A program made the position numbers and the translations under genes. Shown in pieces: positions 1 to 64,000 of a DNA stretch of 64,000 nt. The stretch lies in contig CAIOKE010000133.1 of the NCBI GenBank assembly GCA_903858815.1, positions 62,001-126,000 of the forward strand, read 5' to 3'. Position 1 is the first letter of the stretch. Each line of letters begins with the position of its first letter. Under the pieces are notes generated by a model, which saw nothing but the letters and a program-made list of their open reading frames with translations, made no database searches and was not told where the DNA came from. Source of the DNA: an uncultured Planctomycetaceae bacterium (lineage in GTDB: Bacteria > Planctomycetota > Planctomycetia > Planctomycetales > Planctomycetaceae).

Positions 1-1
1 C

Positions 2-463
2 CCCATGGACACCGTAAAGCTGCCTGATGACTCGATACGACTCGGAGTGGAAGGCGACCTTTATCTGCTCCGCGACGAACTGGTCGACATGGCAGCTGAA
101 AAAGCCGTACACATGAGCCTTGCGAAGAAAGCCTCGGAAGCAAAAAATGGAACAGGATTCCTCGAGGCTGTCGCTGCTATGAACGAGTTGCCGGGAAAGG
201 AAACTTTCGGCCTGAAACTGAATGAAATTCGAGCACCGGCAGTCGATCGCGCCGTGCAGACAAAGAACTCGGCAGCCAAACGACGAATTGAATCGCTGAT
301 CGGGAAAATGTCGGAATCGCTCACTAAGTATTTCGCTCCCGAAAAACGCGTGGCGGAGGCTGATGAACTGGTGAAACTGAGAAAGGCGGCGGGATTGCCG
401 GAAGAAGAACCGACCGGGGCCTCAGCCCCAACGCCTGTTCGCCCCCCCGGCAGCACCCCCTGA
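2..463 (+). CDS. C-terminal part of an unrecognised protein (5' end outside window)
   Basis: The reading frame is open to the left edge of the window and ends at the TGA at 461-463. The ATG at position 5 is the first in frame, but nothing shows it is the true start, so I treat this as a C-terminal fragment of at least 152 residues. The sequence is charged and helical-looking, rich in Ala, Glu and Lys, and ends in a Pro-rich tail. I recognise no domain. It is followed after 10 bases by a pseudouridine synthase gene on the same strand, so the two may be cotranscribed. Confidence 0.55.
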   Translation, partial: PMDTVKLPDDSIRLGVEGDLYLLRDELVDMAAEKAVHMSLAKKASEAKNGTGFLEAVAAMNELPGKETFGLKLNEIRAPAVDRAVQTKNSAAKRRIESLIGKMSESLTKYFAPEKRVAEADELVKLRKAAGLPEEEPTGASAPTPVRPPGSTP

Positions 464-473
464 GTAGTGACGC

Positions 474-1190
474 ATGCAGGTCCTCTACGAAGACAATCAC
501 CTGTATGTAGTGAACAAGCCCGCTGAACTGGCGACGATGGGGGCACTGCCAGGAGTACCAACGGCGCTTGCAGTTGCCAAAGCGGACATTGCTCGAAGGT
601 ATCAAAAACCCGGCGCTGTCTACCTGGGAGTTGTCAGCAGGCTGGATGCAGCTGTGTCGGGCGTACTGATCTTCGCTCGCACATCCAAAGCCGCCGCAAG
701 ACTCAGCGCACAGTTCCGAGAGCGAAGTACAGAAAAAACTTACCTCGCCTTGACCAGTCAAGCACCACCGGAAAAGTCATCTACCGTGCGGTGCTGGTTG
801 AAAAGAGACGAACGCAGAAAACTAACCGTTGCCGCTTCACAGAAAGACTCTGACGCCCAATTCTGCAGTCTTCGTTACTTAACTATCGCAGAACGGGATG
901 GAGTTCACCTGCTGCAGGTTTCACTTGAGACAGGACGCAAACACCAGATCAGAGCACAGTTCGCCGAGCTGAACATGCCGATCTTAGGCGATCGCCGATA
1001 TGGCAGCAGTACGTTCTTTCCCGCTGGTATCGCACTTCACGCAGTCACTCTCAAAATTCAGCATCCTGTACTTCTATCCGAATGCAACTTCGTTGCTGAA
1101 CTGCCAGCCTGCTGGCCACGATGGATTATCCCCATTGTGCAGTCAACATTTCAACCGGCTCTTCCGCGTCAACCAGGAAGTCCAGATTGA
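474..1190 (+). CDS. RluA-family pseudouridine synthase, no S4 domain
   Basis: Predicted to isomerise specific uridines in rRNA or tRNA to pseudouridine in the cytoplasm. The 238-residue protein starts directly with the catalytic fold (a LYEDNHLYVVNKP strand at residues 4-15). It carries the signature SRLDAAVSG at residues 55-63, where Asp58 is the expected catalytic aspartate (the usual form is HRLDxxTSG). A later GRKHQIRAQ segment is also typical. No N-terminal S4 RNA-binding domain is present, unlike the second family member at 34293. The last 65 bases overlap, tail to tail, the sigma-factor gene on the other strand. The exact target uridine cannot be told from the sequence. Confidence 0.85.
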   Translation: MQVLYEDNHLYVVNKPAELATMGALPGVPTALAVAKADIARRYQKPGAVYLGVVSRLDAAVSGVLIFARTSKAAARLSAQFRERSTEKTYLALTSQAPPEKSSTVRCWLKRDERRKLTVAASQKDSDAQFCSLRYLTIAERDGVHLLQVSLETGRKHQIRAQFAELNMPILGDRRYGSSTFFPAGIALHAVTLKIQHPVLLSECNFVAELPACWPRWIIPIVQSTFQPALPRQPGSPD

Positions 1191-2169
1191 ATTCAGCCGC
1201 GTTCAGGAACGGACGCAGTTTATCCAGAGCCTTCAGCTGCAGTTGACGGACCCGTTCCTTCGATACACCAAGATCAGCGGCGATCTCTCTCAGAGTGCGA
1301 GTATCGCCATTGCTGCCACCCAGACCGAAACGATGCATCAGGATTTGATACTCGCGAGGATCAAGCACCTCTGGAGCCTGACGCAGCAGTTCTTTGACAA
1401 CGGCCTCGGGATCAGCACAGATCGGTTGCTCCATATACTCCTCCGGAACCTCGGTCAGAATCTCTGCCGACGTGACAGGAAACCGCTGCAGTCTTCGCTG
1501 GCGGACTTTCCACGCCCGGAAAAAGTGGCGTTGTATCGAATGAGTCGCGTAGGTGCTGAAGCGGAACTTACGGGAATAATCAAATCGGTCGATTGCTCCA
1601 AGCAGAATCATGCTGCCATCACTACTGAACTCTTCAACATCGTGCACGGATGTCGAAAACTTCCGAGCAATGGAGGCCACCAATCGCAGATTTGAACGCA
1701 CCAACTGACTGCGGATCTGCTCCGAAAGATCGAGCATGCCGCGAATCTGCCGCACCACTTCGGCGGTCGCATCATCCGGATTCAATCGACTTCGCAGGCA
1801 GTTCGCACGGAAACGCAGCAGATTCATGGCCCGAAACAATATCTGCTCCTGGGCAAAAGTCAGCAATGGGTCGCACGACATCAACATCAGACTGTTGTTC
1901 TCGCCGCCCGATGTAGTCGCAAGCCTCGCCGATTCTGTGGCCGAAGTCTTCAGAATGTTCAGCATCTGCTGTGCTGCCGTGATCGGCTCCTGGTTACCTT
2001 CAAGAACCTCAAATTCCGCTGCATAGATAAACCGGATCTCTGTTTTCAGCAGACTTTCTGCATCTTTACGAGTTGCCAGAGCGATGGCAGGGTCAGCGGC
2101 CTGCGACTTCTTCGCAGCGGCACTCGTTCGTGATCGGGATACTTGTCGTTTTGAGGAACAAACGCTCAT
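1126..2169 (-). CDS. sigma-70 family RNA polymerase sigma factor (multi-region, non-ECF)
   Basis: A 347-residue sigma factor. Region 1.2-like helices are followed by region 2 (a core-binding stretch around SNLRLVASIARKF, then an FRFSTYATHSIQRHFF helix for -10 recognition). A C-terminal region 4 has a helix-turn-helix of the TLREIAADLGVSKERVRQLQ type. It is larger than ECF factors and lacks the long region 1.1 of RpoD, so I class it as an alternative group 2/3 factor. The ATG at 2169 is chosen because GGAG lies 8 bases upstream; an ATG at 2196 and a GTG at 2217 are further upstream in frame. It is divergent from the photolyase gene and has a good promoter at 2229-2257 that contains one AAACGTTCA box. 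Its regulon is unknown. The 3' end overlaps the pseudouridine synthase gene by 65 bases. Confidence 0.9.
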   Translation of the reverse strand: MSVCSSKRQVSRSRTSAAAKKSQAADPAIALATRKDAESLLKTEIRFIYAAEFEVLEGNQEPITAAQQMLNILKTSATESARLATTSGGENNSLMLMSCDPLLTFAQEQILFRAMNLLRFRANCLRSRLNPDDATAEVVRQIRGMLDLSEQIRSQLVRSNLRLVASIARKFSTSVHDVEEFSSDGSMILLGAIDRFDYSRKFRFSTYATHSIQRHFFRAWKVRQRRLQRFPVTSAEILTEVPEEYMEQPICADPEAVVKELLRQAPEVLDPREYQILMHRFGLGGSNGDTRTLREIAADLGVSKERVRQLQLKALDKLRPFLNAAEFNLDFLVDAEEPVEMLTAQWG

Positions 2170-2529
2170 CACACAGCTCCGTTTCAAATCGTTCATCAGC
2201 TGGCAGATCACCACCACGAAACGTCCACATCATACATAAACGTTCATTCGCTATCAACCGTGAACGATTCAGCCAATTAACAAATCGGCTCGAAAAAACG
2301 GAATAATTGGGATAAAAACGACTTTTTGCATTCAAAAAAACGATCACAGCACGAAAATACGTCCACATCACCCCCAAATAAACGTTCACAACAATCTCGC
2401 CAACCACGACCAGATGAACGTTTCCACACGACGGAACACAGACTGAAAAAGCCCCCAACCCATGAAGACAGTCACTCTCCACACCGTACCTGACGTTCGA
2501 ATTCAGCCAATGAACGAAGCAAACGTTCA
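2160..2529. promoter_or_regulatory. cluster of AAACGTTCA boxes between sigma factor and photolyase
   Basis: The 9-mer AAACGTTCA occurs perfectly at 2238-2246, 2380-2388 and 2521-2529 on the + strand and at 2415-2423 on the - strand. One-mismatch copies lie at 2160-2168, 2187-2195, 2219-2227 and 2261-2269 (the last on the - strand). Chance would give far less than one perfect copy in this span. The boxes flank both gene starts, and one sits between the -10 and -35 of the sigma-factor promoter. The binding protein is unknown; no regulator gene is adjacent apart from the sigma factor itself. Confidence 0.7.
2229..2257 (-). promoter_or_regulatory. sigma-70-type promoter of the sigma-factor gene
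   Basis: Read on the - strand, TTGATA (2257-2252) is followed by a 17-base spacer and TATGAT (2234-2229); each hexamer has one mismatch to consensus. Transcription would begin near 2222, giving a leader of about 50 bases to the ATG at 2169. The spacer carries a perfect AAACGTTCA box (2238-2246), a position typical of spacer-binding activators or of repressors. Confidence 0.6.
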
Positions 2530-3949
2530 TCGCAGCGGCAGCTTTGTGCTTTACTGGATGACGGCCTCCCGCAGGCTCAACTGCAATTTCGCACTCGATC
2601 GGGCCCTCGAACACTGCCGCTCGCTCGACCGCCCACTATTGATTTTCGAGCCACTGCGGTGTGACTATCGCTGGGCGAGTCGCCGACTGCACTCTTTTGT
2701 TATTCAGGGAATGCGTGATAACGCGGAAACCGCAGTACGTTTTGGCCATGCCTATGTGCCGTGGGTGCAGCGAGACGTTGGTGGTGGCAGCGGCTTGCTG
2801 CAGGATCTTGCTGCGAAAGCCTGCGTCATCGTGACAGATGATTATCCCTGCTTCTTCCTGCCTCAGATGGTCCGCGCAACAGCAAGACACCTGCCCGTAC
2901 GACTGGAGGCCGTAGACTCCAACGGCCTGCTGCCCATGCGTTCCACGGACCAGATTTTCCCCACGGCCTATGCATTTCGCAGGTTCCTGCAGAAAAACCT
3001 GACACCACACCTCACCACCCATCCACACCCAGATCCGCTGTCAGACCCAAAGATTCCTCGGCTCACCGAATTGCCTGCGATTTTCAGCTATCGACCTGGT
3101 CTCTGCAGCAGCAGTGAACTGGAAAACCCGGGCCGTTGGCTGGACTCGATCCCAATTGACCAGGAAGTTCGGGAAACAAGTTCGGTTGGGGGGGCAAACA
3201 CAGCCCGGCAGTGCTTGACTCAGTTTCTCAGCCACCGACTGGCCAGATACGGCGAAGAGCGAAATGAACCGGACGCGGATGCTGCCAGCGGACTTTCGCC
3301 CTGGCTGCATTTCGGGCATATCTCTGTGCACGAGATCTTCAGCCGTCTGACGGAACGCGAAAAATGGTCGATCACTCAACTGGGAGACCCCCGCCAGACA
3401 CGCGGCAGTCGCAGTGGCTGGTGGGGCATGTCAGATTCCACAGAATCGTTCCTGGACGAACTGGTGACGTGGCGCGAACTGGGCTTCAATATGTGCTGGC
3501 AGGACCGTCGTTATGACCGTTGGGACTCGCTTCCAGAGTGGGCCCGTAAAACACTGAATGAACACTCCGCTGACCGGCGCCCGGAAATTTATTCCCACGA
3601 ACAACTCGAGTCCGCAGCCACTCGTGACCGCATCTGGAACGCAGCCCAGCGACAGTTGCTGCGGGAAGGACGAATGCAGAACTATCTCCGGATGCTGTGG
3701 GGTAAGAAAGTCCTTGAATGGTCGCCTCAGCCACAACAGGCACTTGCTTCGTTGATTGAACTCAACAACAAGTACGCGCTCGATGGGCGAGACCCCAACT
3801 CTTACTCGGGTATCTTCTGGGTCTTCGGGCGCTACGACCGAGCATGGGGGCCGGAACGCCCAATCTTCGGGAAAATCCGCTATATGACCTCTGACAGCAC
3901 CGCCAAAAAACTGGATCTCAAACGCTACCTCCAGACATACGGACGCTGA
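2462..3949 (+). CDS. phr: class II deoxyribodipyrimidine (CPD) photolyase
   Basis: Light-driven repair of cyclobutane pyrimidine dimers using FAD. The 495-residue protein has the class II layout. The N-terminal antenna-binding half opens with FVLYWMTASRR and NFALDRALEH, and the C-terminal FAD and DNA-binding half holds WRELGFNMCWQ and the hallmark GRYDRAWGPERPIFGKIRYM. The ATG at 2462 is kept because the segment before FVLYWM (VPDVRIQPMNEANV) resembles the usual N-terminus of planctomycete homologues; a later ATG at 2510 would remove it. The gene is divergent from the sigma factor across the AAACGTTCA cluster, which suggests stress- or light-linked control. A G7 run at about 3187-3193 lies inside the reading frame, but the frame is intact. 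Confidence 0.92.
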   Translation: MKTVTLHTVPDVRIQPMNEANVHRSGSFVLYWMTASRRLNCNFALDRALEHCRSLDRPLLIFEPLRCDYRWASRRLHSFVIQGMRDNAETAVRFGHAYVPWVQRDVGGGSGLLQDLAAKACVIVTDDYPCFFLPQMVRATARHLPVRLEAVDSNGLLPMRSTDQIFPTAYAFRRFLQKNLTPHLTTHPHPDPLSDPKIPRLTELPAIFSYRPGLCSSSELENPGRWLDSIPIDQEVRETSSVGGANTARQCLTQFLSHRLARYGEERNEPDADAASGLSPWLHFGHISVHEIFSRLTEREKWSITQLGDPRQTRGSRSGWWGMSDSTESFLDELVTWRELGFNMCWQDRRYDRWDSLPEWARKTLNEHSADRRPEIYSHEQLESAATRDRIWNAAQRQLLREGRMQNYLRMLWGKKVLEWSPQPQQALASLIELNNKYALDGRDPNSYSGIFWVFGRYDRAWGPERPIFGKIRYMTSDSTAKKLDLKRYLQTYGR

Positions 3950-4012
3950 CATCGGCGGAATCTGCCGCAACCACACCGCCCACGATCGGCAATTCCGATT
4001 CCCGGACTGATC

Positions 4013-4825
4013 TTGAGTGGAGTTTCAGTAATCCTTGCCTGCAGGGCAGAATCTGAAGCTGCAGCTACCGACTTTGCCGATATTTACTCATGGCTGCTCT
4101 CTGCAGACCGATTTTTCACGGACCATCCCGAATGCGAGCGTACTGTGCGAGACTTCAGCGCCCTGTTGCCGCCACACACTGTGGCCTGCCTGAAACTGGC
4201 CAATGACGGACGCCGGTTTCCGTTTCGTCCGCTGACCTCCGGACACTGCCTCATCGGCAGCGGAGCCGCCTGCGATCTGCGACTCGGTGAATCCGGCATC
4301 CCTTCGCTGCACTCTTCAATAGAGCTCGCAGGCGGCGCAGCTCGCGTCACACTGCTGGCATCAACACCCGCACTCTGCATCAACGGACAGGCGGTCAGCC
4401 ATGCCGACCTGCATGATGGAGACCTCCTCGAAATTGGCGATTTCCGAGCCGTTTTTCATTTTTGTACGCCAGCGCAGCAGCCTGATTCACAGTCCAACTC
4501 AAAGACACAGGACTCTGCTGTTCAGGAAAGACTGCTCGAATTGGCTGCGACCGCACGGTCAGCTGCTCAGGAATCCGAACCATTTGTTCCCGAACTGCCG
4601 GTTAGCCCTGCATCGCGGCAGGAGCTCGAAGATCCGGATGCAGACGACCTGATCCTCAGACTGGACCTCCTTGATCGTCGGGTTGAGGATTCGGCGAAGG
4701 TACTGAAAGAACTGGTCCGGCAGCAGCGGATTGTTGCGGACGTCCTGCAGAGGATGGCCGTTCAGCTTGAACAACTGGCGACGGGAACCTATCCCGTCAC
4801 ACCAGCGCGCAGAGCCAGTGCCTGA
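4013..4825 (+). CDS. FHA-domain protein with C-terminal coiled coil
   Basis: A 270-residue cytoplasmic protein. Residues about 72-150 form a forkhead-associated (phosphothreonine-binding) domain: a GHCLIGSGAACDLRL strand pair, a serine-histidine pair at residues 98-100 (SLH), and the INGQ/HDGDLLEIGDF ending. The usual Gly-Arg of the first loop is Gly-Ser here, so phosphopeptide binding may be altered. Residues about 218-260 form a charged amphipathic helix that looks like a coiled coil. The only plausible start in frame is a TTG at 4013 with a weak ribosome site, so the N-terminus is uncertain. It stands alone between the photolyase and the small CxxCH gene, and its partner kinase is not in the window. 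Confidence 0.7.
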   Translation: MSGVSVILACRAESEAAATDFADIYSWLLSADRFFTDHPECERTVRDFSALLPPHTVACLKLANDGRRFPFRPLTSGHCLIGSGAACDLRLGESGIPSLHSSIELAGGAARVTLLASTPALCINGQAVSHADLHDGDLLEIGDFRAVFHFCTPAQQPDSQSNSKTQDSAVQERLLELAATARSAAQESEPFVPELPVSPASRQELEDPDADDLILRLDLLDRRVEDSAKVLKELVRQQRIVADVLQRMAVQLEQLATGTYPVTPARRASA

Positions 4826-5174
4826 GACGATGGTGCCGCATGGCAGGATCCGGGAGCCACACATCTGCACAAAGAAACACCGCACAAAAACTGTACAGAC
4901 CTATCGGTCCGGAATTCCGGGAATCAGGGTTTAGGTAATCCACAGTTGTGCTGGCTGCATGGTCGATTGACAGTCCGAGCTTCCAATGCCATATATGCAT
5001 TTGTTGGAGGCATTCGGCGCGGTTTGCGGTTGATTTTCCCGCAGTTTCGTCGAAGAGTTCTGTGACCCCCGAGGTGTTTGCGATCGCCGGTTATTTTCTG
5101 GCAACAGCAGCGGCTCGGGGAACTGGGGATCTAAACTGGTGATCGGGATGTTTCGGTACGAAAGAGAGAGGGCG
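4826..5174. other. intergenic region, no gene seen
   Basis: About 350 bases between the FHA gene and the small secreted CxxCH gene. I see no convincing reading frame and no RNA gene. The only structure is a 12-bp perfect palindrome, CCGGAATTCCGG, at 4909-4920. The right-hand part should hold the promoter of the downstream gene, but I could not pick a convincing -10/-35 pair. Confidence 0.5.
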
Positions 5175-5549
5175 ATGAAGAACGTTTTGAAGTTTGTGGC
5201 GGTGGCCGCGGTTGCTGCCGGGCTGTTCGTTTCCAATGGATCTCAGGCTGTCGCTCGTCCGAAGTACAAGGACGTCATGAGCGCCAACTATGCTGAACTT
5301 GCCAAGAAGCATGGCACTGACGGCAAACTGACCTGTGCTGTTTGCCACCCGGATAAGGACAAGAAGATCCGCAATAATTACGGTGCTGAGTTCGGTAAGG
5401 CTCTGACGAAGAAGAATGAATCTGACGAAGCGAAGATCAAGGAAGCTCTGACGAAGGCAGAAGCTGGCAAGAGCGCAACGGAAGGCAAGACCTTCGGCGA
5501 CCTGATCAAGGCCAACGAACTGCCGGGAACAGCTGAAGCTGCTAAGTGA
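5175..5549 (+). CDS. small secreted protein with one CxxCH haem-type motif
   Basis: A 124-residue protein with a Sec signal peptide (residues 1 to about 27, ending near SQAVA). The mature domain is Lys-rich with a single CAVCH motif, followed by a KIRNNYGAEFGKAL segment. The CxxCH suggests covalent haem c, but no clear distal methionine ligand is visible, so it may be an unusual monohaem protein or use the cysteines differently. I recall similar short CxxCH proteins from other planctomycete genomes but know no function for them. The ATG at 5175 is preferred over one at 5139 because GAGAGGG sits just upstream and the signal peptide starts there. A strong terminator follows at once, so the gene is monocistronic and probably well expressed. 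Confidence 0.75.
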   Translation: MKNVLKFVAVAAVAAGLFVSNGSQAVARPKYKDVMSANYAELAKKHGTDGKLTCAVCHPDKDKKIRNNYGAEFGKALTKKNESDEAKIKEALTKAEAGKSATEGKTFGDLIKANELPGTAEAAK

Positions 5550-5584
5550 TTCCGTTGGTTTCGTGTTTTTCAGCGATAAAGTTG

Positions 5585-5612
5585 GGGGGCTGACTTTGGT
5601 CAGCCCCCTTTC
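5585..5612 (+). terminator. rho-independent terminator of the CxxCH gene
   Basis: A perfect 10-bp stem (GGGGGCTGAC at 5585-5594 pairing with 5599-5608) with a TTTG loop, followed by a short T-rich tract. It lies about 35 bases after the stop codon. Confidence 0.85.
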
Positions 5613-5838
5613 TCATCCAGGAATTGCCAAAAAACCGCGTTTTGCACAACTTTTATCGATTGAACGACGATACCGGCCGTGATAATCTGCTCGGTCCGGG
5701 GTATGCCTTCCAAGCCAGCTTTCCGAAGCTGTTCTGCCCGGCAGGCCGTTTTTGCCCATTTTGTGACTCTTTTTTGCGGCAGCGAACAGGTTCTGATTGT
5801 GTTCCAATCCGACCCTTCGCGGGAAATCTCGAACAATC

Positions 5839-6138
5839 ATGAGCACTCTGAAAAAGAACAAGCGAATCAAGCGGGCCTCCCTCGTAGAGCTTTACGGCGA
5901 CCTGAAGCCGGGGCGTGGCAACAAGAAGACGGAACGTGGCAAAGCCAAATACCTCGGTGGTAACGGCCGTAAGACAACCGGTATTTCCAAGCGGGTTTAC
6001 CGTCGCAATCTGAAGCGCATTCAGGTCGTAGAGAATGGTGCTGTCGTTTCACGTCGTGTGCCAGTTCGGCTCATCCGCTCGGGGGCTATCACCAAGCCAC
6101 TGGCTCAGGACCCGTTTGCACTTCCGGAAAACAACTGA
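5839..6138 (+). CDS. rpmB: probable 50S ribosomal protein bL28, divergent
   Basis: A very basic 99-residue protein. The segment [13 protein letters not shown], then a strand with [14 protein letters not shown], follows the bL28 pattern (a basic PNLQ-type strand, then a strand ending in RSG). The N-terminal half is unlike textbook bL28 and is only Lys/Arg-rich with Gly turns. It lacks the Cys found near the N-terminus of many bL28 proteins. The ATG at 5839 replaces an upstream in-frame TGC-rich extension. A possible promoter (TTGAAC at 5660-5665 and GATAAT at 5681-5686) lies upstream, but its 15-base spacer is short. A clean terminator follows. It could be another small RNA-binding basic protein. 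Confidence 0.55.
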
Positions 6139-6180
6139 TTCCCCGAAATCCGTGTCCGTGCATCACTCCGTGATATCAAA

Positions 6181-6207
6181 CCCGCGACCTGTCGTCGCGG
6201 GTTTTTT
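6181..6207 (+). terminator. rho-independent terminator after the bL28-like gene
   Basis: A perfect 8-bp stem (CCCGCGAC at 6181-6188, GTCGCGGG at 6194-6201) with a 5-base loop, followed by six T residues. Confidence 0.9.
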
Positions 6208-6402
6208 CATGGCTGACACAAAATCAGCGTTTCAGCAAATCGCATAGACTGGAAGGGGCCATCAGGTTGATCTGGCGCCCATTCAACCTAGGATGACAAT
6301 GCATTCGATTGCGTGCATCGCCGACTGTGGCGGACAGTCTGCCACAATCCCAGCCTCGACTCTTCAGTACCCCTTGACCTTCTCTCTCAGACTCACTTGA
6401 AC

Positions 6403-7467
6403 ATGCCTACTGCAGAGCAACTTCAACTGCTTGTTTCCAATGTCGTTGAACCGCTGACCCAGCGTCCACTCGGCGAACTGCGGATGGTTCGCGATGCCTT
6501 TGTGAACGGCACGGATGCCCGTATCCGCCTGGAACTACCGACACCAGCGTGGCCCAACGCGAAGACTCTGGAAGAACTGGTTCGCCAGCGAATCCGTTTC
6601 GCCGCTCCTGAACTCCAGGTTCGCATCGAAGTACATTCCACGGTGCGGGGCAAAGATACGGGTGGGCGAATCGGGCTGAACGTCCACAATGTCATTGCTG
6701 TCGGCAGTGGCAAGGGTGGGGTTGGCAAAAGCACCGTGGCCGCTGCACTTGCCTGTGGCCTGCATTCATTCGGCTGTCGTGTGGGACTGATGGATGCCGA
6801 TGTTTACGGCCCCAGTATTCCTCACATGATGAATGCTGATGGAAGACCGGCAGCCAGCGAAGTTACGGACAGTGAAGGCAACCGCATGATGCGGATGGAG
6901 CCAGTGGATGCCGACGGAGTGAAACTGATGTCGATGGGGTTCTTCATCGAGCAGGGGCAGTCGGTGGTCTGGCGCGGTCCAATGCTGCACAAAGCGCTGA
7001 CGCAGTTCCTGAAGGACACTGACTGGGGTGAACTGGACTATCTGATTATTGACCTGCCACCTGGCACCGGAGACGTAGCGCTGACACTGGCTCAGCAGGT
7101 GGGGTTGGCTGGTGCCGTTGTTGTCTGCACTCCACAGCAGGTCGCTCTGCTGGATGCCATCAAAGCGGTGGACATGTACCAGAAGGTCAGCGTGCCGATT
7201 CTTGGATTCATTGAAAACATGACGGGCGAGATTTTTGGACGCGGTGGTGTCCAGAAAGTAGCGGCCGAAATGAAGATTCCGTTCCTCGGTGAGATTCCTC
7301 TGAAGGCCTGCATCCGGGAATATGCAGACAAACGCCAACTCATGCAGATGCTGCTGGAAGACAATCCTGCAAGAGAGGATCTCCGTACCGTCTGCCAGAA
7401 CGTCGCTGTCCAGATCTTCAAAGAACTCATTCGATCTCCTGCCGGCCCCGTTCTTGAAATTCTCTGA
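6403..7467 (+). CDS. mrp: Mrp/ApbC-type Fe-S cluster carrier ATPase
   Basis: A 354-residue P-loop ATPase of the Mrp/NBP35 family that carries and transfers Fe-S clusters. Residues 1-95 form the small N-terminal MIP18-like domain; residue 96 onward is the ATPase with the deviant Walker A GKGGVGKS at 103-110 and a DADVYGPSIPHM stretch. The CxxC pair that many family members carry after the IENM motif is absent: the chain runs IENMTGEIFGRGG without the cysteine insert. The ATG at 6403 begins the conserved domain; upstream in-frame codons look non-coding. The SufE-SufS fusion gene follows 44 bases later, a sensible Fe-S assembly operon. Confidence 0.9.
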   Translation: MPTAEQLQLLVSNVVEPLTQRPLGELRMVRDAFVNGTDARIRLELPTPAWPNAKTLEELVRQRIRFAAPELQVRIEVHSTVRGKDTGGRIGLNVHNVIAVGSGKGGVGKSTVAAALACGLHSFGCRVGLMDADVYGPSIPHMMNADGRPAASEVTDSEGNRMMRMEPVDADGVKLMSMGFFIEQGQSVVWRGPMLHKALTQFLKDTDWGELDYLIIDLPPGTGDVALTLAQQVGLAGAVVVCTPQQVALLDAIKAVDMYQKVSVPILGFIENMTGEIFGRGGVQKVAAEMKIPFLGEIPLKACIREYADKRQLMQMLLEDNPAREDLRTVCQNVAVQIFKELIRSPAGPVLEIL

Positions 7468-7511
7468 GGCGTACCGTCGCGGACCGTACGATCGGAACAG
7501 AAGGGAATGCC

Positions 7512-9221
7512 ATGGGACTGTCGCTCGAGGAGATCTTTGAAGAGTTTGCAGATCTGGACCGTGAGGACCAGTCGAAGTATCTGCTGGAACTGGGCGACGG
7601 GTTGCCGGATTTTCCGTCCGCTCTGCGTACTGACTCCAACCGCGTGTATGGTTGTCAGAGTCAGGTCTGGCTGTCGGCTGACGTTGCCGGCTCGGGCGAA
7701 ACTGCCCGGTTGAGAATCCTTGCAGACAGCGATTCGAATATCGTCCGCGGCCTGATTGCTATTCTGCAGTCGGCCTATGATGGGCTGACTGCAGCGGAAA
7801 TCCTGACTTTCGACATTCAGGCTGTCTTTCGACAGCTCAACCTGCAGCAGCACATCTCGCCACAGCGAAGAAACGGTCTGCGCGGGATGGTCGAGCGGAT
7901 TCAGTCAATCGCCGGTCGGCATGCGGTCATCGCCTCTGCTCTGGCCGCCGAAAACGTCAGTCAGTCTGCCCCCCTGCCAATCTGCCCGGCTCCCCGATTT
8001 GATGCACTCCACGTCCGCCGACAATTCCCGGTGCTGAACAGGCCACTGGGAGATGGACTGTTCCCGGTCTATCTCGACAGCGGTGCATCCGCCCAAAAAC
8101 CTGCCTGCGTTATCGCAAAGGAGCGGGAAGTCGAAGAGCAGTACTACGCTAATGCTCATCGTGGTACGTATCAGTTCGGAGTTCGGATCGACGAAGAATT
8201 CGAGTCTGCCAGACAACTGATCGCAGATTTTATCGGCGCTCAGTCGGCCCATGAAATCGTCTTTACCGCCGGAACAACTGTCGGACTCAACATGATTGCA
8301 TCCGGCTGGGCTGCTCCGCGTCTTCAGCCCGGCGACGAGATCCTGACTACGGTGATGGAGCATCACGCAAACTTTGTCCCGTGGCAGCAGGTCGCGATTC
8401 GGACTGGGGCCCAACTGAAGCTTATGCCTCTGACACCCGATGGCAGGCTGGATGCAACTGCATTTGATACCGCATTCACAGAACGCACAAAGGTGGTGGC
8501 CGTCACAGCGATGTCCAATATGCTCGGCACCATCAATCCCATCCGAGAAATTGCTCGTCGCTGTCGTCGCGTCGGAGCCTGCCTCGTCGTCGACGGTGCT
8601 CAGAGTGTTCCCCATTTTCCAACCAGCGTAGCGGCTGACGATATCGACTTCCTGGTCTTCAGCGGTCATAAGACCTACGGCCCAACAGGCGTAGGTGTGC
8701 TGTACGGACGTCGGTCACGGCTGGAAGAAATGGAGCCCGTGATCTTTGGCGGACACATGATTTCTGAGGTGACTATCGATCGCTCCGTATGGTCCAGCCC
8801 TCCGGCAAAGTTTGAAGCAGGCACGATGCCGATCGTGCAGGTCATCGGCCTGGGAGCAGCAATTCGCTGGCTTCAGCAGATTGGGCTTGCAGCAGTGCAC
8901 CAGCACGAGGAAGAGCTCACGCGACAGCTTTACGCGGGTCTTCGCGAAATACCCGACCTGCAGATCTTTGGCCCGGCACCTGAACACCGGGGGGGCATCA
9001 TCAGTTTCCGTATGGCCGGAATCCATCCTGAAGATCTGGCGGCGATACTTGATGTCCATGGCGTGTTCACTCGACACGGACATCACTGTACGATGCCACT
9101 TCATAACTATCTGAACATTTCCGGCTCAACGCGAGTCAGTTTCGGCGCCTACAACACCAGTGAAGATGTGCAGGCGTTTCTCCGCGCGCTTCACAAAGCT
9201 CGACAACAGCTGCTGCCTTAA
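7512..9221 (+). CDS. sufS: SufE-SufS fusion: sulfur acceptor plus cysteine desulfurase
   Basis: A 569-residue single chain. Residues 1 to about 140 are a SufE domain with the sulfur-accepting Cys48 in VYGCQSQVW. Residues about 165-569 are a class V PLP-dependent cysteine desulfurase of SufS type, with PLP lysine Lys387 in SGHKTYGPTG and catalytic Cys526 in TRHGHHC. In most bacteria SufE and SufS are separate proteins that pass persulfide between them; here donor and acceptor are covalently tied. No other suf genes are in the window. With Mrp immediately upstream it should supply sulfur and then carry clusters. Both active-site cysteines are present, so the fusion looks functional. Confidence 0.93.
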   Translation: MGLSLEEIFEEFADLDREDQSKYLLELGDGLPDFPSALRTDSNRVYGCQSQVWLSADVAGSGETARLRILADSDSNIVRGLIAILQSAYDGLTAAEILTFDIQAVFRQLNLQQHISPQRRNGLRGMVERIQSIAGRHAVIASALAAENVSQSAPLPICPAPRFDALHVRRQFPVLNRPLGDGLFPVYLDSGASAQKPACVIAKEREVEEQYYANAHRGTYQFGVRIDEEFESARQLIADFIGAQSAHEIVFTAGTTVGLNMIASGWAAPRLQPGDEILTTVMEHHANFVPWQQVAIRTGAQLKLMPLTPDGRLDATAFDTAFTERTKVVAVTAMSNMLGTINPIREIARRCRRVGACLVVDGAQSVPHFPTSVAADDIDFLVFSGHKTYGPTGVGVLYGRRSRLEEMEPVIFGGHMISEVTIDRSVWSSPPAKFEAGTMPIVQVIGLGAAIRWLQQIGLAAVHQHEEELTRQLYAGLREIPDLQIFGPAPEHRGGIISFRMAGIHPEDLAAILDVHGVFTRHGHHCTMPLHNYLNISGSTRVSFGAYNTSEDVQAFLRALHKARQQLLP

Positions 9222-9249
9222 AACTGACTGCGTTCCCCCATCACAGAAC

Positions 9250-9276
9250 AATCGGGCAGTTGCTCGCTGCCCGATT
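9250..9276. terminator. hairpin between convergent genes, possible bidirectional terminator
   Basis: A perfect 10-bp inverted repeat (AATCGGGCAG at 9250-9259 and its complement at 9267-9276) with a 7-base loop, in the 76-base gap between the SufE-SufS gene and the convergent oxidoreductase gene. Neither side has a long T-run, so termination efficiency is uncertain. Confidence 0.55.
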
Positions 9277-9297
9277 CAGGTGCTGGTCTACTCGCTG

Positions 9298-10629
9298 TCA
9301 GACTCCCGGAACTTCAAAGCCACTGCGATAGGACTTCGTCAGCAGTCGATCGGCAGCCGGCACATTTGTCCGGAAACTCTCGGCATTCCACTCGATCGTC
9401 ATGCCCGGCAGACGAGCCGCCACATTTCCCAGTTGAACGGTTTCAGTCAGGGGACCCGCATAATCAAACCCGTCCGTTGTTTTCTGTCCGGCAAGTACGG
9501 CATCCACCCATGCGTGCCAGTGGCTGGCACCAGCAACTTCAGGCAGTTTGTAATCTGCAAACCTGTCCGCGGGATACAGCTGTGGCATGCCGACATGCGG
9601 AAGAACCATGGTTCCCCCCTCGCCGATAAACAGCGAACCAGCCGCCGGAAGCTGCCTTTCGGTCGGCATTCCTGCAAGCTCTGCGGGTGGTTTCAGACCA
9701 CCATCACGCCAAACCACTTCAATTGGTCCCGTTGTGTACTTTGTTCCCCGAAACTTCCACGTAACGGTCTCCGGACCTGGCCAGACCTCAGTAGTCGTCC
9801 CCGAGTTTTCCGCATGAATACTGATGGGATGGCGAATACCAAGGGCTGTGAACACCGGATCCAGAATATGACAGCCAAAATCACCAAGTGCGCCTGAACC
9901 AAAATCCTGCCAGTCACGCCACTTGAATGGATGGTAGACGTCTGCGGCAAAAGGACGTTCCTGTGCTGCCCCCAGCCAGAGATCCCAGTTCACACTGGCC
10001 GGAACTTCTGCAGTGGCCGGCCGATCTGTCCGCTGGCAGTACTGCCGTCCCTGCACCCCTACCCATGAATGCACCGCCTGCACTTTTCCAATCGCACCAT
10101 CCTGAATCAGACGGACTCCCAGACGGTACTCTTTCGCAGAATGAATCTGATTCCCCATCTGAGTAATCACGCCGACTTTCGCCGCCATCTGGTTCAGCTG
10201 ACGAGCCTCCCAAACGGTGTGCGTCAGAGGCTTCTGGCAGTAAACATGCTTCCCCATCTTCATCGCTGCCATTGCCACGGGAGCATGCATGTGATCTGGA
10301 GTCGAAACAATCACTGCATCGAACCCGGTGCCAAGCTGTTCAAACATTTCACGATAATCAGCCCAGTGCTTCACTCCCGGATACGCGGCATCCGCCTTAT
10401 CAAAACGCGAAGAATCAATGTCACAGAAGCCTGCAAAATGCACGCCAGCGTGAGTCCCGATATTGTTCAGGTCCGACCAGCCCATACCGTTCACGCCAAC
10501 TGCCGCAACATTCAGCTGCCTGCGGCGAGTGGCAGCCCGCAGCACCCCCGGTGCCCCAAGCAGACCGGAAAGAGCCACAGACTGCTTCAGAAACTGACGG
10601 CGACCGGAGGACTGAGAATTGCGAGACAT
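9298..10629 (-). CDS. Gfo/Idh/MocA-family oxidoreductase with Tat-type leader
   Basis: A 443-residue NAD(P)-dependent sugar or polyol dehydrogenase-like protein. The N-terminus (SGRRQFLKQSVALSG...) is a twin-arginine leader, so it is probably exported folded with its cofactor. The Rossmann domain starts near residue 40 (NVAAVGVNGMG), and the motif HVYCQKPLTHTVWEARQLN is the family's EKP-type catalytic region with Gln in place of Glu. The C-terminal half is the alpha/beta domain. Start at the ATG 10629. Such secreted paralogues are typical of planctomycetes. It stands beside, and divergent from, the PSCyt1/sulfatase block. The substrate is unknown. Confidence 0.88.
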   Translation of the reverse strand: MSRNSQSSGRRQFLKQSVALSGLLGAPGVLRAATRRRQLNVAAVGVNGMGWSDLNNIGTHAGVHFAGFCDIDSSRFDKADAAYPGVKHWADYREMFEQLGTGFDAVIVSTPDHMHAPVAMAAMKMGKHVYCQKPLTHTVWEARQLNQMAAKVGVITQMGNQIHSAKEYRLGVRLIQDGAIGKVQAVHSWVGVQGRQYCQRTDRPATAEVPASVNWDLWLGAAQERPFAADVYHPFKWRDWQDFGSGALGDFGCHILDPVFTALGIRHPISIHAENSGTTTEVWPGPETVTWKFRGTKYTTGPIEVVWRDGGLKPPAELAGMPTERQLPAAGSLFIGEGGTMVLPHVGMPQLYPADRFADYKLPEVAGASHWHAWVDAVLAGQKTTDGFDYAGPLTETVQLGNVAARLPGMTIEWNAESFRTNVPAADRLLTKSYRSGFEVPGV

Positions 10630-10903
10630 CGATACGACTCCGTGGCAGGATGCAGCCAACAGTAAGTGACTGCGGCGAGCAGAAAACACAGACGCGTCCC
10701 TAGTCTTTCCGGAATGACAGCAAAACACAAGCGCAGACCGCGATTAACGACATCTCCTGGTGTGAACAGACCATCTCCAAAAGTGGCTCATTGTGGGTGG
10801 CGAATTGCCCACGCCTGCTGATACCATACTGGCTTGTTGACCTCTCCCGCTCCGCCGTCAATGTCCCCCCCCCAGTCCCGGTCACCCTCAGGCAGAATCT
10901 GTC

Positions 10904-13900
10904 ATGCTGGCTCATCAAAATCGAATCCGCTCGCATGTCCACATCGGTGTCACACACTACCTGTTGGGACTTCTCTGCGCCATGGCATCTGTTTCCACCT
11001 GCGCTGCAAATCCCCCGGACACCATCCAGTTCAACCGCGATATTCGCCCCATACTGGCTGCCAACTGCCTTGAATGTCACGGCTTCGATGCTCGTACCAG
11101 AAAAGCGGATCTGCGACTTGATACCCCTGAAGGAGCCCGGACCGAACACGACGGACGCGCTGCAGTTCGCGCCGGCCAACCGGAATCCAGTGAACTCATC
11201 TCGCGAATTGAATCGGCGGATCCCGAACTGCAGATGCCCCCGCCGGAAACCGGAAAACTGCTCACCACTCAACAAAAACTGCTGCTGCGACGCTGGATTC
11301 AGGAAGGTGCTGTCTGGCAGAAGCACTGGTCATTTGAAGCCCCGGTACAGTCTCCGCTGCCAAACGTATCTCAACCTGACTGGGTCCGCCAGCCCTTTGA
11401 CACATTCATTCTGCATCGCCTTGATCAGGCTGGTCTGCAGCCGCAACCTGAAGCTGATCGCAGCACTCTGATTCGCCGAGTCTCATTCATCCTGACTGGA
11501 CTTCCGCCTGCTGTTGCGGAACTCGACCAGTATCTTGCTGATCAGTCTCCGGACGCCTACGAACAGATGGTTGAACGCTGCCTGCAGTCTCCCCGATACG
11601 GCGAAGAGCAGGCTCGGCACTGGCTGGATGTCGCTCGCTACGCCGATACCCACGGACTGCATCTTGATAACGAACGCGAAATGTGGGCATGGCGTGACTG
11701 GGTCATCAGTGCTTTCAATCAGAATCTTCCATTTGACCAGTTCACCACGTGGCAGCTTGCCGGAGATCTGTTGCCCAACCCAACGCTCGAACAGAAAGTC
11801 GCTACGGGGTTCAATCGCTGTAATGTGACGACCAGTGAGGGCGGAGCCATCAACGAGGAATGGCTGTACCGTTACGCCGTCGATCGCACCAGCACAACCA
11901 TGCAGACGTGGATGGGCCTGACAGCCGGTTGTGCGGTCTGTCATGACCACAAATATGACCCTATCACCTCGCGCGACTTCTATTCCATGTACGCCTTCTT
12001 CTATTCGGCGGCAGACCCGGGGATGGACGGCAACATCAGTCGGACTCAGCCGTTCCTGAAAGTTGCGACACCGGACCAGCAGAGGCTGCTCGATGCTGCG
12101 CTGGCACAACTGAAGGACGCCGATGCAGCCCTCGAACAGTCACTGGACGCAGCGGAAGCAGCCGGCATGCTGACTGACGAACCGGCAGACCCGCAGGCAG
12201 AACGGTTTATCAGTGATCTGATTCTCGACGATGTCCTGCCACCCGGTTCACGAACTCGCAACACGTCCCGCAATGATCCGGTCTGGGTCCGTTCAGCACG
12301 CTCCGGCGAACAGACGGACGCGAGGTCACTCGAACTGGCGTATGGAGCCGGCTACGATCTGACAATCGATCTCACCCTGATTCCAGTTCCTGTCCCTGCT
12401 GCTGGTACGCTGTCTGTGGATATCAGGATAGACCCCCATCATCCACCTCGCAGCGTGCGAGTTCAGTACGACGATGGACGGCCTCATCGGTTTGTCTGGA
12501 CTGATACTGAAGATGCAGCAGGTGGCAAGCGCGAGGGTCGCCTGCCCAGCCCTGGAGTCTGGCACACTCTTGACATACCTCTCGCCAAAACCGGTTCAGC
12601 CGCAGGCTCCCGGATTAAAAGCCTTGTTCTCAGCCAGGACGGCGGTCGAGTATTCGTTGACAGCGTCAGAATCTCCGGGCAACTGCCGGCTGGTCGCGAC
12701 CCCCGCGCCTCGTTCACAGCATGGTGGCAGATGTCGAAGGGTACAAATCCCGACGGGATTTCCCCTGAACTTCAGAAACTGCTGAATGTCGGCCCTTCAG
12801 AAACTGCCGACGCTGCTCAGGTTAAGCAGCTGAAGCAATTCTGGAGACGAGTGGTGCAGCGATCCTCAGATTCGCCAGTCGCAGCGCTGCGACAGGTCCA
12901 GTGGCAAGCCCACGTTCACCATGCCGCACTGCTTGATGAAGTGCCCGGAACGTTTATGTTCACGGATCTGCCAAATCCTCGCGATGCCTTCGTGATGGAA
13001 CGGGGGCAGTACGATAAGCCGGGGGCAAAAGTCGAACCCGGGGTACCGGCTGAATTCCCGCCCCTTCGCAGTGATTCCGGAGCAGTGCTGCAGGAACGTC
13101 GAGCCAACCGCCTTGACCTCGCACGATGGTTCACAGCTGCCGAAAACCCTCTGACAGCTCGAGTGACAGTGAATCGTATCTGGCAACAGGTGTTTGGTAC
13201 CGGCCTTGTCCGAACCAGCGATGATTTCGGTACTCGCGGCGATCCGCCAAGCCACCCCGAGCTGCTGGACTGGCTGGCGGTCGAGTTTCGTAATTCCGGC
13301 TGGGATCAGAAGCAGCTCTATCGTATGCTGCTGTCTTCAGCAACTTTTCGACAGCAGTCAACGGCGACTGAGCTGGCTTTGCAGCGGGATTTCGATAATC
13401 GGTTGCTGTCGCGAGGCAGCAGATTTCGCCTCGACGCTGAACAGCTCCGAGACAATGTACTGTTCGTCAGCGGACTTCTGAATCCTGCCATGGGCGGGCG
13501 GGGAGTCATGCCGTATCAACCTCCGGATATCTGGGAACCGGTAGGCTACGAAAACAGCAATACCCGGTTCTATCTGCAGGAGCATGGCAGTGCCCTGTAT
13601 CGCAGAAGTATTTACTGCTTCGTCAAACGTACGGCTCCGCCCCCGTTTATGACAAATTTTGATGCTCCCAATCGCGAACAGTTCTGCAGTCGTCGCGAAC
13701 GCAGCAATACACCATTACAGGCGTTACAGCTGATGAATGATATACAGCACTTTGAAGCTGCTCGTGTGCTCGCTCAGCGACTGCTGGAAGCACCGGGTGA
13801 CGATAACGCCCGGATCACGCTGCTGCTGCGAATCGTGCTTGCCCGCAGCCCGGCAGCAGACGAACTGCACATTCTGAAAAAAGCTCTCGAAGCCCAGCGT

Positions 13901-14053
13901 CAACACTTCACTGCTCATCCGGAAAATGCGACTCGTGTCATCCGGAACGGTGAGGCTCCCGTTGCGGACAACCGGCCCCACGCGGAATTGGCCGCATGGA
14001 CCATGCTCTCCAGTCTCGTTCTGAATCTTGATGAAACCGTCTGTCGTAACTGA
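10904..14053 (+). CDS. PSCyt1-DUF1549-DUF1553 (PSD1) planctomycete cytochrome-type protein A
   Basis: A 1049-residue exported protein. After a signal peptide (to about residue 35) comes PSCyt1 with the CLECHG haem motif near residue 55 and the PPP..L.... WI.EGA ending. DUF1549 follows, with RHWLDVARYADTHG and a second motif CAVCHDHKYDP. A middle spacer with beta-rich sequence comes next, then DUF1553 (VNRIWQQVFGTGLVRTSDDFG, and SIYCFVKRTAPPPFMTNFD). The function of this family is unproven; it is usually discussed with extracytoplasmic polysaccharide use, and the CxxCH motifs suggest haem-linked redox work. The sulfatase ATG lies 16 bases past its stop, so the two are probably cotranscribed. 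A run of nine C residues at 10865-10873 sits in the upstream region. Confidence 0.92.
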   Translation: MLAHQNRIRSHVHIGVTHYLLGLLCAMASVSTCAANPPDTIQFNRDIRPILAANCLECHGFDARTRKADLRLDTPEGARTEHDGRAAVRAGQPESSELISRIESADPELQMPPPETGKLLTTQQKLLLRRWIQEGAVWQKHWSFEAPVQSPLPNVSQPDWVRQPFDTFILHRLDQAGLQPQPEADRSTLIRRVSFILTGLPPAVAELDQYLADQSPDAYEQMVERCLQSPRYGEEQARHWLDVARYADTHGLHLDNEREMWAWRDWVISAFNQNLPFDQFTTWQLAGDLLPNPTLEQKVATGFNRCNVTTSEGGAINEEWLYRYAVDRTSTTMQTWMGLTAGCAVCHDHKYDPITSRDFYSMYAFFYSAADPGMDGNISRTQPFLKVATPDQQRLLDAALAQLKDADAALEQSLDAAEAAGMLTDEPADPQAERFISDLILDDVLPPGSRTRNTSRNDPVWVRSARSGEQTDARSLELAYGAGYDLTIDLTLIPVPVPAAGTLSVDIRIDPHHPPRSVRVQYDDGRPHRFVWTDTEDAAGGKREGRLPSPGVWHTLDIPLAKTGSAAGSRIKSLVLSQDGGRVFVDSVRISGQLPAGRDPRASFTAWWQMSKGTNPDGISPELQKLLNVGPSETADAAQVKQLKQFWRRVVQRSSDSPVAALRQVQWQAHVHHAALLDEVPGTFMFTDLPNPRDAFVMERGQYDKPGAKVEPGVPAEFPPLRSDSGAVLQERRANRLDLARWFTAAENPLTARVTVNRIWQQVFGTGLVRTSDDFGTRGDPPSHPELLDWLAVEFRNSGWDQKQLYRMLLSSATFRQQSTATELALQRDFDNRLLSRGSRFRLDAEQLRDNVLFVSGLLNPAMGGRGVMPYQPPDIWEPVGYENSNTRFYLQEHGSALYRRSIYCFVKRTAPPPFMTNFDAPNREQFCSRRERSNTPLQALQLMNDIQHFEAARVLAQRLLEAPGDDNARITLLLRIVLARSPAADELHILKKALEAQRQHFTAHPENATRVIRNGEAPVADNRPHAELAAWTMLSSLVLNLDETVCRN

Positions 14054-14069
14054 CTCAGAAAGTTCCTGT

Positions 14070-15683
14070 ATGTTCCGTCGCAGTTTGCTGCTGACTGGCC
14101 TTCTGGCCTGCATCGCCACTTCTCAGAACTGTCCAGCCCAGACGCCCGAGGACAAAACAACCGATCGACGTCCGAATATTGTCTTTATCTTCTGCGACGA
14201 CCTCACGTGCCAGGCAATCAGTGCCTACGGGGAAAATCGACATCTGCTGGAAACGCCGAATATTGATCGGCTTGCTGCTCAGGGGGCCCGCTTCGATCGC
14301 TGCCTCGTCACAAACTCCATCTGTGGCCCCAGTCGAGCGACCATCCTGACCGGAAAATACTCTCACAGAAACGGCTTCTACAACAACAGCAACTGCACCT
14401 TCGACGGTTCACAGACAACCTTTCCAAAACTTCTGCGGGCTGCCGGCTATCAAACCGCTATGATTGGTAAATGGCACCTTGTTTCTGACCCAACCGGCTT
14501 TGACTACTGGCACATCCTGCCGGGACAGGGCCTGTACTATAATCCACCGATGATTCGCAATGGCGAAAAAGTCAAACTGGAAGGCTACACAACCGATCTG
14601 GTTTCTGATTTGTCCATTGACTGGCTGAAACAGCGAGATCGTTCGAAACCCTTCCTTTTGATGAGTCAGCACAAGGCCCCGCACCGCGAATGGGCACCTG
14701 CACTGCGGCATCTTGGCTGGGATAATGATCGCGTTTATCCCGAACCTCCCACACTGTTCGATGATTTCGCCGGACGCAGTCGCGCCGTAGCAGATCACGA
14801 TATGGGCATCGACAGAACTTTTACGGACCTCGATGCCAAGCTGCGCCCCGCCCCCAACATGACTGAACAGCAGTTGCAGCAGTGGAACGCCTACTACGAA
14901 CCTCGCAATCAAAAATTCCGCACTGCCAACCCACAGGGCCGGGACCTCGTCCGCTGGAGATACAATCGCTATATGCACGACTATCTCGCCTGCGTCAAAG
15001 CTGTTGATGAAAACGTGGGACGACTGATGCAGGCACTTGAGGAGGATGGTTCCGCCAGCAACACTCTGGTGGTGTTCTCCAGTGATCAGGGATTCTTCCT
15101 TGGTGAACACGGATGGTTCGACAAACGCTGGATCTTTGAAGAATCACTGCGGACGCCACTGATGGTTCGCTGGCCCGGAGTCGTCAAGCCGGGAACAGTA
15201 CAGAAGGAAATCGTCTCCCTCGTGGACTTTGCCCAGACTTTTCTTCAGGTTGCCGGCATCGAACAGCCAGCCGATATGCAGGGCCGAAGTCTTCTGCCGA
15301 TTCTGCAGGGGCATACGCCCGCAGACTGGCGTACCAGTCTGTATTACCACTATTACGAGTTTCCTGTTCCACATCGGGTTCGCCCGCACACAGGTGTGAT
15401 CACTGATCGCTACAAACTGGTGCACTACTACAAACCGGACATCGATGAGTGGGAGTTGCTGGATCGCCAGACAAACCCGGAAGAAACCCGGAACTACTAT
15501 AACGATCCGGCCTACGCCGATGTTGTGAAGGAACTGCAGGCCGAACTGCAGCGACTGAGAGAGCAGGTTGGCGACACGGCAGAAACACCTCGATCCGCCT
15601 ATGGCAATCAGCCTTTTGAAGGGGAGCCAGTGAAGGACGGCAAGAAGCCGAACTCTGAAAAGAAACGCGCCAAACAAAACTAA
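14070..15683 (+). CDS. exported Cys-type sulfatase
   Basis: A 537-residue type I sulfatase. A signal peptide (about residues 1-24) is followed by RPNIVFIFCDDL, which supplies metal-binding aspartates. The signature Cys85-x-Pro87-Ser88-Arg89 (ICGPSRATILTGK) gives the cysteine that must be converted to formylglycine. A later SSDQGFFLGEHGWFDKRW segment supplies further metal ligands. The C-terminal part (VITDRYKLVHYYKPD, then LLDRQTNPEET) is typical of heparan- or carrageenan-type sulfatases, but the substrate cannot be read. The ATG at 14070 starts the signal peptide; an upstream ATG at 14028 overlaps the previous gene. It is sandwiched between two PSCyt1/PSD1 genes on the same strand. No maturase (anSME) gene is in the window. 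Confidence 0.93.
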   Translation: MFRRSLLLTGLLACIATSQNCPAQTPEDKTTDRRPNIVFIFCDDLTCQAISAYGENRHLLETPNIDRLAAQGARFDRCLVTNSICGPSRATILTGKYSHRNGFYNNSNCTFDGSQTTFPKLLRAAGYQTAMIGKWHLVSDPTGFDYWHILPGQGLYYNPPMIRNGEKVKLEGYTTDLVSDLSIDWLKQRDRSKPFLLMSQHKAPHREWAPALRHLGWDNDRVYPEPPTLFDDFAGRSRAVADHDMGIDRTFTDLDAKLRPAPNMTEQQLQQWNAYYEPRNQKFRTANPQGRDLVRWRYNRYMHDYLACVKAVDENVGRLMQALEEDGSASNTLVVFSSDQGFFLGEHGWFDKRWIFEESLRTPLMVRWPGVVKPGTVQKEIVSLVDFAQTFLQVAGIEQPADMQGRSLLPILQGHTPADWRTSLYYHYYEFPVPHRVRPHTGVITDRYKLVHYYKPDIDEWELLDRQTNPEETRNYYNDPAYADVVKELQAELQRLREQVGDTAETPRSAYGNQPFEGEPVKDGKKPNSEKKRAKQN

Positions 15684-15702
15684 GTTTCGTTTGAGATTTC
15701 GC

Positions 15703-18700
15703 ATGTCAGTATACATCCGCTGCATCCTGCTCCTGCTGACACTGCCTGTGCATTCAGCAGCACAGACAACCACTACCGATTTTGAGCGGGAGGTGGCCCC
15801 AATACTTCTGAATCGCTGCATTGAATGTCACCAGTCTGCAAACCCAGCTGGTGGACTTTCACTGCAGACAGCGACAGCACAGCAACAGGGCGGTGACAGT
15901 GGGCCTGCCGTCAGGCCAGGTGATGCTGACGGCAGCTTGCTGATCAGTCGTGTGCTGGCAGGGGAAATGCCGCCACCAGCGAACGGGCACGAACGTGCTC
16001 TGCCGCCCGCAGAGGCCGAAACTCTGCGTCGCTGGGTGACTGAAGGCGCGAAATTCCCAGCGGGTCGAGTCCTTGATCTGTTTGAAAAAACTTCGGCCTT
16101 CCGTGGTGGTCGGGACTGGTGGTCCTTTCAGCCCCTCAGCACCACTGCACCTCCGGAACCAGTATCCATCCCATGGGCAACATGGAGGCAGCATCCCATC
16201 GATCGATTCCTTGCCGCAGGCCTGCAGCGCAGCCAGTTGTCTCCCGCTCCACCAGCGACACCTCGTGAATTGACCCGTCGACTGTACTGGGATTTGACCG
16301 GGTTACCTCCACAGTCCTCCGATACAGAGCTCGCCATCAGTATGGAGCAGGCAGGTGCACGAACGCTGACAGCGCCCCAGTATCAACAGCTGGTGGATCG
16401 CCTGCTGGCGTCATCAGCCTACGGCGAGCGCTGGGCCCGACACTGGCTGGATGTTGTCCGGTATGCAGACACCAGCGGATATGAACGTGATCAGCCCAAG
16501 CCATTTGCGTGGAAGTACCGGGACTGGGTCGTGCAGGCACTCAACGCCGACCTGCCGTGGGACCAGTTTGTCCGCCTGCAGCTGGCCGGCGATGAAGTTC
16601 CCGATCGCAGCGAGCAGACGGTCATTGCCACAGGCTTTCTGCGACTGGGAACATGGAACGATGAGCCAAACGATCCGGAAGATTATGTCTATGAACGCCT
16701 CGAAGACCTCGTGCATACGACGGCCTCAGCGTTTCTTGGTCTGACAGTCAAATGCGCTCGCTGTCATGACCACAAATTTGATCCAATCCCGCAGGCGGAT
16801 TACTACCAGTTTGCCGCTGCATTCTGGCCGGGACCGCTGAGACCCGGCAACCGTACTCTCCTCGGCGGCCCTGACGCCACGGCTCTGGGATTCACTGACG
16901 TACTTGGCTGGACTGACATGACACGGCAGCCCGAGCCCCTGCAGATTCTGAAAAATGGAGAACGAGACAAGCCACTCCGGTCAGTTTCAGCCGGCCCGCT
17001 CAGCTGCCTGCCACAGGCGGGACAGAATCCTTTTGTCATCGCGCACACGGCATCGACCACACAACTCAGACTGCAGCTGGCTGACTGGATCGCCAGCCCG
17101 CAGAACTCGCTGGCTGCCCGCGTCATCGTCAATCGCATCTGGATGCATCATTTCGGAGAAGGTCTGGTTCGCAGTACCAGTAACTTCGGATTCACAGGAG
17201 AGCGTCCCAGTCATCCGGAACTGCTTGACTGGCTGGCCGGTGAACTGCTCCGCAGTGGTGGTAGCCTGAAGCATATCCACCGCCTGATTCTTACATCGGA
17301 GGCGTGGCAGCAGTCCGTTCAGCATCCGGATGAATCCCGGTACAACGATATTGATGCCGACAATCGCTGGTTGTGGCGCGGCAATCGCAGACGCCAGGAC
17401 GCTGAATCACTGCGTGATGCAGTTCTTGCAGCGTCCGGTGAACTGGACCTGAAAACGGGTGGTCCGGGATTTGTTCCCACACTCAGTTCAGATGCCCTGG
17501 AAGGCCTGTCCAGAAAAGATGCGGCGTGGACAGCATCACCGGCCGACGAACAGCGACGTCGCAGCCTCTATATGTATCTGCAGCGCAGTCTGCAGCCACC
17601 GATGATGACCACTTTTGACCAGTGTGACACCACGATTTCCTGTGGTCGTCGGGATGTCTCCATCGTCGCCCCTCAGGCGCTGACACTGATGAATAATCAG
17701 TTCCTTCACGAGCGCGCTCAGGCTCTGGCAAAGACAACGATTTCCACCTCCGATCCTGCCGCTCGCGTCCTTAATGTGTGGAAGGCCATCCTGCATCGAG
17801 AACCCTCAGCCGATGAGCTTGCTGAAAGCCTCAGCCATCTTCGGAAGCAGCAACAGCAACTCGCACACTCCCTGCAGCAGCTGACACTGCAGCACAGGCA
17901 CGGTCCCAGCCTGAACGCGGTCAGTCCAGGTGTGGCCGCCGCCTGCCAGCAGATTGCTGCTCCTGCCGACACAATTCCACTACCCCCCGAAGTAAGATTG
18001 TTTCTTGACGCTGAATCCGGCATCCGCAGCACAGAGGATGGGCATCTTGAGTCGTGGCTCAGCCGCGATACGGAAGCTCGTTCCGCAGTGCAGACAATCA
18101 AACAACGACAACCGACACTCGGCAAGCTCCCGGATTCCACGATCCCGGCTGTCGTATTTGATGGTCAGGGCAGTTTTCTGCAGCTTGGTTCCGGACTCCT
18201 GCAGCACGAAAGTCTGACAGTTTTCGCTGTCGCTACAGATCGCGGTGTCGCAGGACACCGTGAGCTGCTGTCGAACTGGAGCGGACGAGATGGAAACTCC
18301 ACAAGCTCGCTGTTCGTCGGACTGACCGCAGACAGGTCATTTCGTTTCAGCGATGATTTTTCCGGTGTCGGTGAACTCCAGCATGGCACTCAGCCGTTCC
18401 TGCTGACAGCCACGAATGGTCCGGCAGGTGCCAGCCTGTTTCAGGGCCTCAGAAAAGCTGTATCCCGTCCTCGTGCACTCCCACAGCGCAGACTGGATAC
18501 GCCGTGGGTCATTGGACAGCAGGGGAACATCGACGGTGAATACTGGAACGGACATCTGAGCCTGTTGATCGTGTTCGGACGCCAGCTGTCGGCAGACGAA
18601 CAACTGGCTGTTCAGACCACGATCAGCCGGAGATTCTCACTGTCGCTCGAAACCCCACCAGCGCAGTCACTGGCAGACCCCGAGCAGCTGGCACTCGCGT

Positions 18701-18750
18701 CACTCTGCCTCGTCCTGTTCAACACCAACGAATTCGCTTTCATCGACTGA
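15703..18750 (+). CDS. PSCyt1-DUF1549-DUF1553 protein B with a LamG-like domain nested near the C-terminus
   Basis: A 1015-residue exported protein. A signal peptide (residues 1 to about 21) is followed by PSCyt1 (CIECHQ), DUF1549 (RHWLDVVRYADTSGYERDQ and CARCHDHKFDP) and DUF1553 (VNRIWMHHFGEGLVRSTSNFG, MMTTFDQCDT). It has only a short middle spacer. Near the end, about 210 residues (roughly 765-976) resembling a LamG/concanavalin-type lectin domain (VVFDGQGSFLQLGSGLL, then a YWNGHLSLLIVFGRQLSADEQ strand) separate the body of DUF1553 from its last helix (ALASLCLVLFNTNEFAFID). The insert suggests direct glycan binding. It starts 19 bases after the sulfatase stop, so A, sulfatase and B form one operon. 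Confidence 0.92.
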   Translation: MSVYIRCILLLLTLPVHSAAQTTTTDFEREVAPILLNRCIECHQSANPAGGLSLQTATAQQQGGDSGPAVRPGDADGSLLISRVLAGEMPPPANGHERALPPAEAETLRRWVTEGAKFPAGRVLDLFEKTSAFRGGRDWWSFQPLSTTAPPEPVSIPWATWRQHPIDRFLAAGLQRSQLSPAPPATPRELTRRLYWDLTGLPPQSSDTELAISMEQAGARTLTAPQYQQLVDRLLASSAYGERWARHWLDVVRYADTSGYERDQPKPFAWKYRDWVVQALNADLPWDQFVRLQLAGDEVPDRSEQTVIATGFLRLGTWNDEPNDPEDYVYERLEDLVHTTASAFLGLTVKCARCHDHKFDPIPQADYYQFAAAFWPGPLRPGNRTLLGGPDATALGFTDVLGWTDMTRQPEPLQILKNGERDKPLRSVSAGPLSCLPQAGQNPFVIAHTASTTQLRLQLADWIASPQNSLAARVIVNRIWMHHFGEGLVRSTSNFGFTGERPSHPELLDWLAGELLRSGGSLKHIHRLILTSEAWQQSVQHPDESRYNDIDADNRWLWRGNRRRQDAESLRDAVLAASGELDLKTGGPGFVPTLSSDALEGLSRKDAAWTASPADEQRRRSLYMYLQRSLQPPMMTTFDQCDTTISCGRRDVSIVAPQALTLMNNQFLHERAQALAKTTISTSDPAARVLNVWKAILHREPSADELAESLSHLRKQQQQLAHSLQQLTLQHRHGPSLNAVSPGVAAACQQIAAPADTIPLPPEVRLFLDAESGIRSTEDGHLESWLSRDTEARSAVQTIKQRQPTLGKLPDSTIPAVVFDGQGSFLQLGSGLLQHESLTVFAVATDRGVAGHRELLSNWSGRDGNSTSSLFVGLTADRSFRFSDDFSGVGELQHGTQPFLLTATNGPAGASLFQGLRKAVSRPRALPQRRLDTPWVIGQQGNIDGEYWNGHLSLLIVFGRQLSADEQLAVQTTISRRFSLSLETPPAQSLADPEQLALASLCLVLFNTNEFAFID

Positions 18751-18776
18751 CGATGGGGCAGGGCAGGGCGAACGCT

Positions 18777-19586
18777 TTATTCCGCTGGTGGCAGTATCAG
18801 CGACTCATCTTCCAGCCGAAACAATCGCCGTGCATTTGCTGTGGTGAGTGTGGCCATCTGCTCGAGGGACATGCCATGAATTTCTGCAAGGCACGCACAG
18901 GTATCAGCCACCCACGCGGGCTCATTCCGCTTGCCCCGATACTGCTGCGGCGCAAGATATGGAGCATCCGTCTCAATCAGCAGCTTTTCAGGAGGTATCC
19001 GTGCAGCAGTCGCTCGCAACACATCATTCCTGCGATATGTCAGCATACCGCTGAAAGAGATATACATCCCCAGTTGCAGACACTCGTCAGCAACCGCATC
19101 ACTGCCACAGAAAGAGTGCATGACTCCCTGCAGCGGACCAGCCTCTGCAGCCTCGCGCAGCACTGCCAGAACCTCCGCCTCGGCCTCCCGACAGTGCACC
19201 ACAAACGGTTTCCCGCAACGCCGCGACAGCTGAATATGCCGACAGAATGAATCGTGCTGCAGATCCAGTGGCACATCTTTCCAGTAATTGTCCAGCCCCG
19301 TTTCACCAATCCCCACGACGCGCGGATGAAACGCCAGTTCCTCAATCTTCTCCCAGTCCCCGGGGCGAATCTCGTGCGTGTGATTCGGATGCACTCCAAC
19401 CACTGCCGAAATCCCGGGATGTCGATTTGCCAGTACCACAACTGCCTGACTGGTCGCTGCTGAAATTCCAATTGCCAGCAACTGGGCTACCCCGGCCCGC
19501 GCAGCACGCACCAGTACTTCCTCAAAATCCTGACGAAATGAATCAGACTCAGGATGACAGTGTGTATCCACAAGAACAGCAGACAT
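18777..19586 (-). CDS. tatD: TatD-family metal-dependent hydrolase (DNase)
   Basis: A 269-residue cytoplasmic TIM-barrel hydrolase. The N-terminal metal motif VDTHCHPES, the VGIGETGLD strand with the bridging Glu, FVVHCREAE, GVMHSFCGS and IETDAPYLAP follow the TatD order and supply the two-metal site. Family members act as 3'-5' exonucleases or D-aminoacyl-tRNA/nucleic acid quality-control enzymes. Start at ATG 19586, where the conserved domain begins. It is the last gene of a - strand run: uvrC, the LeuA-like gene, then tatD, with gaps of 44 and 34 bases. Nuclease functions at both ends of that run fit DNA repair. Confidence 0.9.
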   Translation of the reverse strand: MSAVLVDTHCHPESDSFRQDFEEVLVRAARAGVAQLLAIGISAATSQAVVVLANRHPGISAVVGVHPNHTHEIRPGDWEKIEELAFHPRVVGIGETGLDNYWKDVPLDLQHDSFCRHIQLSRRCGKPFVVHCREAEAEVLAVLREAAEAGPLQGVMHSFCGSDAVADECLQLGMYISFSGMLTYRRNDVLRATAARIPPEKLLIETDAPYLAPQQYRGKRNEPAWVADTCACLAEIHGMSLEQMATLTTANARRLFRLEDESLILPPAE

Positions 19587-19620
19587 CGAGACTTCCAGCG
19601 CAGAATGAACGAGGCACAAG

Positions 19621-20841
19621 TCAATGAACTTCAGCAGCAATCTGCTGCAGCAGTGCATCATCAACAACCGTACCTTTGGGCAACAGTTTCAACCGCTCCA
19701 CAATCCGACTGACTGACGCATCATGATGCGGAATACCCAGCCCCTGCAAGCGATGAGCCACGGCTCTGCGACCACTGTGTCGCCCAAGGACCAGCCGAAT
19801 TTCATCGCCACCCACCAACTCCGGACGAAACGGCAGATAAGTGTCCGGATTTTTCAACAACCCATCCTGGTGAATTCCCGCCTCCGTTGCAAAGATATTC
19901 GCTCCGCCCACGGGCTTCATCAATGGCAGAACAATCCCTGTCAACTCTGCTGTCAGACGACACAGCGGAGCCAGCATGCGAGTGTCCACTCGATGCGTTC
20001 GACCATACTGGTCCTGATGCAGTGTCAACGCCATTACCACCTCTTCCAGCGAAGCGTTTCCGGCACGCTCACCAATACCGTTCACCGTGCACTGTACGAC
20101 ATTGGCCCCCTCGGCAATACAGGCCAGAGTATTGGCAACGGCCAGCCCAAGGTCGTTGTGAAAATGCACAGCCAGCAGCGCTCGCTCAATCTCCGGCACA
20201 CCATCCTGAATGCGACGAATAAAGTCTCGCGCCTTCTCGGGAGTCAGCAGACCCACTGTGTCCGGAAAACCAATAGTCGTCGCACCCGACCGAATCGCCT
20301 CTCGATAACATTCGCACAGAAAATCCAGCTCTGTACGACTGGCATCCTCCGGGCTGAATGCCACGATCCGAAATCTCTCCGCAGCGTAACCTACAGTCTC
20401 GGCAATCAGCTTCAGAATCTCTGTTCGACTCTTCCCCAGCTTGTAAGTTCTGTGCAGGGGACTGGTACCACAAAACAGACTGACACCACGCTTGTGTACC
20501 GGATTCCCCTCCAGTGCTCGGTCAGCCGCATCAACATCGCTGCGAACCGTCCGACATAGCGCTGTCAGCACTGGACCTCGCACACGCCCCACCATCAGCC
20601 GTATGGCCTCCACATCCGCTTCCGAGCTTGCTGGAAAACCGGCATCAAGAGAATGCACACCTGCACGCTCCAGCGCCAGCGCAATCTGCAGTTTCTCGTG
20701 CGGCTCAAGTGTTGCCCCAGGCATCTGCTCGCCGTCGCGCAATGTCGTGTCACTGAACAGCACCACCCCACTGTGCCGATGGCGCGAGATAATGGCCTGA
20801 CGAATTCGGTCCTCCAGACGCTGACGAAACGTGCGATCCAT
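19621..20841 (-). CDS. LeuA/NifV-like acyltransferase without the regulatory domain
   Basis: A 406-residue member of the isopropylmalate/homocitrate synthase (HMGL-like TIM barrel) family that condenses acetyl-CoA with a 2-oxo acid. [13 protein letters not shown] at the start, [36 protein letters not shown] and [15 protein letters not shown] give the metal and substrate site. The C-terminal half includes [12 protein letters not shown] and [15 protein letters not shown], which is nearer to NifV-type homocitrate synthases. The LeuA dimerisation/feedback domain (normally pushing length past 500) is absent. Start at ATG 20841; a TTG at 20889 overlapping the uvrC stop would add 16 residues. The substrate is uncertain: isopropylmalate, homocitrate or citramalate synthesis are all possible. 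Confidence 0.8.
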
Positions 20842-20885
20842 GCGATGCTCCGACACTCTCCACTCCCATTCTGCGTCAATCGACC

Positions 20886-22295
20886 TCAACCGTCAGCACC
20901 ATCGCGACGCTTGCCACGCCGACGCCCCTGCCGTTCCTGCTGCCCCAGTGACGAACGACGTCGCAGCATGTGATGATAATGCTGAGCAAATCTGTGCGCT
21001 TCATCACGAATGTACTGCAGCAACCGCAAAGCCCAGGAATGACGACTCAGACGATGCGGCTCAGACTCACCAGGCACATAAATCTCCTCCTCACGCTTCG
21101 CCAGCGACACTGTCGGCGGTGGCGCAATCTGCAGCAGCTGAAAAGTCTCCATCACAGCACTCAACTGCCCCTTACCCCCGTCAATCAGCAACAGATCCGG
21201 AAATGCTTCCCCCTCGTCATTCAGACGAGTGAACCGACGAGTAATCACTTCCCGCATCGACGCAAAATCATCCACACCGTCAACCGTCTGAATCCGAAAC
21301 TTCCGGTAACCCGGCTTGAATGGCAAACCATCGATGAACTGCACCAGACTGGCAACAGTCTCACTGCCCTGCAGATGAGCAATGTCCAGACCTTCAATCC
21401 GCCGCGGAATCTCGGATAACCCCAACAGCTTTCGCAGCCCCTCCAGTCCCTTCCGCGGATCTGTGTAGAACACTTCCGGCTGAGCATGACTCTCCAGGTC
21501 GCCACGCAGATTCAGACTTTCCAGAGCCTGGATCTCGTCGCGAATCCGAGCTGCCTTCTCAAATCGCAGCTCTCGAGACGCCTGCTTCATCGACGCCTCC
21601 AGCTCCTTCAGCAGTGCCCTTCGACCACCATCCAGAAACAGTCTCAGACGACGAATGTCCTCGCGATAATCCTCCCGACTGATCCGCAGATTACAGGGCG
21701 CCGTGCACTGATTGATACTGGCCAGCAGACACGGTCTGAACCACCGCCACCGCTCGTCCTGCTCGTCGATATCCAGTGAACAGGTCCGAAATCGAAAAAT
21801 CTTCTGCAGCACAGCGATCGTGCCACGCAGCTGTCCGGCACTGGTAAACGGACCATACAACCGCACACCCGAAGATTCCGGCTGACGAGTAAACTCCACT
21901 CGCGGGAAATCTTCCCGAGTCGTAATCTGAAGATACGGAAATGTCTTGTCGTCCTTCAGCAGCGAATTGAAACGAGGCTGAATGTCCTTGATCAGCCTCG
22001 CTTCCATCAGCAGGGCATCGACCTCACTCTCAGCCTCGATGAAATCCACATCCCGGATCTCTGGCACCAGATCAGCAGTACGACGATCCACCTCCGCCGC
22101 CGCCGTGAAATAACTGGATGCTCGATTCCGCAGATTCACCGCCTTCCCGACATAAATCACACGCCCCTCGGCGTCCTTCATCAGATACACACCCGGACCC
22201 GTGGGAAAACGACGAACCTTCTCACGCGGAGTCAGCCCGTCGGCACTTCCCGCAAACTCTTCGCCATCAGAATCACCCCCGGCACCAGATGACAT
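20886..22295 (-). CDS. uvrC: UvrC-type excinuclease subunit lacking the C-terminal helix-hairpin-helix domain
   Basis: Cuts both sides of a lesion in nucleotide excision repair together with UvrAB. In order: the GIY-YIG domain ([17 protein letters not shown]), four cysteines spaced as in Fe-S-containing UvrC (RTC, RPC, NQC, APC), a UVR helix pair, and the RNase H-like 5' nuclease with [15 protein letters not shown] and IRDEAHR. All nuclease residues seem present. The protein ends about 25 residues after the last motif in an Arg/Gly-rich tail, so the tandem HhH DNA-binding domain of the roughly 600-residue classical UvrC is missing. The ATG at 22295 is preferred to a GTG at 22364. First gene of the operon with the LeuA-like gene and tatD. 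Confidence 0.9.
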
Positions 22296-22600
22296 AAACT
22301 GAATTTCCGTCCAGTAACCCAGCCGCTCGAAATACCAGCCCGAAGCACCCTCATTCCAAATCACATGTCGGTTTTCCAGCAGATTGTAGCGGGACTTTCA
22401 GGGTCGTGGCGGGATTCCTGCAGATATCGGGCAGGGAACCACCAAAACTGAAAGTGATCGATTTTCGCTTCGCTGGATGTTGAATTTGAGCCCGTTTCCC
22501 TTAGTTTAGAGTCCAGTGATCGTCACCGGAACGGGGAGTTCTGGTCCGACAGGGTCAAGTTGTGCCGAAAAAACTGATGGAAATTGAAAGGCTGGGTCTC
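22296..22600. other. divergent intergenic region between uvrC and a lipoprotein gene
   Basis: About 305 bases, or 236 if uvrC starts at the upstream GTG. No gene is visible. The right part should hold the lipoprotein promoter; TTGAAT at 22480-22485 and TAGTTT at 22502-22507 are a weak candidate pair. A GGGCAGGG octamer lies on the + strand at 22429-22436. Confidence 0.45.
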
Positions 22601-22939
22601 ATGAAAGTAATGCGTTCTCTGGCGGCGTTTGTACTGATGGCTGGCGTGTCAATCACCCTCGGCTGTGCCGGTGGTGAGCAGGCCGGTGGTGGTGGCGGTG
22701 GTGCCGCTGCTGGTTCTGGTGTTGCCGGTGGTGCTCCGGCCGCTCCGGCTGAAGCCCCGGCCGCTCCGGCTGAAGGCGCTGCCCCGGCTGAAGGTGCTGC
22801 CCCGGCCGCCGCTGAAGGCGCTGCTCCGGCCGCCGCTGAAGGCGAAAAGCCAGCCGAAGGTGCTGCTCCGGCTGCTCCTGCTGAAGGCGAAAAGCCAGCT
22901 GAAGCCGCTCCGGCAGGCGACGCCCCAAAGGCTGAGTGA
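22601..22939 (+). CDS. small Ala/Pro/Glu-rich lipoprotein
   Basis: A 112-residue protein with a lipoprotein signal peptide; the lipobox is TLGC, with the lipidated Cys at about residue 22. After a Gly-rich linker the rest is low complexity, built of degenerate AAPAEG and EGEKPAEG repeats from about 22735 to 22930, with no folded domain. It is probably an envelope-anchored extended linker or spacer. The ATG at 22601 begins the signal peptide; in-frame ATG 22577 and GTG 22562 are alternatives. A strong terminator follows, so it is a single-gene unit. No function is assigned. Confidence 0.75.
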   Translation: MKVMRSLAAFVLMAGVSITLGCAGGEQAGGGGGGAAAGSGVAGGAPAAPAEAPAAPAEGAAPAEGAAPAAAEGAAPAAAEGEKPAEGAAPAAPAEGEKPAEAAPAGDAPKAE

Positions 22940-22965
22940 TCACTCAGCGGTCAGATTGAATAACG

Positions 22966-22998
22966 AAGCCCGACTGCTCTCGCAGTCGGGCTTTTTTA
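22966..22998 (+). terminator. rho-independent terminator of the lipoprotein gene
   Basis: A perfect 12-bp stem (AAGCCCGACTGC at 22966-22977 with its complement at 22982-22993), a 4-base loop and a T-run. It could also serve the convergent topA gene, whose stop lies 21 bases to the right. Confidence 0.92.
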
Positions 22999-23018
22999 TT
23001 GGAACCACCCGGCTGAAG

Positions 23019-25739
23019 TCATTCTTCAACGCTGCGTTTCTTCGCACCCTTCGCCGCAGCCCTCGTACCGGCAGTCTTCTTCACCGTTTTTTTGGCGGCC
23101 TTTTTTGAAGCCTTTTTGGCACCCTTCGCTGTACCACGTGCCCCAGCCCCACGTTTTGCGGCCGATTTACCACCACCCTTACTGGCCTTGGCAGCCAGCC
23201 ACCCAAGGGCCTGCTCCAATGTCACCGATGCTGGATCCGTTTCTTTGGGGACGTTGGCATTGATCGAACCGTGCTTAACGTACGGACCATAACGCCCCTC
23301 AAAAATCTGCACGGGCGCCTGATCCTCTGGGTGTGGCCCCAGTTCCTTCAACGCCACGGGTGCTGCTTTACGCCGCGCATTTCGCAGCATCTCCACAGCC
23401 ACATCCATGGTCACATTCAGCACATTCCAGGTTTCGCCATCGTGCTCCAGTTGGTGCGTCCGACGATCAAACCCAGCGAACACCTTATCCGATGTGACAT
23501 ACGGGCCATACATGCCGATACCGGCGTTCACAACCTTGCCCGTCAATGGATGCTTGCCAAGTTGCCGTGGCAATGCCAGCAGGGACAGGGCCGTGGGCAG
23601 ATCCAGATTGTCTGTGCTGATGAAATTCGGCACGCTGCAGTACTTTGGCTTCTGCCCACCTTCAGTCACATCGCCCAGCTGCAGGTAAGCCCCGCGCGGA
23701 CCACGCTTGATATAGATCGGCAAACCAGCCTCCGGATGCATACCAATCGCCGTCGGACCTCGCTGCTTTTCATCCAGCAGCTTGTCGGCAACTTCGCTGG
23801 TGATTTCTCCGGGAGCCATCGTGTCAGGAATTGAGGCGGTGACCTTTTCATCACCGTTGGACTTCTCAAGGTACGGACCATATCGCCCCACACGAACTGC
23901 TGCCTCCAGCCCATCAATTGACAGCGTACACGCCTCGCGCGGATCAATGTCGCCGTCCCGCTGCCGCACCTGCTCGTCCAGACCGTCGTTGCCGTTGTAA
24001 AACTCTCGCAGATACGGCAATCGCTCCGCAGAACCCGTCGCAATATCATCAAGCATCTGTTCCATTTGAGCAGTGAAGCTCAGATCGACCAGACGTGGGA
24101 AATAATTCTCCAGTAAACGTGTTACGGCCATGGCAGTGAATGTCGGAACGAGCTGATTCCCGTTCTTCCGCACATAACCACGATCAACGATCGTGCTGAG
24201 AATGCTGGCATAGGTACTGGGGCGACCGATCCCTTCTGATTCCAGAGTGCGTACCAGTGTTGCCTCAGTGTAACGCGCCGGTGGCTTTGTCTCGTGTGAA
24301 CTGGCCTCTGCCTTCTGCAGGTCCACACGATCCTGTTCGCTCATTGGTGGCAGAGTGGAATCCTGATCCTCGATGGCTGCTTCAGGATCATCGCTGCCTT
24401 CCACATAGGCTCGGAAGAACCCGGGAAATTCGACAGTGCGTCCACTCGCCCTGAACTCGGCATCACCCGCCATGATCGTCACGGTATCAAACCGCAGTCG
24501 CGCGTCAGCCATCTGGGTCGCCATCGTGCGTTTCCAGATCAGCTGATACAGGCGAAATTCGGGTCCGGAAAGGCCCAACTCATCAGCAGTTCGCATTTCT
24601 GTCCCAGCCGGGCGAATCGCTTCGTGAGCCTCCTGCGCCCCCTTGGTTTTCGTTGAGAATTGCCGAGCTTCGGGACTCAGATAGCTGCGACCGTAAAGAT
24701 CATCCACACGACTACGAGCAGCACGGATCGCCTCACCACTAAGGTTCACACTATCCGTTCGCATGTACGTGATATGGCCCTCCTCGTAAAGACGCTGAGC
24801 AACCTGCATGGTTTGCCGAGCTGAGAGCCCAAGCTTGCGATTGGCCTCCTGCTGCAGCGTACTGGTGGTAAAGGGAGGGTAGGGCCGACGGGTCTGCTGC
24901 TTCTGTTCGATGGAGCTGACAATCCACGGCAGATTTTCGATTTTCTGAACTGTCGACTTCGCCTGCTCCTCAGACAGCAGCAGGACATCGGCACCATCCT
25001 TCAATCGCCCGGTCTGCTCATCGAAATCTCGTCCGGACGCAATCCGACGACCGCCGAGCACCTGCAGAACCGCCTCAAAAGATTCCCCCGTTTCCGCAGT
25101 CAGACGGGCCTTGATGTCCCAGAATCGCCCGCTGCGAAACTTCATCCGCTCGATTTCACGACTGACCAGCAGCCTGACGGCAACGCTTTGCACGCGTCCG
25201 GCAGAAAGTTTAGGAGCAATCTTCTTCCAAAGCAGAGGACTGAGTGTGTAACCGTAAAGACGGTCAACAACCCGACGCGTTTCCTGAGCCTGCACAAGGT
25301 TCTCGTCAACCTGCCGCGTATTCCGGATCGCCTCCAGAATCGCCGGCTTGGTAATCTCAGAAAACGTCATCCGGCTGACAGGAACGGTCGGTTTCAGGAC
25401 CTGCACGAGGTGCCAGCCGATACTTTCCCCTTCGCGGTCTTCGTCAGTCGCCAGCACAAGCTCGCTGACTTTTTTCAACCCATCCTTGAGCTCCGAAATC
25501 AGTTTTTTCTTTTCCGAAGGTACGACGTACAACGGATCGAAGTCATCGTTTACGTTGACACCCAGAGTCGCCCACGATTCCTTTTTCAGGTTCTCGGGGA
25601 TTTCCGCAGCACTGGATGGCAGATCCCGGATGTGACCCATACTGGCCCGCACGATGTAGTCATCGCCCAGAAATCCGGCAATTTTCTTCGCTTTGGCCGG
25701 TGATTCGACGATCACCAGCGCTTTCTTGAGAGCAGCCAT
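23019..25739 (-). CDS. topA: DNA topoisomerase I with a histone H1-like basic tail
   Basis: A 906-residue type IA topoisomerase that relaxes negative supercoils. The TOPRIM domain opens with KALVIVESPAKAKKIAGFLG and contains TDEDREGESIGWH. The catalytic tyrosine is in GHITYMRTDSVNLS, and the AGRVQSVAVRLLV motif lies between. The C-terminus has several GRYGPYL-type topoisomerase repeats in place of zinc ribbons. It ends in about 60 residues rich in Lys, Ala and Gly (KKASKKAAKKTVKK...) like eukaryotic-type H1 or bacterial Hc1 tails, which may add non-specific DNA binding. Start at ATG 25739. Convergent with the lipoprotein gene. Confidence 0.95.
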   Translation of the reverse strand: MAALKKALVIVESPAKAKKIAGFLGDDYIVRASMGHIRDLPSSAAEIPENLKKESWATLGVNVNDDFDPLYVVPSEKKKLISELKDGLKKVSELVLATDEDREGESIGWHLVQVLKPTVPVSRMTFSEITKPAILEAIRNTRQVDENLVQAQETRRVVDRLYGYTLSPLLWKKIAPKLSAGRVQSVAVRLLVSREIERMKFRSGRFWDIKARLTAETGESFEAVLQVLGGRRIASGRDFDEQTGRLKDGADVLLLSEEQAKSTVQKIENLPWIVSSIEQKQQTRRPYPPFTTSTLQQEANRKLGLSARQTMQVAQRLYEEGHITYMRTDSVNLSGEAIRAARSRVDDLYGRSYLSPEARQFSTKTKGAQEAHEAIRPAGTEMRTADELGLSGPEFRLYQLIWKRTMATQMADARLRFDTVTIMAGDAEFRASGRTVEFPGFFRAYVEGSDDPEAAIEDQDSTLPPMSEQDRVDLQKAEASSHETKPPARYTEATLVRTLESEGIGRPSTYASILSTIVDRGYVRKNGNQLVPTFTAMAVTRLLENYFPRLVDLSFTAQMEQMLDDIATGSAERLPYLREFYNGNDGLDEQVRQRDGDIDPREACTLSIDGLEAAVRVGRYGPYLEKSNGDEKVTASIPDTMAPGEITSEVADKLLDEKQRGPTAIGMHPEAGLPIYIKRGPRGAYLQLGDVTEGGQKPKYCSVPNFISTDNLDLPTALSLLALPRQLGKHPLTGKVVNAGIGMYGPYVTSDKVFAGFDRRTHQLEHDGETWNVLNVTMDVAVEMLRNARRKAAPVALKELGPHPEDQAPVQIFEGRYGPYVKHGSINANVPKETDPASVTLEQALGWLAAKASKGGGKSAAKRGAGARGTAKGAKKASKKAAKKTVKKTAGTRAAAKGAKKRSVEE

Positions 25740-26149
25740 GAACAATAAGTTTCCAGAGGCCGGACGAACCGGCTAGCACGCAGCAGGACAACGAAAGAAC
25801 GCTTGAGGGGAACCTGTACAACAAAACCGGATCGCTCCCGGATTTCAACACAATCAGGGGTTTTGCACCACTTTCCGGGAAAATCGAGAATTCCGGAGTC
25901 GGGCAGCCCGACTGAATCCCGTAACCCCAACTTCCCCGGCATACTGCACGATCCACTGGGAAAACAACAGGCTGGGAAACCTCGGTTGACCTTGCCTCTG
26001 CAGTGCCACCGGTTAGAATCCCCGCTTTTGTTTTCTGTCACCTGAGGCCACGCCTCCCGCGTAATTGGATAAATCATCGTACGGACTTCTGTCAAGTCAG
26101 TCGTCCTGGCGTTGACTTCGGAACACCGGGCTTCAAGAAGTTTTTGCTC
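25740..26149. other. divergent intergenic region upstream of topA and the SurA/PpiD-like gene
   Basis: About 410 bases without a convincing gene. It contains a 7-bp inverted repeat with a 3-base loop (AGTCGGG at 25897-25903, CCCGACT at 25907-25913), a candidate promoter at 25992-26019 and a leader of about 130 bases before the ATG at 26150. The in-frame extension of the downstream gene through 26003-26149 looks non-coding. Confidence 0.5.
25992..26019 (+). promoter_or_regulatory. candidate promoter of the SurA/PpiD-like gene
   Basis: TTGCCT (25992-25997), a 16-base spacer and TAGAAT (26014-26019). The -10 has one mismatch to consensus and the -35 two. Confidence 0.3.
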
Positions 26150-28762
26150 ATGAGCACTCCGTTCACTTTCTTCCGTCGCCATCAGCAGATCACCATGGTC
26201 AGCATCGTGATCCTCTCGATGGTGGCCTTCACCATCAGCGACATGATGTCCAACCAGGCAAATCACTTTGTGATGCTGGGCGTGCTGCTGGGCGGGATCA
26301 TCATGGGATTCTCCGGCATTCGCCAGGGTCGTTGGCTGCAATACGGCATTGGTGGTGCAATTTTCGGTGGTCTGATCGGCTGGCTGATGCCGGGGACCAT
26401 GGCCTCCAGCGACGGTTTCTACCAGGATTCAGCCATCGGCGCTTTCGATGACCAGCGAATTCAGGAAACTGCGACTCGACGCAGCATCTGTAATGCCTTC
26501 ATGGCACAGGCCTTCAGCAAGGTTTATGGCCCCGGCACAGAGCGATTCGCACCTCAGTTCCGCTACTACACAACGCTGCAGGAAGACGCCATCTTCGGTG
26601 AGCTGCTGAAGGCCGAGGCTGACGCCATGCAGATCGTTGTTACGGACGAAATGGTGTCAGATTTCATCAATCAGTCAGTCGATGGGCGCCTCTCCGGAAA
26701 AGCCTTCGCCGAAATTCGAACAGGATTGAATGTTGGTGGCCTTGCCGTCTCGGAAGACCAGCTGTTCGACGCATTCCGCCACGAAATCGCTGCCAGACTG
26801 GCGTTCACTCAGCTGTCCCCATCTACAGCTGCTGTGGCTCAGCCTCCAGGGTTGTATTATGACATGTTCCGCCGCACACAGGTGCGGCAGCGCCTGAATG
26901 CTGTACGTCTGGACGTTGACGCGTTTCTGTCAAAGGTGCCAGACCCATCGCCCGCAGAAATCGAAGCAGCGTTCGCGCAGTACTCAAAGAAATTTCCCGG
27001 CATGGATGGTCCCGGTTCGCCCGGCTTCCGTCAGTTCAACAAAGCCGCATTGGCCTATCTGGAACTGTCATGGAAGTCCGCTCAGGACGCAGCACCGGCC
27101 CCCACGGATGCAGAAATAGAAGCCTTATACAACGAAAAGAAGGACACGTTCTATCGCAAGGAGCCTGATGAAAAGCCGGCGGACGAGACAGCGACACCCG
27201 GGGCTGCTCCCACGGATCCATCTGCTCCCGCTACTCCCGAACCAACCAGCCCGGCTCCCGAGGCCCCCAGGGCAGATGCTCCTGCTGCTCCACCAGCAGA
27301 TGCTCCTGCCGGTGACGCTCCCAAAACCGAACCTGCGCCTGAAGCTCCGCCACAGCCTGCTCCTCCTGCTGATCCTGCACCAGCGCCAGCACCGGACAGT
27401 CCCAAACCTGACGGCAGTTGCCTTCCCGCTGCAGATGAAACCGCAAAACCGGCCGAAGCTGCCCCGGCCCAGGAACAGCCCGCGACTGCTCCAGCCCCGG
27501 CACAAACGGAAACGCCTCCAACCACACCCGAAACCGCTCCAGCCGAACCCGCGGCAGCGCCAGCAGATCCTGCAGCACAGGCACCAGCCGCAGGCACTGA
27601 TCCGGTTCCGTTCGTAATTCCACCAGTGGAATACCGTCCGCTGGATGATGAACTGAAGTCAGAGATCCGTGAGCAGCTGCACGAAGAACGCATTCGTAAA
27701 GCCATCGACGAAAAAATGGACGCCGTCATGTCAGGATTGCGCGAAATCGAACGCAAACGATCAGCCGCACGTCGACAGGTCGTGGACAAGGACCCATCCT
27801 TGACCTCCGAACAGATTGCGGCGGCCATGAAAGATGTGCATCAGTCACTGCTCGATGAAATGCGGGATCTCGGTGAAAAACTTGGACTTCGCTTCGTACG
27901 CACAGGGCTGCTTAATCGCGTGGATCTGGCGACTGACGATCAGACTCCCCTCGGACTGGCGCTTGGATACACCAGCGGTGCTCCAGTGGCCGACGAAGTC
28001 TTCTCCAAATTTCCACAGCGTGATCAGTGGGAAGACGCCAATCTGTTTGCCAGTGACCGAGCAGTTCGGAATCAGTTTGCGTTGTCCGGTGACGAATCAC
28101 ACTTCGCATGGTGGATCACCGAGTTCTCAGCGGCACATATTCCAAATCTGGAAGATGCAGGAATTCGTGACGAGGTCATTCTGACACTCAAGCGTCAGCA
28201 GGCTCGCAAGCTTGCCGAAGAACGCGGTAAAACGCTGGCAAAACTTGTCTCCGATGGACTGGCATTACCTGAAGCTGAAAGAAAGTCCATGTCCGACAGT
28301 CTGCAGGGACAGACTGTGCTGGGCGACACAGAATCTGCAGCAGCGGTTGTTCGGCAGACCCAGCTGTTTTCCTGGCTTGAACAGGAATCTGCCCCGCAAA
28401 TGAGCTTTCAGCAACCACAGCTCCGACTGGGAACTATCAACTGGTCTGATGAATCAGGCGGTGTCCTGCGTTCCGCCGGTGACCGGTTCATGAAGACAGT
28501 GTTCGATGATCTGGGACCGGATCAGGCAGGCGTGGTTGCCGACGATGAATTGAAAAGCTACTACGTTGTGCAGGTTACGGATCGCATCGGTGACGAGGAT
28601 GTGCTGCGACAGATGTTCCTGACCGAAGGACGACAGTTCGGATTCCGCAGTGGAGAAATCTCCGGACTGGTAAGTGGCCTAATCGCCCAGCCTGTGATGA
28701 ATGACTGGCGAAATACCATCTGGCTGAAATACGGAATCGATCTGTCACAGATGGAAGAGTGA
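26150..28762 (+). CDS. membrane-anchored SurA/PpiD-like protein with a long Pro/Ala-rich insert
   Basis: An 870-residue protein. Three hydrophobic segments lie near the N-terminus (about residues 14-32, 40-57 and 64-82). A SurA_N-like helical domain follows (around LLKAEADAMQIVVTDEMVSDFI), then segments typical of PpiD/parvulin chaperones (PSPAEIEAAFAQY...FPG). Residues about 343-487 are an almost pure Pro/Ala/Glu/Asp stretch that splits the region where a parvulin domain would be expected. The C-terminal half is soluble and helical. It probably faces the periplasm and helps fold exported proteins. Prolyl isomerase activity is uncertain because I cannot see a clear parvulin active site. A terminator follows. 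Confidence 0.65.
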   Translation: MSTPFTFFRRHQQITMVSIVILSMVAFTISDMMSNQANHFVMLGVLLGGIIMGFSGIRQGRWLQYGIGGAIFGGLIGWLMPGTMASSDGFYQDSAIGAFDDQRIQETATRRSICNAFMAQAFSKVYGPGTERFAPQFRYYTTLQEDAIFGELLKAEADAMQIVVTDEMVSDFINQSVDGRLSGKAFAEIRTGLNVGGLAVSEDQLFDAFRHEIAARLAFTQLSPSTAAVAQPPGLYYDMFRRTQVRQRLNAVRLDVDAFLSKVPDPSPAEIEAAFAQYSKKFPGMDGPGSPGFRQFNKAALAYLELSWKSAQDAAPAPTDAEIEALYNEKKDTFYRKEPDEKPADETATPGAAPTDPSAPATPEPTSPAPEAPRADAPAAPPADAPAGDAPKTEPAPEAPPQPAPPADPAPAPAPDSPKPDGSCLPAADETAKPAEAAPAQEQPATAPAPAQTETPPTTPETAPAEPAAAPADPAAQAPAAGTDPVPFVIPPVEYRPLDDELKSEIREQLHEERIRKAIDEKMDAVMSGLREIERKRSAARRQVVDKDPSLTSEQIAAAMKDVHQSLLDEMRDLGEKLGLRFVRTGLLNRVDLATDDQTPLGLALGYTSGAPVADEVFSKFPQRDQWEDANLFASDRAVRNQFALSGDESHFAWWITEFSAAHIPNLEDAGIRDEVILTLKRQQARKLAEERGKTLAKLVSDGLALPEAERKSMSDSLQGQTVLGDTESAAAVVRQTQLFSWLEQESAPQMSFQQPQLRLGTINWSDESGGVLRSAGDRFMKTVFDDLGPDQAGVVADDELKSYYVVQVTDRIGDEDVLRQMFLTEGRQFGFRSGEISGLVSGLIAQPVMNDWRNTIWLKYGIDLSQMEE

Positions 28763-28795
28763 TTCGGACGCCTGTCCCGCTGACAAGACAATCGG

Positions 28796-28840
28796 CGGCC
28801 TGCAATCCCGAAGTTTTCTCGGGTGAGCAGGCCGTTTCTG
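28796..28840 (+). terminator. terminator hairpin after the SurA/PpiD-like gene
   Basis: An outer stem CGGCCTGC (28796-28803) with GCAGGCCG (28827-28834) encloses an inner 5-bp stem (28807-28811 with 28819-28823). It is followed by TTTCTGTTT and lies in the gap between convergent genes. Confidence 0.75.
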
Positions 28841-28880
28841 TTTGTCACCTGCCACCTCAGCGTTGACCTCGGAAAGGACA

Positions 28881-29939
28881 TTATCGAGCCGATGCGGGGC
28901 CCAGTCGCATGAAGCGGGCCAGATCGTCAAACAGAGCTTCCAGCACCAGCCTGACGGGCGAATTCGCATCAACATGCAGTGTGGCCAGCAGGATTCTGTC
29001 GATCAGCACGGCCAGCAGGTCAGAGGCACATCGCAGCCCCATCCGCTGCAAAAGGGGATCACCAAGATCTCCACTGCTCATCCGTCGCAGTTTCAAACGC
29101 ACAGCATCAGCGAGGAAACTGAGCAGCCAGCGAGCATTTTGCCGCTGCTCTTCCGTACTGCCTGAGATTTTCTCAATACGGTCAGCGATCTGCTTAGCCA
29201 CATCCAGTGGTTTCATCGCTTCGAAGGTGGAAAACTCCCGACTGACCAGTTCACGCAGTTCCCGCAATTCAGGATTCAGTAACTGTTCGGCCTGAGTCAG
29301 GCTTCCCTCGGCAAGCACGGCGGCAGCTCGCGCCTCTTCCTGAGACGCTGCCAGTTCTTTTTCCAGCAGCAGGTGTTCCAGATCTTCCTGCAGCAGCGGA
29401 AAGAATCGAATGAGCTGGCAGCGGGAACGGATTGTCGGCAGCAGAGCTTCCGGACTGTCACTGATCAGCAGGATCAGAGCATTCGCGGGTGGCTCTTCGA
29501 GGGTCTTCAGCAGAGCATTTCCACCGTCAAGGTTCATTCTCTGAGCGTCATCAATGACTGCGATACGCCGTTCGGAGGCCAGCGGCGCCGACGAAAGCTC
29601 GTAACACAGCCCCTCGCGTCCGCGCTTTTCCGACGAGCCAAGGATCAGATCGAGCGGAATCTCTGTTTTGCCCTCAGGCAGTCCGATTTCAAAATAATCA
29701 GGCCAGTTGCCCGAGTCAAAACTGCGACAGTTGCGGCATTCGCCACACGCGTCAAGGCGACCGGGAGTCGCTGCCGTGCAGAACAGCGATTGAGCAAGCA
29801 GGCGAGCGAACAAACGCTTGCCAATACCCGCAGGGCCCGCCAGAACATAGGCATGAGAGAGCCGACCATTCCGCAACGATCGCTCAAACAGCGCACGCTG
29901 CTCCTGATGCCCGCGAAGTCTTGTCCAAACTGATGCCAT
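28881..29939 (-). CDS. holB: DNA polymerase III delta-prime subunit
   Basis: A 352-residue AAA+ clamp-loader subunit. Walker A GPAGIGKR is at residues 35-42. A zinc module of four cysteines follows (Cys54, Cys65, Cys68, Cys71 in an ACGECRNC context). IAVIDDAQRMNLDGGNALLKTLEEPP is the Walker B and sensor region, and RSRCQLIRF the usual arginine segment. It loads the sliding clamp with the tau/gamma and delta subunits, which are not in the window. Start at ATG 29939, where the domain begins. Divergent from PSCyt1 protein C. Confidence 0.9.
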   Translation of the reverse strand: MASVWTRLRGHQEQRALFERSLRNGRLSHAYVLAGPAGIGKRLFARLLAQSLFCTAATPGRLDACGECRNCRSFDSGNWPDYFEIGLPEGKTEIPLDLILGSSEKRGREGLCYELSSAPLASERRIAVIDDAQRMNLDGGNALLKTLEEPPANALILLISDSPEALLPTIRSRCQLIRFFPLLQEDLEHLLLEKELAASQEEARAAAVLAEGSLTQAEQLLNPELRELRELVSREFSTFEAMKPLDVAKQIADRIEKISGSTEEQRQNARWLLSFLADAVRLKLRRMSSGDLGDPLLQRMGLRCASDLLAVLIDRILLATLHVDANSPVRLVLEALFDDLARFMRLGPASAR

Positions 29940-30154
29940 CACTGGAATCCGCCGAAAGTCAGCAATCGTCACACCAACTGTGAATCATAGCAGGCAAACC
30001 GCAGGAATACAGCAGCCGGACACGATCGAGTCAGACGGTCGGTCGGAGTTGAAGATCAATGGGCTTTTTATCTGGGATTCTGCTCCGCTGGTCAGTAAAA
30101 TCGGCACCAGCGAGGAAAACACCCGCCCGTCACATGGCTTTCGGATCTCACCTC

Positions 30155-33100
30155 ATGCGAAATCTCCTTGCCTGCCTCTGCATCGTGGCATCGTTCAGCT
30201 TCAACTCAACGGAATACCTCGTCGCACAGACGCCGGACACTGCCACGCTGCCTCCGGATCACCCGGAACGGGCCAAACGCGGTCTCGAATTGTTTCGCAC
30301 AACAGTCCGACAAATCCTGACAACTCACTGCCTCGAATGCCACGGTGGTGCATCTGTCAAAAGCGATTTCGACCTCGCCACACGCGAATCTCTGATCAAC
30401 AGTGGCTTCCTTGGCGAATCGGCTGAGGAAAGTCAGTTGGTGCAGCTTATCAAACACGCGGCAGAACCCCACATGCCATGGAAACTGCCCAAACTTACCG
30501 ATGCGGAAATCAACAGTATCTCGCGCTGGATTGACCTCGGTGCCCCATACGATTCGCCACTGGGTAATCGCAGCGAAGCTGCGGTCAGAGAGATGGAAGT
30601 CACAGAGAAAGACCGTCAGTTCTGGGCTTTTCGCCCCCTGCAGACCCCTGTAATTCCGAACATCGCATCTGCCGAATGGTGCCGCACTCCAATCGATCAA
30701 TTCATCCTTGCACGTCAGGAAGATGCTGGCCTGCGGCCGAATTCAGACGCAGAAAAACGTGTTCTGATTCGCCGCGCCTATGCAGTATTGCTGGGACTAC
30801 CTCCCGCTCCCCACGAAGTTGATGCGTTTGTTTCCAGCCAGGACCCACTCGCATGGCCGCAACTGATTGATCGGCTGCTGGATTCTCCACAATACGGTGA
30901 ACGCTGGGCCCGACACTGGATGGATGTCGCAAGATTCGCAGAGTCGCATGGTTACGAGCAGGACTATGATCGACCTCAGGCATATTTCTACCGAGACTTT
31001 CTGATTCAGGCCTTCAATAGTGACATGCCTTATGATCAGTTTGTCCGCTGGCAACTCGCTGGAGACGAACTGGCGCCTCAGAACCCTCATGCCATGATGG
31101 CCACTGGATTTCTGGGGGCCGGGGCCTTCCCGACTCAATTGACCGAAGCGGAGTTTGAGTCAGCGAGGTACGACGAACTGGACGACATGGTGATGACAAC
31201 AGGAGTCACTTTTCTGGGACTTTCTGTCGGCTGTGCTCGCTGTCACGATCACAAGTTCGATCCGATTCCCGCCAGAGATTACTACTCATTGGCGGCAGCC
31301 TTCACAACCACCATACGCTCAGAAACACAACTCGACCTTGCCCCCGATGAAAATCGACAGCGACAGCTGAAATTTGACAGCCAACTGCAGGCTGCTCAGC
31401 AGGCGATCGACGCCTATCGGGCCACAAGACTGCCCGACCAGCTGACGAAGTGGCTGCAGCAGCATCCGGATGAACAGTCAGCCGGAGTCTGGGAGACGCT
31501 GCATGTGAAAGAAATAAAATCAAGTGCCGGAACATCTTTCCAGCCACAGCCCGATGGCTCCATCCTGTCTGTCGGAAGTGCTCCAGCCAAAGAAGTCATC
31601 ACAATCACAGGAGAAACTGTTCGCAGCTCGGTCGTTGCCGTTCGCCTTGAGGCATTGACGCATGCCAGCCTGCCTCAGAATGGCCCAGGTCGAGCCCCGA
31701 ATGGAAATTTTGCACTCGGTAACATTGCAGTCACAGCAGCCTCTGCAGCCAGTCCTTCAGCGACACCAGCTCAGACAATTCGCCTGACCGCAGCGAGGGC
31801 GACGCATCAGCAGGATGCCGGCGAGTTGTCAGTGGCAGCGTCCATCGACGATCGGGAAGTTTCGGGCTGGGCCGTTGATTCAGGCGGCATCGGTCGAGAT
31901 CAGGCGGCCGTCTTCGATTTCGCAAAGCCAGCTGACCTGAAAGGTCCCATTCGCTGGACCATCACCCTGACCCTGAATCATCCGAACCCTCAGCATACTC
32001 TTGGACGATTCCGATTGTCGGTAACCGATCGTCCTCAGGTGCCGGCAACGGTCGGATCAGACAGCCTGAGTGGCACCTTGCTTGCCGCTTTGAAATCCGT
32101 GCGTACCAGCGGTGACCGTTCGGGTGAGCAGTGGAAGTTGGCGCTGGACTGGTTTGCCGGAATTGATCCCGAAATGCTGCAGTTGCAGCAGGCGGTTGCT
32201 GACCTGATCAAACAGGGGCCGGGCCTGCAGATGGCAACCGTTATGGTCACAAGTGAAGGGCTGCCACATCTGCGACATCATGCCGACGACCGTGGATTCC
32301 CGCATTTTTATCCGGAAACCTGGCTACTGAAACGAGGTGACGTCCATCAAAAACAAAAGGTCATGCAGGCCGGGTATCTGCAGGCTCTGATGCCCCCTGA
32401 TTCTCAGGTATCTGACTGGAGCGTACAGGCACCGGAGGGATGGACTCGCACCAGTTATCGCCGTGCCTCACTGGCTAACTGGATGACAGATCCCAATCGC
32501 GGCGCTGGAAAACTTGCAGCCCGCGTCATCGTAAATCGACTGTGGCAGCATCATTTCGGTCGTGGCCTCGTTGCGACGCCGAATGATTTTGGAGTTTCCG
32601 GTGAACGACCATCACATCCGGAGCTGCTGGAATGGCTGGCCAGTGACCTCGTGCAGCACGGCTGGAAACTGAAACGACTGCATCGTCTGATCATGACCAG
32701 CAGTGTCTGGATGCAGTCGGGGGATTCGGATGAGGCGCGAGCACAGCTTGATCGCGAAAACACCTTGCTGTGGCGTCGCAGTCCTATGCGACTTGAAGCC
32801 GAGGCAATACGTGACTCAATGCTGTCGGTCAGCGGACTTCTGGACCTGCAACAGTTCGGCCCTGGAACCCTTGATCAGAATATGCGCCGTCGCAGTATTT
32901 ACTTCTTCATCAAACGCAGTCAGTTGATACCGATGATGATGCTGTTTGACTGGCCTGAGCACCTTGTCAGTATCGGACAACGTCCCGTGACAACAATTGC
33001 ACCACAGGCTCTGATGTTCATGAATAGTCCGCAGAGCCGACAGTGGGCTACCGCATTTGCCGCTCGCCTGCCAGCCACAAGTTCCGCCGACTCGGTTCAG

Positions 33101-33280
33101 GGAGCGTGGCGGATCGCCTTCGGCAGACAACCATCTGCGGCCGAAATGCATGCTGCCCTCGTGTTCCTCAAAAATCAGGAAAATCAGCACTCCGGTCGGC
33201 CCGGAAACCCCCAGCAGCAAGCCCTGACGGACCTCTGCCAGACCCTTTTCAGCATGAATGAATTCATTTATTGCGAGTGA
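30155..33280 (+). CDS. PSCyt1-DUF1549-DUF1553 (PSD1) protein C
   Basis: A 1041-residue exported protein. A signal peptide (about residues 1-25) is followed by PSCyt1 with CLECHG and an unusual linker, then DUF1549 (RHWMDVARFAESHGYEQDYDRP, CARCHDHKFDP). A long spacer of about 300 residues, partly beta-rich, comes next, then DUF1553 (VNRLWQHHFGRGLVATPNDFG, FFIKRSQLIPMMMLFDWPEH). It ends with the usual NEFIY-type helix. Start: ATG 30155 begins the signal peptide; ATG 30134 is the alternative. Unlike proteins A and B it has no sulfatase neighbour. A 143-base gap with its own promoter separates it from the next gene, so they are probably separate transcripts. Confidence 0.9.
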   Translation: MRNLLACLCIVASFSFNSTEYLVAQTPDTATLPPDHPERAKRGLELFRTTVRQILTTHCLECHGGASVKSDFDLATRESLINSGFLGESAEESQLVQLIKHAAEPHMPWKLPKLTDAEINSISRWIDLGAPYDSPLGNRSEAAVREMEVTEKDRQFWAFRPLQTPVIPNIASAEWCRTPIDQFILARQEDAGLRPNSDAEKRVLIRRAYAVLLGLPPAPHEVDAFVSSQDPLAWPQLIDRLLDSPQYGERWARHWMDVARFAESHGYEQDYDRPQAYFYRDFLIQAFNSDMPYDQFVRWQLAGDELAPQNPHAMMATGFLGAGAFPTQLTEAEFESARYDELDDMVMTTGVTFLGLSVGCARCHDHKFDPIPARDYYSLAAAFTTTIRSETQLDLAPDENRQRQLKFDSQLQAAQQAIDAYRATRLPDQLTKWLQQHPDEQSAGVWETLHVKEIKSSAGTSFQPQPDGSILSVGSAPAKEVITITGETVRSSVVAVRLEALTHASLPQNGPGRAPNGNFALGNIAVTAASAASPSATPAQTIRLTAARATHQQDAGELSVAASIDDREVSGWAVDSGGIGRDQAAVFDFAKPADLKGPIRWTITLTLNHPNPQHTLGRFRLSVTDRPQVPATVGSDSLSGTLLAALKSVRTSGDRSGEQWKLALDWFAGIDPEMLQLQQAVADLIKQGPGLQMATVMVTSEGLPHLRHHADDRGFPHFYPETWLLKRGDVHQKQKVMQAGYLQALMPPDSQVSDWSVQAPEGWTRTSYRRASLANWMTDPNRGAGKLAARVIVNRLWQHHFGRGLVATPNDFGVSGERPSHPELLEWLASDLVQHGWKLKRLHRLIMTSSVWMQSGDSDEARAQLDRENTLLWRRSPMRLEAEAIRDSMLSVSGLLDLQQFGPGTLDQNMRRRSIYFFIKRSQLIPMMMLFDWPEHLVSIGQRPVTTIAPQALMFMNSPQSRQWATAFAARLPATSSADSVQGAWRIAFGRQPSAAEMHAALVFLKNQENQHSGRPGNPQQQALTDLCQTLFSMNEFIYCE

Positions 33281-33343
33281 TTTACGGGGAAAATGGCCGA
33301 ATTTCGACTGTCAGGAGCATTTCAGGTCAACCCGTCCCCCGAC

Positions 33344-33373
33344 TTGACCGTGATTCCCTGCATTTTTTATACT
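33344..33373 (+). promoter_or_regulatory. sigma-70-type promoter upstream of the membrane/EEPKA-repeat gene
   Basis: TTGACC (33344-33349), an 18-base spacer and TATACT (33368-33373), ending 50 bases before the ATG at 33424. Each hexamer has one mismatch to consensus. Confidence 0.55.
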
Positions 33374-33423
33374 ACGGGGCTTCTCTGGCCTCAGTTTTTC
33401 GGTCTCAATGGAAAGTCCCGACG

Positions 33424-34296
33424 ATGTCGGATCCGCAATACGTCAACCGTGAAGATGAAGTTCAATTGGCAAAACTCCTGCGGGAATCCGGTCCGTGGAT
33501 GCAGCGTCATGGGACTTCTCTGATCTATGTCGCAGCAGCAGTACTGGCTGCCTCCGCCGTCTACGTCTACGTCTCTCGCCAGCCTCCAGCTACGGCCAGG
33601 GAATCCGCACTGCTGCTGGCCGCGAATACGCCCGAGCAATACGCAGACGCGGCCGATAACTCGGTCGGCACTCCGATTGGCAATTATGCTCGGCTTCGCG
33701 AAGCCGAGATGATTCTGCAGAATGCGCTGTCCAGCCTGTTCACCAATCGCAAGGTCGGCACGGAAGAACTGGACAAGGCCGAAAAAACATTCAAACGCCT
33801 TGAAGACAGTCGAGACCTGACCAACGATATTCGGCTCCGACTGATCGTCGGTCTGGCTCGCATCGCTGAGGCTCGCTGTGACGGCCAGGATGCCTCGGTC
33901 AAAACCGCCGTCGAAGCATGGGACCAGGTTGTAAAGTCATTCCCCAGTGAAAAGACGTTCGTCGAACTTGCGGAAACGCGAAAAAAGAAGCTTGATCAGC
34001 AGTCCACGAAAGACTTTTACGCTTGGTTCCAGAAGCAGGATCCCAAGCCGGCCGATGAAACCGGACTGCCGCAGGACGGCCCGGGAAATGTGCCACCCGT
34101 GCCACAGTTCCCGACGATTGATCCACTCAAGAATCTGTCCCCAACCTTGACTCCAGGGACGCCGGCAGAAGAACCCAAAGCCGAGGAACCTAAGGCCGAA
34201 GAGCCTAAGGCCGAAGAACCTAAGGCTGAAGAACCCAAGGCCGAGGAACCTAAGGCCGCAGAGTCACCAGCTGCTCCAGAGAAATCCGGCGAATGA
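33424..34296 (+). CDS. single-span membrane protein with helical (TPR-like) domain and EEPKA-repeat tail
   Basis: A 290-residue protein. A short cytoplasmic N-terminus with MQRHGTSLIYVAAAVLAASAVYVYV as its membrane span (about residues 30-50) is followed by an all-helical region of about 150 residues. That region resembles the YfgM/tetratricopeptide type (AEMILQNALSSLF, LDKAEKTFKRLED). A Pro-rich linker and six exact EEPKA repeats end the protein. The overall plan resembles periplasmic scaffold proteins, but no catalytic motif is visible. The stop codon overlaps the start of the RluD-type gene by 4 bases (ATGA), so the two are translationally coupled. Confidence 0.75.
   Translation: MSDPQYVNREDEVQLAKLLRESGPWMQRHGTSLIYVAAAVLAASAVYVYVSRQPPATARESALLLAANTPEQYADAADNSVGTPIGNYARLREAEMILQNALSSLFTNRKVGTEELDKAEKTFKRLEDSRDLTNDIRLRLIVGLARIAEARCDGQDASVKTAVEAWDQVVKSFPSEKTFVELAETRKKKLDQQSTKDFYAWFQKQDPKPADETGLPQDGPGNVPPVPQFPTIDPLKNLSPTLTPGTPAEEPKAEEPKAEEPKAEEPKAEEPKAEEPKAAESPAAPEKSGE
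34168..34257 (+). repeat. six tandem 15-bp repeats encoding EEPKA
   Basis: Six in-frame 15-base units that differ only at silent third positions (GAA/GAG, CCC/CCT, AAA/AAG, GCC/GCT). The synonymous drift shows the array is not freshly expanded, yet the peptide is invariant. Confidence 0.9.
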
Positions 34297-35369
34297 CCCC
34301 GGACGGGGATGAGCTGCTTTCTGAGGATGACAGCGAGTTGCCACCAGCTGTGGTTGCGGCCCAGGCAACATCGCCGATCAGCCTGACAGTTGAAGCGCGG
34401 GCTCATGGCTGGAGAATTGATCACTATCTGGGTCGATTGTTCCCCAATCATAGTCGGGCCCAGCTGCAGCGGATAATTGAATCCGGTGGTGTTCAGCTGA
34501 ACGGCCTTCCTCCGAAGTCTTCCCGGCGACTGCGAGTCAATGATCGACTTGACGTCGTTCTGACTGATGCTGAACGGCCCGGAATTGATCCTGAAGATCT
34601 GCCGTTACAGATTCTTTACGAAGATCAGCATTTCATTGTCGTCAATAAAGCTGCCGGGATGGTTGTCCATCCAGGACGTGGCAGTTCCCGCGGAACACTG
34701 GCAGCCGCTCTGCAGTTCCACTTTGACCAATTGAGCGATACAGCCGGGCGACTGCGGCCCGGTATTGTCCATCGACTCGATCGCGACACGACCGGTGTCA
34801 TCATCATTGCGCGGGACAATCAGATACATCAGAAGATCTCTCGCCAGTTCGAACAACGAGAAGTTCGCAAGGAATACCGCGCTATTGTTCGCGGAGTCCC
34901 GGAGCTGGCATCTGACTACATTCGGACATTCATGTGTGTACATCCTCGCGTTCGCGAGAAGATGATGGTCTGTCCGGAAGGCGGAAACGCTCGCGAGGCT
35001 ACAACTTTCTATCGCACGGCCGAGTCTTTCGGACGATTCGCACTGATGGATCTGCACCCAAAGACCGGTCGCACTCACCAGCTGCGAGTCCACATGCAGC
35101 ACATCGCCACTCCAATCGTCGCTGATCGACTCTATATCGGCACTGCAGAACTCCGAAAATCGGACATTCAGCAGACTCAGCGCCCCGTCCCGGGATCAGC
35201 GGAGGATGTCTCTGATGTCCTGATCGCCCGCCAGGCGCTGCATGCCTTCCGACTGACGCTGCAGCATCCGGTCACAGGAAAGGAAATGACCTTCGAAGCT
35301 CCACTTCCGGATGACTTTCTGCGAACGCTTGAGTTTCTGCGAACGCACTCCCGTCGTAATCACAACTGA
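34293..35369 (+). CDS. RluD-type pseudouridine synthase with S4 domain
   Basis: A 358-residue rRNA pseudouridine synthase. An N-terminal S4 RNA-binding domain (about residues 35-95, RIDHYLGRLFPNHSRAQLQRII) is followed by the catalytic domain with HRLDRDTTGV (catalytic Asp163) and KTGRTHQLRVHM. The closest textbook relative is RluD, which modifies helix 69 of 23S rRNA, but RluC is not excluded. A roughly 30-residue insert after RLYIG breaks the C-terminal region. The start codon overlaps the stop of the upstream membrane-protein gene by 4 bases. The 3' end faces the helicase gene with only 7 bases between stops. Confidence 0.9.
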   Translation: MTPDGDELLSEDDSELPPAVVAAQATSPISLTVEARAHGWRIDHYLGRLFPNHSRAQLQRIIESGGVQLNGLPPKSSRRLRVNDRLDVVLTDAERPGIDPEDLPLQILYEDQHFIVVNKAAGMVVHPGRGSSRGTLAAALQFHFDQLSDTAGRLRPGIVHRLDRDTTGVIIIARDNQIHQKISRQFEQREVRKEYRAIVRGVPELASDYIRTFMCVHPRVREKMMVCPEGGNAREATTFYRTAESFGRFALMDLHPKTGRTHQLRVHMQHIATPIVADRLYIGTAELRKSDIQQTQRPVPGSAEDVSDVLIARQALHAFRLTLQHPVTGKEMTFEAPLPDDFLRTLEFLRTHSRRNHN

Positions 35370-35376
35370 AGGCTTG

Positions 35377-37479
35377 TCAGCCCCATAACTTCGCAATCCT
35401 GCGGCGGATTTCCGCTGTATCGCCTTTGACCAGCCCTCCCGCAGCACCCGCCTCGCCACTGCTCGCCGTCAGCCCATGGGAAACCTGCTCCATCAGGGAC
35501 AGAATCTTCGGTGGCAGAAACCTCGTGATCCTGCTCAGCGAATGCTGATCACTGCGATGCCGATTATGAAAGTAATATCTTTCAGGACGCAGAACCGTGA
35601 GATGATTCTTTGCACGGGTCATCGCTACATAGAACAGACGCCGCTCTTCTTCGATCTCTTCCGCACTGCCGGTTGCCATATCAGCCGGAATATTGCCATC
35701 AGCCGCGTGAATGACATGCACGGAATCCCACTCCAGTCCCTTCGCAGAGTGGATCGTACTGAGAATCAGAAAGTCTTCGTCCAGCAGCGGATCTGCCGGC
35801 AATTCCTGAGTTGAGGCAGGCGGATCCAGAGTCATTTCCGTCAGAAACTGCTGCCGACTTTCGTATCGCACGGCGATTGCTTCAAGCTGCTTCAGATCAT
35901 TGATACGAGCTGGCGCATTTTCATATGTCGAATGCAGCAATGGCTCATAGTACTGACGAACGGCATGGATATCCGCACTGACTCCACCTTCACCCTTTCT
36001 TCCACGCGACTCAAGCCGACGCAACAGCTGCAGCAGCTGTGGCCAGAGATCCTGCAGGGCTGCCGGCGGTCCCCAGCCATCCCACGCATCAAATCGCCCG
36101 TCTGACTCCCGCAACTGGTCCAGCAGACGCGCTGCTTTCGACTGCCCGATACCGGGCAACAACACCAGAATCCGGAAGCCTGCAATGGAATCCAGTGGAT
36201 TCTCGGCCAGCCGCAAGAACGAAATCAGATCCTTGACATGGGCCGTTTCCAGAAATCGCAGCCCACCGTACTTCACGAATGGTATGTTTCGCCGCCCCAG
36301 AGCAGCCTCCAGCGCCATACTGTGATGGGACGCTCGAAACAGCACCGCCTGCTGCTTTAATGCGACACCCTGCTCACGCCGCTCCAGAATCCGCTCAATC
36401 ACATGTTCACACTGAGCATCCTCATCGGCACAGGTCACAAATCGAGGTACTGCTCCGGGCCCCCGAGTTGACCATAACTCCTTGTGATGCCTTTCAGCTG
36501 CCTCAGCAATCACACAATTGGTTACTTCAAGTATCTTCTGAGTACTGCGGTAATTCTGCTCAAGTGCAATCAATTCCGTTCCCGGATAGTCTTTGGGGAA
36601 ATCCAGAATGTTCCGCACCGTGGCAGCCCTGAAAGAATAAATCGACTGTGCATCATCACCCACAGCCGTCAGGCCAATCCCATCCGGACACAGATTCTTC
36701 AGGATCTGTGCCTGCAGCACATTCGTATCCTGATACTCATCTACCAGAATCCGACTGAACTGCTGCCGGAAAACTCGAGCTCCGGATTCGTCGGCGGCCA
36801 AAGCATTCCAGAACAGCAGCAGATCATCAAAATCCAGTACACGCTGTCGCTCTTTCGTCTCTGTGTACAGATTGAACAGTTCGCCCAGTCGCGACTGATG
36901 CTCAAGACACCACGGAAACCACTGCTCAAGAACACGTGGCAGCTCCTGCTGGGTATTGATACAGCGACTGTAGATATCCAGACATGTGCCCTTCAGCGGA
37001 AATCGATTCTCACTCTTCGGCAGCTTCAGTTCCGTCCGCGCAAGATTCAGCAGGTCTTCAGAATCTCCGCGATCCATGATTGTGAAATCCGGATGCAGTC
37101 CGATCAGATGACCATGCCGACGCAGCAGAGCAGAAGCAGCCGAATGAAACGTACCACCACAGATCCGCCTGATCGCCGACTTCTGTACCAGGGCAGCGTC
37201 CCGTACGTCCCCAGCACCAGTCGTCGATGTAATCTGCTCGACCCGCCGCAGCATTTCAGCTGCCGCTCGCCTTGTGAAAGTGAGCAGGAGAATGCTGGCC
37301 GGATCAGTTCCGGATGCCACCTGCCATGCCACACGATGAGCCAGTGTGGTTGTCTTGCCCGTCCCCGCTCCGGCGATGATCAGCAGCGGCGCTGTGCCAT
37401 GCATTGCCGCTGCCAGCTGTTGCGGGTTCAGAGACGACAGGAATGTCGGTACAGTGGAAGACTCACCCGCGATTGTCAT
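35377..37479 (-). CDS. UvrD/Rep-family superfamily 1A DNA helicase
   Basis: A 700-residue 3'-5' DNA helicase. Motif I GAGTGKTT is at residues 37-44, followed by LLTFTRRAAAEM (Ia), RILVDEYQDTN (II), AVGDDAQSIYSFRAA (III), LEQNYRST (IV), LSTIHSAKGLEWDSVHV (V) and EERRLFYVAMTRAK (VI). All helicase motifs are intact. The C-terminus lacks the Tudor-like tail of UvrD/PcrA and ends in a short Gly/Ala segment. Start at ATG 37479. It follows PSCyt1 protein D by 46 bases on the same strand, an unexpected partner, so cotranscription may be incidental. Confidence 0.93.
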   Translation of the reverse strand: MTIAGESSTVPTFLSSLNPQQLAAAMHGTAPLLIIAGAGTGKTTTLAHRVAWQVASGTDPASILLLTFTRRAAAEMLRRVEQITSTTGAGDVRDAALVQKSAIRRICGGTFHSAASALLRRHGHLIGLHPDFTIMDRGDSEDLLNLARTELKLPKSENRFPLKGTCLDIYSRCINTQQELPRVLEQWFPWCLEHQSRLGELFNLYTETKERQRVLDFDDLLLFWNALAADESGARVFRQQFSRILVDEYQDTNVLQAQILKNLCPDGIGLTAVGDDAQSIYSFRAATVRNILDFPKDYPGTELIALEQNYRSTQKILEVTNCVIAEAAERHHKELWSTRGPGAVPRFVTCADEDAQCEHVIERILERREQGVALKQQAVLFRASHHSMALEAALGRRNIPFVKYGGLRFLETAHVKDLISFLRLAENPLDSIAGFRILVLLPGIGQSKAARLLDQLRESDGRFDAWDGWGPPAALQDLWPQLLQLLRRLESRGRKGEGGVSADIHAVRQYYEPLLHSTYENAPARINDLKQLEAIAVRYESRQQFLTEMTLDPPASTQELPADPLLDEDFLILSTIHSAKGLEWDSVHVIHAADGNIPADMATGSAEEIEEERRLFYVAMTRAKNHLTVLRPERYYFHNRHRSDQHSLSRITRFLPPKILSLMEQVSHGLTASSGEAGAAGGLVKGDTAEIRRRIAKLWG

Positions 37480-37525
37480 GCAACACCAGCAGCCAGAGTT
37501 TCAGAATTGCCCAATGACCCAGTAA

Positions 37526-40348
37526 TTACGGAATAAATGCCAGCTCATTACTGTTCAACAACGCTCGGCAGAAGGATTCCAGCCCGTCTGTTTCCACAAA
37601 TGCAGTCGCTTCTCGTAATTCGTCCTCAGTTGCTGAACGCCCGAAACACAACTGCCACGCTCGCGCTGCCTGCTGCGGAATCGCCGCGCCAGCCTCACTT
37701 CGCAGTCGCTCCGCCAAAAGTGCAGACTGCTGCCGAATAAAACGGCTGTTGAACAGATTCAGCGCCTGCAGGGGCGTCGTCGATCGCGTTCGCCGAGGAA
37801 CCGACGTGGAACCATCCGGACAATCAAAGACTCCAAACACTGACTCACGCTCCAGTCGCACCTTCGTCTGATATACCATCCGCCTCCAGTCCTCTGGACC
37901 ATAACTCTGCTTCGGGAAATAGTGCCGCACATTCTCAAGCTCAACCTGAAATGCACTGAAGCCCGGACCATACATTTCAGTACGCAGAACTCCCGTAACC
38001 TGCAGAATACAGTCCCGCAGCGGCTCAGCCTCAAGACGACGCGATGGAAAACGCCACAGCCACTCCGTACCCCCGTCTCGAGCCATCCCATCAGCTCGCG
38101 GGATACTGCTTTGACGATAAGTCCGCGACAACAGTATCAGACGATGAATGTGTTTCAGTGACCAGTTGTGCTCCATCAGCTCCATGCTGAGCCAGTCCAG
38201 CAGTTCCGGGTGCGTTGGCCTGGCACCAGCTGTACCAAAATCACTGGGAGTCGATACAAAACCACGACCGAAATGAAACTGCCACAGACGATTTACGATC
38301 ACTCGCGCCGTCAGTGGATTCTCAGGGGATGTCATCCAGTTCGCCAGTGCCAGTCGCCGCTGCTGCTCCGGGGCATCAGAGCCCAGACCGAGTGATCCCA
38401 GCGCCGATACGGTATCCGGTTCCACGACTTCTCGCTGAGCTGAAGGCTCTCCACGAAACAATCGATGCGTTGGACCAGGCTGCTGAAAATTCCCCGCATA
38501 AACAACCCCCGAAGACTGCAGCAGACGACGTCGCGACTGCAGCAGACTCAGCTCCGCCTGTAACTTCAACAGCCCTTCTCTGGTCGCCAACGGGGCCCCC
38601 GAAAAGTCATACTCCGGCTCCGCTGGCTCCGCACCCGGTACGGCACGACCAGCCTCCGAAGCCACCAACTGCCACTCACCCGCCTCCTCAGCCACTTCAA
38701 ACCTGTACCTCGTCGCCAGTCGATCCCCAAACCGCCCCTCACGATCACGGGACCAGACAATCCGACTGATCTCCCGCACCTGCGGAAACTCCAGCATCAC
38801 CCAGCCTTTACCAGGCTCGTTCGATATCCAGCTGCGCGCATTTCCCGGAACACCGTCATTCAGATGCCTCAACTGATGAATCTCGTAGCCCGGAAGTGTC
38901 CCCGATGCCGTCAGTCTGACACCTGTCGACGCTGCAGCAACATTCTCCGAACCACTGAAGACTTCCAGCTCATCCACACAGGGCTCGCCTGAATTTGAGG
39001 CCAGAATTGTGAATCGCAAAAACCGCGCTCGCACAGGCGCGAAGGTTTCCTCATTCCCTCGGACACTCACCGCCTCACGCAACAGCTCGCCCGCCTTGCG
39101 ATACGGCCGCAGCTGCTCGTGCAACTCCCGAATCCTGTCTGCACTCTGCTGCAGCTCTCGAGTTGCCTCAGCAGACTCCGGAAGCCGACGTTCACCATGT
39201 TGAACGCCCGCAAATATCGCCTGCATCGCATAGTAATCACGCTGCTGAATCGGATCGAATTTATGGTTGTGGCAACGAGCACAACCAACGGTCAACCCCA
39301 AAAATGCAGTCGACGTCGTACCAATCATGTCATCCAGTTCATTCTGACGCTGCATCAGAGTCAGATTAATGTCCGGACTCTTCACAAGGTCGTACGGCCC
39401 CGCCACGAGGTATGCAGTGGCCTCCGGAGCCCCCAGCAGATCGCCCGCCAGCTGCTCCCGGACAAACTGATCGTAAGGCTTGTCTGCATTCAATGAACGG
39501 ATCACATAATCCCGATATGGCCACGCATTCGGCCGCTCTCGGTTCGTCTCAAATCCATTCGTTTCCGCAAATCGCACTAGATCCAGCCAATAACGAGCCC
39601 ACCGTTCGCCATAATGCGGACTCTCCAGAACCTCCTGAACCAGATGCTCCCACGCGGCTGGATCCTGATCCCGTTCAAACGCTTCGACCTCCTCATACGT
39701 CGGCAGCAAACCCAGCATGTCCAGATACAATCGCCTGATCAGGTCGCGGCGAGTCGCCTCTGGATTTGGTGACAATTCATGTGCCTGTAACCCCCGCAGC
39801 ACAAATCTGTCGATGACCTCCGCTGACCACCCGCTATCCACTTCCGGAACAGTCGGCCGAATGACCCTCTGGAACGCCCAGTGATCCATTCCCGGTCGTT
39901 CCGCAGCATCCTCCGACTCTGCCTCTGCGGACCACTCAGCCCCCTCGTTAATCCAGCGACGGAGCAGGGCAGTTTCCATTTCAGACAGGGCCGCTGCCGG
40001 TTCGGGTGGCATTCGCCGGCCAGCTTCACGCCCCTGCACAAGCTGCAGCAGATGACTACCCTCGGCGTTTCCCGGAACCAGTGCCGGCTCACCTGAATCC
40101 CCCCCGCGCAGCACCGCACTGCGACGATCAAGTCGCAGACGAGCTTCCTGCTGATCAGGTCCATGACAATCCCAGCAGTGTCGCTGCAGCAGAGGGCGGA
40201 TCTGCAACTCAAATGATACCTTATCCTGAGCTTCAGCACTGCTCACCAGACACAACAGCAACTGAAAACTGCTCAGGAACAACCGGACTGCACTGCCTAG
40301 AAAGACAGGCCGACTGCGTCCGCTGCAGACTCTTTCATTACTACTCAT
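37526..40348 (-). CDS. PSCyt1-DUF1549-DUF1553 (PSD1) protein D with F5/8-type-C-like middle domain
   Basis: A 940-residue exported protein. A signal peptide (long, charged start, hydrophobic core near FLSSFQLLLCLVSSAEA) is followed by PSCyt1 (CWDCHG), DUF1549 (RYWLDLVRFAETNGFETNRERP, CARCHNHKFDP), and a middle domain at about residues 436-570. That domain resembles discoidin/F5-8 type C carbohydrate-binding modules (ARFLRFTIL, CVDELEVFSG, and a later RIVWSRD). DUF1553 follows (VNRLWQFHFGRGFVSTPSDFG) with the NELAFIP ending. Start at ATG 40348; upstream in-frame codons would run into the DUF6807 gene. It sits 31 bases after DUF6807 on the same strand, a likely operon. Confidence 0.9.
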   Translation of the reverse strand: MSSNERVCSGRSRPVFLGSAVRLFLSSFQLLLCLVSSAEAQDKVSFELQIRPLLQRHCWDCHGPDQQEARLRLDRRSAVLRGGDSGEPALVPGNAEGSHLLQLVQGREAGRRMPPEPAAALSEMETALLRRWINEGAEWSAEAESEDAAERPGMDHWAFQRVIRPTVPEVDSGWSAEVIDRFVLRGLQAHELSPNPEATRRDLIRRLYLDMLGLLPTYEEVEAFERDQDPAAWEHLVQEVLESPHYGERWARYWLDLVRFAETNGFETNRERPNAWPYRDYVIRSLNADKPYDQFVREQLAGDLLGAPEATAYLVAGPYDLVKSPDINLTLMQRQNELDDMIGTTSTAFLGLTVGCARCHNHKFDPIQQRDYYAMQAIFAGVQHGERRLPESAEATRELQQSADRIRELHEQLRPYRKAGELLREAVSVRGNEETFAPVRARFLRFTILASNSGEPCVDELEVFSGSENVAAASTGVRLTASGTLPGYEIHQLRHLNDGVPGNARSWISNEPGKGWVMLEFPQVREISRIVWSRDREGRFGDRLATRYRFEVAEEAGEWQLVASEAGRAVPGAEPAEPEYDFSGAPLATREGLLKLQAELSLLQSRRRLLQSSGVVYAGNFQQPGPTHRLFRGEPSAQREVVEPDTVSALGSLGLGSDAPEQQRRLALANWMTSPENPLTARVIVNRLWQFHFGRGFVSTPSDFGTAGARPTHPELLDWLSMELMEHNWSLKHIHRLILLSRTYRQSSIPRADGMARDGGTEWLWRFPSRRLEAEPLRDCILQVTGVLRTEMYGPGFSAFQVELENVRHYFPKQSYGPEDWRRMVYQTKVRLERESVFGVFDCPDGSTSVPRRTRSTTPLQALNLFNSRFIRQQSALLAERLRSEAGAAIPQQAARAWQLCFGRSATEDELREATAFVETDGLESFCRALLNSNELAFIP

Positions 40349-40379
40349 CTGACTGTTACCCACAGCAAAAGCCATCGTT

Positions 40380-41297
40380 TCAACCACGCACAACCTGCCA
40401 GCGAATATGATTTACCGCCGACTTTTCCAACTGCATCGGTCGCAAGTCGCGAAAATACCGGGCGACCTCAGAAATCGACTCTGCCTGCACCTTCCCCTGA
40501 TGCACATACAACAGATAGCGCAGCTGCAGCGGAACGTCCTCAGTTGTCAGCTGCGCACTGTTCAGGCACGGTGATGCACACATCCAGCCGTCATCTCGCA
40601 CATGCCAGCACGTTGGCTGTCCAGGATTCCCCGGATGATCAATGTACGTGATGCCCTCCCAGTCATCACTATTACGCTGAGTCGGGCCACTGTAGTCCAT
40701 CCACTCCGACGGCCCGGCAAATAACTGCTTTTCACCCTGAGCACCGTGACTGCCTGTCAGCATGCCACCCCCAAAAAAAGCTGACACACTCCTGGCCACA
40801 CGCACAGCCAGAAAGCCGAAATTCGTTTTCGCAAACTCCAGTGATGACGCTGTCGGCAGAAAGCGACTCTGTAACTCCAGTGTGTACTCACCAGCATCCT
40901 GCCATGGGCGTAACTCCACGATCAATTCCTGGCGCAGCAACGGTGCCGGATTGTGACCGTCAAACCAACCCAGTTCCACAGCCATCCGACAGAATTCAGC
41001 ACCGTCCTCAATGGCAAACCATTGCAACTGTCGCACAACAGCCCCACCGCTGTTCCCCCAGAAATCGATCCCCAGAACTTTATTGTGAGCAAACCAGATC
41101 GACTGGTGATGATCGTGATCCGGTGCTCCCGGATGCCCCATCCTCGTCAGATGAGCCCCGGACGGAGCCAAAACCGGAAAGAAACACGGACGCGGATAGT
41201 CCTGCCCGAAATTCCAGCGCAACACCTCACGATCCTCGATTAGAAACGAGATCTGATGAGGAATCCCTGGGACTGCTCGGCAACGCGGGGGACTCAT
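40380..41297 (-). CDS. DUF6807 (PmoA-like) protein
   Basis: A 305-residue protein of the family formerly labelled methane oxygenase PmoA, now DUF6807. Typical features are the HPGAPDHDHHQSIWFAHNKV histidine cluster, GIDFWG, and the ending GWMCASPCLNSAQL with LRYLLYVHQG. These proteins are common in planctomycetes and Bacteroidetes and are linked with sugar or polysaccharide metabolism; they are not methane monooxygenase subunits. Start at ATG 41297; the longer upstream in-frame extension has no recognisable signal. No signal peptide is evident from this start. First gene of a run with PSCyt1 protein D and the helicase. Confidence 0.8.
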   Translation of the reverse strand: MSPPRCRAVPGIPHQISFLIEDREVLRWNFGQDYPRPCFFPVLAPSGAHLTRMGHPGAPDHDHHQSIWFAHNKVLGIDFWGNSGGAVVRQLQWFAIEDGAEFCRMAVELGWFDGHNPAPLLRQELIVELRPWQDAGEYTLELQSRFLPTASSLEFAKTNFGFLAVRVARSVSAFFGGGMLTGSHGAQGEKQLFAGPSEWMDYSGPTQRNSDDWEGITYIDHPGNPGQPTCWHVRDDGWMCASPCLNSAQLTTEDVPLQLRYLLYVHQGKVQAESISEVARYFRDLRPMQLEKSAVNHIRWQVVRG

Positions 41298-41522
41298 AAT
41301 ACCTGCCTTTTCCTGAACTCTGCCGAAACCTCGGGATGCCTCCGGTGGCACGGTTGCCGGAATTATACGACACGCCCCCCTGCAGACAAAATCATCGCAC
41401 TCCAGTTTGCCGAGGTCTCTGATCACACCGATATCTCAGCTTCACTGGTAAGATTCCCGGACTTTTGCAATCCTCATTCCAGTGCCCGCGATTCCGGTCA
41501 TCAATCCCTTTGAGGTCGTCCC

Positions 41523-42935
41523 ATGAAATCGCATCCGAATCGTCGACTCCTGCTGCAGGCCTGCACAGCCGCTGCCACGCTGACAGTCACAAAATCAGCC
41601 CAACTGCTCGCAGCGAACAGCCACTCGCAACCTCGCTGGCGTGCCGGAGTCTCTCGCGAAATCATTACGCCGGAAACCGCTGTCTGGCTTGCCGGCTACG
41701 GTTCAAGACGAGCTCCCGAAGGCAAACTGCATGACCTTTGGATGAAGGCGATTGCTCTTGAAGCACCAGATGGCAGACGCGTGCTGCTGATCACCAGCGA
41801 CTTTCAGGGTGTCCCGGCCTCGATGAGCAATCGCGTCTTCGAAAGGCTTGCCCGACTGCACGGGCTGCAGCGCGAGCACGTCATGTTTACGTTCTCGCAC
41901 AACCACTGCGGACCACGACTCGGCGATGACCTCATCGATTACTACCCGGTGGACGCTCAGCAGGAGGAACTGGTACGACAGTACACTGACCTGATGGTGG
42001 AACGAACTGTGAAACTTGCAGAGGCCGCCCTGCAGGACCTGCAACCGGCCACACTCAGCCACGGCACCGGACAGACAACGTTTGCCGTGAACCGTCGCAA
42101 CAATCGCGAAGCCGACATTCCGGACCTCCTCGCACGCGGAGTCCCGCTTGCCGGTCCCGTCGATCACTCCGTGCCGGTCCTGAAAGTTGCCCGTTCAGAT
42201 GGCAGCACTGCCGCAATTCTGTTTGGCTATGCCTGCCACCCCACAACACTCAGTTTCACACAGTGGTGTGGTGACTATCCCGGCTTCGCACAGCTGCAAC
42301 TGGAACAGGCATTCCCCGGAGCCACTGCCATGTTTGTCAACACCTGTGGTGGAGATCAGAACCCGCTGCCGCGACGCACTGTGGAGCTCTGCGAAAAATA
42401 CGGCACGATGCTCGCCACCGCGGTACGCGAAACGCTGCAGAAAACACTGCAGCCGGTGACACCTCGGCTGCGTACCGCGTTTGAACTGATTGATCTGCCC
42501 TATCTGCAGGTAATCACTCGCAATGAATTGCAGCAGGCAGCCGATTCTGATCAGGGAATTCGAGGACGCTGGGCTCGCAGATTGCTTGCCCGACTGGATG
42601 CCGGAGATACCTTTGCGTCCGGTTCTCCCTACCCACTGCATGTCTGGCTGCTGGGAACAGAACTGAAGTGGATCGGCATGGGCGCTGAAACCGTTGTGGA
42701 TTATGCCCTGCGATTCAAGCACACCTGGGGAGCAGGTACGTGGGTACTCGGATACTCGGATGATATGCTCGCCTACATCCCCAGCCGACGGGTCTGGGAA
42801 GAGGGCGGCTACGAGGGTGGCAGCAATCTTTACGAATACGGTCGCCCGGCTCTGAGATGGAGTGGCAGTATTGAGGATCAGATCGCTGCCGCTGTTGAAC
42901 GCCTGTTTCAGAAAGCGGATCAGCAGACAGACTGA
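41523..42935 (+). CDS. neutral/alkaline ceramidase-like secreted hydrolase
   Basis: A 470-residue protein with a Tat-like leader (RRLLLQACTAAATLTVT...). The body matches the N-terminal zinc-hydrolase domain of neutral ceramidases. AGVSREIITPETAVWLAGYG opens it, a zinc motif FSHNHCGPRLGDD comes next, and GYACHPTTL gives a second histidine site. FVNTCGGDQNP stands where the ceramidase nucleophile loop is found, with Cys-Gly-Gly-Asp in place of the usual Val-Gly-Asp-Val-Ser. Family members in planctomycetes are of unknown substrate; lipid, sialic-acid or sugar esters are possible. It stands alone upstream of the DUF1080 gene with a 121-base gap. Confidence 0.8.
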   Translation: MKSHPNRRLLLQACTAAATLTVTKSAQLLAANSHSQPRWRAGVSREIITPETAVWLAGYGSRRAPEGKLHDLWMKAIALEAPDGRRVLLITSDFQGVPASMSNRVFERLARLHGLQREHVMFTFSHNHCGPRLGDDLIDYYPVDAQQEELVRQYTDLMVERTVKLAEAALQDLQPATLSHGTGQTTFAVNRRNNREADIPDLLARGVPLAGPVDHSVPVLKVARSDGSTAAILFGYACHPTTLSFTQWCGDYPGFAQLQLEQAFPGATAMFVNTCGGDQNPLPRRTVELCEKYGTMLATAVRETLQKTLQPVTPRLRTAFELIDLPYLQVITRNELQQAADSDQGIRGRWARRLLARLDAGDTFASGSPYPLHVWLLGTELKWIGMGAETVVDYALRFKHTWGAGTWVLGYSDDMLAYIPSRRVWEEGGYEGGSNLYEYGRPALRWSGSIEDQIAAAVERLFQKADQQTD

Positions 42936-43056
42936 ACCACCACACAAACGGGATCGACAGTCGCCCGACGAAGGGTCGCACACTCCACTTCTTTCTCGCG
43001 ATCTCATATGCTGCAGCCTGACAGCAATCCTTCAACCCGGATCGGGAGTTACCATC

Positions 43057-43866
43057 GTGAAGAACCTGACCATCATGTTTCTCGCAGCCACAGCGCTGCT
43101 CTCTGCTCGCGCCAGTCAGGCACAGGAATGGAAAAGCGGTGTCGAATGGCAGGAACCACCACTTGTCACCCCCGGAGCCTCTGACAACGCTCCTCCATCA
43201 GATGCTGTCGTGCTGTTCGACGGCAGTAACCTTGACGCATGGGAAAATGGCGACAAGTGGCTGGTTCAGGATGGTATTGCAACCGCTCAGCAGTCCGCGA
43301 TTACCACTCGTCAGCACTTCGGTGATATTCAGCTGCACATTGAATGGTCAGCCCCCACAGAAATCCGCGGGGAAGGGCAGGGGCGAGGCAATAGTGGCTG
43401 CTATCTGATGGGCCTCTATGAAGTCCAGATCCTCGATTCCTTTCAAAACCAGACTTACTTCGACGGTCAGGCCGGTTCGGTCTACAAACAGATACCTCCA
43501 ATGGCCAACGCTATGCGCAAGCCGGGCGAGTGGAATACCTATCAGATCGTTTTTAACTCGCCCCGTTTTCTGGGTAACGGCGATGTCGACAAACCAGCCA
43601 GCGTTACACTGATTCAGAACGGCGTCCTGCTGCTGAACCACTTCGAACTGTACGGTCCCACCAGCTACACAGACGCTCCGCACTACAAGCCACACGCTGA
43701 GACCGGGCCGATCTCACTGCAGTTTCACGGTGATGCTGTTCGCTTCCGAAATATCTGGCTGCGCGAATTGAAACCACCTGTGGGCCGCCGAGTTTCAGCC
43801 CCATTCAATATCCAGCCAGCCCCCAAATCAGCAGAACCAAAGCCGGAAACTGCTGCACCGAAATAA
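43057..43866 (+). CDS. DUF1080 secreted glucanase/lectin-like protein (3-keto-disaccharide hydrolase family)
   Basis: A 269-residue secreted protein. The signal peptide ends near SQAQEW. The rest is a concanavalin-type jelly roll: VVLFDGSNLDAWENGDKWLVQDG at the start, FGDIQLHIEWSAP, GRGNSGCYLMGLYEVQILDS and PISLQFHGDAVRFRNIWLREL. This is the DUF1080 family, for which 3-keto-glucoside hydrolase activity has been described. The GTG at 43057 is chosen because GGGAG lies 8 bases upstream; the next ATG is 43075. The C-terminal 25 residues are a Pro/Ala-rich tail. It ends just before a 26-bp palindrome shared with the convergent DUF1501 gene. Confidence 0.85.
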   Translation: MKNLTIMFLAATALLSARASQAQEWKSGVEWQEPPLVTPGASDNAPPSDAVVLFDGSNLDAWENGDKWLVQDGIATAQQSAITTRQHFGDIQLHIEWSAPTEIRGEGQGRGNSGCYLMGLYEVQILDSFQNQTYFDGQAGSVYKQIPPMANAMRKPGEWNTYQIVFNSPRFLGNGDVDKPASVTLIQNGVLLLNHFELYGPTSYTDAPHYKPHAETGPISLQFHGDAVRFRNIWLRELKPPVGRRVSAPFNIQPAPKSAEPKPETAAPK

Positions 43867-43891
43867 TCCGGTCCCCTGAACGGATGCAGAG

Positions 43892-43917
43892 GTCTGACGC
43901 CCTGCAGGGCGTCAGAC
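43892..43917. terminator. 26-bp perfect palindrome between convergent genes
   Basis: GTCTGACGCCCTG at 43892-43904 followed directly by its exact complement to 43917, with no loop bases. It overlaps the DUF1501 stop codon (43912-43914) and begins 26 bases after the DUF1080 stop. It would form a strong hairpin in both transcripts, but no T-run follows on either side, so terminator function is an inference. Confidence 0.5.
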
Positions 43918-45306
43918 TGCGTCTCCGCCGAAATACAGTGGCTCGATCACATTCCCCTGGTTGAGATGCACCGGACGATTGAGCCTGTCGCGAACAACGG
44001 AATGCGGTTCGATCCCGAGCGCCGAGTAGACCGTGGCCCCCAGATCATCAGGCGAGTATGCGGTGGAATCGGGATAAGCCCCGATTTCATCAGAACGACC
44101 AATCACTTTGCCCCCCTGCACGCCGGCCCCGGCAAACAGCCCGGTAAAACACGGCCCCCAGTGGTCGCGCCCTCCATCACCATTGATCTTCGGTGTTCGG
44201 CCGAATTCTCCCAGCATGATCACCATCGTGTCCTGCAGCAGACCCCGCTCATCAAGATCATGCAGCAACGCCGAGACGCCACGATCCAGTGGCGTCAGCA
44301 GACGATCTCTCAGCGTCTGGAATATTGCACTGTGACTGTCCCAGTTCTGAACCGGTCCCATATTCGCCTGCACGATCGGGACACCCGCCTCGACCAGACG
44401 CCGAGCCAGCAGCAAGGACTGCCCGAATGCATGCCGACCATACCGATCACGAACCGCGTCCGATTCACGCTGCAGTTCAAATGCCTGAGTCAGACGACCT
44501 GCGGACAGCATGCTGAAAGCCAGACGCTGATCCTCAACCATACGTGCTGCTGCCAGTGCCTCGTCGCTTGAACCTGATCCTGCCTGCAGATCCTGCAACA
44601 GCTGACGGCGACTGTCCAGTCGAGTCTGATCCAGCCCGTGGATCAGCGACAGAGATTCGACTCGAAAATCCGCACGCGATGGATCACCCACAATCTGCCA
44701 CGGATCATACTTTGGCCCAAGGAAGCCGGCATGCTGACCAGGCCAGGTAAGCGGAGCAGACATCAGATAAGTTGGCAGATTCACACCATTCGGGATTCCA
44801 TCGGAACGGGGCCGGAGAAACTCACAGCCCGCCGAATAACATGGCCAGTCATCCCGCGAGGCAACTTTGTCGAAAAAACCACCCGGCTGCAAATGCCCGG
44901 TCAGGACATGATGTGTAGACATCAGATGATTGTTGTCCTTATGAGACAACGTGCGGACCAGTGCGTACTTGTGGGCCAGCGTGGCAAGTCCCGGAAGATG
45001 CTGACAGATCTGAGTTCCGGCGACCGAAGTTGCGATCGGACTGAATTCACCACGCACCTCAGCGGCAGCCTCTGGCTTCATATCCAGTGTATCGTGGTGA
45101 CTGATTGCACCGGTACAAAACACAATGATCAGAGATTTGGCACGGGGCTGACTGACGCCCCGTGGTAACTGGCGAGCTTCTGCCATTTGCTCCATCGAGC
45201 AGGCCAGCAGACCCGACCAGCCAATCTGCAGCAACTGCCTGCGACGACTGATGGAGGTAGCCGAATTCAGCGGAGTAAGCTGCTTCACGAAAAACATCCG
45301 GAGCAT
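43912..45306 (-). CDS. DUF1501 (sulfatase-like fold) Tat-exported protein
   Basis: A 464-residue protein with a twin-arginine-like leader (SRRRQLLQIGWSGLLACS). DUF1501 belongs to the alkaline phosphatase superfamily in fold; the typical features here are HHDTLDMKPEAAAEVRGEF, HKYALVRTLSHKDNNH, LLARRLVEAGVPIVQAN and MLGEFGRTPKINGDGGRDHW. In planctomycetes it is usually paired with a PSCyt1/PSD1 gene; here the nearest PSCyt1 gene is 3.5 kb away, so the pair is broken. Start at ATG 45306; ATG 45297 is an alternative. Its substrate is unknown. Confidence 0.88.
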   Translation of the reverse strand: MLRMFFVKQLTPLNSATSISRRRQLLQIGWSGLLACSMEQMAEARQLPRGVSQPRAKSLIIVFCTGAISHHDTLDMKPEAAAEVRGEFSPIATSVAGTQICQHLPGLATLAHKYALVRTLSHKDNNHLMSTHHVLTGHLQPGGFFDKVASRDDWPCYSAGCEFLRPRSDGIPNGVNLPTYLMSAPLTWPGQHAGFLGPKYDPWQIVGDPSRADFRVESLSLIHGLDQTRLDSRRQLLQDLQAGSGSSDEALAAARMVEDQRLAFSMLSAGRLTQAFELQRESDAVRDRYGRHAFGQSLLLARRLVEAGVPIVQANMGPVQNWDSHSAIFQTLRDRLLTPLDRGVSALLHDLDERGLLQDTMVIMLGEFGRTPKINGDGGRDHWGPCFTGLFAGAGVQGGKVIGRSDEIGAYPDSTAYSPDDLGATVYSALGIEPHSVVRDRLNRPVHLNQGNVIEPLYFGGDAV

Positions 45307-45603
45307 GGAAGTGGTGGGACCACAACGAACCTGCTGTCCGAGTGGCCGTGTATTCAGGGGGGAGTGACAGAGTCTAATTCATTGCTCGACGGGAATGAAC
45401 AAAAAATGGATCGGAATGCGTCGACTGAGCTGAAACCGGGGAAATCACGGACTCCTGAATCACATTTAACGGAGAAAACCAACCGGAAATCGCCCTGAGA
45501 AATCGCGGATTTCTGCCCATCGGCACACGGCTTGCGGCTAGAATTGCCCGTGCTGGAGTCCGTCGTATTGGCAGACCGACCCTTGCAACACGGGGAATTG
45601 GAT

Positions 45604-46314
45604 ATGTACGATTACTTCTTCGATTCGCAATACCTGCTGCTGGTGCTGATACCAGGCCTCATTATGTCCGGCCTTGCCAGCCTGATGGTGAAATCCTCCT
45701 TTGCTCGCTACTCCCGTCAGCGCACCCAGCGCGGCATCACCGGGGCCCAGGCAGCCCAGTTACTGCTGCAGAACGCCGGTATCTACGACGTCCGGATTGA
45801 ACGTGCCAACGGACTGCTCAGTGACCACTACAACCCGGTCACTCGGACCCTCGCACTTTCAGAATCCGTCCACGACAGCACCTCGGTAGCCGCAATGGGC
45901 GTGGCGTGCCATGAAGCCGGGCATGCAATTCAGCATGCCGATCACTACGGACCACTGTGGCTCCGCTCCTCACTGGTGCCCATCGTCAGCTTCGGCTCGC
46001 ATGCGTCTGAAATGCTGCTGTTTCTTGGATTCGTCCTGCACGCCCGTCCGTTGCTTATCGCTGGTGTACTGGCTTTTGCCACGATCGTTCTGTTTCAGTT
46101 GATTACGCTTCCAGTGGAGTTCGATGCGTCAGCCCGAGCAAAACGCCTGTGCCGCGAATATGGAATCGTGACAGAAACTGAAGCAGTCGGAGTGGGTCGA
46201 GTCCTCAATGCAGCAGCACTCACCTACGTCGCAGCCTTCGTCACCAGCCTGCTCACGCTGCTCTATTACCTCATTCGACTTGGATTGCTGAACAACAACC
46301 GCAATGACGACTGA
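45604..46314 (+). CDS. membrane zinc metallopeptidase of the YugP (Zn_peptidase_2) family
   Basis: A 236-residue integral membrane protein. One span lies at the N-terminus (LLLVLIPGLIMSGLASLMV), then the cytoplasmic or membrane-face zinc motif HEAGHAIQHA (about residues 104-113), two further spans (IAGVLAFATIVLFQLITLP and the C-terminal ALTYVAAFVTSLLTLLYYLI), and an EFDASARAKRL motif that supplies the third ligand region. This matches the B. subtilis YugP family, whose substrates are unknown. The ATG at 45604 has GGGGAA upstream. It is divergent from DUF1501 and convergent with the BNR gene. Confidence 0.87.
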   Translation: MYDYFFDSQYLLLVLIPGLIMSGLASLMVKSSFARYSRQRTQRGITGAQAAQLLLQNAGIYDVRIERANGLLSDHYNPVTRTLALSESVHDSTSVAAMGVACHEAGHAIQHADHYGPLWLRSSLVPIVSFGSHASEMLLFLGFVLHARPLLIAGVLAFATIVLFQLITLPVEFDASARAKRLCREYGIVTETEAVGVGRVLNAAALTYVAAFVTSLLTLLYYLIRLGLLNNNRNDD

Positions 46315-46386
46315 GCCCAGAGCAGGACTGGACAGGACAGAGCAGGGCAGGGCTGCTGTGCGCCACGTAAGGTGCTGCGGTCTGCG

Positions 46387-47613
46387 TCATCGCGCCGCCT
46401 GACGCTCCCCGGACTCCAGCCACGCCTCAGAAAACACAGCGTGCTTCATCGATTTTCCGCCGCTGACGAAGTAGCTGTAAACCGCATGGATCTGGCCATC
46501 CCGCGTTTGAATAATGCAGGGATAATGAGCTGATCCATCAGACAGGTCCTCCAGCAACTTTTTCCACTTCCACGTTTTTCCCTCGTCGTCTGACATGCTG
46601 ACAGCCAGTCGTCCGCGTCCTTCGCGCGCATCGTTGTGTATCAGCAGCCAACGTCCACTCTGCAGGCAAATACCATCCAGACCTGATCCCGGATTAGGCA
46701 GAGTAGACACCATAACAGGCCCCCACGTCACGCCGTCGTCAGAAGATTCCGCATAACGGATATGACCGGTAAAACCGTTTTCCCTCATCCACGCCGTCAC
46801 AGTGCCATCGGACTTCTGCAGCACCGTCGGCTGGATTGCCCCAAAACCCAGCAATGGTTTTCCCGCGAACCACGTTCGGCCCCCATCATCGCTGATCGCC
46901 ATGATCGACAGGGAAAAAGTGTCCGTGTAAAGTGGCAGCAGGATTCGACCAGACTTCAGCACCGTCGGTTTACAACGTGGCTGCCAACCCATCCGCTGGT
47001 ACATTTTCTGACTCAGCCTCTCTTTCGCCACATTGATTGACGCCATTTTTTCGGAGGGCAGGGGAGGCAACAGTGCCAGAGTCTGATCCAGCACTCGAAC
47101 AGCCTCAGCCGAGAAATCATCCGGTTTCAGCAGAATTGTCTCATCGCGGTTCCACAACGGAGCCCCCTCGCCAATCGGCTGATCCGAGACTTTCAGACGA
47201 GTCAGGCAGGATTCCCAGGTATTTGCGACAATCACTGGCCAGAACAAAAACAACCGTCCCTCACGATCCGTCATCAGCGCTGTGTTGCAATCGGGGAAGC
47301 CAGGGGTATCCGCCAGTAAAAACGAGGGACTCCATTGAGCCTTCCCGGCAGTCCGCCGCGCACCCCAGACGGCCACGTCATCCGCCTGACGCTCGCCACT
47401 GCCGCGATACCACGAAACCAGCAGGTCGCCGTTGCTCAGCTCAGCAATCCCGGGTGCATGATTGTGCTGACCGTGCAGCGGAAAAATCAGTTCAGAGACC
47501 GGTTCCTGACCTGCACACACCCGCGTCGCCACCAGCCAGCAAAGGTGCAGCACAACGCAGAATCGCCATCGAAACACGCTCAGATTCACGAAAAACCTCA
47601 GTTTCCGCACCAC
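46387..47613 (-). CDS. secreted BNR/sialidase-like six-bladed propeller
   Basis: A 408-residue secreted protein. A signal peptide ([19 protein letters not shown]) is followed by repeated Asp-box-like turns ([32 protein letters not shown]), the mark of sialidase/BNR propellers. [22 protein letters not shown] is the usual opening of planctomycete exo-sialidase-like proteins. True sialidases need an arginine triad that I cannot place with confidence, so the substrate (sialic acid or another glycan) is open. Start at GTG 47613, which begins the signal peptide. A leftward gene, divergent from the DUF1559 gene across about 270 bases. Confidence 0.78.
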
Positions 47614-47882
47614 GACTGACCTCGGCAGTCTCAGACCTGCCGATAGAAACGATCACCAGAAGGACGTCAGAGCAGGGCGGATTCACACGCACTGCCCTGA
47701 TGACTCATTTTGTGGTGCAAGAGTCGAAATGTCGAGTGTTCACAGCACACGGGCGGCCGGGCAACTCAGAAGAATTGCTTCGATTTCCCCATGGCGAATC
47801 TTCCATTTTGGCGGAAAATTCCGAGAATCTCCTGCAGGATGCCTGCGGTCCTTTCTTTTCCCATTTTACCCGGAGGTACGTG

Positions 47883-48884
47883 ATGACTTTCCTGACCAGA
47901 CCGCGTCGCGGTTTCACACTGATCGAACTGCTGGTGGTGATCGCCATCATCGCGATTCTTGTGGCCTTGCTGTTGCCGGCCGTACAGCAGGCTCGTGAAG
48001 CTGCTCGTCGCACACAGTGCAAAAACAACCTGAAGCAACTGGCGTTGGCAACACACAACTACCACGACGTTGCCAACATGTTCCCACCGGGATACATTTT
48101 TGCGCCCCCGAACCTCGTGACACGCTCAGCATTCACTCTGCTCCTGCCGTACATCGAGCAGACGAATCTTTACAACTCGATTGATTCGTCGGTCCCCATG
48201 ATGAACGGCCCGACCGGATACAACACAACCATTCAAGCCCAGAACGTGGCTGCTGCGGCCACCGTGATTCCGGCATTCCTCTGCCCGTCTTCGGTTGGAC
48301 CAACAACCGACGACTACATGTATCCGGCCAATGCCTTTGCTGCTGGTGTCCCGCCCATGAACATGACGTGGAAGGGTGGTCGCACGGACTACGGTGGCAC
48401 AACTGGTATTCGTGGTGTGTACGGCAACATCGCCTATAATAACAATCAGGGTGGGGACCGCGATGGTTGCCTGACTGCTGCCGGACTCGGTGGCAGTACG
48501 TCGCGCATGCGTGACGTCACCGATGGCACCTCAAATACTTTGATGTTCGGCGAACGAACAGGTGGCGTTAAGCTGTATTACAAGTCCACCCCCGCCACAA
48601 ATCTCCCGGCAGTTCTGGGAGTTACCAACGGTGGCTCATGGTCAGATGCCCTCGCATTCGAACATTGGCTGCAGGGTTCACTGTATGATGGCACCGGCCT
48701 CGGTGGCGGACCTTGTGCAATGTGCACCAATATCCGTGGCAACGGATTCCACAGCTTCCATACCGGTGGCTGCCAGTTTGCACTTGTGGACGGTTCCGTT
48801 CGATTCATCAGTGAAAACGTCGCAGCCTCTGTATTCGCTTCGACGGTCACCAAGAAGAAGGGCGAAATCACGGGCGAGTTCTGA
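47883..48884 (+). CDS. DUF1559 protein with type IV pseudopilin N-terminus
   Basis: A 333-residue protein. The first 40 residues are a prepilin-type leader: [20 protein letters not shown], cleaved after Gly by a prepilin peptidase, then [29 protein letters not shown]. The rest is the planctomycete/Verrucomicrobia-typical DUF1559 domain, ending with [20 protein letters not shown]. These occur in many copies per planctomycete genome and are thought to form pseudopilin-like surface or secretion structures. A strong GGAGG at 47872-47876 fixes the ATG at 47883; the long in-frame extension upstream is not coding. A small lipoprotein gene follows at 49036, a recurring pair. Confidence 0.93.
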
Positions 48885-48920
48885 TCAGCACTGGCCCGTC
48901 TGAATGTGCCGGCACCTGAC

Positions 48921-48959
48921 TGCAACAGCGTGCAGATCCTGTGGAACCACGCTGTTGCA
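48921..48959 (+). promoter_or_regulatory. perfect 12-bp hairpin between DUF1559 and its lipoprotein partner
   Basis: TGCAACAGCGTG at 48921-48932 pairs exactly with 48948-48959 around a 15-base loop. It lies between two genes that are probably cotranscribed and is followed by a loose T-rich stretch. It may act as a partial terminator or an RNA-stability element that sets the pseudopilin-to-lipoprotein ratio. Confidence 0.5.
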
Positions 48960-49035
48960 TCTCAGACAGCCGGCTTTTCGTTTTGATGCCGTGTTTCAGG
49001 GCCCACTGGCCCGCCCCTTAACAATGGATCCTCAT

Positions 49036-49470
49036 ATGCAAACACGATTCTCCGTTATTTTTGCCGCACTGCTGCTGATCGCCGGTTGTGGTGAAGCCCC
49101 CAATCGCAAAGCCACATTCCCGGTCAAGGGGAAAATCACTGTGGATGGTCAGGCACCAGGCGCTGCCATTCGAGTCGAGTGTGTTCCGGTGGCCGGACTT
49201 GACACCAAAGACCCCACGGTATCCGGTACAGAATGTGACCCGGAAGGCAACTTCGAAATCTCAACCTACCAGCAGGGTGATGGGGTGCCGCCTGGTGACT
49301 ACGTGCTGACGTTCACATGGCAGGAATTCAATATGATGCAGCGTCAGTACACAGGCAAAGACAAGCTGAATGGTCGCTATTCTGACCCCAAAAGTCCGAC
49401 AGCTCAGAAGGTTTCGGTCAAGGAAGGTACTCCGACAGACCTCGGAGTTATCGCCCTGACTACGAAGTAA
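49036..49470 (+). CDS. small lipoprotein with a carboxypeptidase-regulatory-like beta domain
   Basis: A 144-residue lipoprotein. The signal MQTRFSVIFAALLLIAGC ends in a lipobox with lipidated Cys18. The remainder is a beta sandwich: FPVKGKITVDGQAPGAAIRVECVPV, NFEISTYQQGDGVPPGDYVLTFTW, then KVSVKEGTPTDLGVIAL. This fits the transthyretin-like or carboxypeptidase-regulatory fold often found next to DUF1559 genes. It may anchor or cap a DUF1559 fibre on the outer membrane, by inference from the pairing. ATG 49024 is a possible earlier start. A strong terminator follows. Confidence 0.8.
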   Translation: MQTRFSVIFAALLLIAGCGEAPNRKATFPVKGKITVDGQAPGAAIRVECVPVAGLDTKDPTVSGTECDPEGNFEISTYQQGDGVPPGDYVLTFTWQEFNMMQRQYTGKDKLNGRYSDPKSPTAQKVSVKEGTPTDLGVIALTTK

Positions 49471-49520
49471 CCTTGATCCTCAGCCCATCATTGTGGCAGT
49501 TGTACTCTGATCTTCAGCAG

Positions 49521-49559
49521 CGGCGGAACAGCCTGTGGCTGTTCCGTCGCTTTCTCTTA
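49521..49559 (+). terminator. rho-independent terminator after the DUF1559-lipoprotein unit
   Basis: A 14-bp stem with one G-U pair (49521-49534 with 49538-49551), a TGT loop and a T-rich tail to 49559. It lies upstream of the PhoPQ-related gene and makes an earlier start for that gene at 49535 impossible in practice. Confidence 0.85.
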
Positions 49560-49594
49560 AACACCCAGCAAATGGTTTTGACCAGGATCCTCTC

Positions 49595-50929
49595 ATGCTT
49601 TCGCGGCTTGCTCTTCTGAAACTCGTACTCTGCCTCCTGTCGCTGATCTCCAGCCCTTTGTCAGCAGATGAAAAGCAGGCCTCCGAGCAGATTCCTCAGG
49701 AGATTTTTCAGTTCATGGAACGTCCGGAACCGGACTTCGCATGGAAGAAACTGGATACCATTGAAGCGGGTGCCAACCGCGTTCATCGTCTCGAACTCAC
49801 ATCCCAGAAATGGCAGAATATCGTCTGGAAACATGCACTCATCGTATACGAGCCAAAGCAACTCGTGCACAAACAGCAGATGCTGTTGTTTGTTACTGGT
49901 GGCAGTATTGGACGTGTCCCCGGACTGAAGGATTTTGCGATCGGACTGGCATTGGCCGATGCCTGCGGTGCTCGAGTAGCCACCTTGCATCAGGTCCCCA
50001 ATCAGCCCCTCTTTGGCGATCGCGTCGAGGACGATCTGATCACCGAAACATGGCTGCGCTATCTGGAAACCGGAGATGCGACATGGCCACTTCTGTTCCC
50101 GATGGCAAAAAGCGCTGTCAAAGCCATGGATGCACTGCAGCAGTTCGTTGGCAGTGAACTCAAACAGGAAGTCACGTCGTTCGTCATTTCCGGTGCTTCA
50201 AAACGTGGCTGGACCAGCTGGCTGACGCCCGTTGTTGATAAACGCATCATCGCGACCGCACCAATTGTCATTGATGTACTCAATTTTCCCGCCCAGATGG
50301 CTCACCAGAAGAAAACCTGGGGCTTCTACAGCGAGCAGATTGCGGACTACACCAGCAAAGGTCTCGTCCATGAAAACGGTATCCCTCAGGAAGGACGCGA
50401 GGCGGAACTCTGGAAAATGATGGACCCGTTCACGTACCGGTCACGATTGACAATGCCGAAGCTGATCGTCGTCGGAGCCAATGATCGGTACTGGACTGTG
50501 GATGCCATGAATCTGTACTGGGACGAACTGCAGGGTATTCGCCACATCCATCGCGCCCCTAACGCCGGCCATGGACTCGATGCTGGGCGAGATTACGCAC
50601 TGACTACGATAGCCGTATTCTTCCGACACGCAGCTGCCGGAAAAACCCTGCCGGAAATCTCGTGGACACCGCAGCTGTCGGATACCTCCGTTGGATTCAC
50701 CGTGAAGCCTTCCGCTGCCCCCCTCGCTGTCCGCATCTGGACGGCACGTTCTGCCAGCAATGACTTTCGTGAATCTCAGTGGACTTCTGCAGAGCTGCAG
50801 GCGGTCGAAGGTCAGTACACAGGCACCGCAGCGAAGAATGGTGAAGAGCGAGTCGCAGTCTTCGGAGAAGTGCAGTATGAATACGAAGGCCTGAAGTACT
50901 CTGTGAACACCCTCGTCTGGTGGAAATAA
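49595..50929 (+). CDS. PhoPQ-activated pathogenicity-related (PqaA-type) alpha/beta hydrolase
   Basis: A 444-residue secreted hydrolase. The signal peptide (LALLKLVLCLLSLISSPLSA) is followed by the PhoPQ_related domain. The nucleophile elbow is SGASKRGWTSWL, the acid loop lies near VVGANDRYWTVDA and the histidine in NAGHGLDAGRDYA. A C-terminal beta-rich domain (about residues 350-440) probably packs on the catalytic part. The Salmonella relative PqaA affects antimicrobial-peptide resistance; the biochemical substrate is not established. ATG 49595 begins the signal peptide, downstream of a terminator. Confidence 0.88.
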   Translation: MLSRLALLKLVLCLLSLISSPLSADEKQASEQIPQEIFQFMERPEPDFAWKKLDTIEAGANRVHRLELTSQKWQNIVWKHALIVYEPKQLVHKQQMLLFVTGGSIGRVPGLKDFAIGLALADACGARVATLHQVPNQPLFGDRVEDDLITETWLRYLETGDATWPLLFPMAKSAVKAMDALQQFVGSELKQEVTSFVISGASKRGWTSWLTPVVDKRIIATAPIVIDVLNFPAQMAHQKKTWGFYSEQIADYTSKGLVHENGIPQEGREAELWKMMDPFTYRSRLTMPKLIVVGANDRYWTVDAMNLYWDELQGIRHIHRAPNAGHGLDAGRDYALTTIAVFFRHAAAGKTLPEISWTPQLSDTSVGFTVKPSAAPLAVRIWTARSASNDFRESQWTSAELQAVEGQYTGTAAKNGEERVAVFGEVQYEYEGLKYSVNTLVWWK

Positions 50930-50980
50930 ATCGACTGTCACAGATCAGCATTCCTGCCTGCAGCTGAGAGGGAAGTGAAG

Positions 50981-52672
50981 ATGTACCAGAGCAGCATTGT
51001 CCTGCTGATGTATCTGTCTGCATTATCCCTCGTTGCGGCTGAAGATCTGAAACAGAGCGAGCAGCAGAGGATTGAAGTGATCCGCCGAATTTCGCCAGCC
51101 GTGGTCTGCGTTATGGACGCGGCCGGAGCAGGCGGTGGATCAGGCGTACTGATTTCTGCCGATGGCTACGCAATCAGCAATTTTCACGTAACCTCAGGGT
51201 CGGCCAGCTTTCTGAAATGTGGCCTGAACGATGGTCGCGTTTACGATGCCGTACTGGTCGGTATCGATCCCACCGGCGACGTCTCGCTCATCAGATTGCT
51301 GGGTCGCAGCGACTTTCCCTTTGCCACGGCTGGAAACAGTGACAACGTGAGAGCAGGGGACCAGTGCCTCGCGCTGGGCAACCCATTCCTGCTGGCGTCA
51401 GATTTTTCTCCGACCGTCACATGGGGCATCGTCAGTGGTACCCGCCGCTATCAGTACCCATCCGGGACGTTTCTGGAATACACCGACTGCATCCAGATTG
51501 ACGCTTCAATCAATCCCGGGAATTCCGGAGGCCCGCTGTTTGATATTCAGGGACGCTGGATCGGTATCAATGGGCGTGCCTCATTTGAGAAACGCGGGCG
51601 AGTCAACTCCGGCGCCGCCTACGCCATCTCGGTCAATCAGGTCCTGCACTTCGTTGATCACCTGAAGTGTGGTCTTATCGTTGATCACGGTCGACTCGAC
51701 TTCACCGTCGAATCTGACGAACAGTTCAACGTGGTGGTCCAGCAGGTCAGTGAACTGTCTGAGGCGTACAGACGCGGGCTGCGTTCTGGTGCAGTCCTCG
51801 AATCCTTCGCGGGACGCCGACTGACCTCAGCCAATGACTTCCAGAATGTGGTGGGCATCTATCCCGAAGGCACCCGGCTGCCTTTGGTCTGGCGTGATCG
51901 AACCGGGCAGCACACAGCCACCGTACGTCTGGGACCACTGCATGCGTTTCAGAAGACTCCAGAACTGCCCCAGGAAAGACGCCCTGAAGGACATCCGGAA
52001 AACGACTCACAACAGCCGGAACAGCCTTCGCCCGAACTGCTCAAACTCTTTACAGCCCGCGAAGGTTTCTGCAACTACTACTTCAATGACGCAGCCACGC
52101 AGCAACTACTGACACCAATGCTGCAGAGACTTGCGGATGTCACACCTGATATGGCGTGGAAAATCACCGTCTCATCAGCCGATGAAGCAACCGCTCTGCA
52201 GGGTGAGATTGCTGTGACTCGAAACACTGTTGGTCTGCGGCTGAATGATCAGTCATGGCTGCAGAACACTGAGACTCCGAAGTTGCAGGATGAGCCACCA
52301 ACGTTCCCCGGTTTTCTCCTCGCTGTCAATCATCTGCATCGGCTGCTCAGAAAAGACAAACCCGCTTTCGATGAACTGACGGCTGCCGGTCGTACTGTGC
52401 ACCAACCGTCGGGCAGAGCACTCAGAATCCTGTTGGCACGCACCGGAGCCCGCTCCACTCGCTGGTACTTCAGCGATGACCAGCCTTTGCCTGTTGCGCT
52501 GGATCTGGAACCAGAGGCCGCCACAGATGAAATACGACTGATTTTTGATGACTGGAAGATGTGGTCGGGACTGCTGTTTCCAGAACGGCTGGGAATCGTC
52601 GACCCCACCACAGAGCAGGTTAGCTGGCTCAGGATTACCGCAGCATCAGCTCAACAGGAGCAGAATAAATGA
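50981..52672 (+). CDS. secreted HtrA-like serine protease with PDZ and C-terminal extension
   Basis: A 563-residue trypsin-like protease of the Deg/HtrA (S1C) type. A signal peptide (to about residue 21) is followed by the protease domain with a complete triad: His69 (NFHVTS), Asp100 (PTGDVSLI) and Ser182 (NPGNSGGPLF). A PDZ-like domain follows (about residues 235-310), then some 230 residues I do not recognise. The ATG at 50981 is preferred to GTG 50975 because GAGAGGG lies 7 bases upstream. Its stop overlaps the start of the next HtrA-like gene by 4 bases, so the two products are made together, probably as partners. Confidence 0.9.
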   Translation: MYQSSIVLLMYLSALSLVAAEDLKQSEQQRIEVIRRISPAVVCVMDAAGAGGGSGVLISADGYAISNFHVTSGSASFLKCGLNDGRVYDAVLVGIDPTGDVSLIRLLGRSDFPFATAGNSDNVRAGDQCLALGNPFLLASDFSPTVTWGIVSGTRRYQYPSGTFLEYTDCIQIDASINPGNSGGPLFDIQGRWIGINGRASFEKRGRVNSGAAYAISVNQVLHFVDHLKCGLIVDHGRLDFTVESDEQFNVVVQQVSELSEAYRRGLRSGAVLESFAGRRLTSANDFQNVVGIYPEGTRLPLVWRDRTGQHTATVRLGPLHAFQKTPELPQERRPEGHPENDSQQPEQPSPELLKLFTAREGFCNYYFNDAATQQLLTPMLQRLADVTPDMAWKITVSSADEATALQGEIAVTRNTVGLRLNDQSWLQNTETPKLQDEPPTFPGFLLAVNHLHRLLRKDKPAFDELTAAGRTVHQPSGRALRILLARTGARSTRWYFSDDQPLPVALDLEPEAATDEIRLIFDDWKMWSGLLFPERLGIVDPTTEQVSWLRITAASAQQEQNK

Positions 52673-53712
52673 AGATCTGTCGCCGGCGTATGCTGCAACT
52701 GACCGGCAGCCTGCCGTTCTGGCCTGCTGTTGTGCCCGCACTGGCTTCGCAAACGCCCCCCAAAGATACTCAAACCGTCGTGGTGAAGCTTTTTGGAGCA
52801 GGGCTGGGATCGCTCGATTCTTATGGAACCGGAGTACTTGTTTCTGCAGAAGGACACGTGCTGACCGTTGCCAGTCACCTCGTCTCCACCGGATTTCTGA
52901 CCGCTGTCACCGCAGATGGTCGCCGATTCACCGCCGAAACTGTGGCGACCGAACCATCCATGGATGCCGCACTGCTCAAACTGAAAACTGAACCGGCAGA
53001 TCAGTTCCCCTGTATTGATCTGAAGACTGCTGTCGAACCAGCAGTGGGAACTCCTGTGCTTGCGTGGAGCAATATGTTTCGTGTGGCCGCCGGAAATGAA
53101 CCTGTGTCCGTAGTGCACGGGGTGATTGCAGCCTCGGTCTCGCTGGATGCAGTTCAGGGCAAATGGAAATTCCCCCTGAAAAGTCATGTGTGGCTGATCG
53201 ATGCCATCACAAATAATTCCGGGGCAGCCGGGGGATTACTGACGGACTCAGACGGTCAGCCGGTCGGGCTGATTGGTCGCGAGATTCGCCACGCCACAAG
53301 TGGTACCTGGGTGAATTATGCGGTGCCATTGAAAACACTGCAGCCTGCAGTTGAAGCCATGCTGAAGGGCCAGCGACTGACGCCGGCAGCGCCAACCACC
53401 GTTGCCGAACCACTTCTTTCAGCACGGGATCTGACCGGTCGATTTGGATTGACGTTGATTCCGGCGGTGCTGGAGCGGACGCCCGCGTGGATCGATTCTG
53501 TGGTACCCGGAACCGCAGCGGCGCAGGCCGGATTTCGTCGTGGTGATCTGATCGTGCTGGTTGGTGACGCGGTGATCACAAGTGAATCCGATGCTCGGCG
53601 CCGTCTGGCCGAGTATCGCGCTGGCCAGAAGGCCGCCATCACAGTGTCTCGTGACGAGCAGTTGCTGGAGTTGTCGCTTCTGGTCCCGGCGGCGACGACC
53701 ACCGGCCGCTGA
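52669..53712 (+). CDS. HtrA-like protein with PDZ domain, catalytic Ser replaced by Ala (pseudoprotease)
   Basis: A 347-residue exported protein, coupled by an ATGA overlap to the upstream protease. A leader with Arg-Arg-Arg then a hydrophobic stretch (residues 1 to about 26) precedes the trypsin fold. His70 (VASHLV) and Asp99 (SMDAALL) are kept, but the serine motif GNSGGPL is GAAGGLL here, so Ala187 stands where the nucleophile should be. A PDZ domain fills the C-terminus (about residues 245-340: WIDSVVPGTAAAQAGFRRGDLIVLVG). It is therefore probably an inactive scaffold or regulator of the active partner. The convergent gap to the next gene holds the dif-like site. Confidence 0.85.
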   Translation: MKICRRRMLQLTGSLPFWPAVVPALASQTPPKDTQTVVVKLFGAGLGSLDSYGTGVLVSAEGHVLTVASHLVSTGFLTAVTADGRRFTAETVATEPSMDAALLKLKTEPADQFPCIDLKTAVEPAVGTPVLAWSNMFRVAAGNEPVSVVHGVIAASVSLDAVQGKWKFPLKSHVWLIDAITNNSGAAGGLLTDSDGQPVGLIGREIRHATSGTWVNYAVPLKTLQPAVEAMLKGQRLTPAAPTTVAEPLLSARDLTGRFGLTLIPAVLERTPAWIDSVVPGTAAAQAGFRRGDLIVLVGDAVITSESDARRRLAEYRAGQKAAITVSRDEQLLELSLLVPAATTTGR

Positions 53713-53766
53713 GTATTTGACGAGCACCTGAATGCAGATTCCCATACCGAAAACACACAAAAGCCA

Positions 53767-53794
53767 ACGTCCGATAATGTCCGTTATGTTAAGT
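53767..53794 (+). other. candidate XerCD recombination site (dif)
   Basis: A 28-base sequence with the dif layout: an 11-base left arm ACGTCCGATAA, a 6-base centre TGTCCG and an 11-base right arm TTATGTTAAGT. The right arm differs from the E. coli XerD arm (TTATGTTAAAT, as I recall it) at one base. By hand alignment the whole site matches the recalled E. coli dif and B. subtilis dif at 19 of 28 positions each. It lies in the 138-base gap between convergent genes, and GGGCAGGG octamers on both flanks point toward it. No integrated element is visible beside it, so a chromosomal dif is the simplest reading. Confidence 0.65.
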
Positions 53795-53850
53795 TGATAT
53801 CAGCAAAAACAGCGATTTTCCACTGGTTTTCAACCAATCAACGCACCCGC

Positions 53851-55134
53851 TCAAATGCCGTTCAAACGCGAACGCAGGCTCCGGTCCAACTGGTCCACCG
53901 TCACACCCGCTCGACTCAACTGACGAAGTATCCGCTCGTCCAGACGAGTATCCAGATCCGTGCCAATGTCAGGGTCACGGGACAGACCCAGAGCATCGGC
54001 ATGCCAGTCCTCCAGCACACGCCGAACCACCACGTCAGGTAACCCCGACAGATGCTCGCGAGTCCCCTGAATGATGTCCGCACGCTGACTGTAAATCCCT
54101 GCGATCTCGTCCAGCAATCTGCCATTCGCCGCACTCAGCTGCAGCGGTGGTCGACGAACACCGGCACCCTGCTCGTCCGCCCCGGAGCCACTTTCCGAAT
54201 CACCGGCCCTGGCCCCTCCTGAAACTCGCCGCAGCAGGCCTGACCAGACGGACCCGGCAGCCTCTCCCGTCGCATCCGAAATCAACTGCTGCACCAGTCT
54301 TCGTCGCTCTTCAGGAGCAGCATTCAGCAGCCGCTTCATATCCTCCTCAGATAACTGCTGCAGCAGTTGATCGCGAAGTTCCTGCGGCACAGCTGCGAGC
54401 AGACTTTCCACAGCAGACACGGGATCACCCTCAGTCGACTGCTGAGCCCGATTGTCAGATGCCGGTCGGTCCTCCGACTGGCCAGCCAGACGCCGCAGAT
54501 CAAAACCACTGCCCCCCGGCCCCAACCACGATTCCTTATCCTTTTCCGCTCCCTTGGAAAACACGCCAGCCGATGCCGGCTTCGCATTCGCTAATTCATC
54601 GCCCGCAGCCTGCAGATTCTGCCCGAATCGATTCAGCACCTGCTCTACATCACCCACAGAATGCTCTGGAACCAGTTGCAGCAGAACCTGCGAATGACTG
54701 AGAATCAACGCGGCCCCGTAACCCGACCATGTCTGACTGACGGCCCTGCGAATATCTGCGGACATCGTGATCAGAAAATACATAGCTGTCATGCAGATCA
54801 CAATGCCCCGCACCAGCCCCAGCAATGCTCCAAGATGCCGATCAAATCCGCCAAGGCGAGCGTCCTCAAGCCACTTACTGATCAGTCCTGCCCCAAGAAA
54901 CGTGGCCCCGCACAGTACCACGTAAATCACCAGCATCGAGATCCAGTGTTTCAGCGGAGGATCCACTGCAATCAAGGGCTCAATCAAGGGCGACAATGCC
55001 CCCGAAAACTTGAAACACAGCAGCAACGCTGCAGCCCACGCCAACTGCGACAGCAACCCGCGAGTTGCGCCGCGAATTGTGCAGAACAACAGCACTGCCA
55101 GCACGATCAGGTCAACAATCTGAGACGGGTTCAT
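53851..55134 (-). CDS. CvpA-family membrane protein with a long C-terminal extension
   Basis: A 427-residue protein. The first 140 residues are the CvpA domain with four predicted spans (IVDLIVLAVLLFCTIRGATRG at the start, then GLLSQLAWAAALLLCF, ISMLVIYVVLCGATFLGAGLI, and LGLVRGIVICMTAMYFLI). A further 280 or so residues are hydrophilic, with charged helices (LRDQLLQQLSEEDMKRLL, ERRRLVQQLIS) and a Ser/Gly-rich linker; I recognise no domain in it. Classical CvpA is about 160 residues and is needed for colicin V export in E. coli. The extension is likely cytoplasmic. Start at ATG 55134. Confidence 0.8.
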   Translation of the reverse strand: MNPSQIVDLIVLAVLLFCTIRGATRGLLSQLAWAAALLLCFKFSGALSPLIEPLIAVDPPLKHWISMLVIYVVLCGATFLGAGLISKWLEDARLGGFDRHLGALLGLVRGIVICMTAMYFLITMSADIRRAVSQTWSGYGAALILSHSQVLLQLVPEHSVGDVEQVLNRFGQNLQAAGDELANAKPASAGVFSKGAEKDKESWLGPGGSGFDLRRLAGQSEDRPASDNRAQQSTEGDPVSAVESLLAAVPQELRDQLLQQLSEEDMKRLLNAAPEERRRLVQQLISDATGEAAGSVWSGLLRRVSGGARAGDSESGSGADEQGAGVRRPPLQLSAANGRLLDEIAGIYSQRADIIQGTREHLSGLPDVVVRRVLEDWHADALGLSRDPDIGTDLDTRLDERILRQLSRAGVTVDQLDRSLRSRLNGI

Positions 55135-55327
55135 CTGCCGACATCCATGAATGAGGATCCGAAATCAGTCCATTCATTGTAGGCAGTTCGGGAGATCCAG
55201 AGAAAGGGCGAACTTTATCGTCGTCCCGGAAGATTTGCCGCATGATTGCGAATCAGATCTGAAAATCCGGCAGAGAAGGGCACTCAGACCGCGCAAACTG
55301 CAAATGGCGACACACCCACTCGATCAA

Positions 55328-55777
55328 TCAGAACTGCCGGCGACTGTCCAGCAACAGCGTTACCGGCCCATCGTTCAGCAGTCGCACATCCATGTGAGCC
55401 TGAAATTTCCCGGTTTCCACCGGCAGACCATGCCCACGCAACTCTGCTATGACGCCCTGATAAAGCGGTATTGCCACTTCCGGACGGGCTGCCGCCACAA
55501 AACTGGGACGTCGCCCCTTCCTGCAGTCTCCATACAGTGTGAACTGGCTGACCAGCAGCACGGCCCCCGCAACCTCCGCCAGCCCAAGGTTCATCCGCCC
55601 CTCAGAATCCTCAAAGACTCGCAGTCCGGCTATCTTCTCCGCAATCCAGACGACGTCCTGCTCAGTATCATCACCAGCGATCCCCAACAGCACCAGAAAG
55701 CCCCTTCCAATCTGGCCCGTAATTACACCATCCACTGTCACCGATGCCTCGGAAACTCGCTGAACTACCGCTCGCAT
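55328..55777 (-). CDS. dtd: D-aminoacyl-tRNA deacylase
   Basis: A 149-residue enzyme that hydrolyses D-amino acids (and glycine) from mischarged tRNA. The N-terminus [17 protein letters not shown], the middle [20 protein letters not shown] (SQFTL motif) and the ending with a Gly-cisPro-type segment ([29 protein letters not shown]) are full matches to Dtd. Length is normal. Start at ATG 55777. It overlaps the end of thiO by 13 bases on the same strand, so translation is coupled. Confidence 0.95.
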
Positions 55778-56904
55778 GAAGGCCCTCGCATATCCGCAAC
55801 CACGAACCGATCGAAGGCCAATCCCGATAGATTCAACGGAGATCGCCCGGTCAGAATCAGCTCACAAAGAATTTCTGCCGTTCCCGCAGACATCTGCAGA
55901 CCCGAACGGAAATGCCCTGCCCCTGCAAACAGGTTTTCAAAACCCGTCACCAAACCCAGAAATGGCAGGCCGTCAGGAGTCCCGGGACGCAGTCCGGCCC
56001 ACGTCTTCACCACCGGTGCCGACTGCAGCTCAGGCGACAGATCACAGGCAAACTCCAGCAGACCACGTACACCGGAAACTGTTGTACTGCGACAGAATCC
56101 AGCGTCTTCCTCCGTCGACCCCACCAGAATCAGACCATCCTCACGCGGTACAAGATACCTCCGGCCACTCTCAACCACATGCGGCAGCCAACCCGGCTGT
56201 GTCTGCAACAGCACCATCTGACCACGAATGGGCCGAATCGGAATTGTTATTCCAAATCGCTCGAGGATCATTCCGGTCCACGCTCCGGACGTCAGACAAA
56301 CAGCAGTCGGCACCAGTGTCCTGTCAGACAGGCGGACAGCCGTAATTCTTCCAGCATGCTGCTCCAGCACGGCCTCACCAGCCTGCTCCAGAATCATCAC
56401 ACCAGCCTTCAGGCAGGCACTCTGCAATACACGCAGATGCCACGGATTTCTTACCTGCGCGAACTCCGGGAGCCACGTGGCTGCTGACCATTTCGTTTTG
56501 AGTTGGGGTATCCGCCGACGCAGATCCGCACCTTCCAATGCCTCGGCTGCAACCCCATCCCGCTGCCAACGCATTGCCTCCGCAGCAGCCTCGCCCGGAG
56601 TGTCCGCCAGCAGAATCGAACCACACTCACGATAGCCGTTATCTTCACTCGTCAGTCGCCACAGCAGTTCATTCAACTTCGGCCAGCACTCAAAACTGAA
56701 CGACCGGAGTCGCGATTCAGCCGACTCGGACTGGACTGCCCTGCCCGGCGGCAACATGCCGGCCCCAGCCCACGAGGCCTCAGTTCCAGCCCGAGCACGC
56801 TCGACCAGAGTCACAGCCATACCGCGATGCCGCAGCAGCAGGGCCGTTGTCAGCCCCACCACTCCGCCACCCAGCAGTACAACTCCAGCCCCCGTGTCAG
56901 ACAT
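55765..56904 (-). CDS. thiO: glycine oxidase ThiO-type FAD enzyme
   Basis: A 379-residue FAD-dependent amine oxidase of the DAO family. The nucleotide-binding [21 protein letters not shown] opens the chain, [16 protein letters not shown] is the ThiO signature, and the C-terminal [13 protein letters not shown] and [18 protein letters not shown] close the FAD site. In thiamine synthesis it makes dehydroglycine from glycine for the thiazole ring; other amines are possible substrates. Start at ATG 56904, only 2 bases after the stop of the propeller gene; the 3' end overlaps dtd. No other thiamine genes are near. Confidence 0.9.
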
Positions 56905-56906
56905 AC

Positions 56907-58178
56907 TCAGGGCTGCTTCTTCAGGCCAAGACAATACAGCGATTCCCGTCGCCCTGCCCCATCCCCCGTCGACGTCCGCATGAATAACTGCCCGTCAACG
57001 GTCACTGCTGATGCAAAACCAGAATCACCCAGCTGGTTCTGAGCCACCAGTTCGTACTTCTCGGGATTTGCTTTGATCACCCACGTTGTTCCGGCTTCAT
57101 TGGTTGCCAGAATCAGATCACCCACAAGCAACGGTGAACTGGAAACCGGACCACGCAGACGCTGCTTCCAGCGTTCTTCTCCGGTCTTCGCATCCCAGCA
57201 GTAAAACACACCCTGATCACTGAACGCATAGACGAATCCACCTGTCACCAGCATCGACTGCTCGTAACACTTCACCTTGTTCTTCCAGACGACACCGGAA
57301 CCATCAGCACGAACCGCCACTGTTTCTGCATCCGGATAACCACCACTGGCAAATACGAGGCCATCTTCCCAGATACACGTGCCGCAGGTGGCCATAGTCA
57401 GACAGGGAGTACTCCAGAGCGGAGCGCCATTCGCCGGATCATACGAGGCTATCATCTTTGTTCCACTCAGCAGCAACTGATCACGACCATTCAGTTCAGC
57501 GATGATGGGCGAGCCCCAGTTCAGCATCAGCGGACGCTCACGCACCCACAACTGCTCACCGTCCCGCAGACGAAAAGCCCGAATCCATGCCGATGTGTCG
57601 CAGTCTGCAGTCACAATCAGTGTATCGCGATAGATGGTTGGTGACGCCGCATAACCATACTCATAAGCCTGTGGCCTGAAGTTTCCGGCATCGACCCGCC
57701 ACACAACTTTGCCGGACATATCCAGTGCCACCACTTCAATCTTTTCGTGATGGCAGAACGACAGATACAGCAGACGCCCGTCCGATGCAGCTGTGGATGA
57801 AGCATGAGTATTCCTGGCATGCACCGGCGGAAAACCGCCCTGACTGATCGGGGTCTGCCACAGAAGTCGCCCATCCCGACGACTGAAGGCAACCACACCC
57901 TGCGTCTCTGCTCCCTCGTCAGCCGTTCCCAGAACAACGAGATCCCCCACAATGACCGGAGAAGAATGACCGCGCCCCGGAACGTCGGCCCGCCAGACAA
58001 CATTCTTCTCATTGCCCCACTCCACAGGGATCTGTGGTCCGGAAGGAACCGTATTGTCACCACGCGGTCCACGCCACCGCAGCCAGTCCTCTGCTGTCAC
58101 AGAGCCCACGCAAACACAAGAAAACAGCAGGCACAGAAAACTCTGAGCCAACATCCGCAACCACGCTGCACCCAACAT
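56907..58178 (-). CDS. secreted PQQ-type beta-propeller protein
   Basis: A 423-residue secreted protein. A signal peptide (MLAQSFLCLLFSCVCVGSVTA) is followed by tryptophan-docking-type repeats: RWRGPRGDNTVPSG at the start, then blades with GRLLWQTPIS, GKVVWRVDAG, GEQLWVRERP, APLWSTP, SGVVWKNKV, TGEERWKQRL and a closing blade. This is the WD-like PQQ propeller that planctomycetes use in many secreted proteins; there is no evidence of actual PQQ binding. Start at ATG 58178. First gene of a tight run (propeller, thiO, dtd). Confidence 0.85.
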   Translation of the reverse strand: MLGAAWLRMLAQSFLCLLFSCVCVGSVTAEDWLRWRGPRGDNTVPSGPQIPVEWGNEKNVVWRADVPGRGHSSPVIVGDLVVLGTADEGAETQGVVAFSRRDGRLLWQTPISQGGFPPVHARNTHASSTAASDGRLLYLSFCHHEKIEVVALDMSGKVVWRVDAGNFRPQAYEYGYAASPTIYRDTLIVTADCDTSAWIRAFRLRDGEQLWVRERPLMLNWGSPIIAELNGRDQLLLSGTKMIASYDPANGAPLWSTPCLTMATCGTCIWEDGLVFASGGYPDAETVAVRADGSGVVWKNKVKCYEQSMLVTGGFVYAFSDQGVFYCWDAKTGEERWKQRLRGPVSSSPLLVGDLILATNEAGTTWVIKANPEKYELVAQNQLGDSGFASAVTVDGQLFMRTSTGDGAGRRESLYCLGLKKQP

Positions 58179-58497
58179 CGCATCCCCCGTGTCTGCCGTG
58201 ACAGGACTGATTCCTCGCTGTGCATAATCACGAAACCAATGCAATCATGCCTCAGCAGGAAGTGTCCCTAAGAGACCGTACAGGTCAAGCCCACCACCAA
58301 CAGCCTGCTGCATCGCCCGGATTCGCGAATTTCCTGCCCCCAGCCACAATTTCCTGTGCTGCCAAACGGCAACACGCCCGCAGCTTCCACTCCACCCACC
58401 ACAAAAACACGAAAATCTCCACCAATCCACTGTGCTGAAGCCCATACCCGAAAGCAGAATCTGAAGATGATTCCATCTGCCACTCCGGAAGCAGCCT
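58179..58497. other. divergent intergenic region, no gene seen
   Basis: About 319 bases between the propeller gene and the DUF1570 gene. Open frames on both strands here have skewed composition (Trp/Cys/Gly-rich or His/Gln/Ser-rich) and no start support. I see no repeat or hairpin worth naming. Confidence 0.5.
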
Positions 58498-59712
58498 GTG
58501 ATTGAACCCACTCATGACAAAACCCGGCTCGTCTCAATCGCCGCGCGGCTGATTTTCGCCTCGCTGCTCCCCTGCCTTCTGTTGCCCCCTTTTTTGCCAG
58601 TCTCCTCGGCCGACGATCAGGCCAGACTGATTGAACTGCAGACCGACAACACCACATACGTCGGCCGACTACTGAAACGCAGCGGTGATCACATCTGGTT
58701 GATGGACCCGCTTGGATCACTCTTCCAGCTGAATGTCAGACAGTTGTCAGCATTCAAAGTCGTTGCCGATCGGTTTCAGCCCGCAACTCCGGATGAACAA
58801 ATCAGTGCACTGCAGAAAGAACTGCTGGACGGCTATGAAGTTACCAGCACGCAGCACTATGTCGTTGCAGCACCAATCGGCAACGCTCAGCAGTTCGCCA
58901 AAACCCTCGAACAGCTGTATCAGGAGGTATTCGCCTGCTGTCAGAATCTGGGGCTTTCACCTCAGCCCCCCGAAATGCCGCTCAAAGCCATCATTTTCTT
59001 CAATCAGCAGCATTTCCAGCGTTGTTGCAGAACCGATCAGATGGCATGGTCCGCAGACCTGACCGGATACTATTCCATCCAATCCAATCGAATCTCCGTG
59101 CTGGCCGCTTCGCCAACGCTCACCTCTGCAACCAATGACGGCAATCAAATCTCGGTCAGCCTCCAACAACCATCTCCCGTGGCTCAGCGGGTGCAGACCA
59201 CACTGATCCACGAAGCCTGCCACCAGATCGGATTCAACAGCGGAATCCACAGCCGCATCTCCCACGGCCCCAAATGGCTCGTAGAAGGTCTTGCGATGCA
59301 CCTCGAATCAGATACTGTCAGACGCCGGAAATCCAGTCGGCTGCTCTCCCCTGCTGAGACAGCCAACCCCGAACGACTGCACTGGTTCCAGACTCAGTAC
59401 CTGACGCGTCAAAAACCCGGTGATCTTGCTCGCATGATCACCTCAGACGAACATTTCGTCCGCGCTCCCTTCGATGCCTACAGCCTCGCCTGGGCCTTCA
59501 CATGGTTTCTGTGCAGCAGCGAAAACCCGGAATTGCCGCGAAAGCTTGCAGATTTTGCGCGACTGACAGCCAAACAGTCCGGCCCCGGCGCTGGTTCAGC
59601 TACCCAGCGGCTGGAAACGTTTCAACGCACCCTCGGTGATCCCGACCTTCTTGAAACACAACTCCTGCGTTTCATCGACTCGCTCAATCTGCACGTAGAA
59701 ACACAACCCTGA
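58498..59712 (+). CDS. DUF1570-family secreted gluzincin-like peptidase
   Basis: A 404-residue protein. A signal peptide (LIFASLLPCLLLPPFLPVSSA) is followed by a short beta domain (LIELQTDNTTYVGRLLKRSGDHIWL), then a central DUF1570 catalytic-like region with the zinc motif HEACHQIGFNSG (first residues at about 239) and downstream WLVEGLAMHLE, which supplies the third ligand in gluzincins. The last part (DAYSLAWAFTWFLCSS) is a helical bundle typical of the family. The substrate is unknown. Start at GTG 58498; there is no ATG before the hydrophobic segment. Confidence 0.8.
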   Translation: MIEPTHDKTRLVSIAARLIFASLLPCLLLPPFLPVSSADDQARLIELQTDNTTYVGRLLKRSGDHIWLMDPLGSLFQLNVRQLSAFKVVADRFQPATPDEQISALQKELLDGYEVTSTQHYVVAAPIGNAQQFAKTLEQLYQEVFACCQNLGLSPQPPEMPLKAIIFFNQQHFQRCCRTDQMAWSADLTGYYSIQSNRISVLAASPTLTSATNDGNQISVSLQQPSPVAQRVQTTLIHEACHQIGFNSGIHSRISHGPKWLVEGLAMHLESDTVRRRKSSRLLSPAETANPERLHWFQTQYLTRQKPGDLARMITSDEHFVRAPFDAYSLAWAFTWFLCSSENPELPRKLADFARLTAKQSGPGAGSATQRLETFQRTLGDPDLLETQLLRFIDSLNLHVETQP

Positions 59713-59832
59713 CCACAATTCCTCGGCTGCGCGTTGGCACTCACTACCCACCTGCTGCTATCCTTACTGATTCGCAAAATGCCTGTCTGCTGACCGTGGC
59801 AGACTTTACTCGTCCAGTCCGTCAGGCCCGTT

Positions 59833-60840
59833 ATGGCACCCCCCGAAACTCCTCCTGAACCTGTCTGGCTGCTGATCCTCGACTCCTGTCCACTTCCGTC
59901 AACAGAACCACCAGCCACGCGGGCAGATCAACCACTACAATGGCACCCATTTGATGATCTCGACTGCCAGTCACTCTGCTTCGAACAGTATTACAGTCAG
60001 CATCCTGCTCCCGAAACCGATCTGACAGACTATCTCGGTGGGCCCGCAGCCTGCTCAGAATTCCAGACACGCCTCAGCAACGCCGGGAAATCCAGTCAGC
60101 ACATCAACCTCAGGTTTCCCGCAGATTGTGGCACCGAACTACCACATGGTCAGCCGTGGCTGACCCCTTCACCGATCACCGCCCTGCCCTCGACTGAACA
60201 CAACTCAACACTGCCAGACCTGCTGATACTTTCCGCAACCGTCTGTGAATCCTTTCAGACCCTCACAGAGATTCTGAAATGGATCCTGCAGCTGCGAACT
60301 CAATGCACCGTGGCAGGATGTCCGCCCACACTGATTGTGACTGGTCTGCGAGGCGTGGCTGTCAAAGTGCCGCAAGACTTCACTGCAGCCTGCTCCGAAG
60401 CCCTGATTCACGTGCCACTCTGGATTCTGAGCGAGGGAATTCACTCGGCCCGGCTGCAGACTCTCTGTGGCAGTCATGACCTACTGCCCACGATTGCTCA
60501 GTTGCTCCGCCTGCCACCGCTTCAGAACGACCACTGCCCTGCCCCGGACGATGTTACACCGCCTGCACTGCTGCAGACTCCGGTCAGCCTGTTGTCTGTT
60601 CGTGAATTGCACCCGGAGACCAACCCGCGCCTGCTGACCATCGCGGGTGGCGAATGGGTCGGGCTCAGAACACAGCACTACTTTCTGGTGCACCCGGTGA
60701 ATCTGCCCCACGATGAGGACGTGCTGCAGACCTGCAGCCTCTATCAGAAGCCGGATGACTTCTGGAACGTGAACAATTCCATTGTCGCCTGCGAGGAAAT
60801 CGCCCGCGCTATGCTGGCCGCTGCCAGCCAGCAGCACTGA
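59833..60840 (+). CDS. degenerate sulfatase-like (alkaline phosphatase superfamily) protein
   Basis: A 335-residue protein without a signal peptide. VWLLILDSC near the N-terminus resembles the first strand of sulfatases, and the second half follows the sulfatase pattern: a strand PTLIVTGLRG, HVPLWILSEGIHSARLQ, DLLPTIAQLLRLPP, LLTIAGGEWVGLRTQHYFLVHP, and LYQKPDDFWNVNN at the point where sulfatases have a DPxExxN ending. The Cys/Ser-x-Pro-x-Arg catalytic motif and the metal aspartate pair are absent, so it is unlikely to be a working sulfatase. It could be a structural or regulatory relative. Convergent with the Fur gene, 10 bases between stops. Confidence 0.6.
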   Translation: MAPPETPPEPVWLLILDSCPLPSTEPPATRADQPLQWHPFDDLDCQSLCFEQYYSQHPAPETDLTDYLGGPAACSEFQTRLSNAGKSSQHINLRFPADCGTELPHGQPWLTPSPITALPSTEHNSTLPDLLILSATVCESFQTLTEILKWILQLRTQCTVAGCPPTLIVTGLRGVAVKVPQDFTAACSEALIHVPLWILSEGIHSARLQTLCGSHDLLPTIAQLLRLPPLQNDHCPAPDDVTPPALLQTPVSLLSVRELHPETNPRLLTIAGGEWVGLRTQHYFLVHPVNLPHDEDVLQTCSLYQKPDDFWNVNNSIVACEEIARAMLAAASQQH

Positions 60841-60850
60841 ACTGCTGCGA

Positions 60851-61384
60851 TCAGATCATATCAAGCTTGCGGTGGCGTCGCGCTGGCGGTCGGGCACAGG
60901 CATCACAGATACCGTGCACTTCAAGTCGATGGCCCTTCATACGAAAACCGTATTCAGCTGAGACACGCTCAAGCACCGTGGAAATCTCATCATTCCGAAA
61001 CTCGACCAGTTGACTGCACTTCTCACAGATAAAATGATCGTGCTGCGGATAACCGTAATCATGCTCGTACACTTCCCGGTCATTCGATCGGGCGACTTTG
61101 CGAATCAGGCCCGCCTTCTCCAGTTCCCTCAATGTGCGATAAACAGTTGCACGACTGACTCGACCACCGTCCCGACGTGGCTGCGTCAGGCGCGAGACAA
61201 TCTGGTCCGAATCAAAATGCTCATGATCCGCAAAAATCTCTCGCACAATTGTCTCACGCTCCTGCGTCAGACGCATTCGGCGAGTCGCCAGAAACTCTCG
61301 AAACTTTTCGACCGGCGAAACTGTCACTTCCTGCCGGGCCAGTTCATTTGTGGCGGTTTCGTTCACAATTGGCCCCAACGACAC
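60851..61384 (-). CDS. Fur-family metal-responsive transcriptional regulator
   Basis: A 177-residue repressor. The winged helix with SRATVYRTLRELEKAGLIRKV is followed by the metal domain with HDHFICEKCSQLVEF and a second CxxC (HGICDACARP), the four-cysteine structural zinc site. The N-terminus has about 25 extra residues before the core (VEKFREFLATRRMRLTQERETIVREI). It may sense Fe, Zn or peroxide; the sensing site cannot be told from motifs alone. Start is GTG 61384. The gap to the FlgM-like gene upstream is 136 bases. Confidence 0.92.
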   Translation of the reverse strand: MSLGPIVNETATNELARQEVTVSPVEKFREFLATRRMRLTQERETIVREIFADHEHFDSDQIVSRLTQPRRDGGRVSRATVYRTLRELEKAGLIRKVARSNDREVYEHDYGYPQHDHFICEKCSQLVEFRNDEISTVLERVSAEYGFRMKGHRLEVHGICDACARPPARRHRKLDMI

Positions 61385-61520
61385 TCACCGAGAGAAAGTT
61401 CACGTCTGCAAAGCACAGAGGCACTGCTGAACAGCGATTCAGCCACCGCTATACCACAGTCTGCCATCTGCTGCCATGTTTTTCATCTGTAATCCGGCAT
61501 ATCAGCCCGATTCTCAACAC

Positions 61521-61727
61521 TCAATCCGCAGTCAGCCCCGACTGATAACGTTTCAGCATGCGATCAAATGCGATTGCCAACAACTCTTCTGAGTCGTATT
61601 CCCCGGCTTCCACTGCCCGCCGGATGGCCGCCAGACGCTCAGCACGCTGCTGGCCCCCCGCATTTTGCGCAGACACCCCAGGCTGATCATTTTCCAGGCC
61701 CCCGGATTTTCTGCGTTTGTCTACCAT
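61521..61727 (-). CDS. short FlgM-like anti-sigma peptide (tentative)
   Basis: A 68-residue hydrophilic protein. The C-terminal half (RAERLAAIRRAVEAGEYDSEELLAIAFDRML) follows the anti-sigma-28 FlgM pattern of a helix, an EAGEYD turn, then a second helix with IA. It lacks the longer N-terminus of E. coli FlgM. If real it would hold back the flagellar sigma factor FliA, which is not in the window. Start at ATG 61727. It precedes the Fur gene on the same strand with a gap of 136 bases. The match is short, so I give moderate confidence. Confidence 0.5.
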   Translation of the reverse strand: MVDKRRKSGGLENDQPGVSAQNAGGQQRAERLAAIRRAVEAGEYDSEELLAIAFDRMLKRYQSGLTAD

Positions 61728-62067
61728 GAATCACTTCCCCACCAGCATTCGCCCAGCAGAAAACATGTAACCCAAACACTCATGAAATCCGGCAAAATGC
61801 GATAATCTTTCGTGGAACCGGCAGGATTTGCTGCAAATCTTAGGCTTCAGACGGCCGAAGGTCTACGGCGATTGCCTGAATCGGGATATTTGCCCCCGCT
61901 CGCTGGCCAAACATCGTCAAAGCCTTGCCCCGGAATGAGCTCGGTGCCTGTCCTCATTTGCAGTTCACTGACACACCTGCTGGAATGCCGTCTGGACCGA
62001 TCACGCAGCCCTGCGAACGGGCTGTCTCTAACACGGGCATCCGTCCCGAATCTCAAAGACTCCAAAT
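61728..62067. other. divergent intergenic region, no gene seen
   Basis: About 340 bases between the FlgM-like gene and the alpha/beta-hydrolase gene. No RNA gene, strong hairpin or repeat was seen. The promoters of both genes should lie here; GATAAT at 61801-61806 is a possible -10 without a convincing -35. Confidence 0.45.
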
Positions 62068-63309
62068 ATGCATCGACTGATTGCCCTCACCCTGCTTTTT
62101 CAGCACCTTGTCCTGTCGGGCACAACACTGCAGGCCGATCCGCTGAAAAACCTTGAACAATGGCTTGCAGCCACTCCCCTTTCCGATGAACGTCTGCGTG
62201 AGCTGGCCTCGCAGGACTTCGCAGCCGAACCACTGACCGCTCCACAGGCTGCTGCAGCCACGGAAATGCTCTGGAAATCGCGATCCGAATTCCTCCGCAG
62301 CGACCGGAAGGCTGAGCTTGATGCACGAGAACTGGTCATCGGCGACCTCAAAATGCCATTTTGGTATCGATCGTTTGGTGCTGCCCCGGCTGAGGGACGC
62401 AGACTGTTTATCTCCATGCACGGGGGTGGAGGTGCACCAGCGGCTGTCAATGATCAGCAGTACGAAAATCAGAAACGACTGTATCAGCCCGAAGAAGGCA
62501 TTTACCTCGTACCCCGAGCGGCCACGAATACGTGGGATCTCTGGCATCAGGGGCACATTGATCAGTTCTTTGATCGTCTGATTACAGACCTCATGATTTT
62601 CGAAAACGTAAACCCGGATCGAGTCTATTTCATGGGGTACTCAGCCGGTGGTGATGGTGTTTATCAGTTAGCCCCCCGCATGGCCGATCGACTGGCCGCT
62701 GCTGCCATGATGGCCGGTCATCCCAATGAATCACGCCCCGAAGGCCTGCGGAATATCGGCTTCACCATTCATATGGGAGCCCTTGATGCGGCCTTCAACC
62801 GTAACTCAGTTGCAGCCGACTGGGGACGCAGACTGAAAACCTTGCAGGAAACTGACCCCGAAGGATACAAACACAGCGTCACCCTCCATGAGGGCAAAGG
62901 ACACTGGATGAATCTTGAAGATCGCGTTGCTGTCCCATGGATGTCGGCCTTCACCAGACAATCGTGGCCATCAAAAGTCGTCTGGATTCAGGATGATGTC
63001 CTGCATCAGCGTTTCTACTGGCTGCAGGTGGATCCCCGCACCGCGAAAGCCGGAGATCAGGTCACAGCCGAGGTCCAGGCCGGAAAAATCCGCATCTCAG
63101 TCTGCTCAGCAGCCAATCTGACATTGCTGCTGAATGACCGACTGCTCTCACTCGACTCCCCGATCTCAGTGGAATTCCCGGATGGTTCCACACAAACCTT
63201 CAGTGTGCAGCGCAAACTGGCTGTCATGGCCACTGGCCTGCTCGAGAGAAATGACCCGGTTGGTGTCCCCACTGCATCTATCACCCTTGCAGTTCCGGTC
63301 AGGCAGTAA
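62068..63309 (+). CDS. secreted alpha/beta hydrolase (esterase/depolymerase-like)
   Basis: A 413-residue protein. A signal peptide (LIALTLLFQHLVLSGTTLQA) is followed by the hydrolase core: the oxyanion segment FISMHGGGGAPAA, the nucleophile elbow MGYSAGGDGVYQ, and a catalytic-type His in HEGKGHWMNLED. A beta-rich C-terminal domain (about residues 320-410, with VTAEVQAGKIRISV) follows. It resembles PHB-depolymerase or dienelactone-type esterases; the substrate is unknown. The serine hydrolase gene starts 47 bases later and may be cotranscribed. Confidence 0.8.
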   Translation: MHRLIALTLLFQHLVLSGTTLQADPLKNLEQWLAATPLSDERLRELASQDFAAEPLTAPQAAAATEMLWKSRSEFLRSDRKAELDARELVIGDLKMPFWYRSFGAAPAEGRRLFISMHGGGGAPAAVNDQQYENQKRLYQPEEGIYLVPRAATNTWDLWHQGHIDQFFDRLITDLMIFENVNPDRVYFMGYSAGGDGVYQLAPRMADRLAAAAMMAGHPNESRPEGLRNIGFTIHMGALDAAFNRNSVAADWGRRLKTLQETDPEGYKHSVTLHEGKGHWMNLEDRVAVPWMSAFTRQSWPSKVVWIQDDVLHQRFYWLQVDPRTAKAGDQVTAEVQAGKIRISVCSAANLTLLLNDRLLSLDSPISVEFPDGSTQTFSVQRKLAVMATGLLERNDPVGVPTASITLAVPVRQ

Positions 63310-63356
63310 GAAGTTAATCGTCCCTGTCCAGCCATCCCTGCATCCTGCTGAGAATC

Positions 63357-64000
63357 ATGCAGACAGACACAGAGAGATTTCCACGCGTCCTCGCCGCTTT
63401 CGAGGAGGGAGTCACAAGAGGGCTTCACACCGGGTTGCAGATTTATGTGTCTGTCGATGGAGTGCCACTGCTGGACGCGGGATTCGGTGACGCTGCCCCG
63501 GCGCGTCCCATGACGCCGCAGACTCTGATGCCCTGGCGCAGCGCCGGAAAACCCCTCACGGCACTGCTGCTGCTCACATTGCTCGATCAACCGCAGCAGC
63601 AGCTGCAGTTGCCACTGAGTCACTGGTTGCCGGAGTCAGTTGGGACTGATAAGTCCAGCCTGACGCTGGCAGACTTATTGACCCATCAATCAGGGTTCCC
63701 GCTGACAGATACCGGTTGGCCGCATTCATCGTGGGACGACAGCGTTCGCACTGTCCTGCAGACACCCTGCCAGCTGCCCCGGGGAACTGCCGCATATCAC
63801 CCGCAGAGCAGCTGGTTTCTGCTCGGAGAAATCATTCGCAGAGTGGTGGCACAGGGCCAGCAAACGCTGCCTGCCTTCGCTGCAATCCTTCAGCAGAAAC
63901 TCCTTGATCCACTCGGTATGCTGCAGTCCGGTTGCGGAATCTCATCGCCCGATTCACCCGAGATCGTCAATCGACTGCCGGTGCTCTACGAACGACAGCA
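63357..64000 (+). CDS. beta-lactamase-family (class C/PBP-like) serine hydrolase, 3' end outside window
   Basis: The frame opens with ATG 63357 and stays open to the window end (at least 214 residues). The SxxK motif is SAGK at residues 62-65, preceded by the usual TLMPWR. LTLADLLTHQSGFPLTDTGW is the typical class C segment, and YHPQSSWFLLGEIIRRV stands where the second catalytic motif (YxN or YxS) is expected. There is no signal peptide at the start, so it is cytoplasmic or the true start is upstream. It could be an esterase or a D-amino-acid peptidase rather than an antibiotic-degrading enzyme. Confidence 0.8.
   Translation, partial: MQTDTERFPRVLAAFEEGVTRGLHTGLQIYVSVDGVPLLDAGFGDAAPARPMTPQTLMPWRSAGKPLTALLLLTLLDQPQQQLQLPLSHWLPESVGTDKSSLTLADLLTHQSGFPLTDTGWPHSSWDDSVRTVLQTPCQLPRGTAAYHPQSSWFLLGEIIRRVVAQGQQTLPAFAAILQQKLLDPLGMLQSGCGISSPDSPEIVNRLPVLYERQ

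Follow-up and report, generated by a model that had tools for sequence, protein, structure and literature searches.

Gene neighborhood and sequence of the site

The window analyzed here, a stretch of 64,000 nucleotides from an uncultured member of the Planctomycetaceae, contains an HtrA-like gene and a CvpA-like gene that converge on a 138-base gap (the HtrA-like stop ends at 53712 and the CvpA-like stop lies at 53851), and within this gap is a 28-bp site composed of ACGTCCGATAA, TGTCCG, and TTATGTTAAGT (Table 1). A sequence-only reading had proposed it as a chromosomal dif site, that is, the place where XerC and XerD resolve chromosome dimers at the terminus upon activation by FtsK, and both the letters at 53767 to 53794 and the convergent gap were found as claimed. 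The site has the layout of a dif, namely, a 6-bp centre flanked by 11-bp arms whose inner parts form a partial dyad.

We compared the site with the dif sequences of Escherichia coli, Bacillus subtilis, and Frankia alni as printed in the methods section of PMC3025954. The XerD-side arm was indeed one base off that of E. coli (10/11 matching). The reported overall match of 19/28 to two references held for B. subtilis but not for E. coli, for which we counted 18/28. Closest of the three was the predicted dif of F. alni (20/28), which shares CCGATAATG and TTATGT with our site but agrees in only 3/6 bases of the centre and differs in four outer bases of the XerC arm.

Table 1. Positions of the proposed dif site, neighboring genes, candidate KOPS, and related loci
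Feature	Position	Strand	Remark
dif site, 28 bp	53767-53794	+	Top strand order XerC arm, centre, XerD arm
XerC-side arm	53767-53777	+	ACGTCCGATAA
Central region, 6 bp	53778-53783	+	TGTCCG
XerD-side arm	53784-53794	+	TTATGTTAAGT
HtrA-like trypsin/PDZ protein	52669-53712	+	Left neighbor
CvpA-like (Colicin_V) protein	53851-55134	-	Right neighbor, XerD side
D-Tyr-tRNA deacylase	55328-55777	-	Next gene on XerD side; often stays near dif
FAD-dependent oxidoreductase (DAO)	55765-56934	-	Third gene on XerD side
Two overlapping candidate KOPS, GGGNAGGG	43370-43382	+	Toward dif
Candidate KOPS	46345-46352	+	Toward dif
Candidate KOPS	47056-47063	+	Toward dif; nearest on left
Candidate KOPS	55915-55922	-	Toward dif; nearest on right
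Candidate KOPS	56739-56746	-	Toward dif
Candidate KOPS	56952-56959	-	Toward dif
Candidate KOPS	60182-60189	-	Toward dif
Candidate KOPS	60537-60544	-	Toward dif
KOPS-like octamer	42627-42634	-	Away from dif (counter-example); another at 10057
Twin dif loci	L045-L049, L051-L061, L063-L065, L069, L072-L074, L325, L339		
Phage-like elements	L323:2729-16926, L324:2302-11040		

Uniqueness and conservation among relatives

Using the core ATAATGTN3TTATGTTAANT, which was picked after the site had been seen, we found a single match in the window at up to 3 mismatches, and this match was perfect (expected number, 0.01). No second site was present within 160 bases of it at up to 5 mismatches. In the draft genome (6.39 Mb in 373 contigs), a related core gave one perfect match and 14 others, all with 3 mismatches, against 17 in a reversed control, so that the other matches are at control level. 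Thus, the whole-genome scan revealed no better single dif match elsewhere in the draft.

Besides, the site was retained in close relatives. At up to 1 mismatch in the core, it was detected in 16 of the 18 genomes of the genus and in 27 of a set of 59 genomes, the own genome being included in both counts, and the control for the latter set gave 2 matches. With the XerC arm added to the pattern and up to 2 mismatches allowed, 96 of the 98 family genomes (completeness at least 95%) matched, 93 of them once, 3 twice, and 2 not at all, with one control match; at the same threshold, 235/297 class genomes matched, and we noticed no control match among the results. A phylum scan with a freer centre matched 121/195 genomes (4 control matches), including 94 of the 168 genomes outside the class. 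Named GTDB genomes yielded at least 118 matching stretches, and among the matches listed, 110 were labelled planctomycetes, including Pirellulaceae, Thermoguttaceae, Schlesneria, Gimesia, and Gemmataceae MAGs. We also observed the same pattern in records labelled Cyanobacteria/Obscuribacterales, Omnitrophota, Acidobacteria, and Firmicutes (L237, L273, L316, L245, L319, L268, and L303), which may be contamination or chance.

Positions 1 to 7 of the XerC arm, absent from the core pattern by which these sites were found, read ACGTCCG in 16/16 genus sites, 7/8 other family sites, and 0/5 sites outside the family. The centre was TGTCCG in 35 and TGTCTG in 10 of 50 distinct family sites. Information per base in the genus was 2.00 and 1.79 in the arms versus 0.66 and 0.80 in the flanks, a contrast that arises partly by construction because the loci were located via the core.

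Four genomes gave no match, two in the genus at up to 1 mismatch (G012 and G015) and two in the family at up to 2 mismatches (G216 and G326). The CvpA-like gene is present in G012, in which the contig ends about 121 bases beyond it, and G216 has a weak CvpA-like match with no site close by; a search for the CvpA-like gene in G015 and G326 found no match. Core matches in G022, G041, and G056 and two of the three in G058 came without a XerC arm and were excluded as primary sites (L017, L019, L026, L043, and L044). Separately, five genomes of family f2 (G150, G202, G117, G074, and G046) carry two or three dif-like sites, which lie on separate contigs and differ in their spacers; each replicon may have one.

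Among the loci compared, the HtrA-like gene adjoins dif in the genus only, and a CvpA-like relative is close to dif in many Planctomycetaceae and Pirellulaceae loci. The XerD-side neighbors (the CvpA-like protein and the deacylase) are widely kept across families, whereas the left side is not. We further sought six flanking proteins within 1.5 kb of Gemmataceae-type loci and found none of them in 30/30, which led us to reject the idea that the site hitchhikes with a gene pair. Its conservation among relatives is independent of the flanks, as expected of a dif site.

KOPS polarity around the site

GC skew was of little help as a terminus marker. Along the contig of about 440 kb, negative values prevailed to the left and to the right of the site, with no sign change there; two single-contig relatives, with 20 stretches sampled in each, showed no clear replichore pattern, and the pooled flanks of relatives showed no consistent switch. 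GC skew was therefore dropped, and KOPS polarity, which marks the site more directly, was used instead. The dnaA gene was likewise dropped as an origin marker: DnaA-like matches occur at least twice in 86 of the 98 family genomes, in positions that vary, and therefore no origin was assigned. The distance from dif to dnaA is not fixed: with numbering that starts at a long dnaA in both genomes, dif lies at 3.62 of 7.28 Mb in G018 and at 7.21 of 8.92 Mb in G106. Several single-contig assemblies have base 1 at a short DnaA-like match.

The flanking octamers cited by the sequence-only reading were verified: GGGNAGGG, the E. coli KOPS word, occurs in the window 8 times forward and 2 times reverse to the left of the site, and 0 and 5 times, respectively, to the right. 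Over the 439,752-base contig, GGGNAGGG was counted 12 forward and 5 reverse on the left and 7 and 55 on the right, and its best change point (109056 to 117915) encloses dif, at contig position 115767. Among 73,022 words on the contig alone, GGGNAGGG ranked only 51 by total and 241 by the weaker side, since many G-rich words are polar on the right side. Part of the contig result is indeed attributable to GC bias, since the switches of GGGNGGGG and words like it lie at other places along the contig.

Since the contig alone was not decisive, we pooled 20 kb either side of dif from 16 relatives belonging to eight families and included controls. GGGNAGGG was counted 91 forward and 14 reverse on the left and 14 and 103 on the right, ranking 2 of 86,128 gapped octamers behind GNGCAGGG, which overlaps it; with 10 kb per side, it again ranked 2 (z, 6.1; top word, 7.2). 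Five control splits, each drawing 16 of 40 stretches from two genomes only, and a pseudo-dif 10 kb away gave no word above z 3.0 and no switch of GGGNAGGG. Finer bins with GAGCAGGG added showed mixed polarity in the 2.5 kb closest to dif and almost full polarity at distances of 2.5 to 10 kb. In two genomes, G251 and G066, the local polarity was weak. Thus, KOPS polarity switches at the site, with orientation toward it on both arms, as at a dif. Guide octamers of E. coli and B. subtilis are leading-strand biased and switch at dif (PMC2680272). We infer the location of the terminus here from KOPS only.

XerC, XerD, FtsK, and FtsZ

The own genome encodes two strong tyrosine recombinases and three weaker integrase matches, five in all. 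XerC scored 351 bits (NCBIfam cutoff, 335), and XerD, whose open reading frame runs to the contig end, scored 325 bits, slightly under the cutoff of 329.6. A 934-amino-acid open reading frame contains the 4TM, alpha, motor, and gamma domains of FtsK, and FtsK gamma was found in 97 of the 98 family genomes. To our knowledge, planctomycetes divide without FtsZ. The lack of FtsZ, to which the sequence-only reading had drawn attention, was borne out for the family: none of the 98 genomes had a match over the cutoff, with one weak fragment, and the same search was positive in 13 of 14 well-known genomes. Deletion of ftsK was not possible in Planctopirus limnophila, and a genome-wide screen found the gene to be essential (PMC6952346 and PMC10632474).

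Filamentous-phage-like elements at dif

In the Gimesia-type genus g39, we identified a second site in the same direction as dif, 14.2 kb away in G060 and 8.7 kb away in G102. It combines the host's own centre and XerD arm with the XerC arm ACGTCTGATCA. For the G060 element only, a near-identical relative with an empty site was observed (G059; flanks about 94% identical). In both genomes, a Zot-family protein and a replication protein of the G2P type are encoded between the two sites. A small protein there resembles a pilin weakly, with a score under the cutoff. Zot-family proteins of filamentous phages are assembly ATPases. A tblastn search with XerC, XerD, and two further integrases gave no match inside the elements; the scan of short open reading frames covered part of them. 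The elements thus have the marks of an IMEX: a position at dif, a junction that mimics dif, and no recombinase of their own found. On the simplest reading, they are filamentous-phage-like elements that borrow the host XerCD, and such integrations at dif suggest that the host recombinases act on the site. They resemble the IMEX filamentous phages that sit at dif (the CTXphi and VGJphi types and XacF1 of Xanthomonas); VGJphi departs from dif in the centre (PMC5357621), whereas the second junction of the Gimesia-type elements keeps the centre and departs in the XerC arm.

Other dif-like copies were noticed as well. The termite-gut MAG Pcl387_bin141 has dif-like sites with similar flanks on at least seven contigs (L217, L220, L235, L240, L277, L295, and L311), several of them near contig ends, and these look like multicopy dif modules. 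Planctomycete-type dif sites were also found, by a looser pattern, in 33 IMG/VR stretches (L370 to L402), with flanks recurring across L370, L390, and L399, across L384 and L388, and across L385, L389, and L396.

Twin dif sites

In 23 of 30 Gemmataceae-type loci (L045 to L074), a second, inverted site lies 51 to 95 bp from the first. The order is minus copy and then plus copy, with the XerC arms inward and the XerD arms outward. Seven loci had no second site, two of them at contig ends (L050 and L062) and five not (L066, L067, L068, L070, and L071). In 518 random control windows, none had a second site at up to 4 mismatches and one did at 5; second sites at 5 mismatches in L294 and L306 were taken as chance. 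L046, L289, and L339 are one locus. Using an exact gapped pattern, we detected the twin in 52/297 class genomes, namely, 48/76 of family f3 (Gemmataceae type), 4/7 of f8, and 0/214 elsewhere, and no control match was seen. The two spacers of a twin are never identical. Position 6, which adjoins the XerD arm, holds different bases in 52/52 pairs (40/40 distinct); random re-pairing, in which kinship was ignored, gave a position-6 difference in a mean of 33 and a maximum of 45 pairs in 20,000 shuffles. Thirty twin pairs re-read from the loci were consistent with this. Of 16 KOPS-like octamers in the surroundings of two twins, 14 are directed inward.

E. coli FtsK reportedly requires the DNA beside the XerD arm, and a pair with XerD arms outward would therefore serve both directions. 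It may well be, with chances a little better than even, that a twin dif operates in the Gemmataceae and in another family, i.e., two complete inverted sites about 50 to 95 bp apart, XerD outward, which are kept incompatible by a constant difference in the spacer base that adjoins the XerD arm. If this is true, FtsK arriving from either replichore would meet a XerD-first site, and the spacer mismatch would prevent recombination between the two twin sites.

Alternative explanations

That the site is the dif of this chromosome, as the sequence-only reading had proposed, is supported by its uniqueness in the genome, its retention in relatives, and the KOPS switch, and we regard the site as almost certainly the chromosomal dif of this planctomycete. 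Dif-like sites are known on mobile elements, including the 33 IMG/VR stretches matched by the looser pattern, and at least seven contigs of the termite-gut MAG carry similar copies, so that one might think that a plasmid or phage has left behind a dif-mimicking site for attachment or resolution and that this is not the chromosome's own. Such a remnant, however, is not expected to last across a phylum, and the single copy in 93 of the 98 family genomes, the related XerD-side gene neighbors across families, and the convergence of KOPS on the site make this origin very improbable. No likelier is another conserved element of convergent gaps, e.g., a terminator or regulator site, despite the position between two convergent genes: the site is constant while its neighbors change between clades (the HtrA-like gene adjoins it in the genus only), all 30 Gemmataceae-type loci lack the six flanking proteins within 1.5 kb, and neither the KOPS switch nor the integrations would be expected of such an element.

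Rather unlikely, though far less so than these two, is that the site works with XerCD and FtsK but that the replication forks meet elsewhere, in which case dif would mark the convergence of FtsK pumping and not the terminus. The GC skew without a switch and the unequal distances from dif to dnaA agree with this, and termination need not happen at dif, as argued in PMC3025954. On the other hand, the leading-strand octamer bias that switches at dif in E. coli and B. subtilis (PMC2680272) argues that the polarity marks a replichore junction, and on the contig the skew sign is as expected to the right of the site, although not to the left.

Proposed function and implications

Taken as the chromosomal dif, the site very probably serves this bacterium, which lacks FtsZ, to part doubled chromosomes before the cell divides. 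The E. coli model would have FtsK, anchored at the point where the daughter cells part, read KOPS and pump DNA toward the site from both sides until it touches XerD on the TTATGTTAAGT arm; XerC and XerD would then swap strands across TGTCCG, turning a chromosome dimer into two monomers. The planctomycete system is like that of E. coli in the 11-6-11 layout, the XerD-side arm, the orientation of GGGNAGGG to dif, the FtsK gamma domain, and the encoded XerC and XerD, but it differs in the XerC-side arm (5/11 matching), in the lack of an FtsZ match over the cutoff in the family, and in the lack of a GC-skew switch.

A 2011 survey (PMC3025954) that detected dif in 578 of 592 organisms with a single chromosome had no success in its one planctomycete (0/1) or in cyanobacteria (0/5). 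In the literature that we searched, with most subscription papers outside it, we found no planctomycete dif or KOPS and no twin dif. The present analysis supplies the DNA side, i.e., a candidate destination for FtsK and the words expected to guide it there. Besides, dif provides a landmark where GC skew gives none, as well as a natural integration site for genetic tools, and the Gemmataceae twin offers a testable two-site variant. For the biology of these bacteria, our results suggest that the oriented DNA pump outlived the loss of the tubulin ring.
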